Virus record (IMG/VR): IMGVR_UViG_3300043410_000336
Location: 1-43,312 of that record
Source: a virus
DNA length: 43,312 bases
Reading direction: 5' to 3' (one strand)
Shown here: piece by piece, positions 1 through 43,312 of the stretch
Layout of the letters: every line of letters begins with the position of its first letter
Position numbering within the stretch: position 1 is the stretch's first letter
Translations under genes and position numbers: made by a program
The notes under the pieces: generated by a model
Told to the model about the DNA's origin: nothing
Seen by the model: only the letters and a program-made list of their open reading frames with translations
Database searches by the model: none

Positions 1-4
1 AGCG

Positions 5-697
5 TCAATCAGTAGCTTCATTCAGAGCCTTCCAAGATACAGGGAATAGAGACCCCATCGCTGCATCGATTTGCTCTGCGACAAGGCGGGTTTCTTTTTG
101 GGTGTGCGGATCGAGCCTGAGCTTACACACGCGAGCAAACGCAGCTAAGGAACCGGACCAGACCCATTCAGTCATCATCGATTGCGGGAGAACCATACGG
201 GCTTGCTCTGGGCAAACGTCCCACTTGTTGACCATCTCAAGATAGAGGTCTTTCATTTTTTCAAAGACAGCATCCATAGCGTAGGGCATCATGGACTCGT
301 CTTCGCTAGACCCCTGCTTCACGTTCTCTGCGCGTTTACGCCAAGTCTCAGGAACGTAGAACTCAGGTTCATCATCGACATACCGCCGTGACACCTCGTT
401 CCACACAAGGCCAACCTGATGCTTACCAAGCTGCCTCGCCACGAAGATTGGAGCTTTGATACGGAACGATGCAAAGCAGTGACCAAAGGGTGTCCAATGG
501 TTGTGCTTGGCAAGATACTTGATGAGCTTTTCGTCTTTGTCTGAAAGATGTCTGGCTTGATAAGAAGGCATAGCGCCGTTTGGAAGGACGCATTTCTCTT
601 CTCTGTATTCCCAATCACTCTCTTTAGAAAAGCTAACGCGAGCAGCGTTCACCACGGACAGGTCTGACCCCATGTGGTCGAGGAGGGTTACTTCCAT
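5..697 (-). CDS. thyX: FAD-dependent thymidylate synthase ThyX, copy A
   Basis: 230 aa. ThyX methylates dUMP to dTMP using methylene-tetrahydrofolate, FAD and NADPH, supplying thymidylate for phage replication. The family signature is present in a variant form: RQLGKHQVGLVWNEVSRRY at residues 89-107, where the usual RHR is KHQ and the spacing to the Ser is eight instead of seven. The C-terminal block with QARMVLPQ and the Arg-rich end (FARVCKLRLDPHTQKETR) fits the nucleotide-binding part. Its start overlaps the stop of the upstream gene by one base (TAATG), so translation is probably coupled. A second, diverged copy lies at the other window end: identical over long stretches but different around residues 28-56 and 132-160. 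ThyX assignment is firm; the meaning of two copies is not. Confidence 0.93.
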   Translation of the reverse strand: MEVTLLDHMGSDLSVVNAARVSFSKESDWEYREEKCVLPNGAMPSYQARHLSDKDEKLIKYLAKHNHWTPFGHCFASFRIKAPIFVARQLGKHQVGLVWNEVSRRYVDDEPEFYVPETWRKRAENVKQGSSEDESMMPYAMDAVFEKMKDLYLEMVNKWDVCPEQARMVLPQSMMTEWVWSGSLAAFARVCKLRLDPHTQKETRLVAEQIDAAMGSLFPVSWKALNEATD

Positions 698-1020
698 TAG
701 TTCTTCTCCCCTAGTGCGGCGCTGGCCGTAAACTTAATATCTCCGATATCTGGGAAATCGCCGTTTGCTTCCTCAAAGATTCCTTGCAGCGCCGCTTCCA
801 GCTCAGCGTTCCGCTTTTCAAGGTCGGTGATGCGGTCTTTCTGCTCAATAGAAAGCTCCATCAATTGCGCGTTGATCGTGCCCGTCAAAGCAAGCAAGCG
901 GTCTTGCTGCTCAATACGGTCGGCGGCTTCTGGTCCATCTGGATTGCTATGCCAGCGGGTTCGTATGCCCGGAGTGTCTGGCTCAATTTTACGCAGCCGC
1001 TTCACAAGATCGTCGGTCAT
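697..1020 (-). CDS. Small predicted coiled-coil protein
   Basis: 107 aa from the ATG at 1020, which has GGAG nine bases upstream; a second ATG at 1035 lacks a ribosome site. The middle (IEQQDRLLALTGTINAQ and the following 40 residues) is rich in Glu, Gln, Leu and Lys in heptad-like order, so a coiled coil is likely. The N-terminus (DDLVKRLRK...D) is a common opening of phage proteins of unknown role, and I recognise no catalytic motif. It is coupled to thyX by a one-base overlap. The last 45 codons recur almost unchanged (one base difference) at the right window end, where the gene is cut off. Confidence 0.7.
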   Translation of the reverse strand: MTDDLVKRLRKIEPDTPGIRTRWHSNPDGPEAADRIEQQDRLLALTGTINAQLMELSIEQKDRITDLEKRNAELEAALQGIFEEANGDFPDIGDIKFTASAALGEKN

Positions 1021-1090
1021 TACCAATGTCTCCATACGTTAGCGATGATGTGCAAGCAAGTGACGACTTCCAGTATGCGATACCAGAGCA

Positions 1091-1348
1091 TCAAAGCTTG
1101 ATCGTCTTGCGGTTCTTGATCCAACCTTTCGGGATCGCCATACGCCCGTTTGTCTCTTCATCGTCAGGAGAGAACGTACCAGCAAGCACGATGCTATCCT
1201 TGTCTTCATGCACCAACTTACCAACGCTGATGATCTTGGCGGGACGAACGCCACCACACTTAATATCCCAACCGACATGCGCCACAGCGTCGATCCATTC
1301 GACCGACTCGATGACCACGCTAGTGGGTTTCTGCCCAGTTCGCGCCAA
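1091..1348 (-). CDS. Hypothetical protein behind DNA polymerase
   Basis: 85 aa if it starts at the TTG at 1348, which has a strong AGGAG nine bases upstream and overlaps the polymerase end by 29 bases. A longer reading (137 aa) would overlap by 185 bases, and its low-complexity Ser/Lys start looks like a shadow of the polymerase frame. A GTG at 1318, directly behind the polymerase stop, is another option. The protein has a probable beta-rich body (IISVGKLVHEDKDSIVLAG) and a basic end (KGWIKNRKTIKL). No function recognised; its position suggests a replication accessory role at most. Confidence 0.65.
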   Translation of the reverse strand: MARTGQKPTSVVIESVEWIDAVAHVGWDIKCGGVRPAKIISVGKLVHEDKDSIVLAGTFSPDDEETNGRMAIPKGWIKNRKTIKL

Positions 1349-3086
1349 TTTTGTATTCTCCTGTGAGGGGTGTTTTGATGCCGAAGAAGATGCCCGCTTT
1401 GGCGATGCACTCGACACACTCTTTGCCAAACTCTTCGGCGATGTCAGGATCGCACTCGTATTGACACTCATCGTGTACCCATGCGACTTGATGTACTTTC
1501 TCATGCCAACCTTTTTCAGTAAGTAGCTTGTCTACTTCCACCATCCATTGCTTACTGCACAACGCAGCCGCTGATTGCAGCAACGTGTTCAGCGCAGCGT
1601 GGCTCGACCGAATGTGTAAGCGTCTGCCGTCGAGGCCAATGAGATAGCCACGACCCGCTGCTTGCTGAACATCACGGATGAGTTTTGCGAGGGCTGGTGT
1701 TTTTTCGAGGAAGCGTTGTTTTAGAATCTTGCCGTGCTTTGCGTCTTTCCCTGCCACCTCACCTAGCTTCTCTGGACCAGCGCCATACAAGAAGGCGTAA
1801 ATCCAACGCTTGCTGGTGTTGCGATCAGGAAGACCAGCGGCGTGCATGTTCAACGTGTGAACATCGCCTTCCACAACTTCCTTGCCATATCGTCCCCCAT
1901 CGTAAGCTGACATGAACGATGCCAACATGCGAAGCTCAATGCCTGACATATCAACACCGACGAGGACGCGATTATCAGCGGCGCGAAATAGCGTGCGACA
2001 TTCTTTTCCATACGGCGCTCCTACTGCTGGAGTTTGGGCCACGTTCGGATTTCTGTGCGTTGCACGGCCCGTAACAGCCCCGTTTGTAATGATCTCGCCG
2101 TGAATGCGACCGTCCGCTTTGACCATCTTCATCCATGCGTTGTTTCCTTCTGCCAACATACCAAGACGCTTCTGCACCAACAGATATTCTGTCAGCAGCT
2201 TTGCTTCTGGGTAGTCGAGCTTACCAAGCACGGATTCATCCACCTTCGGTCGTCCGTCAGGAGTGAACTCCTTCGGCTTCCAATTGTGGAAAGCCTTCAA
2301 CCTGTTTGCGATGTGATGTCGCGAGCCGGGATTGAAGACGGTGGTCTTGTACTTATCGACAGGTACGCCTTTGACGTAACCCATCTTCTTGTTGTTGACC
2401 TTCGGAGTGAAGGTTTCAACGTACTCTTCCCACGGAGCGAATGTGTCCTGTAGTTTTGCTTCAAGCTCCCCACGCCTGATCTGCAAGCGTGCCGTAAGCT
2501 CTTCGGCTGCTTTCATGTTGAACAGAAAGCCACGCCTTTCCTGCTGCGCTACAATGTGAGCCACTTGATGCTCAAGGACATTAGCGCGTTCGGACAGAGC
2601 TTCATGCTTGATTAGCTTATCGTACAGCCTTTCGGTGACAGCCACATCCTGCACGTTGTAGGCCAGCATTTCATCGGAGAACTCTTCAAAGCCTCCGGTA
2701 TAATCATCTTTCAAGATGCCAAGACGGAAGCCCCATGCCTTGAGGGAGTGCGAGCCATAGAGCTTGCCTTCCATCTCGACCCTCGCCTGATGATCTCTGT
2801 CACTAAGATCGGTGTAGATCAGGCGGGATAGGACCAGCGTATCAACAACTCGTTCACGAGCGATGCTAAACCACGGGTGCAACTTTTTCGCTAGCGCAAG
2901 GTCATAACCAATAACATTGTGACCAATGACCAAATCCGCTTGCATAAGAAACTTGAGACCTTGTTCAACCTTAGAAGGTTCAAACGTATGTACGGTCCCT
3001 GTGTCGATGTCTTTACAGACGATGCAATGAATGCGGCTCGCCTCATAGAGCAAGCCGTTCGCTTCCAGATCGAAGACGAGCCTCAT
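1320..3086 (-). CDS. T7-type family A DNA polymerase with 3'-5' exonuclease
   Basis: 588 aa from the ATG at 3086 (AGGA six bases upstream); the longer frame to 3182 adds an implausible Arg-rich leader in front of the exonuclease motif. The exonuclease domain shows FDLEANG (D6, E8), GHNVIGYDL (54-62) and YNVQDVAV (D147). Polymerase motif A is DMSGIELRMLA from residue 379, motif B is KRWIYAFLYGAG with Tyr430 at the position of E. coli Phe762/T7 Tyr526, and motif C is VHDECQYE near the C-terminus. It replicates the phage genome; T7 gp5 is longer (704 aa). It follows small accessory genes downstream of the helicase, matching T7 order. A Leu at the 762 position is often linked to temperate phages, so Tyr alongside an integrase is worth noting. 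Confidence 0.97.
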   Translation of the reverse strand: MRLVFDLEANGLLYEASRIHCIVCKDIDTGTVHTFEPSKVEQGLKFLMQADLVIGHNVIGYDLALAKKLHPWFSIARERVVDTLVLSRLIYTDLSDRDHQARVEMEGKLYGSHSLKAWGFRLGILKDDYTGGFEEFSDEMLAYNVQDVAVTERLYDKLIKHEALSERANVLEHQVAHIVAQQERRGFLFNMKAAEELTARLQIRRGELEAKLQDTFAPWEEYVETFTPKVNNKKMGYVKGVPVDKYKTTVFNPGSRHHIANRLKAFHNWKPKEFTPDGRPKVDESVLGKLDYPEAKLLTEYLLVQKRLGMLAEGNNAWMKMVKADGRIHGEIITNGAVTGRATHRNPNVAQTPAVGAPYGKECRTLFRAADNRVLVGVDMSGIELRMLASFMSAYDGGRYGKEVVEGDVHTLNMHAAGLPDRNTSKRWIYAFLYGAGPEKLGEVAGKDAKHGKILKQRFLEKTPALAKLIRDVQQAAGRGYLIGLDGRRLHIRSSHAALNTLLQSAAALCSKQWMVEVDKLLTEKGWHEKVHQVAWVHDECQYECDPDIAEEFGKECVECIAKAGIFFGIKTPLTGEYKIGANWAETH

Positions 3087-3088
3087 TC

Positions 3089-3235
3089 TTATCCTTGATG
3101 TTGGTGGAACGAACAGGAGAGATCGCGATGCACGGCGCGAACGCCGTTGATCTGCGCCCAAGGAGGTAAGACAATCTTGCACTCAACAAATGATGGAGCG
3201 AGGTCGCGTCCTTTGTAAGCGCAGTTGTCGCACAT
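3089..3235 (-). CDS. Small Cys-containing protein, possibly metal-binding
   Basis: 48 aa beginning MCDNCAYKG; the ATG directly follows the stop of the upstream micro-ORF (TAAGATG), so translation is probably coupled. It has a CxxC pair at the N-terminus and two further Cys downstream (VECKIV, LSCSFH), a pattern that could bind one zinc ion. It ends three bases before the polymerase start. The same frame stays open upstream to 3406, but that extension is Ser/Pro low complexity and overlaps two other genes, so I prefer the short form. Function unknown. Confidence 0.55.
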   Translation of the reverse strand: MCDNCAYKGRDLAPSFVECKIVLPPWAQINGVRAVHRDLSCSFHQHQG

Positions 3236-3236
3236 C

Positions 3237-3308
3237 TTATTCGGCGTAGATGGCGAAGACGACGAGGGAGCCAATGATGGCTCCAAGGAGGAAGGCAATT
3301 CCTGCCAT
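3237..3308 (-). CDS. 23-aa predicted transmembrane micropeptide
   Basis: A 23-codon ORF starting MAGIAFLLGA, almost entirely hydrophobic with small-residue (Gly/Ala/Ser) faces and the end FAIYAE, i.e. one transmembrane helix. It begins inside the last bases of the upstream HTH gene and stops just before the Cys-containing protein, so three genes are packed head to tail. The ribosome site is weak (AAGAAG). Membrane micropeptides are common in phages but functions vary; no role assigned. The alternative is that a 77-aa protein in another frame (from the ATG at 3328) is made instead. Confidence 0.45.
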   Translation of the reverse strand: MAGIAFLLGAIIGSLVVFAIYAE

Positions 3309-3314
3309 GTCTTC

Positions 3315-3689
3315 TTAGGCTTTCGCATTGCGAGAACCCTTGGCCGTGGTCTCTTCAAGATAGTAGCGAGAATAATTCTGTCCCGTGGTCGGGTGAATCT
3401 TGCCAACCTTCTTGATCTTGTGACCAGCGTCCTTGAGTTCCGTCAGGCGGCGATGGAAGCTCTGCACACCGTAGTCGATGTATGCTTCGCGCTGCGTGAT
3501 CGAACCGTTCTTACGCATATGTTCAAGGATTTTCTGATTCTGCGTCATTCCGTTTTTCACTTTCCATCCGTTGTTTTCGACTTTGAGACACATGGTGAGA
3601 AGCTTCTTATGATACGGCCCCCAACCTTCGTCTTCCCATGCACGCACGCAAGCTTTGTCGGCCATATGAAACAAGAGGTCTTCACTCAT
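3315..3689 (-). CDS. Helix-turn-helix domain protein
   Basis: 124 aa; the ATG at 3689 has AGGA eight bases upstream. Residues about 49-95 (TQNQKILEHMRKNGSITQREA ... FHRRLTELKDAGHKI) have the spacing of the winged-helix/HTH_39-type domain found in many phage proteins: an 'N-Q-x-I-L-x-H' helix, a recognition helix with YDYGVQSFHRRL-like sequence, and a short wing. It probably binds DNA; whether it regulates transcription or helps replication cannot be told from sequence. It lies between the helicase and the polymerase. The basic C-terminus (TTAKGSRNAKA) is disordered-looking. Confidence 0.7.
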   Translation of the reverse strand: MSEDLLFHMADKACVRAWEDEGWGPYHKKLLTMCLKVENNGWKVKNGMTQNQKILEHMRKNGSITQREAYIDYGVQSFHRRLTELKDAGHKIKKVGKIHPTTGQNYSRYYLEETTAKGSRNAKA

Positions 3690-3704
3690 GTGTGTCTTCC
3701 TTGG

Positions 3705-3926
3705 TTAAGCCGTGCGCCAGATGCGCGAACCTTTCACAGTACCTTCTTGCCAGTTGCGTGCGGAAAACCGCTTGCCGTACTTTCGTGAGATATTCTTGAA
3801 TGACTGCGGATCACGGTTCGGAACGAAGAAGCTGTCGCCAACTTCCATGTTGTTCCAAGGATAGATCGTTCCACGACGACGAGCGGTCGGAACAGGGATG
3901 TGTTTTTCGATGACATAAACTGACAT
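3705..3926 (-). CDS. Hypothetical protein, DUF7303-like
   Basis: 73 aa. It contains IYPWNNMEVGDSFFVPNRD, close to the 'YPW..M.VGDSFFVP' core of a small phage family of unknown function that I associate with DUF7303. The rest (SRKYGKRFSARNWQEGTVKG) is basic with aromatic residues, compatible with nucleic-acid binding. Its start overlaps the helicase stop (TAATG), so it is translated with the helicase. Function unknown. Confidence 0.75.
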   Translation of the reverse strand: MSVYVIEKHIPVPTARRRGTIYPWNNMEVGDSFFVPNRDPQSFKNISRKYGKRFSARNWQEGTVKGSRIWRTA

Positions 3927-5536
3927 TAGAATGTGCCTTCATAAGCTGGATGTTCGGTAAGTCGTCCAGTCTCCTTGTCGTAAAACAGGGAGCCAGCTTG
4001 ACCAGTCTCGCCAGAGAAGCGGTTCTTCAAAACTCTGAAGACCGTCTCATTCGGGTTTTCACCTTGCTGGTTTCGTTCAAGACCAATCACCATATCGCTG
4101 AGTTGCGCGATACTGTGCGATCCACGGAGCTGAGAAAGTGAAGTGCTGCCGCCTTCTTCGTGACCCTTTCCTTCGGGACGTTTGAGGTGGCTCACTACAA
4201 TCAGGCCAATGCCTGTTTCTTGGACTAGTGTGCGTAGGAGTGTCATTGTACGGTCGATGAGTTTTCGTTCATCGCCGCCCTCGTCCATCGCACTAACAAC
4301 AATGGACAGATGGTCGAGGAAGATATATTTGCAGTCGAAACTCTTAGCCAGAGTACGCACGCGAGACAGTAGGTGATCAACCTGTGTAGAGCCGAAGTGG
4401 TCGTAGAGGTAGACACGGCCAGTCCCCAATGTGTTGTCGAATGCAAGTTTGAGTTCGTCTTGCGTCACACCTTCTTGTGAAATGTGCAGACGCTTGTTGA
4501 GATACAGACCCATCAAACCAAGTGATGTGGTCTTTACGCTTTCCTCCAGCATGATCATGCCGACAGTCTCGCCTTGTTGAAGCAGACTGAATGCAATCTC
4601 TCTGACAACAGCACTCTTTCCGATTCCGCTGCCAGCCGTCAGAGTGACGAGTTCGCTGGTGCGGATGCCGTGTGTCTTCTCGTTCAAGAATGTCCACGGA
4701 TAAGGGATCGACTTGGTGTTGTCGGTTGAGATGATCGTGTCCCAGAGGTCTTGACCATTGAGAATGCCATCAGGTCGATAGACGCTGGCATTCCACATTG
4801 CGCGAATGACTTCATCGCCCTTGCCGTTTGTCAGACACTCGTTCGCGTCTTTCATCGGAAGGTATGCAATCTTCGCTTTGCCCGGTTCAAAAAGTTCAGC
4901 GCATTCTTTTGCTGCTTTCTGTCCCGGCTCATCCATGTCGAACATGAAGATCACGTTCTCGAATGAGTTAAGCCACTCAAGGTTTTTCTTGATTGACTTG
5001 ACAGCACCCTGTGCGCCGTTCGGGACGGAAACAACAGGCCACTTGTTTTGTTGAAGCTGCGACAGCGACATTGCGTCGATCTCGCCTTCTACGCAGACAA
5101 CCATCTTGCCGCCCGTAGGCCAAAGCCATTGGCCGTAGAGTGTTGCCTTCGACGGATCACCAATCCATGTGAAGCTTTTGTCAGGGAAGCGAACCTTCGC
5201 AGCGACAGGCTTGCGCTCGTCGTTGAGATAGTAAGCAATTTGCGCTGGCTTCCCGTTCACATCGCCATAGCGATAAGACCAAACCCGACACGTTTCTTCT
5301 CTGATTGAACGTGCCGGAAGGTCTGTGATTTCGCCTTGGAACGAGAGTACACCTTCTTGCTTTGGACTTTTCGTGAGTGAAAGACTTTGCAATGTAGTGT
5401 CCTCGCTATCGGATTGCGCTTTTTCATAGTAGCCACACCCAAAACAATGAGCGTGTCCATCGTCGTAGCGTGCAAGGTTGTCGCGGGAGCCGCACGATGG
5501 ACAGGGTTCTTTCCTGAGATAGTTCGACTCCCGCAT
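3926..5536 (-). CDS. Primase-helicase (T7 gp4-like)
   Basis: 536 aa, close to T7 gp4 (566 aa). The N-terminal zinc ribbon has Cys12, Cys15, Cys31 and Cys34. The TOPRIM primase core shows VCVEGEIDAMS (Glu150) and IFMFDMDEPG (Asp200, Asp202). The helicase part has Walker A GSGIGKS at 302-308, followed by the catalytic Glu region (MIMLEES) and Walker B YIFLDHLSIVV. A ring of this protein unwinds DNA ahead of the polymerase and lays down RNA primers. Only four bases separate it from the upstream gene, and its stop overlaps the next start. The lysozyme (gp3.5) that T7 has just upstream is missing; an unknown 80-aa gene takes that place. Confidence 0.97.
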   Translation of the reverse strand: MRESNYLRKEPCPSCGSRDNLARYDDGHAHCFGCGYYEKAQSDSEDTTLQSLSLTKSPKQEGVLSFQGEITDLPARSIREETCRVWSYRYGDVNGKPAQIAYYLNDERKPVAAKVRFPDKSFTWIGDPSKATLYGQWLWPTGGKMVVCVEGEIDAMSLSQLQQNKWPVVSVPNGAQGAVKSIKKNLEWLNSFENVIFMFDMDEPGQKAAKECAELFEPGKAKIAYLPMKDANECLTNGKGDEVIRAMWNASVYRPDGILNGQDLWDTIISTDNTKSIPYPWTFLNEKTHGIRTSELVTLTAGSGIGKSAVVREIAFSLLQQGETVGMIMLEESVKTTSLGLMGLYLNKRLHISQEGVTQDELKLAFDNTLGTGRVYLYDHFGSTQVDHLLSRVRTLAKSFDCKYIFLDHLSIVVSAMDEGGDERKLIDRTMTLLRTLVQETGIGLIVVSHLKRPEGKGHEEGGSTSLSQLRGSHSIAQLSDMVIGLERNQQGENPNETVFRVLKNRFSGETGQAGSLFYDKETGRLTEHPAYEGTF

Positions 5537-5539
5537 CGA

Positions 5540-5782
5540 TCAGGCTTCCGTAGCCGCAACCTCACCGCCGCTGGATTTCACAGCGACCACGTTGTCAACG
5601 TAGGTGAAGGTCATGCCCTGCAAGAAGTACATGAACGCTTCGAGGAGCGGGGGCAGATACTCAGCCGACTCGCCTTCAACGCGACGAGTGATCTCTGCAC
5701 TTCGCGAGCCAGTCACGGGGTCATAGCCAACGTAAGTGAACTCGACATAGGAACGGGGACGGTAGTCTTCATCGTACATCAT
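5540..5782 (-). CDS. Hypothetical protein in the T7 gene 3.5 position
   Basis: 80 aa from the ATG at 5782, with an AAGGAAG site upstream and an ATGA overlap with the endonuclease stop. The sequence (VEFTYVGYDPVTGSRSAEITR) suggests a small beta-rich fold, followed by an amphipathic helix (LPPLLEAFMYFLQGM). It has none of the zinc ligands of T7 lysozyme, so it is not an amidase. Function unknown; it is embedded in the replication operon between resolvase and primase-helicase. Confidence 0.65.
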   Translation of the reverse strand: MMYDEDYRPRSYVEFTYVGYDPVTGSRSAEITRRVEGESAEYLPPLLEAFMYFLQGMTFTYVDNVVAVKSSGGEVAATEA

Positions 5783-6192
5783 TTGGCATCTTCCTTTAGC
5801 CAACTTGTCGGAATGGTTTCATCAGCGTAAGTAAAGCCGTGCTTCTCACACCACATGGCGTAAGTCGTTTTGGATTTCTTGCTGATACGTTCTTTGCTTC
5901 GACTGAAGACAAAACGGATGTTGAGGTGTGGGAACTGTTGCTTGACGAGCAGATGCTTCTGTCTGTCAGCGGTCAAAAATCTTCCCTTGACCTCTATGAT
6001 GATGCCGTTTTCTAGTACGAAGTCTGGAGTGTAACGAGCGATCTTTGCGGGCTTGAGATACTCAATGACCTGATCCTCGTATGTGTACGCTACTCCAGCA
6101 GCGTCGAGAGCTTGTGCAATCTTTGCTTCAAGCCCAGAACGGTAGCCGTTAGAAGTTCGGACGGCTGCTGTCTGCTTCTTCCTCGTTGTCAA
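5779..6192 (-). CDS. Endonuclease I, Holliday junction resolvase (T7 gp3-like)
   Basis: 137 aa if started at the TTG at 6192. An ATG at 6246 also exists, but its Lys-rich leader is the frame shadow of the acidic ssb tail and would overlap ssb by 98 bases. The catalytic pattern of T7 endonuclease I is intact: RSGLEAKIAQAL (Glu), YTPDFVLENG (Asp) and IIEVKGRF (Glu-x-Lys), followed by the conserved ending WCEKHGFTYADETIPTSW. It resolves branched replication and packaging intermediates and helps degrade host DNA. It lies between ssb and primase-helicase as in T7. Confidence 0.93.
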   Translation of the reverse strand: MTTRKKQTAAVRTSNGYRSGLEAKIAQALDAAGVAYTYEDQVIEYLKPAKIARYTPDFVLENGIIIEVKGRFLTADRQKHLLVKQQFPHLNIRFVFSRSKERISKKSKTTYAMWCEKHGFTYADETIPTSWLKEDAK

Positions 6193-6745
6193 ACTCGTTG
6201 CTCGTGTTCTTTTCTTCTTCTTCGTCAGCAACGAAAGCGTCTTCATCCTCGACGGGATCGAAGCCTTCCATGCGCTCCTGAAGCTTGATGACCTGAATGG
6301 CCTTGAGGTTCAGACGCGCTGCCATCTTGGAGACCTTTACCCATCCTGCGAGGATGGCGGTCGAGCCTGTCGTGAGCGGCACGGTCTTGATCATTGTGCC
6401 ACGCGCATCGAAGTAGGCGATCTTGTTAGGCGCACCCTGCGTGTCCTTGCCGTAACGCTTGAGCGTGAACTCAATGTTTCCGGTCGGCTCGTTGGTGTCC
6501 TTGTCAGTCTCTTCCTTGTAGGGAAGATTCTTCGGCTTGATGCCGCTTTCCTTGATGGCCGTCTGAATGATCTGGATCAGCGGCTGCGCGTCCTTCTTCG
6601 GCACGACCAGCTTAGTTTCATACTGGCCGTTCGGGTCCGGTACGTTCTTGCCGATGGTGTCGTTCCAGCTATACGGCTGGTCGAGGCGAGGCCACTTAAT
6701 CATCCCACGAGGGGTCTTAAAATTGACGGTCTGAGGCTTGCTCAT
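6149..6745 (-). CDS. Single-stranded DNA-binding protein (T7 gp2.5-like)
   Basis: 198 aa from MSKPQTVNFK at 6745, whose ATG overlaps the upstream stop (ATGA). It has the gp2.5 layout: an OB-fold body with conserved strands (YETKLVVPK, NIEFTLKRYGKD, KIAYFDARG) and a long Asp/Glu-rich C-terminal tail from about residue 163 to a terminal Phe. In T7 the acidic tail and its last aromatic residue contact helicase and polymerase; the final Phe here fits that role. It protects ssDNA and coordinates replication and annealing. The tail coding sequence overlaps the start of the endonuclease gene. Confidence 0.9.
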   Translation of the reverse strand: MSKPQTVNFKTPRGMIKWPRLDQPYSWNDTIGKNVPDPNGQYETKLVVPKKDAQPLIQIIQTAIKESGIKPKNLPYKEETDKDTNEPTGNIEFTLKRYGKDTQGAPNKIAYFDARGTMIKTVPLTTGSTAILAGWVKVSKMAARLNLKAIQVIKLQERMEGFDPVEDEDAFVADEEEEKNTSNEFDNEEEADSSRPNF

Positions 6746-6924
6746 AGTTCGTCCCACAGTTTCTGGAGATAGTCTTCTAGTTGTGCGCCCTTCAGCGTCT
6801 TCACCTTACGGTCAAACGTCTTCAGGTTTTCAGTTCTGATAAGGCCGTCTTGAATTGCGTCTCTCACGATCCGCTTGATCTGCGGCATGAGGTCCATTTC
6901 ATTGCGGCTATTATGGTTTTTCAT
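6742..6924 (-). CDS. Small hypothetical protein before ssb
   Basis: 60 aa, mostly predicted helical and charged (MPQIKRIVRDAIQDGLI, then FDRKVKTLKGAQLEDYLQKLW). A GGGG-rich ribosome site lies about seven bases before the ATG. It is the first gene behind the phage promoter at 6953-6969 and is coupled to ssb by ATGA. No domain recognised. Confidence 0.65.
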   Translation of the reverse strand: MKNHNSRNEMDLMPQIKRIVRDAIQDGLIRTENLKTFDRKVKTLKGAQLEDYLQKLWDEL

Positions 6925-6934
6925 TCCAAATCCC

Positions 6935-6954
6935 CACCAAAAAAGGTTTTGGTG
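6935..6954 (-). promoter_or_regulatory. 5' transcript hairpin after the phage promoter
   Basis: Arms caccaaaa and ttttggtg with a 4-base loop, beginning at the transcription start expected for the promoter at 6953-6969. A 5'-terminal stem would protect the ssb/replication mRNA, as the RNase III-processed ends do in T7. Role inferred. Confidence 0.5.
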
Positions 6955-6969
6955 TTATAGTGGGGGGGT
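6953..6969 (-). promoter_or_regulatory. Phage RNAP promoter, replication block
   Basis: On the minus strand ACCCCCCCACTATAACA, matching two other sites in the window except for one extra C. The CACTATA core is that of T7-type promoters. It lies in the gap after RNAP and directly before the ssb operon. Three near-identical copies in intergenic or gene-end positions are the main support; activity is inferred. Confidence 0.8.
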
Positions 6970-7005
6970 GGGTCCAGATATGTAACAAATCTGGAAACGT
7001 AAGGA

Positions 7006-9465
7006 TCAGGAAAAAAAGAACTCTGAATCCTGAACCCCCTCCAACGCCAATGTTCCACGGGTAGGCAGCGGTTCAAGTTCCAACTCATTCGGCAGTTTAT
7101 CAGCGAACTGTTGCAACACATCCTGCTGGTACATATCGATGAAGGCTGGCTTCACGCAGTCTCGCAGGAACATCGACATCTTTGCGGCGTGAACGCCGAA
7201 ACTATCGTGAACCATCCCGTAATGATGAATGCCAGCTTTAAGACCACGCATGATGGACATGCGGAGCAAAGCTGCGTCCATTGAATGGACGAAGTTAGGA
7301 GCGACTGCCAAAGCCATATCTTTAGAGGAGAGGCGCTGCGTGTCGTGTTTCAATTGAAGACGCACACGGACATTGCCATCAAGATATGTCTCGACCCGAT
7401 TTTTCTTGGCATCACTACGGTAGTGAACAACCTCGAAACCGTCAGGCGTAACCCACGACATGCGCTTGTCATACGCATTGCCCATGAGGTTGTCATTTGC
7501 CCACTTCGTGTATTCACGCGCTGCTGTGCTGATCCAGCGCATTGCTTCTTTTCCTTTGACCACTACCTCATCGATGGCTTCCCAGATCAGCTTGGAAAGC
7601 AGCACCATGTGCTTCGTGTGTTCCTCCGTATTGTCGGCATTCCACGCACAAGGATGACCGTCCTTTATTTTTTCCAGCACAGCCTCGCGTGTGTACTCCA
7701 TGCACGAGGCGAACGTGCCAGCGTAAGGAACGACCATGACCTGACGCTTGGTGATCTTTCGATCAATTCCAAACTTGATCAGGTTTGCACACTCGACGGG
7801 AAACTGGTTGCTCTCGCGCATCAGCTTCTCGACGGTCTTGTCAGCTACATCTTGGTAGATGTCCTGACGCGACATGTTAGGGACGAGGTTCACGCTCTTG
7901 CCACCAACCTCGTCGCGCAGCATGGCGCTGTAATGTTGGAGGCCGCTGCATGTTGCGTCCACGGGCGTGACCATGTGCGACATGAAACCGTAACCTTGTC
8001 GCCAGAAGGCAGACCACTCGAAACAAAAGCGAAGGAACTGGAAAGGCTCGCTAGCCGTAGTCCAACGCAGATCGTGCTTGGGGTCTTTTGCAACGGAGAA
8101 AATCAATTCCTCGTTATCTTGTACCCAGTTCACACGTTCTTGAAGCGAAACCTTATCGTTGCCGTAAGCATTGGCTCCTGCAATTGCCAGCCAGCATGCC
8201 TGTTCCTCGTTCTCAATCGGCTCGCCATGTGCGAACTCAAGCAGCGCCTTCGTGCTGTCTGGTCCTTGAGGGTTCAAGAAGACAGGCAGCGGGTAGGCAC
8301 GGCCTCGACTGTCGAGATTGTGCGGGAAGTACACTTCCTTTTCTGTGCGGTAGGCACGAGCGATGGCGATGGTTGAGAGGACCAGCAGACGCTTGCTCTT
8401 GACCTCACGGTTCTCGCTATGGATCAGGAAGCAGAGCTTGTCGTGCGCCTTGGTGATCTCTTCGTCCACGCGATAGCCTTCAGGCTTCTTCGGCAAGTCT
8501 TTGTCGTTTGCCAGAGGAAGGCCAGCAATGCCTCCGCCACGCTGGTACATGGCCCACTCCAGAACGTCGAGGACGTTACGGTTGATGCGCCACGGCGTTT
8601 CCTGCAAGGCGTTGATCGCAGGGATGACCTGAGACCAATCCTTCGCCATCAGGCGGTCTTTGTCCTTTGCGTTGGTTCCTTTGACCAGCGGGTAAGGCTT
8701 GGTCTTCACCGTGTCGAGATAGCCACCACGGAAGAGGTTGCTAGCGGACCACGGTATAGGAGGGCAGAGCATAGGCTTGTAGAGCATGAACTCCAGCACG
8801 CGAGACGCGAGGGTCTCTTCAATGTGCTGCGTCAACTCCTGAGCAGGATCGACAAACGTCGAGCCACGAGGACAGACGACGAGGCCCGTGCTGTCACGGA
8901 ACCACACGAGGAGGGCATGGCCGATAACCAGCTTCTCGTTCTGTGACCATTGGTTCCACGAAAGCTGTTCGGCATGGAAGTAGTTGAGGATCGTCCGCTT
9001 GCGCCAGTCACGAGGGTAGGTCCGCTTGTCGAAGGTCTTGAACAGCTTCTTGAGCAGAGCCTTGCGGTTCTCGTTTTGGGCAAAGAACCGTATGCGAAGC
9101 TCGTCGTGGACCACCTCGCCAACCTTCATGCAAAGGGTGACGGTCTTCAAGCGACGACGATGAGTGAGCGGCATCAGGTTGTAGAGGGTCTTGCTGAACA
9201 GGTAGGCCAGCACTTCCGGCTCCAGACCGGATTCGACCATGAGACGGATCGCTCTCAGGTTCGATCCTGAGCGATTGGGATCGTAGTTTGCCAGCATCTG
9301 TTCGACGGTGTGAACGAACTTGGACGTAGCTTGAGTGGTGTATGTCCTGCCAATTTTGGACTCAGACCACGCCTGTCTCTTGTTGTGCTTTTGGTTGTCA
9401 CGGTCGCGACGAATGTACGCATCACGATACATGCGATCTTCGACCTGTAGCTGTTGGTCGTGCAT
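7006..9465 (-). CDS. Single-subunit DNA-directed RNA polymerase (T7 gp1-like)
   Basis: 819 aa from the ATG at 9465 (GAGGTG six to seven bases upstream); a GTG at 9495 would add ten residues but lacks such a site. T7 RNAP has 883 aa. Catalytic residues are in place: Asp503 in PVDATCSGLQHYSAMLRDEVGG, Arg569/Lys573/Tyr581 in DRKITKRQVMVVPY, and the second metal Asp in VHDSFGV near the C-terminus. It transcribes middle and late phage genes from the CACTATA promoters and defines the T7-like group. A phage promoter upstream suggests it boosts its own synthesis, and an operator-like repeat pair in the leader could repress it during lysogeny. Confidence 0.98.
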   Translation of the reverse strand: MHDQQLQVEDRMYRDAYIRRDRDNQKHNKRQAWSESKIGRTYTTQATSKFVHTVEQMLANYDPNRSGSNLRAIRLMVESGLEPEVLAYLFSKTLYNLMPLTHRRRLKTVTLCMKVGEVVHDELRIRFFAQNENRKALLKKLFKTFDKRTYPRDWRKRTILNYFHAEQLSWNQWSQNEKLVIGHALLVWFRDSTGLVVCPRGSTFVDPAQELTQHIEETLASRVLEFMLYKPMLCPPIPWSASNLFRGGYLDTVKTKPYPLVKGTNAKDKDRLMAKDWSQVIPAINALQETPWRINRNVLDVLEWAMYQRGGGIAGLPLANDKDLPKKPEGYRVDEEITKAHDKLCFLIHSENREVKSKRLLVLSTIAIARAYRTEKEVYFPHNLDSRGRAYPLPVFLNPQGPDSTKALLEFAHGEPIENEEQACWLAIAGANAYGNDKVSLQERVNWVQDNEELIFSVAKDPKHDLRWTTASEPFQFLRFCFEWSAFWRQGYGFMSHMVTPVDATCSGLQHYSAMLRDEVGGKSVNLVPNMSRQDIYQDVADKTVEKLMRESNQFPVECANLIKFGIDRKITKRQVMVVPYAGTFASCMEYTREAVLEKIKDGHPCAWNADNTEEHTKHMVLLSKLIWEAIDEVVVKGKEAMRWISTAAREYTKWANDNLMGNAYDKRMSWVTPDGFEVVHYRSDAKKNRVETYLDGNVRVRLQLKHDTQRLSSKDMALAVAPNFVHSMDAALLRMSIMRGLKAGIHHYGMVHDSFGVHAAKMSMFLRDCVKPAFIDMYQQDVLQQFADKLPNELELEPLPTRGTLALEGVQDSEFFFS

Positions 9466-9487
9466 AGATGACACCTCTGCTGTAGCT

Positions 9488-9566
9488 GTAAGCACGGTGT
9501 GAACACAGAGTTTTGTATCTTTAATTGTTACTGTAATTCACACAGGAGTATGCACGGTGCATACAC
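9488..9566. promoter_or_regulatory. Operator-like repeat pair in the RNAP leader
   Basis: gtaagcacggtgtgaacac (9488-9506) and gtatgcacggtgcatacac (9548-9566) agree at 15 of 19 bases and lie exactly 60 bases apart, about six helical turns. The second contains a perfect 8-bp palindrome around one base. Between them is AT-rich sequence (around 9507-9540) that could hold a host promoter for RNAP. This looks like a dimeric repressor site pair; the binding protein is unknown. Confidence 0.5.
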
Positions 9567-9588
9567 AGGGAGGGTGCTGTCTTCCCTG
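9566..9588 (-). promoter_or_regulatory. 5' transcript hairpin after the RNAP-leader promoter
   Basis: Arms caggga and tccctg with an 11-base loop lie at the start of the transcript expected from the promoter at 9587-9603. It mirrors the stem behind the 6953 promoter and would stabilise the 5' end of the RNAP mRNA. Role inferred. Confidence 0.4.
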
Positions 9589-9603
9589 TTATAGTGGGGG
9601 GTT
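9587..9603 (-). promoter_or_regulatory. Phage RNAP promoter before RNAP
   Basis: Minus-strand ACCCCCCACTATAACA, identical over the core to the site at 14367-14383. It would let phage RNAP transcribe its own gene and everything downstream. Confidence 0.8.
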
Positions 9604-9703
9604 GGGTCATGTGGGCCTCCCTTTGATTTCATTTTTATTGCTTCAGGTCCACTAGCGTATTGACTCTGGCAACGTGAGTCAACGAGATAGAACACCAACA
9701 AAA

Positions 9704-9840
9704 TCAGGTGGTTACACCAGTTTTGCACAGGGACTGTAAATCCGCTGGCTTAGCCTTCGCAGGTTCGAGTCCTGCTTCCCCCACCATTTACTAAGTGCTT
9801 GATTCTGGTAGGGTTTTAGGCGACTGGTGTAACCACCTGA
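9704..9840. repeat. 17-bp perfect inverted repeat flanking attP
   Basis: tcaggtggttacaccag (9704-9720) and its exact complement (9824-9840) enclose the tRNA-Tyr fragment at a distance of 103 bases. Perfect inverted copies around an attachment core suggest recombinase or accessory-protein binding sites, or a large hairpin in the leader RNA. Seen in sequence; role inferred. Confidence 0.75.
9731..9786 (+). other. Putative attP core: 3' part of tRNA-Tyr(GTA)
   Basis: The sequence runs from the anticodon loop (ggaCTGTAAAtcc, anticodon GTA) through a class II variable arm (tggcttagccttcgc) and a perfect T arm (gcagg-ttcgagt-cctgc) to ttcccccaCCA. The D arm and the 5' acceptor strand are absent, so it is not a functional tRNA. 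Integrases of temperate phages often recombine at tRNA 3' ends, where the phage copy restores the gene after insertion. Position beside the integrase supports an attP site targeting a host tRNA-Tyr. Confidence 0.85.
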
Positions 9841-9864
9841 GAGTATCTTTAGAGGTCTAAGTTG

Positions 9865-9890
9865 TTTGGCAATTTTGGCAATTTTGGCAA
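9865..9890. repeat. Tandem 9-bp repeat, possible integrase arm sites
   Basis: Three consecutive copies of (t)tttggcaa lie between attP and the integrase stop, followed by a related inverted element (cggttgcc). Short direct repeats beside the core are typical of arm-type sites bound by the integrase N-terminal domain. Assignment is inference. Confidence 0.45.
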
Positions 9891-9919
9891 CGGTTGCCAG
9901 CAGCGTTCTTAGAGTGTTC

Positions 9920-10948
9920 TCACCTCACGGCCTCCCGTGATTTGGTCCTCCCTTCCAGAATCAGCACGCCTTCTTCAAGGTCGTCGGTGTTAAAGTGAAT
10001 GTAACGTCTGGTGGTCATCAGGCTTCGGTGTCCCATCCACTTCATCAGGCGAAGCTCAGACATGCCGCCTTGTGCGAGACGGGTGGCGCATGTGTGACGC
10101 AGGGTGTACGGGACCAGCGTGTCGTCCGTGATGCCAGCCGTGGTTCTGGCTCTGCACCATTCGTTATAGAAGGTGTCGTAGCAGATCATGGACCAGACCA
10201 GAGGCGAGGCTTGCGGGAGCCGTCTGTGTGGGTCACGGGCGTTCGGTACAGGAAGACCTTTGAGCGCCCAATCCAGCGCCGCCTTCGCCTTGCCTGTCAG
10301 CGGCAGGGTTCGGGGCTTGGCTGTCTTGGTGTCCCAGAAGGTGACGGTCGTCTTGTCCACAGATCGGGCGACATCTGTGCGGACCAACTTCAATGCCTCG
10401 CTTGGACGACAGCCTGTGCCTAGCAGGAAGTCAGCGAAGTAGCGGTAGGGTTCGGACAGGCCACCAAGCATGGCTCCCTCCTCGTTGCCCGTCAGGACAC
10501 GGATGCGATCATTGTCGGACGGGAAGAAGGGGATGACAGGGACGGTCGAGATTACTTCCTCATCCACCCCGTAATGGAGCAGACGCGAGAGCTTCGCCAT
10601 TTTGGTGTTGAGGGTGCTTTCAGCGTTGCCTTTGGCCTCAAGCGTTTTGAGTACATCCTTGACCACCTTGCGGTCGATCTTGGACACAGGCAGATCAGCG
10701 CCGATAAGCTCGACCAGTTCGTCGCAGATGCGGAACGCATTGCGCTCGTCCTTCGTGCCGCCGTAGCACTCACGCTTCCAACGAGGGAAGAGTGCGCCAA
10801 CGGTAGCAGAAACCTTCTCGACCTTTTCAGCAGCGTAAGGATTGGCCTCGAAAGCTTCGGCAGCTTCCAGCGTAGTGAACACGCGACGAATGCGCCGCCC
10901 GTTCACATCTGCGCTGCCCATGTACTTGTCTTTATGTTGCCACGCCAT
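9920..10948 (-). CDS. int: Tyrosine recombinase (phage integrase)
   Basis: 342 aa. The N-terminal third has an arm-binding/SAM-like part, then the catalytic domain: Arg181 in GTGCRPSEALKL, Lys208, Arg284 in YTLRHTCATRLA (the usual first His of this box is Tyr281, a common variant), His307 in WMGHRSLMTTRRY and the nucleophile Tyr316. It integrates and excises the phage genome at attP. The attP-like tRNA fragment lies directly downstream, and the gene is coupled to an upstream winged-helix gene (TGATG overlap). An integrase in a T7-like phage marks a temperate relative of an otherwise lytic group. Confidence 0.96.
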   Translation of the reverse strand: MAWQHKDKYMGSADVNGRRIRRVFTTLEAAEAFEANPYAAEKVEKVSATVGALFPRWKRECYGGTKDERNAFRICDELVELIGADLPVSKIDRKVVKDVLKTLEAKGNAESTLNTKMAKLSRLLHYGVDEEVISTVPVIPFFPSDNDRIRVLTGNEEGAMLGGLSEPYRYFADFLLGTGCRPSEALKLVRTDVARSVDKTTVTFWDTKTAKPRTLPLTGKAKAALDWALKGLPVPNARDPHRRLPQASPLVWSMICYDTFYNEWCRARTTAGITDDTLVPYTLRHTCATRLAQGGMSELRLMKWMGHRSLMTTRRYIHFNTDDLEEGVLILEGRTKSREAVR

Positions 10949-11268
10949 CAGAGCTTGTCCTTCAGTTTGTTGTAAAACTTCTGGCCTTCTTTGCTCAGAG
11001 TAAGCTTTCGCAAACGGCGGTCGTAATCGTCCTCGACGCGATCAATGAAACCCATGCCTTTCTCTCTGTCATAGCGGCGTTCGGTCCAATAGCTCACGTT
11101 ACGCGAGACTGAACCGCCCGTTAGATTGAGGTTGTGTTCAACATCTTTCTGCGTGCATTCGCCTCTACTTGCGATGAACAAGAATGTTCTTAGCGTTTGT
11201 ATCTGAAGCTCAGGAGAAACCTCCTTTGCTAGTAGGTCTAAGATGTTTAGAAAGGCTGCGGGTGTCAT
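10948..11268 (-). CDS. Winged-helix (MarR-like) DNA-binding protein
   Basis: 106 aa from the ATG at 11268, with GGAG nine bases upstream; a TTG at 11283 is an alternative. The order of elements is that of MarR-type winged helices: helix (LQIQTLRTFLFIAS), HTH (CTQKDVEHNLNLTGGSVSRNVSYW), wing (GMGFIDRVEDDYDRRLRKLTLS) and a final helix (KEGQKFYNKLKD). It is cotranscribed with, and overlaps, the integrase. That makes it the best visible candidate for a lysogeny regulator or recombination directionality factor, possibly acting at the operator pair by RNAP. Regulation is inferred. Confidence 0.8.
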   Translation of the reverse strand: MTPAAFLNILDLLAKEVSPELQIQTLRTFLFIASRGECTQKDVEHNLNLTGGSVSRNVSYWTERRYDREKGMGFIDRVEDDYDRRLRKLTLSKEGQKFYNKLKDKL

Positions 11269-11284
11269 AGGTGCATACTCCAAG

Positions 11285-11482
11285 CTAGAACTTGACGTAT
11301 GTATCTACCCCAAGTTCGCGCAGAGTATACAGCATTTCGGCACGGTTCCGCAAGCTTTCCGCTTCTTCAAGCATTCCATCCCAGACGGCATCCGACAGTT
11401 TTTTTTCAGTATGTCGGATGAACATATCAATCGGGACGACATTATCGGTATCGAGGTTCACCAGTTTGTGAATCTTACTCAT
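11285..11482 (-). CDS. Early hypothetical protein, 65 aa
   Basis: Starts at an ATG with GGAGG five bases upstream and overlaps the previous gene by eight bases. It is predicted mostly helical in the second half (AVWDGMLEEAESLRNRAEMLY). No domain recognised. Its early-region position suggests host takeover or regulation, but nothing in the sequence shows this. Confidence 0.7.
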   Translation of the reverse strand: MSKIHKLVNLDTDNVVPIDMFIRHTEKKLSDAVWDGMLEEAESLRNRAEMLYTLRELGVDTYVKF

Positions 11483-11726
11483 CGTTTCCCTCCAGCATGT
11501 CGATAATTGCCAAGCTAGAGGTCTGGCAGTCGCGAGCGATGATCTTGAGGAGAGTGCGTGTTCTGGCTATTTCACGGCACACAAAGCCGCACATCTCGTG
11601 ATCGGTCAGAGCTTCAAGACGGGCGACACAATCTGACACCGCCACGCTCGTCTGCCACATCTGTTCCTGCGCGTCGAAAAGTTCGTCGTGAAAAATGTTC
11701 ATAAGAGCTTCGGTTTTGCTCATCAT
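11475..11726 (-). CDS. Early hypothetical protein, 83 aa
   Basis: Starts at the first of two adjacent ATGs with a strong AGGAGG six bases upstream. It is all-helical in appearance, with Cys residues in the middle (SDCVARLEALTDHEMCGFVC) and a polar end. No family recognised. It overlaps the next gene, as in a tightly packed early operon. Confidence 0.7.
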   Translation of the reverse strand: MMSKTEALMNIFHDELFDAQEQMWQTSVAVSDCVARLEALTDHEMCGFVCREIARTRTLLKIIARDCQTSSLAIIDMLEGNDE

Positions 11727-11736
11727 CTAATCCTCC

Positions 11737-12030
11737 TCACGCTGCGCTAGACATTGCTTCAAGATCAAAGCGGACCCATCGCCGCCCCACCCATGCGCCG
11801 CTGTAGTCAATGATGCTTTCGTGCGGTTCGATGTAGGCCGAAACGTGCATCCATTGGCGCACGCCCTCATCGCTGTTGAAGGTGACGAAAGCCTCCTTCT
11901 GCGATTGCACAGCCTCCCAAGCTTTGAACGATGAGCGGCCACGGTACAGGAAGCCCTCTGCGTCCTTGACGGTCACGGCAAGCCCGCTGTCGCAAGCTTC
12001 CTTGATCATGCGTTGTGCGAAGTTGAACAT
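11737..12030 (-). CDS. Early hypothetical protein, 97 aa
   Basis: GGAGG lies eight bases before the ATG, three bases after the upstream stop. The sequence mixes an N-terminal helix (FNFAQRMIKEACDSGL) with probable strands containing many aromatic residues (WMHVSAYI, GAWVGRRWVRFDL). No family recognised. Confidence 0.7.
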   Translation of the reverse strand: MFNFAQRMIKEACDSGLAVTVKDAEGFLYRGRSSFKAWEAVQSQKEAFVTFNSDEGVRQWMHVSAYIEPHESIIDYSGAWVGRRWVRFDLEAMSSAA

Positions 12031-12033
12031 GCT

Positions 12034-12123
12034 TTAGCCCTCCAGCATCCAGATAAGAAAAAGGCCCGCCGAAACGGCGAGCCATGAAACGCGATACGCG
12101 AAAGCTTCAATCTCTTCGGTCAC
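12034..12123 (-). CDS. 29-aa membrane micropeptide with GTG start
   Basis: GTG start preceded by a near-perfect AGGAGGT at the right spacing, then a charged N-terminus (TEEIEAFAYR) and one hydrophobic helix (VSWLAVSAGLFLIWML). A single-pass membrane peptide of the early region is the simplest reading. Its coding sequence also contains a strong terminator-like hairpin. Function unknown. Confidence 0.6.
   Translation of the reverse strand: MTEEIEAFAYRVSWLAVSAGLFLIWMLEG
12055..12083 (-). terminator. Intrinsic terminator-like hairpin inside the micropeptide gene
   Basis: On the minus strand GGCTCGCCG-TTT-CGGCGGGCC forms a 9-bp stem (one G-T pair) with a 3-base loop, followed by a T-rich run (TTTTTCTT). 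It fits a rho-independent terminator for early transcription by host polymerase, but lies within a coding sequence, so termination may be partial. Confidence 0.55.
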
Positions 12124-12317
12124 GTTCTGACCTCCTGCAAATGAAAGCGCGCCTTTGTCCGCTTCGCATCGCTGCCCGTGACCTCGCACCATTTGCGGAA
12201 CGTGCGGAAGTGCATGTGACGCGCAAGCGCATCCCACACGGTTTCTCGCGTGCCAAAGACAGGCAACGCATAGAGATGATTTCGCGGTAGCTTTAGATGG
12301 ACCTGATAGATCGGCAT
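12120..12317 (-). CDS. Early hypothetical protein, 65 aa
   Basis: GGAGG eight bases before the ATG supports translation. A small basic protein (IYQVHLKLPRNHLYALPVFG; FRTFRKWCEVTGSDAKRTKARF) whose middle could form a helix-turn-helix-sized unit, though no family is recognised. It overlaps the GTG-started micropeptide by four bases. Confidence 0.7.
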   Translation of the reverse strand: MPIYQVHLKLPRNHLYALPVFGTRETVWDALARHMHFRTFRKWCEVTGSDAKRTKARFHLQEVRT

Positions 12318-12353
12318 TGAAACGCCTCCGTTTCTGTTTCGCTAGTGGATGGA

Positions 12354-13139
12354 TTAGACCACAAAGCCCGTGCGGTCATGCTTCGCCTTGCCTTTGGCAT
12401 AGAGAGCGACCACAGCGCCCATCGGATCAAGGTGACGGATGTCCGTGTCGTCGCCGTCCACAACGCGAAGCCCCATGAAGGTCTCGCCATTGGCAAGCAT
12501 GGTTTCGACGGTCTCACGCTCACGGAAGACAACGGCGATGCGTTGGCCCTCGCGCACGGCCTTTGCAACGTGCGGGGCATATGCGGCAACGCCTGAATAA
12601 GAGAAAGTGAGATCGTAATTCGCTGGCACGTTCTTACGGTTCGCGAGTTTCGTGTAATCATAGAACTGCACGTTCGGGAACGCCTGAATAATCCCGTAAT
12701 TTTCCCACCGAATATCGCTTGTGCCGTTCAAGCGGACTAGCAGGGTCCAGCCCTCACGAGCGGCGCGCTTTTCAAGGCGTGCAATCTCGCGCTTGATCAA
12801 TTCGACGGCCTCGTCGCGATACTGATTCCAGAAAAGAGCCTTGCGGAGGCGTGACATTTGCACGCTATTCATCGCGCCACGGCCCGCCGTGTTAAGGCAA
12901 GCCTCATCGCACAAGGCGAGAGCGGCAAGCGGGCAAAGTTGCTCGCCCGAAGCATTGGCCGGGGCAAGGTAAAGGATAGCGGTTCGGAACCCTAGCTTGT
13001 TGCCTTTGATCACCTTCAAAGACCCGTCAAGGCGAAGCATCTCGTCGGGCTTACGCGAGAAAAGATCACGCCACTTCGGGCTTTCAACTTCGGCACGAAC
13101 GGACGGCGAGAGCTTGGAAAGGTCATAGATGATAGGCAT
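12354..13139 (-). CDS. Early protein with CX7CX3C motif, DUF7227-like
   Basis: 261 aa from MPIIYDLSKL at 13139 (AGGAA upstream); the frame stays open to 13184. After an N-terminal DNA-free region come Cys69, Cys77 and Cys81 in EQLCPLAALALCDEACLNTAGRG, then an Arg-rich helix, then strand-like segments RLNGTSDIRWE, VQFYDYTK and TFSYSG. This resembles a phage/plasmid family of unknown function (I think DUF7227). The Cys cluster followed by alternating strands and helices recalls barrel folds with an iron-sulphur site, but that is a guess. It is the largest early gene and may act in host takeover. Confidence 0.75.
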   Translation of the reverse strand: MPIIYDLSKLSPSVRAEVESPKWRDLFSRKPDEMLRLDGSLKVIKGNKLGFRTAILYLAPANASGEQLCPLAALALCDEACLNTAGRGAMNSVQMSRLRKALFWNQYRDEAVELIKREIARLEKRAAREGWTLLVRLNGTSDIRWENYGIIQAFPNVQFYDYTKLANRKNVPANYDLTFSYSGVAAYAPHVAKAVREGQRIAVVFRERETVETMLANGETFMGLRVVDGDDTDIRHLDPMGAVVALYAKGKAKHDRTGFVV

Positions 13140-13209
13140 GGCACGGTTTCCTAAAAGAGAGCGGGAACGGGTCCGCTTGTGCATTCCTTACACTAGCGGA
13201 CCCATTAAA

Positions 13210-13401
13210 TCAAGAGACGCGCAAATTATCAGACGGGCAACGTGCGTTGCTCTTGGGGAAAAGCGCGACCATGTAGCGGCCCGCATTGATCACGCGAGAA
13301 TGTTTTGCCTTGTGCGTTCCGAACTTATATTCGACGGCCCGCTTGCGGACCATGACGCGAACGAAAGGAAATGAAAGGTTAAGAGGCTTTGCAGTCTTCA
13401 T
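13210..13401 (-). CDS. First early gene, small basic protein
   Basis: 63 aa from the ATG at 13401 with AGGTG six to seven bases upstream. Very basic (VRVMVRKRAVEYKFGTHKAKH), so nucleic-acid binding is possible. It is the first gene after the long non-coding region, the position of T7 gene 0.3, but has no acidic DNA-mimic character, so it is not an Ocr homologue. Function unknown. Confidence 0.65.
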   Translation of the reverse strand: MKTAKPLNLSFPFVRVMVRKRAVEYKFGTHKAKHSRVINAGRYMVALFPKSNARCPSDNLRVS

Positions 13402-13487
13402 TGTGTCACCTATTAGCTTGGATGAAAGAGCTTTGAAGAAACGGCCCGTTTTTAAGCCGTTTCCAGAAAGCCCCTGCAATCTCGCGC

Positions 13488-13606
13488 CAAGCATCCGCTT
13501 TCGGCACGAGGGCCAAAGCGCGAGAGGGCTAGGGTTTCTTTATTGTTCCAAGGGCAAGGCGAGAGGTTCACACTAGGCAAGCATCCGCTTCCGGCACGAG
13601 GGCCAA
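13488..13606. repeat. 29-bp direct repeat, two copies
   Basis: Copies at 13488-13516 and 13578-13606 start caagcatccgctt and end ggcacgagggccaa, with a single mismatch and 90-base periodicity. An inverted repeat (ccaagggcaaggc at 13548-13560 against 13619-13631) is interleaved. Short repeats flank the terminal repeats of T7; a packaging or end-processing role is possible. Confidence 0.7.
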
Positions 13607-13981
13607 TCCTAAGCCCTTGCCTTACCCTTGGCCGGTCTAGAAACCACGGCCCTTCCCCTCATCGTCTAAAGCGTCTGTATGGGGTCGGGGCGTACTAGCA
13701 CCGGGAACCGTTATGCTTGGGCGGTTCGGCCCGTATCAGGAAAGGTCCGCTAGGCGTTCCGTTTCGTTGATGGACCGAATATGAAGGCTTGAGCTTGGCA
13801 GGTGGTGATACAAAAAGACTAAAATGCGTTACAAATGAAGAAAATCGCAAGGCCGATGGTCTTACGACTAAAGGCTAAGAACAAGGCTTGCCGTTTAGGG
13901 CGTATGATGAACAGGCGTGCGCGCATGCGTTAGCTTGTGTGAGCTTGTCAATTAGACTTTCGTCGCATTGTGGAAAAAATA

Positions 13982-14072
13982 CCCAAACACAACCAAACGC
14001 ACCCACGCCGAGCCGTGCAGCCCAAGTTGGGCATGCTGACTCGTTATGGGTGCATTTGGTTGTGGATTTGGG
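13982..14072. repeat. Large imperfect inverted repeat with inner palindrome
   Basis: Arms of 24 and 26 bases (13982-14005, 14047-14072; core cacaaccaaa...gcaccca) are complementary with few mismatches and enclose a perfect gcccaa-g-ttgggc palindrome at 14020-14032. It could extrude as a cruciform or mark the concatemer junction. Confidence 0.65.
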
Positions 14073-14271
14073 CATAATGGAGGACAGAACGGATATATAA
14101 TCCGCTGGAATGCCAACAATATCAGGCACTTAGCCTAGCCGTTGCCAAGGCAATTGCCAACTTGCACCCATATTGAGCGGCAATGCCCACAAAGGGTAGC
14201 CATGCCCACTATGGGGGAAAGCGCCCAACGCCTCTAGGCGCAAGGCTCTCAGATTTTTTCGCCAAAATCTA

Positions 14272-14345
14272 AGCCTCACAGACGGCCATGACCACACTAG
14301 GCTACATGGGTAGCGCACGAGTCAACAATGCCAGCCTGTGAGGCT
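14272..14345. repeat. 10-bp inverted repeat near the late end
   Basis: agcctcacag (14272-14281) pairs exactly with ctgtgaggct (14336-14345); a second hairpin (aggct..agatttt/aaaatct..agcct, 14243-14276) lies just left of it. Possibly the 3' end structure of late transcripts. Confidence 0.5.
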
Positions 14346-14366
14346 CTGAGAGGCTTCTAGGTATAT

Positions 14367-14383
14367 TGTTATAGTGGGGGGTT
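14367..14383 (-). promoter_or_regulatory. Phage RNAP promoter at the late-region end (phiOR-like)
   Basis: Minus-strand ACCCCCCACTATAACA, same as the site before RNAP. It overlaps the stop codon of the speD-like gene and points into the gene-free terminal region. T7 has promoter phiOR at the matching place beside its right terminal repeat, linked to replication and packaging; the same role is inferred here. Confidence 0.8.
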
Positions 14384-14783
14384 AGTTCACCACGAGCGGC
14401 GCAGCCTGAACGCCACGCTCACGGAAGAAGATTTCTCCGTAGGTCGGCTCGAAATAGCGGTTCGCCACCTCTGCTGCCGCTTCAGGATCGAAGTCCTTGC
14501 ACGAGAAGATGTCGAGGTAGCACTCCCCTGTTGCGTCCACAAAGTGAGCGCAGATGTTGGAGGTCTCAATCAACTGGGTCATCGTGAAGCCAGCCTTGCC
14601 CGGATCGTGTTCAGCAAAGTGAACGCACTCCGTCTCGCCATATGCCTTCATGTCGATGGCTTCGACCAGTTCCTTGACGAAAGCGATGATGTTGTCACGG
14701 TTGGTGATCTTGGCCTTGTTGCAGCCAGCCATGTCGATGGAGGCGTGGAAGCCCCAGATGTAGTCCTTAGTTTCTTCGGTCAT
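14382..14783 (-). CDS. SpeD-like pyruvoyl decarboxylase (AdoMetDC family)
   Basis: 133 aa, the length of bacterial class 1b S-adenosylmethionine decarboxylases. The three catalytic residues of the family keep their exact spacing: Ser75 (the processed Ser that becomes pyruvoyl) in LIETSNICAHF, His80 at +5, and Cys95 at +20 in LDIFSCKDFD. The residue before Ser75 is Thr, not the usual Glu, and the following His is Asn. The protein should self-cleave at Thr74-Ser75. Family members act in polyamine synthesis, but some phage homologues have been reported to decarboxylate ornithine or arginine, so the substrate is open. It overlaps the terminase gene by 17 bases and is the last late gene. Confidence 0.85.
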   Translation of the reverse strand: MTEETKDYIWGFHASIDMAGCNKAKITNRDNIIAFVKELVEAIDMKAYGETECVHFAEHDPGKAGFTMTQLIETSNICAHFVDATGECYLDIFSCKDFDPEAAAEVANRYFEPTYGEIFFRERGVQAAPLVVN

Positions 14784-16500
14784 TCGTTGTTATCCGGTTG
14801 AACAGGCGCTGTGCGCCCACGTTGTTGTTGGCTCCCTCTTTTCTGCCAGAGGCATTGTCCATGAACCTAGCCAGTTCAGCGTCAAGGGCTGCTTCTCTCT
14901 CAGAAGCAATCCCACGGTCTTCGTCCTGAGCCATGTTCTCAACCCAGTAGGACACGGCGATAGCCAGAGCGTCCAATCGGTCGTCATGTTTCAATGCGCC
15001 ACGATCATAATTGATACGGGTCATCTGGTAGATAAGGGTCTTGGTAAACTTATTGTCGGCTTCGTATTTCTGAGCGGTCCTATAATCATCCTCAATGACC
15101 TGACGATCCACGATCAGTTTATGTCGCGAAATGACAGGTTCCAGCGTGTCGATGATACGTCTCTCCTTTTGGGTCGAGTGTTTCACCTCTTCGATGGCGC
15201 ATGGATGGATGCGAGAGACCACAGGTTCAAACAGGGCCTGATACATGCCGTCACCGAAGTTCGCTTCGATGACAATATGATTCACGGACTCCTCTTTGGC
15301 AATCATAGCCAATTGCTTCAGGGTCGGGGTGTCGTAGCCACCCTGTAGACCCCCTGCTCGCGTGACGAACAGGTAGCCGTTGAGCATCTTGACGACAGCA
15401 TAGCCTGTTTCGTCCTTGCCTCGTCCGCTAGGGTCGATGGACATGACAGCGCCTGTGTAATCAGCGAACTGGTCGGCATGGCTTGCTGGCATGTAGAACC
15501 TGTCGCCAGCCATTGCCAGATTGGGAAGCTCCTTGATCTCCCGTTTGTAGTCGGGAAGCCAATTGACCTTCATGGGGGCCTTGTCTTTCGGCACATCCAT
15601 GACGATCAGGTCTTTGATCTTGAGCGGGTAACGATCCTCGTCCGATAGCTGCGTGTTCAACATAAACTGCAAGGCAAACCCTGCACGGCCATATTCAGCC
15701 TGTCGAGCAGCGAGGTCGAGGTCGGAGAACCGTTGAGGGTCCGTGGTCGTGCCTTCAGGAGCGTTGTCCATCAAACGGCGTACAAACGGAGCGAGGTTGT
15801 CTCCGTATTTTTCCCCTTCTTCCTTAGTAGGAACGAGTGCGGGCCAGATACGGACTTCAAAGGTCTCAGGGAGCTTGTTGTAGATCGAGTCTTCCGTCTG
15901 AGGCGTACCCAGATAGATGATGCGAGCATGGTCGAGCGGCTTCAAGATAGCCGAAAACTCTTTCGTGCGTTCGATCAGCTTTTCACGCATGTCTGCCGTT
16001 GCAGCGTTGTTCAGCACCTCAACGTCATCAGCGATGATTTCGTCAGCACGCGAGCCAGTCAACTGACCCGTGATACCAACCGACTTCACGGAGGGCGACT
16101 GGTCAGCCGTTGCTGGCCCAACGTCGAACTCAATGCGGCTCTGGCGCTGCTCCTCACGAGGACGTAAGGATGCCAGAATGTCCATCTCCATGATCAGCCG
16201 CATGGTGAACGTGGAGAATGCGTCAGCACGAGCTTTCGATGCTGACACAACGAGGAACTTGAGTTGCGGATTGCAATACAAGCGCCAGAGGACGTAGGCA
16301 GAGGTGATGAACGACTTGCCTACGCCTCGAAACGCTTCGATGGCAATCTTGGAAGGACCGTGTTGCAGGAAATAGGCGATGTCATACTGGATAGGCGTTG
16401 GGTCGGGCAGACCGATATGCTTCCAGACGACATAGAGAAACTTCCTGAAGTCCTGTTTGAGCGGATCAATTGGGCCGTGCTTCAATATCTTCGTCGTCAA
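14767..16500 (-). CDS. Terminase large subunit (T7 gp19-like)
   Basis: 577 aa, near T7 gp19 (586 aa). The ATPase part shows Walker A-like FRGVGKS (about 58-64) and Walker B ADEIIADDVE. The nuclease part shows SIDPSGRGKDETGYAV and the late Asp cluster KHDDRLDALAIAVSYW. It cuts concatemers and pumps DNA into proheads. The start appears to be TTG at 16500 with no clear ribosome site, overlapping the small subunit gene by 35 bases; a TTG at 16485 is an alternative. Confidence 0.96.
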   Translation of the reverse strand: MTTKILKHGPIDPLKQDFRKFLYVVWKHIGLPDPTPIQYDIAYFLQHGPSKIAIEAFRGVGKSFITSAYVLWRLYCNPQLKFLVVSASKARADAFSTFTMRLIMEMDILASLRPREEQRQSRIEFDVGPATADQSPSVKSVGITGQLTGSRADEIIADDVEVLNNAATADMREKLIERTKEFSAILKPLDHARIIYLGTPQTEDSIYNKLPETFEVRIWPALVPTKEEGEKYGDNLAPFVRRLMDNAPEGTTTDPQRFSDLDLAARQAEYGRAGFALQFMLNTQLSDEDRYPLKIKDLIVMDVPKDKAPMKVNWLPDYKREIKELPNLAMAGDRFYMPASHADQFADYTGAVMSIDPSGRGKDETGYAVVKMLNGYLFVTRAGGLQGGYDTPTLKQLAMIAKEESVNHIVIEANFGDGMYQALFEPVVSRIHPCAIEEVKHSTQKERRIIDTLEPVISRHKLIVDRQVIEDDYRTAQKYEADNKFTKTLIYQMTRINYDRGALKHDDRLDALAIAVSYWVENMAQDEDRGIASEREAALDAELARFMDNASGRKEGANNNVGAQRLFNRITTNDRRN

Positions 16501-16699
16501 ATGTCGGCAGCGAGGCTACAAGCTTGCCCAGAGGGCTTTCTTCTGTAGCTATAGCCTCAATGCCATTGTTCTGGAGGAACTTGATGGCGGCGTTCAGGTC
16601 GGCAGGGGTAGCCTCGCCCCCCGCAATGCGGTGGGTAAGCTCTTTGGCGACCAGTTCATGCAGCGCACCAAGCACCTCGTCGGAGGCGCGTTTCTTCAT
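16466..16699 (-). CDS. Terminase small subunit (T7 gp18-like)
   Basis: 77 aa from MKKRASDEVLGAL at 16699, where the ATG overlaps the upstream stop (ATGA). The layout (amphipathic helix, ELTHRIAGGEATPADLNAAIKFLQNNGIEA, acidic end FDDEDIEARPN) matches the DNA-recognition subunit of T7-like phages (gp18, 89 aa). It recognises the packaging site together with the large subunit that follows. Frame extension to 16789 is rejected because it overlaps the holin-like gene. Confidence 0.88.
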   Translation of the reverse strand: MKKRASDEVLGALHELVAKELTHRIAGGEATPADLNAAIKFLQNNGIEAIATEESPLGKLVASLPTFDDEDIEARPN

Positions 16700-16917
16700 T
16701 TCGGTAAAAATCCAAACCACGGAGCGGCCTTTGCAATCAAAGCGCCAAGCGTGGACGAGATGCCAGCAACGAGCATGAGTGTCTTCCACCCACCTCTGGC
16801 CTCGCTAAGTGTCGAGCGGATGGCTTTGAGATCGTCTTTGACCTCATCCATGTCCTTCCGCATGTGTTCCAGTTCAGTTTTCAGGATGGCAATCTGAATC
16901 TCCGGTTTGTCGGTCAT
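16696..16917 (-). CDS. Holin-like / haemolysin XhlA-type small membrane protein
   Basis: 73 aa: a coiled-coil N-terminal half (IQIAILKTELEHMRKDMDEV... AIRSTLSEA) followed by one transmembrane helix (TLMLVAGISSTLGALIAKAA) and a short polar end. This is the layout of XhlA-type proteins that work with holins. It is coupled by ATGA to the 3TM holin upstream and to the terminase small subunit downstream, so it belongs to the lysis cassette. Whether it is a holin, pinholin or antiholin cannot be decided. Confidence 0.7.
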   Translation of the reverse strand: MTDKPEIQIAILKTELEHMRKDMDEVKDDLKAIRSTLSEARGGWKTLMLVAGISSTLGALIAKAAPWFGFLPK

Positions 16918-17303
16918 CGTGCCACCCCCTTCACCTTCTCAAAGGTGCGAAAGCCAGCGATGCCAAGCATACCAAAGGTAAGCGACATGAGAGCGTCAGC
17001 ATTGAACTGAGGCATCGTGGTCGAAATGCCCAACCAAACGGCGATGGGCGCTAGGACGTACATGAAAAAGAAAGCCGTGGCGCAGGACCAACCAATGGCG
17101 GGTCGCCAACCAGATGTCCACACGGACGGGTTCTTGGCTTCTTCGACGTTGATCTGGACCTGACCCTTCATTTCTTCGATGGACGCTGACAACAATGTTG
17201 CCTCTGCTTCCATCTTGGCACGCTCACGCGCAGCAGGATCAGGAATGCGGTCTACAAGCTTGTCGATGATAGGCCCGATAACAGGCAAGAGAGCTGTGAG
17301 CAT
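16914..17303 (-). CDS. 3TM holin (GTA_holin_3TM family)
   Basis: 129 aa from the ATG at 17303, which shares a base with the endolysin stop (TAATG). The N-terminus (MLTALLPVIGPIIDKLVDRIPDP) is a hydrophobic helix, then comes a charged helix (ARERAKMEAEATLLSASIEEM), a conserved WTSGWRPAIGW segment and two more membrane helices (CATAFFFMYVLAPIAVWLG, MSLTFGMLGIAGF). The pattern is that of 3TM holins of gene transfer agents and phages of alphaproteobacteria, which supports such a host. It releases the endolysin at the end of infection. Confidence 0.85.
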   Translation of the reverse strand: MLTALLPVIGPIIDKLVDRIPDPAARERAKMEAEATLLSASIEEMKGQVQINVEEAKNPSVWTSGWRPAIGWSCATAFFFMYVLAPIAVWLGISTTMPQFNADALMSLTFGMLGIAGFRTFEKVKGVAR

Positions 17304-17680
17304 TATGGATAATCTTTCCAAGGCAGTTGGTAGTGCGGACCATCCTTGAACGAAGTCCAATCTCCACCCCACTCAATCGGAACGCCAACGTCCTGACTTG
17401 CCTGTTTCACAATGTGAGCAAGGTTGTCATACAGCGGCCAATCCCAACGAACTTTGCCATTGACCGTGCAAGCAAGGTCCACAGCGTGTCCGTCGAGATG
17501 TCGAGATTTCATGGTTTTGGAAGCACCAGCGGCAACTAGCTGCTGCTGACGCTGCACAGAACGGAGACCCTCCGTCACCACAAAGGGTACGGTGGTAATC
17601 TCCGCTGCGCGATTGATGACTTTGATCAGATCAGGGTGAACACCAGCCAACCGCTTCAATGAGCGGTCGTCTAAAGTCAT
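17303..17680 (-). CDS. Endolysin, M15 family peptidase
   Basis: 125 aa. The zinc and catalytic motifs of VanY/M15-type L,D-endopeptidases are intact: SRHLDGHAVDL (His-x6-Asp, residues about 59-69) and WGGDWTSFKDGPHYQL (Asp and the last zinc His). T7-like phages of alphaproteobacteria often use this endolysin instead of a glycosidase. It cleaves the peptide bridge of peptidoglycan for lysis. No signal peptide, so release depends on the holin next to it. Overlapping start and stop codons couple it to both neighbours. Confidence 0.92.
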   Translation of the reverse strand: MTLDDRSLKRLAGVHPDLIKVINRAAEITTVPFVVTEGLRSVQRQQQLVAAGASKTMKSRHLDGHAVDLACTVNGKVRWDWPLYDNLAHIVKQASQDVGVPIEWGGDWTSFKDGPHYQLPWKDYP

Positions 17681-18042
17681 TACTGAAGTCGTTTCAACTT
17701 GTAGAGCGTGTGGAGGTAGAGGCCAGCAAGATCGTCCAGCATGTTTTCAATGGCAGGAACGCTCTTGGCGATGGCAGAGCGGTTTTTCGTGATCCATGCT
17801 GCATCAACGGTGATCAGCGGGATCAGGTCAGCAACTTTAGGGGTTGCGCTCTTTGGTTCACCAATGTCGCCAAAGTAGGCGATGTAGGCTTCAACGATAC
17901 CATCAAGCTTGTCGATGATGCCGTCATAGAAGTCACCCAAGGCCGAATGGCGAGCAAAGGAGCCGACACCAGTCGTCTTCCAATGCTCTAGGTGTGCAAG
18001 GTTGCGAGCCGCAAAAACACGGCCAATGAGTTCTTCAATCAA
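17680..18042 (-). CDS. DUF5856-like, ferritin/Dps-like helical protein
   Basis: 120 aa, predicted all-helical. Residues about 10-60 (ARNLAHLEHWKTTGVGSFARHSALGDFY...IIDKLDGIVEAYIAYFGD) show the His-Trp, His, Asp and Glu pattern of Dps/ferritin-type four-helix bundles and resemble DUF5856 phage proteins. I infer the fold, not iron storage. It sits between the second radical SAM gene and the endolysin, coupled to the latter, eleven bases after the radical SAM stop's upstream side. Whether it serves the radical SAM enzymes (for instance iron supply) or the lysis cassette is unknown. Confidence 0.65.
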   Translation of the reverse strand: MIEELIGRVFAARNLAHLEHWKTTGVGSFARHSALGDFYDGIIDKLDGIVEAYIAYFGDIGEPKSATPKVADLIPLITVDAAWITKNRSAIAKSVPAIENMLDDLAGLYLHTLYKLKRLQ

Positions 18043-18053
18043 TTTAAGTATCC

Positions 18054-19442
18054 TTAGAACTTCAGTTCCACATTGCCATCAAAGAACCATTGAGGAAGGG
18101 GACCGAAGAGAAACTCTTTGTCGATAACCGGAACGCTGGTCACGCCATCCCTGCGAATTGCGTCACCACGGATTTCAATGAGAACCATGTGTGTCGCGTG
18201 GAACAGGGCAGCAGCCAGAGCGCCAACATTGTAGGCAAACGAGTTGTCACATGCCTTGGACCACATTTCGTTCTCAAGAAACAGACATGCGCCTCTGCAC
18301 ATTTGCAGAACCGGACATTTAACGCACTCTTCGCGTGTAGACCAATGGTAAGCTTTCTTCAAACGGATGTGATCGAAAGCATTCAGATGGCCCATGTTGT
18401 GGTCGGTGAGTGCCGACATGTTCTGGCAAGTCATCACGTTGCCGTTCATATCGACGGCAATGTTGTCCTCGCGATCCATGCCGCATTTCTGGCCCAGCGC
18501 ATCGGCTGGACGCTTCATGGCAATCGACTGCAAAAAGGTCTTAAGCTTGGTTTCGACGGAATTGATGTTCATAGTGAAGCCACGGATAGCTTCGTAGAAC
18601 ACCGTGTGCGTCAGACGTTTTGATGTATGATCGTCCAGAACCGACAACGACATGCCGCCTTCGTCGTAGGGCAGCAGGATTTCTTCGGTTGTCATCGGAA
18701 CGTAGCGTGGATCGATGCCAAGATAGTGACCAATGTACTCACGGGCGATGTGCAGCGAGACGTTCTTGTTAGAAAGCACGCAGTTGAAGCCTATGTTTCC
18801 TTTTGGTGACAGTTGCTCGTAAGCGTATTTGATCCATTTAAGCTGTTCCGGGTTCTTCAGCGGGTCTTCGCCACGCTGAACCTCGTATGCGGGACCGTCA
18901 TGGGAGATACCAAGACCGAAACCAAGCTCAACAAGCCAGTCCACTTTCTCCTGATCAAGCAAAGAGCCGTTAGAAATGATGTTGAAGTCGGCTTTGGGGT
19001 AAAGTTTGCGGACGCCTTCAGCCAGAGGTTTGAGCGTCTTCCAGTAAACGAACGGTTCGCCACCCCAGAACTCGATGGTCGTGTGCGAGCCATCGCCAAT
19101 ATCGAACCATTCCGGCATCTTCGACAAAAACCAGTCAACCTTTTTCGGGTTGCCGTCAAAATCGTGCGGCTGCGCCGCCTGATTGCAGTAGGAACAGGCG
19201 TAATTGCACTTCAGGCCCATCTGAATCTTGATGTTCTTTGCCTTGCGGTGCTTTTTGCCGTGCTGTGAAGGCGAGACGACAATGGCTTTGCGCCAGTTAG
19301 GCGGTACAGCCGGAGGTTTCATTCCGACAGTTTCTAGGTTGAGCGGTTCGCCCGTGTCCTGCCAATGGCATTCAGAGGTAAGCGGATCATATACAAGCGT
19401 CCTGACGTTTCGTTGGTCGTCTTGCAGCAGAAGTTCAAACAC
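18054..19442 (-). CDS. Radical SAM/SPASM enzyme 2
   Basis: 462 aa from a GTG start with AAGGA six bases upstream. A 70-residue N-terminal extension (possible peptide-recognition part) precedes the radical SAM motif Cys79-x3-Cys83-x2-Cys86 and the SAM-binding GGEP at 127-130. The C-terminal SPASM domain is complete: Cys320-x13-Gly-x4-Cys339, then Cys373-x2-Cys376-x5-Cys382-x3-Cys386-x11-Cys398, ligands for two auxiliary 4Fe-4S clusters. Such enzymes are known from peptide and protein maturation (sactipeptides, ranthipeptides, sulfatase maturases). It lies 13 bases behind radical SAM enzyme 1 in the late operon, so it is made with the virion proteins. Substrate not shown; the Cys-rich fibre tip is the prime candidate. 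Confidence 0.93.
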   Translation of the reverse strand: MFELLLQDDQRNVRTLVYDPLTSECHWQDTGEPLNLETVGMKPPAVPPNWRKAIVVSPSQHGKKHRKAKNIKIQMGLKCNYACSYCNQAAQPHDFDGNPKKVDWFLSKMPEWFDIGDGSHTTIEFWGGEPFVYWKTLKPLAEGVRKLYPKADFNIISNGSLLDQEKVDWLVELGFGLGISHDGPAYEVQRGEDPLKNPEQLKWIKYAYEQLSPKGNIGFNCVLSNKNVSLHIAREYIGHYLGIDPRYVPMTTEEILLPYDEGGMSLSVLDDHTSKRLTHTVFYEAIRGFTMNINSVETKLKTFLQSIAMKRPADALGQKCGMDREDNIAVDMNGNVMTCQNMSALTDHNMGHLNAFDHIRLKKAYHWSTREECVKCPVLQMCRGACLFLENEMWSKACDNSFAYNVGALAAALFHATHMVLIEIRGDAIRRDGVTSVPVIDKEFLFGPLPQWFFDGNVELKF

Positions 19443-19455
19443 GAATTGTCCTTAA

Positions 19456-20463
19456 TCAGACGAACGAGTACGAAGTGTCCCATTGATCCTGCGTTTTCCA
19501 GTTCTCTTCGAGGAACGTGAATATCTCGTGCTTGCGCTTGGAGAGGTAGCAGTCAACTTCATGCGTCTGGCTCATGTGGCAATTGCCACGACACCAAAAG
19601 CGAATTGGACAGGTCTTACATTCGTCCGTGTTTACGAAGCGGTGAATGTGATCCAAAGCTGGAGAGGCATCTAATTCAGCGCCATACGTTCCTACTTTGG
19701 TGTGTTTGTTGACATTGTGATGACATCCGTAGCGGTTGCCGTGGAGATCGATGTCTATTTGATGGTTGCCGAAGCACATGGGCAGATAGAGTTTTCGCTC
19801 CATGTTGGCTCGCCATTTTTTCATATGTCCGACAAACAAGCTTCCAATATGTTTATCGTTTGTGTCCACGAGGCGTTTGGCAAGCTCCATCAAATGGTCG
19901 CTATGCTCTTTCGCCATGTCAAATGTCAGGTATTCGGAGGTTGGACAGCCTTTGGTTGCGTGAACCCAGTTGATCCACGGAAACACCCGGCGACCGTAAC
20001 GCTGTTCTAAGTCAGCTACATCCTTGAGGAAGTCCCAAAGGATGTATTCACGAGCGGTGACAACGTGCGAGTACGATTGGTTTTTAATATCTCGCGTAAC
20101 GTCCCACTTTGGAGTTCCGAAAGCCTTGTGGCGGGAGATGTTGACAAATGCGTCCCAACGGTTCGCGTCTTCAACATGCTCTTTTTCCCAAAGCGTGCCG
20201 TTCGTCGTAATCTTGACGAACTCAAACTCTAGGCCAGCATCAAGGAGAGCTTCGTGAGCTTCCTTGATATGCCGCCAGTACAGAATAGGCTCGCCACCCC
20301 AATAGGCGATGCGCTTTATGTTGTGCGCTTTCGCTATTGGGATGACGTTGTTCTTGAAAACTTCAAGATTAAGCTTCGGCGATCCGGTGCGCTCGTCTTC
20401 CCCAGCTTGTAGGCAGTAACTGCAATTCAGATTACAGGCAAAACCAAGAAAGACGTTAAGCAT
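19456..20463 (-). CDS. Radical SAM/SPASM enzyme 1
   Basis: 335 aa. The radical SAM motif is right at the N-terminus: Cys10-x3-Cys14-x2-Cys17 (FACNLNCSYC), with GGEP at 56-59. The SPASM domain is complete: Cys230-x11-Gly-x4-Cys247, then Cys282-x2-Cys285-x5-Cys291-x3-Cys295-x9-Cys305. No N-terminal leader-binding extension is seen, unlike its neighbour, so the two could act as a pair on one target. It is distinct from QueE-type phage radical SAM enzymes, which lack SPASM. The ATG shares a base with the upstream stop (TAATG), coupling it to the 311-aa protein behind the tail fibre. Confidence 0.93.
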   Translation of the reverse strand: MLNVFLGFACNLNCSYCLQAGEDERTGSPKLNLEVFKNNVIPIAKAHNIKRIAYWGGEPILYWRHIKEAHEALLDAGLEFEFVKITTNGTLWEKEHVEDANRWDAFVNISRHKAFGTPKWDVTRDIKNQSYSHVVTAREYILWDFLKDVADLEQRYGRRVFPWINWVHATKGCPTSEYLTFDMAKEHSDHLMELAKRLVDTNDKHIGSLFVGHMKKWRANMERKLYLPMCFGNHQIDIDLHGNRYGCHHNVNKHTKVGTYGAELDASPALDHIHRFVNTDECKTCPIRFWCRGNCHMSQTHEVDCYLSKRKHEIFTFLEENWKTQDQWDTSYSFV

Positions 20464-21398
20464 TATTCCACCTTAATTTCCGTCGAGCCGACTTTCGTGT
20501 GAAAGCCAGCTTGCGCTTTGATCTTGATACGATCACCAGCGGTCAGATCGAAGGCGCGAACCTTCACGATAGCCTGACCGTTGATATCTGTTTTGATTTT
20601 TGTCTTTGGCAAATAGCCAGCATTGGACGACAGGGTGAGTTCGACCGACTTGGCGCAAGGCGTGTTACCTTCCCAAGCGTAGTCCTCATTGGCGTTCCAC
20701 AGAAGCTGGAGAGAAACCTCTGCCAGCCCGTCAGGAGCCACCGTCACATTAGGATCGAACTCGACACGCCACAGGCCGTCCACGAGACGCGACCCTGCGT
20801 TGATGGCAGGACGTTCCTCGTCCCACTCACCGTCCAGCAGGATCGGCTTGTAGGCTCCATATGGCACTTCAATCAGCGCAGCATCTGCCGACGATGACGG
20901 TGCAAACGGAAAGACAACACTCATGCCTTTCGCGTAGTCTGGTCCAATGATGAACCGGGTACGCACAGGGTTGATCGCCTTAGCATCTTTGGATTGATGT
21001 AGACGATTGTAGATGCCTTTCGGACGAGAGGCGCTGTCCACATAGAACTCCATGATCGCAAGATCGCCCAATTCGTCGTAGCCATATGCGCCGTCAAGCG
21101 AGAGCGTCTGCTTCCCGTGCAGGAAGAAACGTCCTTCTTGGTTTGGCACATTGAGAACCTCGACAGGGTTTGTCGGCAGAATCGGTTTGCCGCTTGCTTC
21201 TGCATAATCGGCAGGGGCCTTCACCCATTCGACAAACTCGTCCCAAGTCATGTCAGTTTTGCCAGCCCAATGTTCCTCGTTTTCATTACCTTTGACAGCA
21301 AACGCAGGATAAAGGACGGCAAGCGTGATCTTGCTGTCTTCAATGCTGACGACCGGGAGACGGTTGATTGATCCATGCGGACCACAAATTACTTTCAT
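20463..21398 (-). CDS. Unknown protein between tail fibre and radical SAM genes
   Basis: 311 aa from MKVICGPHGSINRLP at 21398, with AGGAG seven bases upstream; a TTG at 21422 is not supported. Mostly beta-type sequence. The last 80 residues (VELTLSSNAGYLPKTKIKTD, AIVKVRAFDLTAGDRIKIKA) look like an Ig-like/bacterial-adhesion fold, and the middle has aromatic, carbohydrate-binding-like surface patterns (WDEERPAINAGSRLVDGLWRV). It starts 12 bases after the fibre stop and is coupled to radical SAM enzyme 1. It could be a second receptor-binding or fibre-tip protein, or a chaperone/scaffold of the fibre modification. I recognise no family. Confidence 0.8.
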   Translation of the reverse strand: MKVICGPHGSINRLPVVSIEDSKITLAVLYPAFAVKGNENEEHWAGKTDMTWDEFVEWVKAPADYAEASGKPILPTNPVEVLNVPNQEGRFFLHGKQTLSLDGAYGYDELGDLAIMEFYVDSASRPKGIYNRLHQSKDAKAINPVRTRFIIGPDYAKGMSVVFPFAPSSSADAALIEVPYGAYKPILLDGEWDEERPAINAGSRLVDGLWRVEFDPNVTVAPDGLAEVSLQLLWNANEDYAWEGNTPCAKSVELTLSSNAGYLPKTKIKTDINGQAIVKVRAFDLTAGDRIKIKAQAGFHTKVGSTEIKVE

Positions 21399-21409
21399 CC
21401 TTATCTCCT

Positions 21410-23590
21410 TTAGTCGTTGCAATTACAGTCGCAGTTGCACGCACAGGCGCAAGCGCAGTCGCAGTTACAGTTAGAGAAGCAGTTGAACGTGCCGCAATTG
21501 CAGTTGTTGTAATTGCGATGGTATTCAGCGCCACCGATCTCGTCCGCATAGACGTAATAAGCGTCATAAACGTAGGATGAGGTAAACGGCTGATTGGTCG
21601 TTTGCGTGCCGCCAGCAAAATCATAACCAGACGGATTGCCACGGGTGATGCCCGTCACGCCCGTCCAAGTCCACCACGAGGTGTTTGGCGGGTTCCATTG
21701 TGCGGAACCGTTGCAGTTACCGTTGGCAATAGAACCACGACAATTGTTGATACGGTCGTCGTAATACTGGTTGGAGCGATTAAGCTCGCCAATGTCCGTG
21801 CCGTCAGCAATCTTGTAGCCAGTCGAACGCGCATTATCGCCCGTACCGTTGGAGCGGATGTCAGCGGTGTGGTAAACCACGCCCGTGAACGTGCCGCCCG
21901 TGGCAGGAACGCCAGCAGAACTGGCCTTGCTGTCAACATACTGTTTGGTAGCAGCCTGAAGCGCAGAGGTCGGGTCAGACGGAAGCACAAGAGCGCCCGT
22001 CATGGTGTCACCCGCCTTGTTGACAGGTGTGTAACCGATAGTCGCCTGTTTCGTCGCGAGGCCCGTGTCCACATACTGTTTCGTTGCAGCGCCAAGCGCA
22101 GCAGACGGATCAGCATTGAGGACGAGCGCACCTGTCATGGTATCGCCAGCCTTGTTGACAGGCGTGTAGGCAAACGAAGTTCCGTCCGTCCCCTTGATCG
22201 CAAGGAGATTCCAGTAGGTGTTTGACGTACCGGAAGACGGAGGCGCATTGCCTGTAGAATTAGCTACGCAAATCCACGCAGAGCCGTTGTACTGAACGAT
22301 GTCATCAACAACGTAAGTCGTGCCGGACGAGTAAGTGCCTCTCCAGTTCGCGCCCTTTGCACCGTTCGCACCAGCAGGGCCTTGAATACCCTGCGGACCT
22401 TGAGCGCCTTGCGGACCCTGCGCGCCTGTCAGGCCAGTCGGACCTTGTGGACCCGTTGCGCCTGTAGCGCCCGTGGCTCCGGTGTCGCCCTTTGGTCCCT
22501 GCGGACCAGTCGCACCAGTATCGCCCTTCGGTCCCTGAATACCTTGCGGACCTTGGATGCCTTGCTCGCCCTGCGGACCCATCGGGCCTTGCGAACCCTG
22601 CGGACCTTGTGGACCGACACCAAACGTGATGCCGTTCGACCAGTCACCAGAGGTGGACGAGTTCTTGAAATAGAGCAGACCCTGATCGGTCGCGAGATAA
22701 GAGAACTTCGCAGCGGATGCGTTGTACGTCGAGCGGCCCGACAGAAGACCAACAGCGTCAGGCTTGAAGTCAGCGCCAGCATCGCCCTTCGGACCCTGCA
22801 CGCCCTGTGCGCCCATCGGGCCAGCAGGGCCTTGGACACCAGCAGGGCCTTGTGCGCCAGCCGTGCCAGCAGGGCCAGCAGGGCCAAGCGGTCCAGCGGG
22901 GCCTGTGGGGCCAGCAGGGCCTGTGTCGCCCTTAGCGCCTGTTGCGCCTGTTGCTCCGGTGGCTCCTTGCGGTCCAGCAGGGCCTGTGGGGCCTTGCGGA
23001 CCCTGTGGGCCGATTTGTCCGGTCGCGCCTTGCGGACCCTGAGCGCCTGTCGAGCCAGTATCGCCCTTCGGTCCAGCAGGGCCAGCGGGTCCGGTTGCAC
23101 CAGCGGGGCCTACGGGTCCGGTCGGACCAGCGGGGCCAGCGACTTTCGACACGGTGTCCACATACGCTTTGGTAGCGGCATCGCTGTCGAGATAAGGCGC
23201 AGCAACATTCTTGATGCGCTTAGACTTACCATCCCAAACGCCAGAAGCGTCAGGCAGCATGGCGCGACCAGCAACGTCATTGGCTTCCTGCATGCCGTAG
23301 AGAAGCTGATTGACGGTCGCATTAAGCTGACCGCCCGTCACCGGAGCGCCGTTTGAATAAACCACCTTCGGCGTGGTCAGCGAGGTCTGTCGCTCAACAC
23401 GCATCGAAGCCCCCACCGCCAGAGCAGGAGTAACTCTGATGACGTTGGGGGACACGAAACTGTAGGTGTATGAACCAGAGCCAGAGAACGTAACAATGAC
23501 CTCTGCTTGGTCCAAGTAGCTAAACGGAACGGAATAATCGGTAGTCGTCCCGTTACCGTTATAAATTACATAGGTGTTATAAAAGGCCAT
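21410..23590 (-). CDS. Tail fibre with collagen-like repeats and Cys-alternating tip
   Basis: 726 aa, AGGA eight bases before the ATG. Residues 1-150 form a T7 gp17-type tail-binding domain ([21 protein letters not shown]). Gly-x-y collagen-like runs at about 151-273 and 326-414 flank a 50-residue insert. A carbohydrate-binding-like module follows (about 414-466, [21 protein letters not shown]), then two phage fibre repeats ([16 protein letters not shown]..., 476-510 and 521-553) and a 140-residue head. The end is exceptional: [19 protein letters not shown] closes the protein, with Cys at 697, 699, 704 and every second residue from 708 to 724. It binds the host receptor. Two radical SAM/SPASM genes downstream may modify the tip. 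Confidence 0.95.
21930..22180 (-). repeat. Tandem fibre repeat (two copies)
   Basis: Two copies of a unit encoding [16 protein letters not shown]-x2-DP-x3[11 protein letters not shown], the short repeat seen in many phage tail fibres, with about 75% similar DNA. Likely forms stacked trimeric beta elements before the tip. Confidence 0.8.
22345..23140 (-). repeat. Collagen-like coding repeats
   Basis: Two low-complexity blocks (about 22345-22615 and 22770-23140) made of 9-bp units of the ggaccctgc/gccagcagg type, encoding Gly-Pro-Ala/Gln/Thr triplets. Such arrays change length by slippage and recombination, so fibre length may vary between strains. Confidence 0.85.
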
Positions 23591-23602
23591 TGAATATCCT
23601 TT

Positions 23603-26600
23603 TTAGTACGGCTGCGATAAAACTTCCTTCTGTCCAGACAAGGTGCGTGCTTTTTCGTAACGCTCTTGGATCACTCTGGCGCGAAGGCCAGATTCTTCAG
23701 ACATGAGTTTCAAAATCGCAGCGTCTCTGAACCTGCTAAGAGTGTTTTTGATGACCATTGGCTGTACGCCATCGATGGATTTAGAGCCCTTCGGCATGCC
23801 GTCCATCTGCCTGTAGTCTTTCTCAAGAGCATCAAGCATCCCAAGCTCAATCGCGTAACGCTGGATGCGGTCATAATAGTATTCCTGACCGTCCTTTGTT
23901 TTTTCAGTACGCAGATCAAGATCACCAAACGCTTTCACTTTGTACGGCAAAGCAAGCGATTGCTTGATGGCCTGTTCAAGAGAAAGAGTTTTGGTTGTGA
24001 CGTATTGTTGCGTAGGAGTGAGATGGTCAAACTGTGGATTGCCTTCATTGATAGCAATACCAGTCCACAGCTTTGCTGCCTTTGCCCATTGGCTTGAGTA
24101 GGATTGCGTCATCGGCAAACCAAGGCTGTCATATTTTTTCGGAATGTCAGCGCCAGTAGGGTTGATGCGAGCCATGAGCATTTGCTCAATGGTCTGCGGA
24201 TCATATTGAGGCATGTCGAGGTTGCCGTCGAACTGCTGCATGATGCGAGGCCACACAGAGGGAACGGCAAGCCGCATTTTATCTGCCGCCAAACGTGCCA
24301 GCTTTTGGTCGTTCTTTTCAGGATCACCAAACGCTTCAGCAAAGTTGACGAATGCTTCGATGCCACCGACGAGGTTTGCGTCTTTGAAGATGCTTGCTGC
24401 TGTTCCGGTCGCAACACCAATCCAAGCTTGAACTTCCTGCATTTCCTTGTTGACGTATTCCCCCTGCCTCTTGCGGTACTCTAGTTCGGCCATGCGATCC
24501 AGAGCGTTCACATAGATTTTGAAGGGAAGAGACAACGGCTCCATGTTCTTGAACTCCCACACATACCCGTTCGGGAAGGTGATGGAGTAAGGCGTGTTCT
24601 TTTTGAGCCACTCCGTGCGGAGCTTCGGATCGGTCGGACCCGGACCTGTGATCGTTCCGTTCCCGTACATTGCGAAGAACGATGCGCCAATTGACATGGC
24701 AAGCAAATGCTCACCCTGTGCGCGAACCTGTGCGCCAACGCCGTTCAAACCGCGAAGGTCATCCATGTATTTAGGAGAGATCAGGTTGAGACCGGGAGTT
24801 ACACGGAAACCTTCCTCGTAAATACGAACAGGCGTTCTGAAGAACAACTGACCAGCCAAGCGCCAGATCGGATGCTCGTTGATCATCTTCTCAAGGGCTT
24901 GCGCCGTGCGAGAGATAGTCGTGTCACCTGAGAACGGGCGCGTGAACGCCATGTTTTCTGCGTAGGTCTTTGACGGCCCATCTTTCATCGGCGTGAAGCT
25001 GGCAGCGTCTTTAGCGAAGCGTTCGTTAACGTAAGCCTCACGTTCAGCACCTTGCAAACCACGAAGGTCAGCGTCCTGAGCAATCAGTTTGCTGATGTCC
25101 TGCGGGTCAACTTCCTTGTACATGTTCTTGCGTGCATTCAGCACAGCTTCGGCCACATATTTGTCGAGAGCCTCGCCTGTCAGTCCCTTTTCAGCGCCTG
25201 AGACAGCAGCGTTGTACTGTGCCTCAAACACCGTGTGACCAACATAGTTGAGCCGTTTGAAAAACTCGTCTGATGCCGAAAGAACGCGAGGGAAGGTTCG
25301 GATGAAACGTCCCTTCAACCCTTCAATGACTGGCGTGTGTTCCAAGATCGACGCTGGGTCGCCAGAGATCATGCTGCGTTCATATCTGAACGAAGCTTTT
25401 GCGCCATCCAGAGCAGCGGTTCGCGAGGCCCACATAGTTCCGTAGAACGAGCCTGTGGCTTTCCAAATCTCACGATCTGCAACGCCGCCACGCACGAGCG
25501 CGTTCAGCGCAGGAGTGAGGAGCGTCTTATAGATTGCGGGGATGATGTTGAGGATTAGTGACGAAGGTGCGAATACCGTGCCAATAACCGCCTCGTTGAC
25601 CGGACGAATAATGTTGTCATTGATCCATCCGTACATGCGCTTGCCCATAGCAGCGTCCTCAAAATTGGAGGCGATGCGCTTTTCAAGCTCAGTACGCTTG
25701 GTGATGATTGTGTCTGCCAATCCATGCTCGCCACGTTCGATGGCAGCGTAGTATTCTTCTGTAAGACGCTGGACCTCACGGTTTGCGTCAATCGATTGCT
25801 GGATGCGCTGCTGAATGGCAGCAAACTTTTCCTGCGCTGCGAGCTTCTGCTCCAGCGTGGCGTATTCTGGGTTGATACCCATACGTTCCAAAATGCCGTC
25901 ACGGCTCAAGCCACGGTTTGCGCCAACATACTTACCACCGACTCGCGATGCAAGGTCAGAGCCTGAACGCGACGACAGCGCCGTATCAAGATCGCCAAGT
26001 TGGGAACGAAACCTCTCAAACTGGTCCCACAGAGTTTCAGCAGCCTTACGAGCTTCTGGCGTGGTTGCTTCCTTGATAGCGGCAGCAAGCTGCTCGCCCA
26101 TTTTGTCGGTATCTTCAAAAGCGCGTTGAGCAGCAACTTTCAAAGCAGACATTTGGTCGTCGGTGAAACCAACGCCTCGCAGCATACCTTCGAGGTTCTG
26201 CGCTTCGGACGGCTTGAGTGCCTGAAGCACTCGACCGACACGGGAAATTGTGGCTGAAATCTGTTCAGCAGTCAGGCGAGCTACAGAGCCGTCAGTCAGA
26301 CGTTCGGGAACGACAGACTTGATCGCCGCAACAAGATCGTCAAGATACTTGCTGTTCGGGTTGACAGGCGGTTCAGTCGCACGCTCGACATTAGGTTCTT
26401 TAGGCGCAGCCGTAGGCTCCTTGGGAGCAACAGTCGGCTCAGGAGGAGCTTTGCGCTCGACAACCTGACCAATCTTCAGCACCTCGTCCGTGCCGTCTTT
26501 GGCAAGGCTCTTGATGTGATCGCGAACCTGACCGCCAAGCGTGTTGATCTCCGCATCGGTGAACCCTTGTGTGTTCAGCCAAGCACGGTAGTCAGCATCG

Positions 26601-27931
26601 CGTTTCGACGGATTCTTCTGCGAGGTGATGAATAGAGCGCGTTCGATGTCGCTTTCAAACTCAAGACCAAAACCTTTCTGGCCGTAGTTGTAACGAGGCT
26701 TTGCGCCAGCAAGGTCTTTAGGTAGAACGTCTGAAACAACGGGAGCCGGAGCAGCAGCGGCGGGAGCCGAAGCGTTTTCCGCTTCCTTGACAATCAGGTT
26801 GCCGCTCTCGTCAAGACCGTTGGTCGTGATTTTCTCGCGCAGTCCTTCAATACGCTGACGCAGGGCTTCAAACTCGTTATGCTCATCGACAGCTTCTGCC
26901 TTCGTTGCGAGTGTCTCTGGCGAGTCGGCAACTTTGGCAGGAGCGCCGCCTTCGGTTGCGGCATTCTCACCCATACGGGCTTCTGCCTGTGCATTCAAAC
27001 GCTGCGCCCATTTGGCAGATGCAGAACCAAGTGCGCCACCAAGTCCAAAACCAAGCAGACCAGCAATAGCCGAATGCTTGGCCGTCTGGCCCCAGTCCGT
27101 GCGTTCTTTGTATCCAGCAGATATTTCGATGCTCTGCTTCAGGTTGTCCTGATAACCAGCCACAACGGCGGTATCGATGGCGGCAACCGTGCCGACACGA
27201 ACGCCTTCACGGAGGATAGCCTTGATGCCTTCCTTGCCGATCTGCTGTCCAGCCTTGTTGAACAAGAAGCCGAAACCGAGAGACGCAACGCCTGTGTAGG
27301 TGAGCGGGTCAATCATTGCATTTGCAGCGAAACGACCAACGCCTTCAAGAGACGTATCGGTCTTTTCGTAAGCTTCCATCATGTAGAGGAAAGCTTCTTT
27401 TTCTTCCTGCGAAAAGTTTTTGCGGATGTAGGCAGCGTCGAGGCCCATGCGGACGCTGTTGTACAAAAAGCTGCCAATACGATCCATACCCCAAGCGGCA
27501 TACGCTTCGTCGCTGCCGTCGAAATTGTCGCGAGACATTTTCAACTTGAGAGCTTTTTGAGCAATGGATTTCTCAAGAGGCGTAGCGAGCGGATCGTTGA
27601 TCTGCAACTGGAGACGCTCGACCTCCTTGTCGTCGCGAACGGCGACATTTCGCATGATCTTTGACGCTTGGACGAAAAACGGATCGTCCTTAAGTTCGCT
27701 CTGCTTAGTCTTGAACTGATGAACAGTAACTTCACCAACTGCATTCTGAATGGTTGCAGCGTCTTCAGCCGCAGCGGAAGAAGGTTCAACAGGCGCAGCA
27801 ACAGGTGTCTCCTGAGTTTGGGGCGGAGAAACCTGTGCTTGCGCTGTGCGAACAGGAGGAGCAGCAACTACGCCGCCCTCCTGAGTTTCGGGAAGGTCGT
27901 AATCGCCGTTAGTGTTGTTCTGAATAGCCAT
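23603..27931 (-). CDS. Large internal virion (ejection) protein D, gp16-like
   Basis: 1442 aa, comparable to T7 gp16 (1318 aa) and at its position. It is predicted mainly helical, with several hydrophobic segments (about 205-300 and 790-820: ASLGFGFLFN, IAGLLGFGLGGALGS, SSLILNIIPAIYKTLL) and a Pro/Ala/Glu-rich linker. The C-terminal part (WLKKNTPYSITFPNGYVWEF, MEPLSLPFKIYVNALDR) matches large podovirus core proteins. I find no lytic transglycosylase motif like the one at the T7 gp16 N-terminus; cell-wall activity instead lies in the neighbouring protein. It should leave the capsid and help form the channel through which DNA enters. Confidence 0.85.
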   Translation of the reverse strand: MAIQNNTNGDYDLPETQEGGVVAAPPVRTAQAQVSPPQTQETPVAAPVEPSSAAAEDAATIQNAVGEVTVHQFKTKQSELKDDPFFVQASKIMRNVAVRDDKEVERLQLQINDPLATPLEKSIAQKALKLKMSRDNFDGSDEAYAAWGMDRIGSFLYNSVRMGLDAAYIRKNFSQEEKEAFLYMMEAYEKTDTSLEGVGRFAANAMIDPLTYTGVASLGFGFLFNKAGQQIGKEGIKAILREGVRVGTVAAIDTAVVAGYQDNLKQSIEISAGYKERTDWGQTAKHSAIAGLLGFGLGGALGSASAKWAQRLNAQAEARMGENAATEGGAPAKVADSPETLATKAEAVDEHNEFEALRQRIEGLREKITTNGLDESGNLIVKEAENASAPAAAAPAPVVSDVLPKDLAGAKPRYNYGQKGFGLEFESDIERALFITSQKNPSKRDADYRAWLNTQGFTDAEINTLGGQVRDHIKSLAKDGTDEVLKIGQVVERKAPPEPTVAPKEPTAAPKEPNVERATEPPVNPNSKYLDDLVAAIKSVVPERLTDGSVARLTAEQISATISRVGRVLQALKPSEAQNLEGMLRGVGFTDDQMSALKVAAQRAFEDTDKMGEQLAAAIKEATTPEARKAAETLWDQFERFRSQLGDLDTALSSRSGSDLASRVGGKYVGANRGLSRDGILERMGINPEYATLEQKLAAQEKFAAIQQRIQQSIDANREVQRLTEEYYAAIERGEHGLADTIITKRTELEKRIASNFEDAAMGKRMYGWINDNIIRPVNEAVIGTVFAPSSLILNIIPAIYKTLLTPALNALVRGGVADREIWKATGSFYGTMWASRTAALDGAKASFRYERSMISGDPASILEHTPVIEGLKGRFIRTFPRVLSASDEFFKRLNYVGHTVFEAQYNAAVSGAEKGLTGEALDKYVAEAVLNARKNMYKEVDPQDISKLIAQDADLRGLQGAEREAYVNERFAKDAASFTPMKDGPSKTYAENMAFTRPFSGDTTISRTAQALEKMINEHPIWRLAGQLFFRTPVRIYEEGFRVTPGLNLISPKYMDDLRGLNGVGAQVRAQGEHLLAMSIGASFFAMYGNGTITGPGPTDPKLRTEWLKKNTPYSITFPNGYVWEFKNMEPLSLPFKIYVNALDRMAELEYRKRQGEYVNKEMQEVQAWIGVATGTAASIFKDANLVGGIEAFVNFAEAFGDPEKNDQKLARLAADKMRLAVPSVWPRIMQQFDGNLDMPQYDPQTIEQMLMARINPTGADIPKKYDSLGLPMTQSYSSQWAKAAKLWTGIAINEGNPQFDHLTPTQQYVTTKTLSLEQAIKQSLALPYKVKAFGDLDLRTEKTKDGQEYYYDRIQRYAIELGMLDALEKDYRQMDGMPKGSKSIDGVQPMVIKNTLSRFRDAAILKLMSEESGLRARVIQERYEKARTLSGQKEVLSQPY

Positions 27932-27955
27932 AAATTACTAGTTCCCTTTCAATAT

Positions 27956-30829
27956 TTATCGGGCGTTTGCGGGACGCGCTGGGTTGCGAAACGGAGTAGT
28001 TCCGTTGCCGTCAGACGTTCCACCAGATGTTCCACCAGAGTTTCCGCTTGAGCGGTTAGTCACTTCCGGTCCAATCGAGGTCATCACGCCGTTCATTTCC
28101 TTACGGACTTCCTCACGCGCTGCGTCCAAGATTTTACGAAGGTCTGTGCCAATAGGATAAACGCCTGTCGATGTGATCGAATCCTTGACTGAATCGCGAA
28201 CGTGTCGTTCAAAAATGTCCTGCATCTCATTTTCAAGATCAGGACGCTTCATCAACACAATCGGACCAAGGATTTCATTACCAACGGTGTTAGTCACCAT
28301 ACTAGCAACACGCTTGGTGTAGTACTCCTGCACATCCTTCTGCTGAAGGACAGCCGAGCCGCTCATATGCGCTTCAAGCTTGTCGAGGATGGCCTTTCGA
28401 TCTGTTGGCGAAATGTCATCACGGTTCAAAATGTAGTCACGCATCATTGCGACAGTAGGCTGCTTGCCTGAGTTAACGGCTTCCGCAATCTTGTTGTCGT
28501 CAGCGAAATCCTTGTAATTCCCAATCGTCCCGGCGTTGTATATTTTGTCGAGCAGATTGTCGCGATTGCGAGCAGAAGTGGTTTCTGGGATTTCAGAGGA
28601 TTTCTGAAGGGCAATAGCCCAATCACGTTTTTCGTGATCAGGCAGTCCGTTGGCATCTTTGATCGAATCAAAATCGATTTCGCCTGTTTTACGGAACGTG
28701 TCGAGAATGCCGTTTTTCCAAGTGATTAGGTCTTCAGCTTTTTTACGCTCTTCTGCAACACGCTTACGCTCTGCCATCTTGAACTGACGGTCGATGATCT
28801 GTTCCTGCGATTTACGCAACAGGTCTCGCTCGTCCTTAGAGAGAGCATCCCAGTTGATCGCACCCTGCCTTTCATCAAGCAACGAGGGGTCGCCATACTT
28901 TTCGGCGGCGTTAACCAGAGTCGAAATCTGACGAGCCTTAGAGATTTTGCGTTTCTCAGGATCGTCCTGACCGACAAGGAAGCGAGCGTCCTCTTGATCC
29001 AAGATTTGACGGATCGCAACAGCGCGAGGCGAACGGTTGAAGCCGACAGCTTCGTCTGCCCTGATGACAGCAGAAGTAGGATCAGTCTCAACAGTCGTGC
29101 CTGTAGATGTGGCCGTAGTGCTGCCCGTTGTTGCGCGTCCGGTAGACGTAGCATCAGTTGCGGTTGTCGTGTTGCTCGCCACCACCACGTTGGGTTGGTC
29201 GAGTGATGCACGCGCACCAAGACGGCCCTTGAGCGCCTTGGCATACTCATCTTTTGGCGTTGTCGCATAGTTGCGACCGGGGCCGGGGAAGAGACCGTTG
29301 ATTGCGTCATCTAAAGTAGATGCGCTGGCAGCAGCCGGATAGTTCTTCTGAAGTTTGGCCCACCAGTCTTTCAGGCTTTCATTGGGGTCAGCATACTTAC
29401 GGAAGTCTGCATCGACCTCAATGACGCTGCCATCAGTAGCGCGTTCCTTCGTTCTGTGGGTGACACGATCACCTGTCCAATCAGCACCTGCTTTTACGCC
29501 GAAGATGTTGTTTGATTTGGATGCCAGTTCTGAGCGGCCTTCTGCCGACTCGACGGATGCTTGAGCAGCAGCAAGTTTTGCTTGCGGCTCAGGAATGCCC
29601 ATATCTCTGGCACGCTTGTAGATGTCAGTCTGAAAGCTCGTGCGGAAGTTTGAGATGTCAGCGGTGTCGAGACCTTTGGTCCTGATCAAGCTAACTGTAC
29701 TCATGCCTTCGTCGGGTTGCTTATGGCCGGGATTTACTTCGCCGTGACCATATACGGCGTTGGCAGAAAATCCGTGTTTTGCGGCCATAGTAGAAACGAG
29801 CTTGCGAGCAGCATCGACCTGAACAGGGAGGACATCCTTGTCGTCATTTGCGATAATCTCCACACCAAGCGAGTTACGGTTCGACAGCGTAGGGGCTTTG
29901 CCTCCCTTTGCTGCGTACTTTTCTCCCGGCTCAATATGCTGACCTCGCATGTTGTCAGGCAGGACTTGGTAGACCTTGCCTTCACGGTCGATCACAAAGT
30001 GAGCGGGGAAGTTTCTCTGTTTGAAAGTCTGAACAACGCCTTCAACGCTGCCACGGCCTCCGGTGTGATGGATGACGAACCCTTCCACCTTGTCCATCGG
30101 ACCAAACTGCGCCCAACGCTGTGCGGTAGCGGTGTCAACCTTGCCGGAAACATCTTCGATTTCGCCACTTGCCTCGACGCGCTGTCGGCCTGACAGCACA
30201 TCGTCAACACGGGTGTCGAGACGAATGCCCAAACCATCTTCAGCCGCTTTCTCAAGGTTCTTCACACGCTCCGCAGCGATAGTCTGCGAACGCTGGAGGA
30301 ACAGTTTGTTCATCGTGTCGAGATAGCTAGGACCGTAGAAGTGTTCCTTGCCGACACGTTCAGCTTCTGCGGCAAGACGCTTGTTCAGCGCCGCTGAGAC
30401 TTCTTCAGGAGTACGCAGATTAGGGTCTGTTGTAACTTCCTGAATGATCTTGTTGGCCTGTGTCGTGCCGTGCATGATACCGATAGTTTCGGCGGCACGG
30501 GCTTGCTGAAGAGGCGTAGCTTGCGGAAGGAGGGCTGTAACCTGATCTTTGATCGGGCTGTTGCCGTTAATCTCGTTGACAATTGACGCAGCAAGAGCTG
30601 GAACTTCCTTAAGGTCGTTCTCGTCCTGCTTTTTCTGATATTCGCCTACAGCCCCCTGAAACCTCGCGAGCGAGTCGGTAAGCTGATTAACGCTTTTCAT
30701 CCGGTCTGCGTATTCTTCACGCAAACCACGAGCGTCAACGCCATAGCTTTCACGGGGCGTAATGCGCGACTGACCAAGACCAATCGCGTCCTGACCGCCG
30801 CCATACGGATCGTTAATCTGTAGTGCCAT
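27956..30829 (-). CDS. Internal virion protein C with amidase and glucosaminidase domains
   Basis: 957 aa at the T7 gp15 position. After a helical N-terminal part comes an N-acetylmuramoyl-L-alanine amidase (Amidase_2) at about 247-385: FVIHHTGGRG (His254), then GVEIIAND and YGHGEVNPGHK (His362, His369). Next is a glucosaminidase/FlgJ-type domain at about 393-540, with Glu427 as probable catalytic acid in AAAQASVESAEGRSELASKSNNIFGVK. A Ser/Thr-rich linker (VVASNTTTATDATSTG) leads to a helical C-terminus. Both domains act on peptidoglycan, so the protein should open the wall during DNA entry. Two different wall hydrolases in one ejection protein is unusual. Confidence 0.9.
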   Translation of the reverse strand: MALQINDPYGGGQDAIGLGQSRITPRESYGVDARGLREEYADRMKSVNQLTDSLARFQGAVGEYQKKQDENDLKEVPALAASIVNEINGNSPIKDQVTALLPQATPLQQARAAETIGIMHGTTQANKIIQEVTTDPNLRTPEEVSAALNKRLAAEAERVGKEHFYGPSYLDTMNKLFLQRSQTIAAERVKNLEKAAEDGLGIRLDTRVDDVLSGRQRVEASGEIEDVSGKVDTATAQRWAQFGPMDKVEGFVIHHTGGRGSVEGVVQTFKQRNFPAHFVIDREGKVYQVLPDNMRGQHIEPGEKYAAKGGKAPTLSNRNSLGVEIIANDDKDVLPVQVDAARKLVSTMAAKHGFSANAVYGHGEVNPGHKQPDEGMSTVSLIRTKGLDTADISNFRTSFQTDIYKRARDMGIPEPQAKLAAAQASVESAEGRSELASKSNNIFGVKAGADWTGDRVTHRTKERATDGSVIEVDADFRKYADPNESLKDWWAKLQKNYPAAASASTLDDAINGLFPGPGRNYATTPKDEYAKALKGRLGARASLDQPNVVVASNTTTATDATSTGRATTGSTTATSTGTTVETDPTSAVIRADEAVGFNRSPRAVAIRQILDQEDARFLVGQDDPEKRKISKARQISTLVNAAEKYGDPSLLDERQGAINWDALSKDERDLLRKSQEQIIDRQFKMAERKRVAEERKKAEDLITWKNGILDTFRKTGEIDFDSIKDANGLPDHEKRDWAIALQKSSEIPETTSARNRDNLLDKIYNAGTIGNYKDFADDNKIAEAVNSGKQPTVAMMRDYILNRDDISPTDRKAILDKLEAHMSGSAVLQQKDVQEYYTKRVASMVTNTVGNEILGPIVLMKRPDLENEMQDIFERHVRDSVKDSITSTGVYPIGTDLRKILDAAREEVRKEMNGVMTSIGPEVTNRSSGNSGGTSGGTSDGNGTTPFRNPARPANAR

Positions 30830-30832
30830 TCA

Positions 30833-31387
30833 TTATGCCTTTCCGAAAAGCTGACTGAACGTCATCTTGTTGACATCGTAGCCTTGAGCGCCAGCCGCAC
30901 CCATGACGGCAGAGCCAGCAAGGTTGATTGCCAGACCCAACGGGTTTGGACCTTCCTTGAACGGCGTTGCGGAAATACGCTGCTTTGCTTCGGCTTCGGC
31001 AGAGTGTGTCTGCGACACGAAGCTGTCAGTAAGGTCATCGCGCTTGTTTGCGACTTTGGCTTGGTTCTCAGCGCCAATCTGGCGGGACTGAGCAATGAGG
31101 TTGTCGAGGGTGAGCGAGCCGCCAGCAATGCCCGACGAACCAGCGGACGCAGTAAGCGTTGCCTGTTCCTCGCGCTGCTTGAGCGCCGCTCTGTATCCTT
31201 CTTGATTGACGGCCTTGGAATCGTAAGCGTACTTACGCTCAAGGTCGCCATACTTCATGGAAGCGGCATATCCTGCATCACGATGGGCAGCAGCCGCATT
31301 TGCGTTGTACGCATCAGTCGCCTGTGCTTGACCAGCGTACTGGGCAATAGAAGAGACAGCCATAACTGCTGCCACCGGAGTACACAT
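30833..31387 (-). CDS. Internal virion protein B, gp14-like
   Basis: 184 aa (T7 gp14: 196 aa). The N-terminus MCTPVAAVMAVSSIAQYAG is hydrophobic, the middle is a long Ala/Gln/Glu-rich helix, and an Ala/Gly-rich membrane-like segment (LGLAINLAGSAVMGAAGAQG) comes near the end. In T7, gp14 leaves the virion first and forms the outer-membrane part of the ejection channel; the same is expected here. Four bases separate it from the protein C gene. Confidence 0.85.
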   Translation of the reverse strand: MCTPVAAVMAVSSIAQYAGQAQATDAYNANAAAAHRDAGYAASMKYGDLERKYAYDSKAVNQEGYRAALKQREEQATLTASAGSSGIAGGSLTLDNLIAQSRQIGAENQAKVANKRDDLTDSFVSQTHSAEAEAKQRISATPFKEGPNPLGLAINLAGSAVMGAAGAQGYDVNKMTFSQLFGKA

Positions 31388-31393
31388 ATTTGG

Positions 31394-31858
31394 TTATCCT
31401 TTGAGTCGAACAAACTCGAAAAAATCTTGCCCTTGCGGGGGAAGTGCGACTGTTCGCAAAAATGTAAATCCGAGCCACTTCAACCAATTATGGTGAAGCA
31501 TGTTCTGTGAATAAGTGTAGTTGTAGAAGCATTCCATCTCTAGCTCGTCATACAAGTTCGAGAGGAACGGCTTGCAGCGCCTGAGCGCATAAATCTTGTG
31601 TTTGCTGATGTCGTCTGTACCTAGCATCCAGATGCAGCCGAAGTGTCGGCCCATCGGGCTGGCAGTAACACCAGTCATTGCCGCTGGAACACCGTCAGGC
31701 GTATGCAGCGTGTAAGAAACGATGCTCTTCTCGTAGGAGAGGGAAAGAGCGTCAATCGGAGTGAGGCCACCAGCCATGCACTCGTCCTGATCTCCTTCCC
31801 TCATATTGTCTACGATGAAGTACACATCATCCCATGTGGAGGGACGATAGAACGTCAT
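31394..31858 (-). CDS. Internal virion protein A, gp13-like (DUF2833, GNAT-like)
   Basis: 154 aa from MTFYRPSTWDDVYFIVDNM at 31858, where the ATG shares a base with the tail tubular B stop (TAATG). The pattern with SYEKSIVSYTLHTPDGVPAAMTGV, GRHFGCIWMLGTDDI and LHHNWLKWLGFTFLR is that of T7 gp13-like proteins, which have an acetyltransferase-like fold. T7 gp13 is needed for proper virion assembly. No acetyl-CoA chemistry is claimed. Confidence 0.82.
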   Translation of the reverse strand: MTFYRPSTWDDVYFIVDNMREGDQDECMAGGLTPIDALSLSYEKSIVSYTLHTPDGVPAAMTGVTASPMGRHFGCIWMLGTDDISKHKIYALRRCKPFLSNLYDELEMECFYNYTYSQNMLHHNWLKWLGFTFLRTVALPPQGQDFFEFVRLKG

Positions 31859-34224
31859 TACATCCTTTGTACGGATTTTGGCGAGATAATGCCTTGCCAC
31901 TCAGCGGAGCCAAACGCTGACGGGAAGGGACTGTCGTTTGACAGGACCACACGAGCCTTCAGGTTTTCCGACATGACGGGCAAACGGAACTTGCCAGACG
32001 CGAACGGCTGCTTACCAAGTTCAGCCTGTGCGGAACCAATGATCGAACCAACGAACACCGTGTTAGCAACGTCTCTGCCCGGTGTGATCACCGAAGCTGA
32101 AAAGAAGGCCGTGTTGTGGTATTCAAGGGTCAGGTATCTGATCTGGGTACGACCATCCAACATGACGACCTCGCCCTGACCTTTCTGCTGCTTTGCGTAG
32201 AAGGTCGAGAACTCATAGGTCATCTGATAGGACAGCCCAACCGTGTTGGTGTATCCGGTGATGTCGCCAAACACTCTGAGCGTGTTAGCTGACACCTTCG
32301 TCACCTGTTGACGGATTCCAACAATTCCGTTTGACGCATCGGACGACACAACCTCTGGAGTTGTTGATACGTTGTAGGGCAACGTGATCGTAGTCCAGTT
32401 GTTGGCTGCGCTGTATACGAGGCTCGACGCAGGAAGCGTATAACGACGATCCAACAGCAACTCGTAGTTGAGGTCGGTGTCGAAAACGTCTTCGTCAAGA
32501 CGCATACGCTCAAGCGTAACGCCTGTCGGTCGTTCGATCAGGAAGTAGAGGAACGTACCTGAGAAGCCAGCCCAATAGATTTTGGTAACATCTGGAAAGG
32601 TCCATTTCGTCCACGCGCTCTGCGCCTTGCGTTCGCCAGCCCAGAAGAACTTGTACATGTAGATCGAGTCTGGCGCTTCCGACGAGTACAAAGCAATCGC
32701 TTTTGCACGGTTTGAAGCGGACATGAAGACAATGTTGTTCTTGATGAACTCTGGTATAGGAGAGGACACTTCGTCAGCATCATCCTGCGTAGCGTTGTCC
32801 TTCGGAAAGAACTCGTACATTTTCGTGAACTGGTAATCTGAGCGGTCGTCTACGAAGTAGATTGAATTGCCCACGTTAACCGGATGCACACGAGTCGAGA
32901 CGTTGAACGATGTACTGAACATAATCTGAGCAGATTTCTGCCCAAGATAATTCGCGTAAGAGAAACGGAACTGATTACGGTCAGACATCAACAGAAGGTC
33001 ACGGTTGTACGCAACTGCGTGATGCAGAACGTCCACGTTTGAGTGCAGAACCGCAAGATCGATCAGATCGCTGTCAAGAAGCTGCGCCGTGGTTGTGCGG
33101 TAGAAGTTTTCGTAATTGTCAGCTTCGGACAGGATGATGTTTTCATCAGCCAGAAAGCCAAGGCGGTTCGTGTACACAAAGATGTCGTTGATCGTAGTTC
33201 CGACGAACGATGGATTGCGTGAGCTTTCCGTGTCGCCAACCTGACGGTCCATCCATGTGTGACGCTTGAACGTCCATGTGCCGTTGGACTCGCGAACGAG
33301 AACATGCGGCATGGTCGATGCGTCGAAGCCTTCGCCCTGCTGCCAGTCCAGCGTCTCGCGCCAAATGCCCTTCTGATGAACAACGTAGTAGTCGTCTCCG
33401 TCAGTCTCCAGATCGCCAGCAACGCGAACGATGCGGCCTTCAGGAGAGGTAGGAGGGAGATCGCTGAACGACTGAACGTCTCGAATGAAAGCGCGAAGCG
33501 ATTTGTCACCCGTGCCGCCCTGCGTGCGGATCGTGCCGTTTGCAGGAAAATTGGTGATCGTCAGCGTCGATCCGGTTTTGATCGTGTAGATGCCGTTAGC
33601 GTCAAGCTGTGTTTTGAGATTGTCAGCGATAACGCCTGTGTCCTGAACAGCGTCACTTGCGCTGGTTCCCTTGTTTGTCAGGAAGCTCGCCTTGAGAACA
33701 TCATTGATGTACACCGTGTAGTAGGTATTGGCGATGGCGTTGGTGACGTAGATCGTCGCCATATTCGTCGGGTCGAGGCGTGTCTGTGTAGCGCCAAGTG
33801 TCGTTTCTGAAACAGCGTCTGTCTCGACTGTGACGGTGTTGTTAGAGATGAACGTGTAATCACCAAACGTGACAAAACGGAATGCATCAACAGGAGAGGA
33901 TGCGTTGAGGTAAGCCTTACCGTTCGGAAAGTTTACTGTTTGGAACTGACCGTCATTCAGGTTGAGAACCTTGAGGTCGCCGTTCTGCATGAGAACGAGG
34001 TAGCGGTAGTTCTCGTTGCGCTCAATCATGTAGCCACAAGCACCACCAGCCAGCGCCGTGCCAACATTGGCAACGTGACGAGTAGGAGGACGCTTCTGCA
34101 AGCCGTTAACAACTGACGGCCATGTGTTGAGCATGTCCTGACAGGCCGTGGTGAGACGGAGGGCTGCGGGCTGCTGCGAGATACCGCCAACTAGATTGGG
34201 GATAGTGCTTGAGACAAGAGGCAT
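31858..34224 (-). CDS. Tail tubular protein B (nozzle), gp12-like
   Basis: 788 aa (T7 gp12: 794 aa) from MPLVSSTIPNLVGGISQQP at 34224, overlapping the upstream stop by one base. The opening 'NLVGGISQQP..LR' with the following WPSVVNGLQKRPPT is the hallmark of this family. It is predicted beta-rich and forms the distal tail tube that binds the internal surface of tubular protein A and the fibres. Confidence 0.95.
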   Translation of the reverse strand: MPLVSSTIPNLVGGISQQPAALRLTTACQDMLNTWPSVVNGLQKRPPTRHVANVGTALAGGACGYMIERNENYRYLVLMQNGDLKVLNLNDGQFQTVNFPNGKAYLNASSPVDAFRFVTFGDYTFISNNTVTVETDAVSETTLGATQTRLDPTNMATIYVTNAIANTYYTVYINDVLKASFLTNKGTSASDAVQDTGVIADNLKTQLDANGIYTIKTGSTLTITNFPANGTIRTQGGTGDKSLRAFIRDVQSFSDLPPTSPEGRIVRVAGDLETDGDDYYVVHQKGIWRETLDWQQGEGFDASTMPHVLVRESNGTWTFKRHTWMDRQVGDTESSRNPSFVGTTINDIFVYTNRLGFLADENIILSEADNYENFYRTTTAQLLDSDLIDLAVLHSNVDVLHHAVAYNRDLLLMSDRNQFRFSYANYLGQKSAQIMFSTSFNVSTRVHPVNVGNSIYFVDDRSDYQFTKMYEFFPKDNATQDDADEVSSPIPEFIKNNIVFMSASNRAKAIALYSSEAPDSIYMYKFFWAGERKAQSAWTKWTFPDVTKIYWAGFSGTFLYFLIERPTGVTLERMRLDEDVFDTDLNYELLLDRRYTLPASSLVYSAANNWTTITLPYNVSTTPEVVSSDASNGIVGIRQQVTKVSANTLRVFGDITGYTNTVGLSYQMTYEFSTFYAKQQKGQGEVVMLDGRTQIRYLTLEYHNTAFFSASVITPGRDVANTVFVGSIIGSAQAELGKQPFASGKFRLPVMSENLKARVVLSNDSPFPSAFGSAEWQGIISPKSVQRM

Positions 34225-34829
34225 TAGCCGAAGCTCCCACGCGAGAAGTAGCCACGGGTGACGATCTTGGAAGTTGACCATGAGTCGTACAGCATGTTGC
34301 CGTCAGCGACTTCAGTCTCTTCTTGCATGAGGATCGTCCATGCACGCTGCTCGTCCTGAGCATGAAACTTGTAGAGGGTTTCGGAGCCAAGGAGACGCTG
34401 CTGAAGCAGACGCGCTGCTCGCATGGTAATAAATTGCTTGGCTGCGAAAGGAAGGTCTTCAAAAGGAAGCTGGACATAAAGCTCGACTAGAACGCTATCA
34501 TCAAAGAAGTAGGTCGAGTTTTCAACATCAAACAGCTTGAGACCACGCTGCACAACATCAACGTCACGGCTGCTTTCTACAGCATCAACGCGAAGCGTGT
34601 TGGCAGGGAGAGAAATCTGCGATGAGTTATCAGGCGCGAGTTCGTGCTTCTCGCGGTTCCAATGCCAGCCCATCGACTGGACGGAACGGGAAGTTTCATC
34701 CACGAGGTCTGATGCCATCTGAGCATCGACCGCCGCACCATCAAGGGTGTTGACCGTAGGCTCACCCATCGATGACAAGCAAATGTTTACGGCATCAAGC
34801 TTGGTCATCGGAGAAATAGGAAAAGACAT
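34224..34829 (-). CDS. Tail tubular protein A (gatekeeper), gp11-like
   Basis: 201 aa from MSFPISPMTKLDAVN at 34829, with GGAGG six bases upstream (T7 gp11: 196 aa). The family pattern is clear: LDAVNICLSSMGEPTVNTLDG, WHWNREKHELAPD, and LPFEDLPFAAKQFITMRAARLLQQRLLG. It forms the adaptor ring between portal and nozzle. It is the first gene after the capsid terminator. Confidence 0.95.
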   Translation of the reverse strand: MSFPISPMTKLDAVNICLSSMGEPTVNTLDGAAVDAQMASDLVDETSRSVQSMGWHWNREKHELAPDNSSQISLPANTLRVDAVESSRDVDVVQRGLKLFDVENSTYFFDDSVLVELYVQLPFEDLPFAAKQFITMRAARLLQQRLLGSETLYKFHAQDEQRAWTILMQEETEVADGNMLYDSWSTSKIVTRGYFSRGSFG

Positions 34830-34851
34830 CAATACCTCCGAATATAAAAAC

Positions 34852-34891
34852 AAAAAAAGGGAGACCCCCCAGCAAAACTGGAGAGCCTCCC
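34852..34891 (-). terminator. Strong intrinsic terminator after capsid (T-phi-like)
   Basis: On the minus strand a 14-bp stem (GGGAGGCTCTCCAG against CTGGGGGGTCTCCC, three G-T pairs) with a 5-base loop is followed by seven T. It lies between the capsid stop and the tail tubular A start, exactly where T7 has T-phi, and should lower tail gene expression relative to capsid. Confidence 0.9.
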
Positions 34892-34923
34892 CTGTCCACT
34901 AGATGAAACTAGCGGGAGAAAGA

Positions 34924-35892
34924 TCAGGCCGTAGCCTTGATCTCGTAGAGAGCTTCAGGGCGCAGGATGCCGTGGCCGACAGCCATCTTCGACACCATGA
35001 GCGTACCCTGACGACGAATGTCGTATTCCATCTCCGAAGCGAGGTCGAGCAGCTTCACCGTACCCATAGCAACAGGGTGCATGAAGAGACCAACCGTAGC
35101 CGAAGCATCGACACCGTACTTGGACGAGTAGTCGGGATACTTCGACGTATTAGCCGCCAGCGTGTGGTTGATGGCGAGGTTGTTGGACTTCACAATCGTG
35201 AAGCCAGCAACGGTCTTCACCGTGCCATCGCTGTACGAGCCGTTGTTGCCCGGATTGTAGAAGAGGTTGAGCAGCTTGTCGCTGTTCACCAGCTTGTAAT
35301 AGGTCGCCGGGGACACGATCAGATAACGCTGGTCTTCAGGAATGTTCTTTTCATCGAACGCCTGAGCAGCGCCGTAGGCAGCGTCAACGATCTGCTGAAC
35401 AGTCGGAGAAACACCGATACCAACGGAGACAGCGTTGCCCTGATCAACCGCACCAGCACCAAGGCCAGACGGATCGCGAGCGGCCTTCACAGCCATCGAC
35501 AGGAGGTTGCGGTCGTAGGTCTGAGCAAGAGCCTGACCCATCTGCACCGAATACTCAGAGCGAACGTCGAAGTGCGAGATCGCTTCGTCAATGCGAGTGA
35601 TGAACGTGTGCGCGACGAGCAGATCATCGATGGTGATGACCTTCTCATCCTGCTGGATCACGTTGCCAGTCAGTTCCGCACCAGCGGTGTGGTATTCAGC
35701 CTTCGTCTTGCCGATAGCCGGGAACTGCGCCGACTTGCCCGACGAGATGTTACGGGTGCGAACCTTGTCCTTCATAATCGTCTGAGCGTTGAAGGTCGTG
35801 AGAACTTCACCGGAGAAAACCTTGAGGAAAAGTGCGCGAGTATCGCCAGTACCAAGGGCCTGACCGATACGGGAGGGAGTAGCATTAGCCAT
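34924..35892 (-). CDS. Major capsid protein (gp10-like)
   Basis: 322 aa from MANATPSRIGQALGTGDTRA at 35892 (AAGGA upstream). The HK97-fold signature of T7-like capsids is seen: FSGEVLTTFNAQTIM, RTRNISSGKSAQFPAIGKTKAEYH, ITIDDLLVAHTFITRIDEAISHFDVR, and KYGVDASATVGLFMHPVAMGTVK. T7 gp10A has 345 aa. No slippery sequence or readthrough extension is evident before the terminator, so only one capsid form is expected. Confidence 0.96.
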   Translation of the reverse strand: MANATPSRIGQALGTGDTRALFLKVFSGEVLTTFNAQTIMKDKVRTRNISSGKSAQFPAIGKTKAEYHTAGAELTGNVIQQDEKVITIDDLLVAHTFITRIDEAISHFDVRSEYSVQMGQALAQTYDRNLLSMAVKAARDPSGLGAGAVDQGNAVSVGIGVSPTVQQIVDAAYGAAQAFDEKNIPEDQRYLIVSPATYYKLVNSDKLLNLFYNPGNNGSYSDGTVKTVAGFTIVKSNNLAINHTLAANTSKYPDYSSKYGVDASATVGLFMHPVAMGTVKLLDLASEMEYDIRRQGTLMVSKMAVGHGILRPEALYEIKATA

Positions 35893-35910
35893 AATAAAAA
35901 AGTCCTTCTG

Positions 35911-35931
35911 CATCTGCGACAATTGCAGATG
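35911..35931 (-). promoter_or_regulatory. Hairpin in the capsid mRNA leader
   Basis: Arms catctgc and gcagatg with a 7-base loop, 19 bases before the capsid start and just upstream of its ribosome site. Leader stems of this kind stabilise or process capsid mRNA in T7-like phages. No phage promoter of the CACTATA type is seen in this 145-base gap. Confidence 0.45.
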
Positions 35932-36037
35932 TGAAATGATGAGAGGGGGTTTGTTTGAACTTCACTCACCAGTCAGGTTGTCCGTGGCAGTTCTCCCGTC
36001 AGGAGTCGTGCGAGGGCCAGAAGGTATGCAGTAGTTC

Positions 36038-36268
36038 TTAAGTGCGTTTCGGCTGCTTTATTCTGTTTGCGTGCCGAGACTTGATAGAAAGATTGGAGGG
36101 GCGGTTGTCCGTGGGGTGCATGTTGACATGATCAACTTCTTTCCCCTTCAGGGCCGCTTCTCCGTATTTCTTGATCATCAAACGCCTTGCGCGTTTTCGC
36201 ATGATATTTGCGCGGCGGCGCTCTGGCGTTCGTGATGCAGCGTATTCTTTCGCGTAATCACGAGCCAT
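36038..36268 (-). CDS. Small HNH-like endonuclease
   Basis: 76 aa, AGGA eight bases before the ATG. The N-terminal half is very basic (SRTPERRRANIMRKRARRLMIKKYG). The C-terminal half has an HNH-type core: GKEVDHVNMHPTDNRPSNLSIKSRHANR, with Asp-His, Asn-x3-Asn-Leu and a final His/Asn. Only the minimal motif is present. It sits between scaffold and capsid, a favoured place for homing-type endonucleases, but it is too small to carry a specific DNA-targeting domain. Confidence 0.78.
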   Translation of the reverse strand: MARDYAKEYAASRTPERRRANIMRKRARRLMIKKYGEAALKGKEVDHVNMHPTDNRPSNLSIKSRHANRIKQPKRT

Positions 36269-36281
36269 GATGCAATCCTAA

Positions 36282-37085
36282 TTAAAAGATATTTGAGCGT
36301 GCGAGCTTGCGCTCAACGTCCTTGCGAAATGCTGGATCATTCCAGTATCGCTTGTCGCCCATATCCTTTTCGAGTTCCGCAATGGAGCGATAGGTGCTTG
36401 CACCCGTCTTCGCAGTTTCACCACGGACCTCACGCGAAGGCTCAAATCCAGCATCGGCATCATACCGTGCCTTCAAGCCTTTGACGGCCATCATGGCAGA
36501 AGCCATGTCGCCGCTGTTGACAGCCCTGTTATACGCAATGACCTCATCCTTGCTGAGATTGTCAGCAGCCCATTGGGTCATTTCGGCATAACGGGTTTCA
36601 CCGCCTACAGACTCATAAACAGAGTTGCGTGTTGCGGTGAGAAGAGCTTCCTGACCAGCGATGTACTGGTCAACGATTGCCTTCGGGATACCAGCTTTCT
36701 CAAGCTTCTCGTAGGAAGCCTGATCGAGTTCGCCGTTTTCCCAATACTTCGTACTAAGCTCATCAAAATCCAGACCCGCATCTTCGACCGTTTTACGAGC
36801 TTCGTCTTCAACGGTCTCCGGTTCGTCCGTGTTGTCGTTCTCTTCTTCGGCATTTTCATCCGTGGGAGTTTCTTCAACAGGGAGTTCCTTCGTGCGAGTG
36901 CTAAACTTCTTCTCCAGTTCACCATACGCTTTCGCGAGGTCTTCAGGAGATTTGAACTTTTCGGGTAGCCACTCTGGACGGTCGTCAGCAGGAGGAGGGT
37001 TGTCGTACTTAGCGGCCTCTTCTTCCAGCGTAGGTTGTGCAACATCCTTTGAGGTGTCCATCGACACCGTAAGCGTATCACCCAT
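36282..37085 (-). CDS. Capsid assembly scaffolding protein (gp9-like)
   Basis: 267 aa. After a disordered start comes RPEWLPEKFKSPEDLAKAYGELEKK, the typical opening of podovirus scaffolds, then an acidic linker (VEETPTDENAEEENDNTDEPE) and a helical C-terminal half ending in an Arg/Lys-rich helix that would bind capsid. AAAGGAT precedes the ATG. It guides prohead assembly and leaves before packaging. Confidence 0.93.
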   Translation of the reverse strand: MGDTLTVSMDTSKDVAQPTLEEEAAKYDNPPPADDRPEWLPEKFKSPEDLAKAYGELEKKFSTRTKELPVEETPTDENAEEENDNTDEPETVEDEARKTVEDAGLDFDELSTKYWENGELDQASYEKLEKAGIPKAIVDQYIAGQEALLTATRNSVYESVGGETRYAEMTQWAADNLSKDEVIAYNRAVNSGDMASAMMAVKGLKARYDADAGFEPSREVRGETAKTGASTYRSIAELEKDMGDKRYWNDPAFRKDVERKLARSNIF

Positions 37086-37107
37086 AAATCAATTATCCTT
37101 TGCGCCG

Positions 37108-38718
37108 TTACTGCGGCTGCTTTGCGGCCATTTCATTGGCCTGTAGCGAATGGTCAGCAATGCCCTTTGCAATGGCAGGAGCGGCCTTGCCGCCTACATC
37201 CATCATCTGAGACATCATCTGCTGCTGCTGCGCCTGTTGCTGCTGCTGTGCGATCTCTTCCTGCGATTTAACAAGACCAGCAGGATCGATGGACAGGGAG
37301 GTTGCAACACGGCTGATATAGTCGCCGGGGTTCATGTACTGCGCCAGAACCTCTGGACCCAGAGGCTGAAGCGCACGCATGAACATCGTGTACTTGTTGA
37401 GGTCATGGCCTCGACCGAGTGCTTCAAGACCCGTCACGATGGCGGGTTTCACCACGCCCTTGGGCAGCGGCGGGAGACGCTTCGCCTTCGTCATACGGTC
37501 CATGAGACGGTTGACGAGCGGAAGCTGAAACTCCTGAGACAAGATCGAATACACGCCGCCAAGGGCATCTTCCAGTTCGGAAGCCATGAATCGAACTTCT
37601 TCAGCAGTCACGCGCTCTGCGTTACGCTGCACGGAAGAGTTCATCAGGAATGCAAACGACAGACGTTCGGTGATCGTCTTGGCAGCCTCGTATGCGATAC
37701 GCATGTCAGCTTGCTTGTCTGTCTGGAGCGAGTGTACGTCATCGGCCTTACCCGTGATCACATCGCCACTTTCAGCTTTGGTCAGGTCTTTTAGTCGCGT
37801 TACGCCATTCGGGTTGAGAAGATACACAACCTTGGCAGCGACAGAGGACGCTTCAACAATAGCTTTCGAGAGACCTTCAAGAGAGATCAGATCGCCCAGA
37901 TACTCCTCAACATACGAGCGACCGTAATCCTCACCATCGATGGTTCCCCAACGGAGAGCCATGAACGGAGGACGGTCAACAGGGAAGCGACCTTCGGAGC
38001 CGGGAACGATCTTCCCGTTGATCTCCTGATACATCTTCCAATGAACACGCTCGTTCTCGTCGTCGCATCGATACCAACGAGTGAAGACCTTTACTGTGCG
38101 TTCAAGTTCTTCGGTATCTGATTCCATCGATTCGTCACCGTCATCGGTATCGTCGAGAAGTTCGGATTCAGTCTTTGAGAGGGAGTAAGGGCTTACTTCG
38201 TCCTTCGCAATAACGTCGAGGACATTCCCCATCACATCGCGCTTTACGACATAAGAGTCGAGCTTCCAGATGCGAACGCCTTCTTTGGGGAGATAGAGCA
38301 GGACATTGCCTGACACAATAAGATGTTTAAGCGCGAGGAACACAGGTGAACGAAGGCCCGTGCCTTCAATCTCAGCCTGAACGGCTCGCTCAATTTTTGA
38401 TAGACCCTCGTCCACCATAGCCTTAGCGCCGGGACGACCAGCAAGTTCATCCTGTGCAAAGTCATCAATGACAAGACGGAAGAACGGACTATTAGGCGGC
38501 AGCAACGAGAGCAAAAGCTTGCTTGCGAGGTTGTTAACACCCCTCGCGCCAATGCCTTGCCACGGAGTATAATAAATCGTGGATTTCGAGTGCGCCGCTG
38601 GCGGCACAAGTGTCGGGATCGTCAACTCGCTACAACGGCGAGCGCGATCCAGAAACGTAAGGCGATCTGACGCGAGACGCTCGTAACGTGCCTCGCACGT
38701 TAGATTGGTCTCAGTCAT
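37108..38718 (-). CDS. Head-tail connector / portal protein (gp8-like)
   Basis: 536 aa (T7 gp8: 536 aa). Characteristic blocks are RARRCSELTIPTLVPP, TPWQGIGARGVNNLASKLLLSLLPPNSPFFRL, GRSYVEEYLGDLISLEGLSKAI and RVTAEEVRFMASELEDALGGVYS. The C-terminus is a Gln-rich barrel-like helix (EEIAQQQQQAQQQQ). It forms the dodecameric portal through which DNA is packaged and ejected. Confidence 0.97.
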   Translation of the reverse strand: MTETNLTCEARYERLASDRLTFLDRARRCSELTIPTLVPPAAHSKSTIYYTPWQGIGARGVNNLASKLLLSLLPPNSPFFRLVIDDFAQDELAGRPGAKAMVDEGLSKIERAVQAEIEGTGLRSPVFLALKHLIVSGNVLLYLPKEGVRIWKLDSYVVKRDVMGNVLDVIAKDEVSPYSLSKTESELLDDTDDGDESMESDTEELERTVKVFTRWYRCDDENERVHWKMYQEINGKIVPGSEGRFPVDRPPFMALRWGTIDGEDYGRSYVEEYLGDLISLEGLSKAIVEASSVAAKVVYLLNPNGVTRLKDLTKAESGDVITGKADDVHSLQTDKQADMRIAYEAAKTITERLSFAFLMNSSVQRNAERVTAEEVRFMASELEDALGGVYSILSQEFQLPLVNRLMDRMTKAKRLPPLPKGVVKPAIVTGLEALGRGHDLNKYTMFMRALQPLGPEVLAQYMNPGDYISRVATSLSIDPAGLVKSQEEIAQQQQQAQQQQMMSQMMDVGGKAAPAIAKGIADHSLQANEMAAKQPQ

Positions 38719-38725
38719 TCAAATC

Positions 38726-38950
38726 TCACATGGTGATGCCAAGGCCAGAACCGCCAGAACCAGTCGTGCTGGTGCTGTCGGCAATGCCAAGCGATGCGGT
38801 ACGATATTTCTTTGTCCCCACCGCACGACGATCAAGCTGTTCGCTTTGTTTCGGCGCAGAGGTAGCCGGGGCGCTCTGGTCCAGCACCGGAGGCGGTGTG
38901 GGCGGGGGCGGCGGCGGGGGAGCGGGTTCAGGGGCGCTTCCGAAGCACAT
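38726..38950 (-). CDS. Small Pro-rich virion protein, gp7.3-like
   Basis: 74 aa with AGGAG nine bases before the ATG. It starts MCFGSAPEPAPPPPPP, has a basic middle (KQSEQLDRRAVGTKKYR) and ends in a Gly/Ser run with GLGITM. Short phage proteins with this MCF-G start and G-L-x-I end lie before the portal in many T7-like phages, and T7 gp7.3 has a similar ending and is needed for tail assembly or adsorption. Similarity is in layout only. Confidence 0.65.
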   Translation of the reverse strand: MCFGSAPEPAPPPPPPPTPPPVLDQSAPATSAPKQSEQLDRRAVGTKKYRTASLGIADSTSTTGSGGSGLGITM

Positions 38951-39137
38951 CCTCTAGGTCTCCTAACATATTCTCATGTTGATCTTGATGGAGCATACGG
39001 AGGTGGCGAACCACCCCCGCTGCACCACGGTTCATCCAAATGTCGCGTTCCGTCTGTAACGGTTCAGGGCATTTGTCGGGATAAAGCCTCGACAGGTAGT
39101 CGAGAAGCTCATCCGTAATGTTTGGCAATCTTTCCAT
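38928..39137 (-). CDS. Hypothetical protein before the connector genes
   Basis: 69 aa, GGAG five bases before the ATG. It contains LPNITDELLDYLSRLYPDKCPEP and a helical second half (GVVRHLRMLHQDQHENML), a pattern seen in small unnamed proteins near the portal of podoviruses. It overlaps the next gene by 23 bases and follows the reductase without a gap. Function unknown. Confidence 0.7.
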   Translation of the reverse strand: MERLPNITDELLDYLSRLYPDKCPEPLQTERDIWMNRGAAGVVRHLRMLHQDQHENMLGDLEDVLRKRP

Positions 39138-40817
39138 TTAGACTCCGCAAGAGCCGCCCTTACCTGTGATGTCGCAGATGTCGTGCGTTTGCACGCTCTC
39201 TTCAAACTCTTCGCCAAGTGCAGCCTTTGCATCCGTGTAAGGAACAGCCGTCAAAGGCTGACCACCACGAGCGCCATCGGGGTAACAAGTGAAACCACGC
39301 AGACGATGTGCATACTTTGCCAGCGTCTCCGCGAACGGCTTCACCGTCTCTTCATTATTAGTCTTGGAACCCCAAGCAGGGAGGTTGATGGTCGAGGAGA
39401 TTGACTGGTCAACGTAGTCCTGAACATCGGCTTGGAACTTGATGCGCCGCTCGAAATCGTTGGAGAGGTCGAGGGCTGACTCGATACTGTCTGGGTTGAC
39501 CCCGTAGAGGTCAATGAGTTCCATAGCAGCAGAGTCAACAACGTATTGGTAGTGCCACTTTGTTCCCTTGAGGTAGCGCCGCTTGTAGGCGACTGCGAAG
39601 AGAGGCTCAACGCCTGTCGTGGTTCCTGCAAGGATGCCGATTGTTCCGGTCGGGGCGATGGCTCGTTTAGCGACAGGAGTATTGACGCTAAGATAATCAG
39701 AGAAGCTAGCAGCAACGCGATCTGACTCGCCCTTGTAGACAGCCAACCAACGGTGGAGTTCGGGTGTAACCTCATACTGTGAACCTCGCTTGATCAGCCA
39801 CTCGTGCATACCCATCAGACCGAGGCCAAGGCGGCGGTTCTTTTCACGGGTCTCGTAGACCTTATCGTAGGGCAGTTGTGCCTTTAGTGTTCCGCAGAGC
39901 AGGAACTTAGTTCCAAGCTCAACAACGGTTCGGAACTCGTCAATGCTGTCGATCCGGCCCAGATTGAGAGAGCCAAGATTACAGACATCACTATCGTCTT
40001 CAGAGGTGACTTCGGTACACGCATTGCGGAGAGTTTCCTTTTCCTTATCGAAGAAGTTGAACGAGAAACCCGGCTCCGCTGTAGACAGCGCCTGACGCAC
40101 GTTCATCATAAACGTCTCACCAACGTCACCCGTCTCCCAGTATTTCAGGAGCCAGTCGGTGTCGTAGTTGACAGAAATGTTCGTCATGTCGAGCGGCGCA
40201 GGGAAATTGAAATCCGTCTGCTTGATGTCCCACAGAGACTGACCAGTCTGACCGACAGGCATGTTGTGCCAGTCCTTAGACTTAATGAACTCGTGGATGT
40301 CGCCGTGCTTCCAGTTGAGCGAGGCATAGATCGCAGAGCGACGAGAGCCGCCCTGCATCACACGCCGCCCGATTTCGTTGATCATATTCATTTTTGGGAT
40401 CGGGCCTGACGCTGTGCCGCCCGTTCTCCCAAGCTTCGCACCACTCGCCCGATAGACAGAGTAGTCGATACCAATCCCGCCACCAGTCATAAGGCATGAC
40501 TCAGACTTCCAAGAAAGGTTTGCCCAATCCTCGCGAGAGTCCTCTTCGGCCTTGAGCAGATAACAGTTGTTGAAGAACTTAGCGTCACGGCCAGCGTAGT
40601 AAATATAGCGACCGCCCGGAATGAACTTCATGTCCTGCATGTAATTCGTAAGCTGATCCTTGTCGGTCTTCGACATAAGATCGCCGCACACATCCTCCAC
40701 CAGAACACGGCAAAGGTCATTCCAAGTCTCGCAGCCTTCATGGGCATACTTCTGTTTGAAGATCGTCTCCGAAAAAGAGCTACGGAACATCGGGTTCTGG
40801 TTAGAACGGAAAGTCAT
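39138..40817 (-). CDS. Ribonucleotide reductase, probably class II (B12-dependent)
   Basis: 559 aa, GAGG five bases upstream. The catalytic barrel shows the paired Cys FNNCYLL, the NACTE motif (Asn, radical Cys, Glu) and PTGTIGILAGTTTGVEPLF, and a C-terminal redox Cys pair (ICDITGKGGSCGV). No small subunit or activase gene is present in the window, which fits the single-chain adenosylcobalamin-dependent class II (NrdJ). It converts ribonucleotides to deoxyribonucleotides, feeding DNA synthesis with ThyX. The host would have to supply cobalamin. It lies between replication and structural genes. Confidence 0.92.
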   Translation of the reverse strand: MTFRSNQNPMFRSSFSETIFKQKYAHEGCETWNDLCRVLVEDVCGDLMSKTDKDQLTNYMQDMKFIPGGRYIYYAGRDAKFFNNCYLLKAEEDSREDWANLSWKSESCLMTGGGIGIDYSVYRASGAKLGRTGGTASGPIPKMNMINEIGRRVMQGGSRRSAIYASLNWKHGDIHEFIKSKDWHNMPVGQTGQSLWDIKQTDFNFPAPLDMTNISVNYDTDWLLKYWETGDVGETFMMNVRQALSTAEPGFSFNFFDKEKETLRNACTEVTSEDDSDVCNLGSLNLGRIDSIDEFRTVVELGTKFLLCGTLKAQLPYDKVYETREKNRRLGLGLMGMHEWLIKRGSQYEVTPELHRWLAVYKGESDRVAASFSDYLSVNTPVAKRAIAPTGTIGILAGTTTGVEPLFAVAYKRRYLKGTKWHYQYVVDSAAMELIDLYGVNPDSIESALDLSNDFERRIKFQADVQDYVDQSISSTINLPAWGSKTNNEETVKPFAETLAKYAHRLRGFTCYPDGARGGQPLTAVPYTDAKAALGEEFEESVQTHDICDITGKGGSCGV

Positions 40818-40832
40818 AACGCCTCTTGATTG

Positions 40833-41150
40833 TTAGCGGTTGTCGCCTGATCCGGTGAGAACTCCACGTTCAGCACGGTCGAGCAGTTTTTCTACGTTGG
40901 CCTGAGCAACCTCAGACAGATTGATTTTGTATTCAGCGGCGAGGACTGCGATGTACCAAAGCACATCACCAAGTTCCTTCTTCACATCCTCGACGGGAAA
41001 CGAGCCGCCGTCTCTGATCCACTTCTTCACCTTGCTGGCGACCTCACCAGCTTCGCTGGCAAGACCAAGCGCAGGGTAGATCGTGCCAGCATCTGGCGGG
41101 TAGATCGCAGTAGAGCGAGCAAACTTCTGGTATTGGTCGAACGTGTACAT
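40833..41150 (-). CDS. MazG-like nucleotide pyrophosphohydrolase
   Basis: 105 aa from the ATG at 41150 (GGAG upstream, ATGA overlap with the previous gene). The metal-binding pattern is intact: LASEAGEVASKVKKWIRDGG followed by DVKKELGDVLWYIAVLA (ExxE...ExxD). These enzymes hydrolyse (d)NTPs to monophosphates. Phage versions are thought to influence the nucleotide pool or ppGpp. Next to reductase and DUF3310 genes, a role in nucleotide metabolism is likely. Confidence 0.88.
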   Translation of the reverse strand: MYTFDQYQKFARSTAIYPPDAGTIYPALGLASEAGEVASKVKKWIRDGGSFPVEDVKKELGDVLWYIAVLAAEYKINLSEVAQANVEKLLDRAERGVLTGSGDNR

Positions 41151-41365
41151 CAATGCTCCACGATGATCTGGTTGAGAATATCCTTTAGGATCGAAGTCTG
41201 TAATTTGGTCAGACCGATAACAGGATCATCCCCTTCATAGTTTTTCTGTCGCATGTAGAAGAGGTCTCCACCTTCTTCCCATGTGAAGATAAGTTCTTCG
41301 TCGTGGCCCGTATCATCCATGATCGTCACGACATTGATGGGACCGTCTTTTTCAAGAGTGATCAA
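41150..41365 (-). CDS. Small hypothetical acidic protein
   Basis: 71 aa from a TTG start with GGAG nine bases upstream, coupled to both neighbours by short overlaps. Beta-type first half (VVTIMDDTGHDEELIFTW) and a helical end (LTKLQTSILKDILNQIIVE). No family recognised; its place in a nucleotide-metabolism string is the only hint. Confidence 0.65.
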   Translation of the reverse strand: MITLEKDGPINVVTIMDDTGHDEELIFTWEEGGDLFYMRQKNYEGDDPVIGLTKLQTSILKDILNQIIVEH

Positions 41366-41757
41366 AGTTCGGTCTCCCCACGAAGCTGGTTGATACGCAT
41401 CTCTGCGTAGCGCCGTACCTTTTCGAGATCGGTGATTTCGCTTTCGATCAGCGTCATTCCGTCATACGCTTTTGCGCCAGCACGGGAGGCATACTTAATG
41501 ATATTGCCTCGCCAAAACTCCATGCCGTTACGCATGATGTAGGTGATGGGTTCGATCTTCCACTTGGTGTAGTGCGATGGCTTGCGAACCTTGTCATCTG
41601 AAGCTTCAGTCAGGATCGCGTTGGCGAGCATGTCACGCAGCGTCTGGCCTTCCTTCATAAAAGGGAACTCCAATTGTTTTGAATCATAGGCGGGGCAGAT
41701 GTCACAAGTGCCATCGCATTCGCCGGGTCTCTTCACGCAGTATGTGTGGGAACCCAA
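41362..41757 (-). CDS. DUF3310 protein (T7 gp1.7-like nucleotide kinase?)
   Basis: 131 aa from a TTG at 41757 with a strong AGAGGTG five bases upstream; a TTG at 41787 gives 141 aa. The first 30 residues hold four Cys (YCVKRPGECDGTCDICPAY), possibly a zinc site. The rest is a DUF3310 domain: KPSHYTKWKIEPITYIMRNG, FWRGNIIKYASRAGAKAY and SEITDLEKVRRYAEMRI. T7 gp1.7, which carries DUF3310, has been shown to be a nucleotide kinase; other members are uncharacterised. It overlaps the exonuclease end by 25 bases. Confidence 0.85.
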   Translation of the reverse strand: MGSHTYCVKRPGECDGTCDICPAYDSKQLEFPFMKEGQTLRDMLANAILTEASDDKVRKPSHYTKWKIEPITYIMRNGMEFWRGNIIKYASRAGAKAYDGMTLIESEITDLEKVRRYAEMRINQLRGETEL

Positions 41758-42491
41758 AGTTTCACCTCTTGCTTCTTCTCGTCCCAATCTTCGTGGCGCA
41801 GGATGCGAGCCACACGCGCTTGCACGAGTGCGTCCTCTTCAGTCAGACCAGCAGCTTCATAAGCGGTGCGGACACGCGCCCACATGCTGATGTCTTCTGG
41901 ATTCTGTTGAGGATGCTTCTTGCCACGCAGGAGAGCTTCAGCCTTCACGGGGCCAACGCCGGGACAGCCTTTGTAGTTATCTGCCGTGTCGCCTGTGAGA
42001 ACCTGAGTGTAAAAGAACAGGTCAGCGTCTTCAGGAGATACGTCAACAAATCCATCTTCGGTAAGATGCTTGCCGGGGATTTGCTTAAGGTCTTTATCAG
42101 CAGACCAGATTGCGTAATCGTCGGGAAACTTAGTCGCGAGGATGCCGATACAATCGTCAGCTTCAAGTGTCGGCTTTGAGACAACGACATGAGCGTATTC
42201 CTTCAGGAGACGTTCACGGATTGACTTGAAGCCCATCGGCTTGCGCTGTGTGCGCTGGCCTTTGTATGAAGGCAGAATGTCTTTACGGAAGTTCTTGGAA
42301 TCAGAAAAACAGAGGAGGTAGCCATATGTGTCGGCTCGTTCAAGCAGCGATGCAACGCTGAGAGAGAACGCCTCTATAGCCTCGTTTTCGTCAGTCCAGA
42401 GAACCCAGATGTCGTCTTCAAACTCTACTTCATTTTCAACAGACGCTGCTGCCCTGTAGAGAAGGATGTCAGCGTCAATCAGTAGCTTCAT
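41733..42491 (-). CDS. 5'-3' exonuclease (T7 gp6-like, FEN family)
   Basis: 252 aa. Metal-binding acids are in place: LLIDADILLY, PTLEADDCIG, WSADKDLKQI and LTGDTADNYKGCPGVGPVKAE, the last being the helix-3-turn-helix DNA grip. Its C-terminal end is shorter than T7 gp6 (300 aa). It removes RNA primers and degrades host DNA for nucleotide salvage. It overlaps the thyX copy B end by 17 bases. Confidence 0.95.
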   Translation of the reverse strand: MKLLIDADILLYRAAASVENEVEFEDDIWVLWTDENEAIEAFSLSVASLLERADTYGYLLCFSDSKNFRKDILPSYKGQRTQRKPMGFKSIRERLLKEYAHVVVSKPTLEADDCIGILATKFPDDYAIWSADKDLKQIPGKHLTEDGFVDVSPEDADLFFYTQVLTGDTADNYKGCPGVGPVKAEALLRGKKHPQQNPEDISMWARVRTAYEAAGLTEEDALVQARVARILRHEDWDEKKQEVKLWVPTHTA

Positions 42492-43176
42492 TCAGAGCCT
42501 TCCAAGATACAGGGAATAGAGACCCCATCGCTGCATCGATTTGCTCTGCGACAAGGCGGGTTTCTTTTTGGGTATGCGGATCAAGCCTGAGCTTACACAC
42601 GCGAGCAAACGCTGCGAGTGAACCGGACCAGACCCATTCGGTCATCATGGACTGAGGGAGGACCATACGGGCTTGCTCAGGGCAGACATCATACGTATGA
42701 ATCATGCTCTCGTAGATTGATAGAGCCGTCTTGTAGTATTCCTGAATGCTTATCTCGTCGTCTTTCCAGTCAAAACCAAAGCCATCCCATGTAGACGCTT
42801 CATCGCTACTGCCCTGCTTCACATTGTCAGCACGTTTGCGCCATGTTTCAGGGGTGTAGAACTCAGGTTCATCATCGACGTACCGCCGTGACACCTCGTT
42901 CCACACGAGGCCGACTTGGTGCTTCCCAAGCTGCCTCGCCACGAAGATCGGAGCCTTGATGCGGAACGATGCAAAGCAGTGACCAAAGGGTGTCCAATGG
43001 TTGTGCTTAGCGAGGTATCGGATGAGCTTGGCGTCTTTCTCGGAGAGAACTTCTTCAATTGTAGCGAACGTGGGGCAATCTCTGATTTGCCACTCGCTCT
43101 CTTTCGAGAAGCTAACGCGAGCAGCGTTTACCACGGACAGGTCTGACCCCATGTGGTCGAGGAGAGTTACTTCCAT
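42475..43176 (-). CDS. thyX: FAD-dependent thymidylate synthase ThyX, copy B
   Basis: 233 aa, second version of the gene at the left window end. The variant signature RQLGKHQVGLVWNEVSRRY and the C-terminal block are identical to copy A, but residues 27-56 (SEWQIRDCPTFATIEEVL in place of SDWEYREEKCVLPNGAMP) and about 130-160 differ strongly, adding three residues. The flanks are nearly identical in DNA. Since the map is circular, both copies occupy the same place between the coiled-coil gene and the exonuclease. Either the phage population has two thyX alleles that the contig joined, or the locus is duplicated. Confidence 0.93.
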   Translation of the reverse strand: MEVTLLDHMGSDLSVVNAARVSFSKESEWQIRDCPTFATIEEVLSEKDAKLIRYLAKHNHWTPFGHCFASFRIKAPIFVARQLGKHQVGLVWNEVSRRYVDDEPEFYTPETWRKRADNVKQGSSDEASTWDGFGFDWKDDEISIQEYYKTALSIYESMIHTYDVCPEQARMVLPQSMMTEWVWSGSLAAFARVCKLRLDPHTQKETRLVAEQIDAAMGSLFPVSWKALNEATD

Positions 43177-43312
43177 TAGTTCTTTTCCCCTAGTGCGGCG
43201 CTGGCCGTAAACTTAATATCTCCGATATCTGGGAAATCGCCGTTTGCTTCCTCAAAGATTCCTTGCAGCGCCGCTTCCAGCTCAGCGTTCCGCTTTTCAA
43301 GGTCGGTGATGC
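43176..43312 (-). CDS. Partial coiled-coil protein (5' end beyond window)
   Basis: The last 45 codons of the gene found whole at 697-1020; only one base differs over 136 bases. It is cut by the window edge, not a pseudogene. It marks the overlap of the two contig ends. Confidence 0.7.
   Translation of the reverse strand, partial: ITDLEKRNAELEAALQGIFEEANGDFPDIGDIKFTASAALGEKN

Follow-up and report, generated by a model that had tools for sequence, protein, structure and literature searches.

A candidate integration-sensitive RNA stem around the tRNA-derived attP of temperate T7-like phages

In phage lambda, the sib element spans attP and works as long as attP is unbroken, whereas integration separates it from int; its action depends on a transcript that passes the terminator tI. 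In T7, the early RNase III site R1 lies upstream of gene 1 as a compact hairpin that has no link to an integration site. Precursors of rRNA form long-range RNA stems with a large loop, and these are cut by RNase III. The retroregulation of lambda int by the downstream sib element has been described (PMC5300877). T7-like phages of this kind pair a lytic programme with an integrase by means that are only hypothesised so far; LUZ100 and T7-like cyanophages are described as integrating rarely or unstably (PMC10134795, PMC8776855). Here I describe an inverted repeat that encloses the tRNA-derived attP of a T7-like phage, that recurs in related phages, and that appears to encode a stem in mRNA.

The window, that is, the whole stretch of DNA analysed, is a 43,312-base IMG/VR virus record in which the minus strand carries nearly all genes. 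It was found to be the genome of a T7-like phage (Autographiviridae), as it encodes a T7-type RNA polymerase (RNAP), a T7-type terminase, a primase/helicase, and a family A DNA polymerase, and its early region has the order MarR-type regulator, integrase, attP region, and RNAP (Table 1). The homology of the RNAP to its relatives starts at MHDQQLQV near 9467. The MarR-int-RNAP order is also annotated in pelagiphages and roseophages, and in most relatives the MarR gene directly precedes int. The MarR-int-attP-RNAP module of temperate T7-like phages, such as the HTVC019P group and LUZ100, is present in the window phage too. Elsewhere in the window, a radical SAM domain protein is encoded beside the structural genes (18054-19442; phrog_1802, E=1.6e-60), and a thymidylate synthase gene (5-697; phrog_85) matches Roseobacter phage CRP-4 along 183 bp with 78% DNA identity.

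Table 1. Features of the early region and the attP region in the window.
Feature	Position	Strand	Basis
T7-type RNA polymerase	7006-9495	-	PF00940 E=1.7e-87
GTATGCACGGTGCATAC palindrome upstream of RNAP, separate from the stem	9548-9564		sequence
mRNA stem 3′ half, RNAP side, ACUGGUGUAACCACCUGA	9704-9721	-	repeat search; fold
attP core: tRNA-Tyr(GTA) 3′ part, anticodon stem to CCA, 56 bases	9731-9786	+	exact match to bacterial tRNA-Tyr genes
AATCAAGCACTTA, candidate IHF site, between the core and the integrase-side arm	9792-9804	-	full consensus match
mRNA stem 5′ half, integrase side, TCAGGUGGUUACACCAGU	9823-9840	-	repeat search; fold
tandem TTGCCAAAA-type repeats (three, period 9) and one inverted copy, by the int 3′ end	9865-9899	-	sequence
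tyrosine integrase, 342 aa	9920-10948	-	PF00589 E=3e-18; phrog_1
MarR-type winged-helix regulator, directly upstream of int	10948-11283	-	PF12802; phrog_9665

The first-pass annotation had read a tRNA-Tyr fragment beside the integrase as attP. This reading is supported by exact matches to bacterial tRNA-Tyr genes, by the adjacent tyrosine integrase, and by the same place of attP in relatives. The fragment sits inside the repeat, between the int and RNAP genes and antisense to both, and no complete tRNA was found in the window by ARAGORN. When a 55-base pattern from the fragment was searched against one genome each of 84,980 species, it was exact in only six contigs, all of them with complete tRNA-Tyr genes in alphaproteobacterial MAGs that are titled Beijerinckiaceae (four), Hyphomicrobiales, and Candidatus Raskinella; a bacterial tRNA gene thus contains the core sequence without change. 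From these matches, the group of the six MAGs (four labelled Beijerinckiaceae) is the likely host group, and the window phage probably integrates at tRNA-Tyr. The tRNA-Tyr sites in the six MAGs are empty, with the arm sequence absent nearby, and these host-like genomes have no integrase relatives. The best integrase matches among 397 genomes of the order (Hyphomicrobiales) are 33-38% identical. No prophage with the window arms was found, and an exact search for the arms and the tRNA fragment among viral contigs gave no match. A prophage reading of another genome, G708, was set aside, as its related integrase lies beside a complete tRNA-Leu, which is a different arrangement. At this locus (L219, G708:C1 near 118111), the integrase is followed by the complete tRNA-Leu and then by a tRNA-like 3′ remnant; judged by this order, it resembles the end of a prophage that supplies an entire tRNA as replacement. 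For HTVC022P, integration at tRNA-Cys has been reported (PMC12753301).

The inverted repeat around the tRNA-derived attP, claimed at first as 17 bp, is real and is one base longer. Its 18-bp arms (TCAGGTGGTTACACCAGT on the RNAP side and ACTGGTGTAACCACCTGA on the integrase side; positions in Table 1) are 100% complementary and 101 nt apart. None of the shuffled versions of the region equalled this repeat, and no further copies of the arms exist in the window when up to 3 mismatches are allowed (0 expected in shuffles). Folded as the mRNA strand, the region reaches -77.5 kcal/mol (z=-5.7) with the 18-bp stem formed; the opposite strand also folds (z=-4.3), as any perfect repeat must. Because the arms of the window phage contain no mismatches, the evidence on the strand comes from relatives. 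Rfam covariance models gave no match at E<=1 in the region from 9000 to 11500, and no convincing terminator was found on the mRNA strand from 9400 to 11600.

Is such a repeat common in temperate T7-like phages? In each of 143 distinct int-downstream regions, I took the highest-scoring inverted repeat whose loop measured 80-180 nt, and IMG/VR was scanned with integrase alignments to add further clades. A score of at least 10 was found in 48 of the 143 regions (5.7 expected), of at least 12 in 15 (0.33 expected), and of at least 13 in 5 (0 expected), where many of the regions are closely related and not independent, so that the independent cases number nearer seven clades. The repeat had been thought unusual for attP; this survey revealed that it is common in temperate T7-like phages. 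It is found in pelagiphages, in Pseudomonas phage LUZ100, and in several uncultured clades, and most of the stems found come from phages with the MarR-int-attP-RNAP module. The arm sequences differ among clades yet pair within each phage (L139, L142, L165, L173, and L191 are further examples), and the tRNA targets differ too. The HTVC019P-group pelagiphages have GTAGAGGATAGTTG/CAACTATTCTCTAC around a tRNA-Cys core, and pelagiphage arms include AGTTAAAGGATAGTTGA. HTVC109P (GTAGGAGCGGA/TCCGCTCCTAC) and HTVC105P (GAAGTAGCGGA/TCCGCTACTTC) have a tRNA-Leu core, while the arms are ATAGTTAATG/CATTAACTAT in Votkovvirus S28C10 and TGCGGTAGTGGAAAG/CTATCCACTGTCGCA in LUZ100. The 5′ half of tRNA-Leu is enclosed in L139, L141, L142, L143, L145, L165, and L173, and the 3′ half in L150, L152, L154, and L191. 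The tRNA piece in the loop may be a 3′ half in antisense (the window and L005), a 5′ half in sense (the L141 clade and HTVC105P), a 5′ half in antisense (HTVC022P), or a 3′ half in sense (the L150 clade). Throughout, the anticodon region, the expected place of exchange, has one arm on each side. A tRNA-like fold made from the fragment was rejected, as the half in the loop can be 5′ or 3′ and can face either way, with no common tRNA fold. An invertible segment was also rejected; no relative has the same core flipped between the same arms.

The trait is not universal. The closest relative, L005, shares the tRNA-Tyr core, and its repeat, similarly placed, is 10 bp long and differs in sequence; no other relative has this same core, and the 10-bp stem alone is not significant (p=0.17 over the whole region). 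L004 and L009, which are also among the closest relatives and have a tRNA-Leu core, show no convincing stem. A repeat considered for these two was dropped, since GTGTTTAC in L004 derives from the tRNA-Leu D-arm and is absent in L009. A roseophage repeat was not counted, being strong in two phages (CRP-403 and L121) and lost in L117 and L118. The integrase-bearing relatives CRP-125, BB8, Pasto, P-SCSP2, and ProddE are also without a clear stem. In three pelagiphage-type contigs (L053, L069, and L103), a full-length int is joined almost directly to RNAP, without an attP core and without a stem. Since these contigs keep RNAP, its expression does not need the stem. The pelagiphage integrases (L023, L035, L037-L039, and L041) are about 290 aa long and are without the N-terminal 50-70 or so residues of the others, in which an arm-binding domain would be expected; the attP of these phages is also without the tandem TGTGCCA repeats.

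The arms were compared within three clades. The cells are paired at 98.5, 91.7, and 98.5%, as opposed to at most 71% when slid, and each clade has two pairs changed on both sides. The covariation score was equalled by 34, 0, and 2 of 500 shuffles, the weakest control (34 of 500) being that of the A7 clade with 5 sequences only. As for the paired changes, pelagiphages show G-C replaced by A-U, the GCGGA group A-U replaced by U-A and U-A by G-C, and the L141 clade, at two pairs, U-A replaced by C-G. Matched arm changes alone would equally fit two sites for one protein. On the int-to-RNAP strand, however, the internal mismatches are about 16 G.U to 1 A.C (p ~1e-4), a count of distinct positions that was compiled by hand and depends on the grouping chosen. 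Without the edge pair and a fixed G.U pair, it is 14 to 1 (p=0.0005). The repeats were found with one equal penalty for every mismatch type, and those in shuffled regions have 77 G.U and 82 A.C. Some preference for G.T could come from C-to-T bias of the coding strand, though a ratio of 16 to 1 is hardly to be had in this way. This strand-specific excess of G.U points to RNA base pairing and not to DNA-protein sites, because nothing in a double-stranded site would favour G.T above A.C on one strand. Furthermore, the stem had a mean pairing probability of 0.91-1.0 in 16 of the 17 regions folded as mRNA, and often a lower one on the other strand. The arms thus combine standard pairs and compensatory changes above controls with the strand-specific G.U excess, as a conserved RNA does, and on this comparative ground the stem and its strand are well supported. 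A recombinase site, a regulator site, and a large stem had all been proposed for the repeat; the comparison favours the large stem, formed in mRNA.

It could still be argued that the arms are opposed DNA sites for one protein (integrase arm-type, excisionase, or MarR) that serve a recombination complex or repression. The position around the core suits an attP complex, and, measured from the anticodon, the arms are placed alike in the window and L005, at about 25 and 95-98 bp. The candidate IHF site between the core and the integrase-side arm matches the IHF consensus, WATCAANNNNTTR, in full. In many relatives, int is followed by tandem TGTGCCAAC, AGTGGC, or TGTGACA repeats, with TGTGCCAAC / AGTGGC repeats in L004 and L005 similar to the tandem repeats in the window, which are candidate integrase arm-type sites; these separate repeats already look like arm-type sites. 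The arms of the L141 clade do resemble them (GCGTGACA vs TGTGCCA), but this likeness is absent in the window and the pelagiphages. Moreover, the short pelagiphage integrases are without the N-terminal part, where an arm-binding domain would be positioned, and their phages have kept the repeat. The arm-centre spacing shows no clear helical phasing either; early spacings of 119, 140, and 150 bp resembled multiples of 10.5 and hinted at DNA sites, but more loci gave about 115-164 bp with no clear steps. As for MarR, its gene is just upstream of int in most relatives, but the arms are not palindromic in most clades, as a pair of MarR operators would be, and are only partly so in the window. Work cited by the LUZ100 authors places MarR sites on either side of the RNAP promoter (PMC10134795). 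The palindrome upstream of RNAP in Table 1 is a candidate MarR operator and would suit this role better than the stem arms; a related sequence lies near 9489-9505. With the mismatches being G.U and not A.C on one strand, which is unexpected for a double-stranded site, I regard sites for one protein as unlikely, though not negligible.

The stem might instead be a processing site mainly for the RNAP mRNA, with its position around attP being incidental. The RNA-type evolution of the arms agrees with this, and the stem shares its genome position, from the last early gene to RNAP, with T7 R1. A compact hairpin would do for this purpose, yet the arms bracket the core in every examined clade with a clear stem. 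In addition, the three contigs without attP have no stem though they keep RNAP, which one spacer deletion could explain. I consider this account rather improbable. Still far less probable is a fold of the same strand as single-stranded DNA that serves as a recombination substrate, like integron attC and CTXphi attP: G.T pairs would be tolerated there too and the strand bias would be equal, but the stem is 20-100 nt away from the anticodon stem, the expected crossover, and does not form the recombinase site, and the genome is that of a double-stranded DNA phage with an ordinary tyrosine integrase of phage type. A chance repeat or a local duplication without function, as the lack of a convincing stem in L004 and L009 and the non-significant stem of L005 might suggest, is hardly credible against 18 perfect bases where 0 are expected and the same arrangement in many relatives.

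The reading I favour, with the balance about even, is that the inverted repeat encodes an mRNA stem that straddles attP, is split by integration, and works like lambda sib retroregulation. The arms would encode the two halves of an RNA stem in an mRNA running from int through attP to RNAP. Since the stem would enclose the attP RNA, only read-through transcripts of the free (circular or replicating) phage would form it. Integration would exchange the DNA within the loop and leave the arms at opposite prophage ends, one by int and one before RNAP, and would abolish the stem because no prophage transcript would carry both arms. This separation of the arms is expected from the geometry of the loci in the window, the pelagiphages, LUZ100, and others. 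The stem may be a double-stranded RNA processing site, probably for RNase III, on the read-through early mRNA. Cleavage would destabilise the int mRNA in lytic growth and give the RNAP mRNA its own 5′ end, while the int transcripts of the prophage, without the stem, would escape cleavage. I infer the transcript spanning both arms, the action of RNase III, and the effect on int and RNAP; the analysis itself shows the arms, their recurrence, the covariation, the G.U strand bias, the predicted fold, and the position around the tRNA-derived core.

Some observations bear on this proposal. The two arms of LUZ100 enclose its annotated terminator T4, and thus only read-through transcripts would carry the stem; some LUZ100 transcripts do read through T4 (PMC10134795). 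A stem of 10-14 bp makes a short substrate for RNase III, which counts against its involvement. The int gene of HTVC022P is highly expressed at 1-2 h of infection (PMC12753301), and its mRNA is therefore not strongly depleted early. Regardless of the role of the stem, integration would put RNAP at the end far from the early promoters.

If the proposal is true, the stem could tell the virus whether it is inserted. A stem confined to unintegrated genomes, between int and RNAP, would be a simple candidate for the control that reconciles an integrase with lytic growth. Dismantled by integration, a regulatory RNA helix with strands flanking the recombination site would be a new integration sensor that is widespread in temperate T7-like phages with various tRNA targets; I put forward this wider claim a little more tentatively than the role of the stem. 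No published account of the stem was found in the open-access literature, although an earlier mention is possible in the main pelagiphage and T7-like prophage papers, which lie outside that scope. Searched passages of four papers (PMC10134795, PMC11092137, PMC12753301, and PMC8776855) are silent on any stem or repeat that surrounds attP. LUZ100 and HTVC022P are culturable phages that carry such stems.

How does the stem compare with the known systems? It shares with T7 R1 the place in the early region upstream of RNAP, but its loop of 100-150 nt contains attP. Compared with the stems of rRNA precursors, it is much shorter, and its loop holds an integration site and not a mature RNA. The closest likeness is to lambda sib. 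Both are cis elements downstream of int across attP, the arms here would likewise be separated from each other by integration, judging from the geometry, and the terminator in the loop of LUZ100 resembles the tI/sib arrangement; the part of RNase III is proposed here by analogy. In contrast, the lambda hairpin lies wholly beyond attP, whereas here the strands of the stem flank attP and integration would cut the stem itself. If it works in this way, the principle of lambda sib would have been realised a second time and independently, in some of the most abundant marine phages.

Follow-up and report, generated by a model that had tools for sequence, protein, structure and literature searches.

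What do two different radical SAM/SPASM enzymes do in the tail fiber operon of a virus with T7-type genes? Maturases of this kind are familiar from peptide natural products and from a few enzymes, and the window (the whole stretch of viral DNA analyzed, 43,312 nucleotides of a 43.3-kb source record) encodes two radical SAM/SPASM enzymes in a tightly spaced minus-strand block, in the order fiber, accessory protein, short enzyme, long enzyme and DUF5856 protein:

21410..23590, minus strand: tail fiber, 726 aa (Pfam PF03906, PF01391), the proposed substrate, with a T7 tail-fiber N-terminal domain, collagen-like repeats, a tip domain and a Cys-repeat C-terminus
21413..21505, minus strand: Cys-repeat tail of the fiber, 31 residues with 12 Cys, read from sequence
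20463..21398, minus strand: accessory protein, 311 aa, ATG start with AAGGAG upstream, C-terminal Ig/Big-1-like domain
19456..20463, minus strand: short radical SAM/SPASM enzyme (rSAM2), 335 aa, ATG start; enzyme 1 of the original prediction
18054..19442, minus strand: long radical SAM/SPASM enzyme (rSAM1), 462 aa, GTG start, phrog_1802; enzyme 2 of the original prediction
17680..18042, minus strand: DUF5856/phrog_858 protein (family matches), directly 3′ of rSAM1

The gene block and its two enzymes

We named the long enzyme rSAM1 and the short one rSAM2, because the long enzyme proves to be the core of the cassette. The ATG of rSAM2 overlaps the stop codon of the accessory gene as TAATG. The virus had been called a podovirus from its sequence, and the gene content is compatible with that label: T7-type RNA polymerase, head-tail adaptor, capsid, internal virion proteins, large terminase and the T7 tail-fiber N-terminus are all encoded in the window, as is an integrase. 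The integrase (phrog_1; 9920-10948, minus strand) and the T7-type RNA polymerase (7006-9495, minus strand) possibly mark a temperate T7-like phage. Also in the virion gene block (27956-30829, minus strand) is a 957-aa protein with endolysin/amidase-like domains, a possible virion-associated lysin or ejection protein. The starvation-inducible regulator-like DUF5856/phrog_858 protein directly follows rSAM1 both in the window and in its closest relative (locus L068), and probably stands outside the mechanism discussed below.

Both enzymes are complete, as the original prediction had held. Each passes the Pfam gathering score of PF04055 (29.5 bits; short enzyme 39.1, long enzyme 34.1 bits) and the cut-off that NCBIfam sets for TIGR04085, the SPASM domain (27 bits; 34.0 and 38.1 bits, respectively), and each has 3+7 cluster cysteines. 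Those of rSAM1 are the CX3CX2C cysteines C79/C83/C86 and, in the SPASM domain, C320-X13-G-X4-C339, C373-X2-C376-X5-C382-X3-C386 and C398, and all 10 are invariant in 51 diverse relatives. In rSAM2, a CX3CX2C at residues 10-17 is followed by CX11GX4C and CX2CX5CX3C-gap-C. The protein begins with MLNVFLGFAC, almost at its cluster motif as had been noted from the sequence, and this near-immediate start is kept in relatives. In rSAM1, by comparison, 78 residues precede the first cluster Cys and about 69 precede the barrel. Are these genes decaying cargo? The relative L068 carries both enzymes, with amino acid identities of 79% (long) and 84% (short) and dN/dS values of 0.055 and 0.042, respectively, ratios that are rough as synonymous sites are near saturation. 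Such low values indicate that neither gene is decaying, which upholds the earlier view. By the same rough measure, the fiber tip (0.137) and the accessory protein (0.135) lie above the enzymes.

The phrog_1802 profile covers residues 46-406 of the long enzyme (E 1.6e-60) and residues 4-110 of the short one (E 1e-21), and rSAM2 forms a separate monophyletic subfamily on one side of a tree branch (SH-aLRT 99). No named radical SAM maturase equivalog among PapB, geopeptide, nif11, SCIFF, HxsB and HxsC reaches its cut-off; the best scores are those of the geopeptide model (69.5 vs. a cut-off of 400) and PapB (60.4 and 61.2 vs. 340), and the rest are lower. Judged by sequence, then, neither enzyme is unusual for the radical SAM/SPASM kind, yet neither belongs to a named maturase family.

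Linkage of rSAM1 to a cysteine tail on the fiber

A connection of the enzymes with the fiber C-terminus had been suggested for this DNA, and three independent scans revealed it to be very strong. In the tails Cys alternates strictly with a residue that is N, D or A; the window tail has Asp after its last Cys and ends directly at the stop codon, and the fibers beside rSAM1 relatives in IMG/VR end RACNCNCNCGSYSNCNCGSTAFNCRTNCNCNCNCNCSTDC. In scan (a), which started from the tail, IMG/VR was searched solely with a DNA pattern encoding C[ND]C[ND]C[ND]C[ND]C, giving 120 stretches. The C-terminal class included tails with an S74 chaperone after them, and out-of-frame or internal matches, including DCDCDC low-complexity patterns inside reading frames, served as controls. 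An rSAM1 homolog was present at 71 of 89 C-terminal tails vs. 1 of 31 controls (non-redundant, 38/49 vs. 1/29; Fisher P=6e-11), and the single enzyme-positive control (L030) is in fact a true tail, truncated where its contig stops. The recovered fibers fall into several kinds, and upstream of the tail they share no evident similarity. In scan (b), which started from the enzyme, rSAM1 was sought in bacterial genomes and found at 79 loci, most of them from Alpha- and Betaproteobacteria, and the strict CxCxCxC motif was found on the enzyme strand in 44 of them, vs. two motif matches on the opposite strand of all loci together. A further 18 loci, judged by eye, have a shorter NCNCNC-type terminus (e.g., NCNCNCRC), bringing the tail to 62/79 bacterial loci with those 18 included. 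Scan (c) started from the fiber-tip domain minus its tail and gave 63 loci in IMG/VR; the tail was found in 62, the remaining one being cut by a contig end, and rSAM1 in 50/50 loci with at least 4 kb of downstream sequence.

All told, considerably more than a hundred further loci in phages and prophages have this pairing of fiber tail and enzyme. Because it recurs so widely, we conclude that phages very probably remodel the host-contacting fiber tip chemically. That the tail is the substrate of rSAM1 is strongly supported by this linkage, which by itself is not proof, and in our judgment the operon is highly likely to be a fiber-tip maturation cassette in which rSAM1 modifies the Cys-repeat tail at the mature fiber C-terminus, most likely via thioethers. 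Could the enzymes instead act elsewhere, on a host peptide, nucleotide or cofactor, and merely hitchhike as cargo of the fiber operon? Their low-level viperin-like and MoaA-like similarity would fit such a role, and it is linkage on which the assignment of the substrate rests. However, the linkage holds across fibers whose upstream sequences are unrelated, and rSAM2 is associated with a particular tail ending (see below), making the cargo explanation very improbable.

How does the tail come to lie at the end of the mature fiber? In 133 of 141 tail loci the tail runs to the stop codon, the last residue being Cys in 89 of these 133. In 8/141 tail loci a Hint domain follows, as in Achromobacter phage JWF, whose fiber gp028 has a Cys-repeat end with the Hint domain immediately after it, and in four loci a Peptidase_S74 chaperone follows, as shown by Pfam for one and by the same sequence pattern for the rest (loci with FWSDD..LK after the tail, initially counted as internal, were classed as Peptidase_S74 tails). 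Hint and S74 domains cleave themselves off, and therefore all three routes, stop codon, Hint and S74, give the same exposed tail, which is the mature C-terminus in each case. This constant position at the mature end would also suit a tip in which the alternating cysteines run along the fiber trimer's threefold axis and bind a metal or Fe-S cluster, with the enzymes modifying other residues or loading the site. HxH motifs bind iron in T4 gp37, and strict alternation of Cys with N/D/A would place all the cysteines on one face of a strand. Such a site, however, needs no two ten-Cys radical SAM enzymes, yet an enzyme is present in every one of the 50 tip loci with enough sequence, and we regard metal binding as quite improbable.

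Relatives of rSAM1 are scarce among isolated phages. In 50,697 phage records, those with at least 78% coverage (37-38% identity) came only from Achromobacter phages JWF and 2-1 (three records), isolates that both carry the pair of fiber tail and enzyme, and one unannotated phage record matches rSAM1 over 70% at 24.5% identity. Radical SAM genes of Campylobacter phages were considered as members and rejected, as they match just the core (24% of the query) and lie beside no annotated fiber. By profile rSAM1 is a member of phrog_1802, "radical SAM domain-containing protein", which includes JWF gp030, a gene that lies two genes after the Cys-tailed fiber with the Hint domain; a second radical SAM enzyme was not found in JWF at the sensitivity used, and in the records and literature examined we found no link of phrog_1802 to fiber tails. 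Searches of isolated phages returned no match to the fiber-tip domain or to the accessory protein. The rarity of rSAM1 among isolates may explain why the system went unnoticed.

One clade of rSAM1 relatives, from Variovorax, Ramlibacter and related genomes (L199, L201, L204, L205 and L208), had no detected Cys tail. An ORF of about 770 aa precedes the enzyme in these loci, together, in some of them, with a short ORF, a potential peptide precursor; the clade is possibly a chromosomal, non-phage offshoot.

Fold, relatives and likely chemistry of rSAM1

The AlphaFold model of rSAM1 (pLDDT 93.6) was compared with known structures by Foldseek. The matches were CteB, a thioether former, anSMEcpe, ChlB, TigE, SkfB and SuiB, followed by viperins. 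Because the best 19 structural matches are all peptide or protein maturases, ahead of viperin, the original prediction of a peptide substrate rather than a nucleotide or cofactor is supported, and the assignment of both enzymes to a nucleotide- or cofactor-modifying subfamily, named beforehand as the outcome that would overturn it, was not observed in profile and fold comparisons. Viperin, MoaA and QueE, considered as nucleotide-modifying identities, were rejected, being outranked in fold and profile searches. The prediction had also credited the long enzyme with an N-terminal extension that could recognize a peptide. The extension exists, with about 69 residues before the barrel, and is conserved in single-enzyme loci too, but the model shows residues 1-69 as three strands and an extended linker, with no three-helix bundle. 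As this model has no winged-helix helices, the extension was rejected as a RiPP recognition element; no winged-helix element, fused or separate, was found in the rSAM1 model or in the accessory protein.

Which reaction might rSAM1 catalyze? Thioethers are the usual products of known SPASM maturases that act on Cys-rich substrates, and on this ground we chose thioether formation, a choice by analogy to which we give about an even chance. The PapB ranthipeptide-maturase model matches 51/51 rSAM1 relatives, albeit below its cut-off, and is also the best model for rSAM2. The sacti- and ranthipeptide SPASM maturases (CteB, PapB, geopeptide and nif11-type) have in common with our enzymes the fold, CX3CX2C, a seven-Cys SPASM domain and an adjacent Cys-rich substrate gene, and in RiPP fashion the candidate substrate was encoded near the enzyme in all three independent scans. 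They differ in that our candidate substrate, rather than being a short, cleaved, leader-bearing precursor, is the tail at the C-terminus of a large, trimeric fiber of the virion (726 aa), with no leader peptide seen, and in that our enzymes have no recognition-element helices and score below all equivalog cut-offs. Where a Hint or S74 domain follows the tail, as in some relatives, that domain stands in place of a leader. Since the residue between cysteines can be N, D or A, no single acceptor residue is obvious.

Two other chemistries have to be weighed against thioethers. One is oxidation of the formylglycine type, by which tail cysteines would become aldehydes and the reactive tip could couple to amines on the host surface. 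The anaerobic sulfatase-maturating enzyme (anSME), which shares the overall SPASM fold and makes formylglycine from a Cys of its protein substrate, resembles rSAM1 in fold as closely as CteB does; anSMEcpe occupies Foldseek ranks 3-7 and is the best full-length PDB match by sequence profile, relatives are annotated as sulfatase-maturating enzymes, and Cys targets would fit. Yet TIGR03942 scores only 44.5 and 40 bits on the two enzymes, below its cut-off of 349.45, and is outscored by the PapB, geopeptide and nif11-type models; furthermore, there is no sulfatase here, and the sulfatase motif C-X-A/P-X-R is absent from the tail. Formylglycine is thus an improbable product. The other alternative, unlikely though deserving of some weight, comprises epimerization that gives D residues in alternation, C-C bonds of the cyclophane kind, or modification of Asn/Asp at C-alpha or C-beta. 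A D/L pattern would fit an alternating repeat, the fold of the epimerase EpeE/YydG matches more weakly, and cyclophane-forming maturase models match below cut-off, whereas thioether formers are the nearest models and folds that have Cys-rich substrates.

In the His-Xaa-Ser system, two different SPASM-type enzymes (HxsB and HxsC) likewise go with one alternating-residue repeat. Here, however, the profile matches are weak (42 and 34 bits vs. cut-offs of 370 and 268), the repeat is Cys-(Asn/Asp/Ala) and the context is a phage fiber. In pelagimyophages, radical SAM genes lie near tail-fiber genes as part of a variable cassette in the host-recognition cluster (PMC7029224); the passages retrieved from that paper name no Cys tail, substrate or mechanism. 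The open-licence full-text literature gave no description of fiber-tail maturation by radical SAM enzymes, an absence that is not proof.

Partner genes and a probable second tailoring step

Of the 141 tails, 130 have a radical SAM enzyme nearby, 90 have the accessory protein and 80 have proteins resembling 2OG-Fe(II) oxygenases. Homologs of the accessory protein, in 90/141 tail loci, begin at a median offset of 12 bases after the tail gene. The AlphaFold model of the window's accessory protein (pLDDT 89) has a weak C-terminal match to intimin; no full-length match was found in the PDB, the full-length matches being uncharacterized viral proteins only, and a search of the protein for an RRE-like match gave none. 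It may be a chaperone, scaffold or co-structural protein. The oxygenase-like proteins form three clusters (74, 14 and 14), two of which are confirmed by Pfam (PF13759 and PF13640), and none of the tail-locus type is encoded in the window. The usual gene orders are tail-accessory-oxygenase-rSAM1, tail-oxygenase-rSAM1, tail-accessory-rSAM1 and tail-rSAM1.

Where does rSAM2 belong in this scheme? A single-sequence search of viral contigs yielded no relatives of rSAM2; the scans by tail, by enzyme and by tip did recover them, and in each case the gene sits between those of the accessory protein and rSAM1, which is the oxygenase slot. No locus has both rSAM2 and an oxygenase: in the non-redundant set an oxygenase is present in 0/8 loci with rSAM2 vs. 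47/72 without it (P=5e-4), and in the tip set in 0/10 vs. 35/41 (P=6e-7). The tails differ as well, in that Asp follows the last Cys in 8/8 non-redundant tails with rSAM2 vs. 4/72 without (P=2e-8), with endings after the last Cys of ND, GDG, GDA, ADR and RD. The truncated tail of L030 likewise ends GDA. The rSAM2 loci share ancestry, so these tests overstate independence and the P values are optimistic. One of them (L045) has a different kind of fiber, however, and therefore the association does not reflect shared descent of a single tip only. We conclude that rSAM2 is an optional partner that replaces the 2OG-Fe(II) oxygenase.

For the two enzymes, the original prediction had offered a choice between two successive reactions and a division of labor in which one recognizes and the other catalyzes. 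The position of rSAM2 in the oxygenase slot and the Asp-capped tails lend support to successive reactions as an interpretation. Although the genes are adjacent and the short enzyme is without an N-terminal domain, as might be expected if one enzyme were a recognition subunit, rSAM1 occurs without rSAM2 in most loci and both enzymes keep all catalytic and auxiliary cluster ligands, ten cysteines each, and have low dN/dS values; moreover, what rSAM2 replaces is itself a catalyst. For these reasons a split between recognition and catalysis is unsupported and, in our view, most unlikely.

We propose that the fiber would be translated first and its tip probably held or presented by the accessory protein. 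Post-translationally, before or during assembly, rSAM1 would modify the Cys repeat, most likely by making sacti-/ranthipeptide-type thioether cross-links from Cys sulfur to carbon. On that tail rSAM2 would carry out a second and alternative tailoring reaction, its target probably including the Asp-capped end after the last Cys, and in relatives this role would fall to the oxygenase. Hint or S74 domains, where present, would then leave, and the product would be a rigid, chemically modified knob at what is presumably the host-facing end of the fiber. Here we infer the order of the reactions, the role of the accessory protein and any effect on adsorption or ejection.

How general might such a process be? 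We lean toward the view that it is a widespread and overlooked form of virion maturation, in which a ribosomally made Cys-repeat "warhead" or knot on host-facing fiber tips is modified by radical enzymes, with interchangeable tailoring enzymes matched to tail-terminal residues, and is exposed by a stop codon, Hint or S74. If true, this would be a new use of radical SAM/SPASM chemistry, on a host-facing part of the virion, and a new step in the biology of tail fibers. It would also give a function to many phage genes labeled only as "radical SAM" or "2OG-Fe(II) oxygenase" auxiliary metabolic genes, and it makes a general question testable: do phages diversify their receptor-binding tips post-translationally?

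Genes of the phrog_81 type in phages are as a rule listed among the auxiliary metabolic genes. The three clusters of 2OG-Fe(II) oxygenase-like proteins, which we observed inside the fiber cassettes of L028, L111, L143 and other tail loci, look like fiber-tip tailoring enzymes. Lastly, six loci (L023, L024, L059, L066, L101 and L132) have two to four divergent radical SAM genes beside a short protein or fiber with a CNCNC tail, e.g., HTHVFYDDYTTACDCNCDCNCTRGIL, and are a more elaborate version of the cassette.
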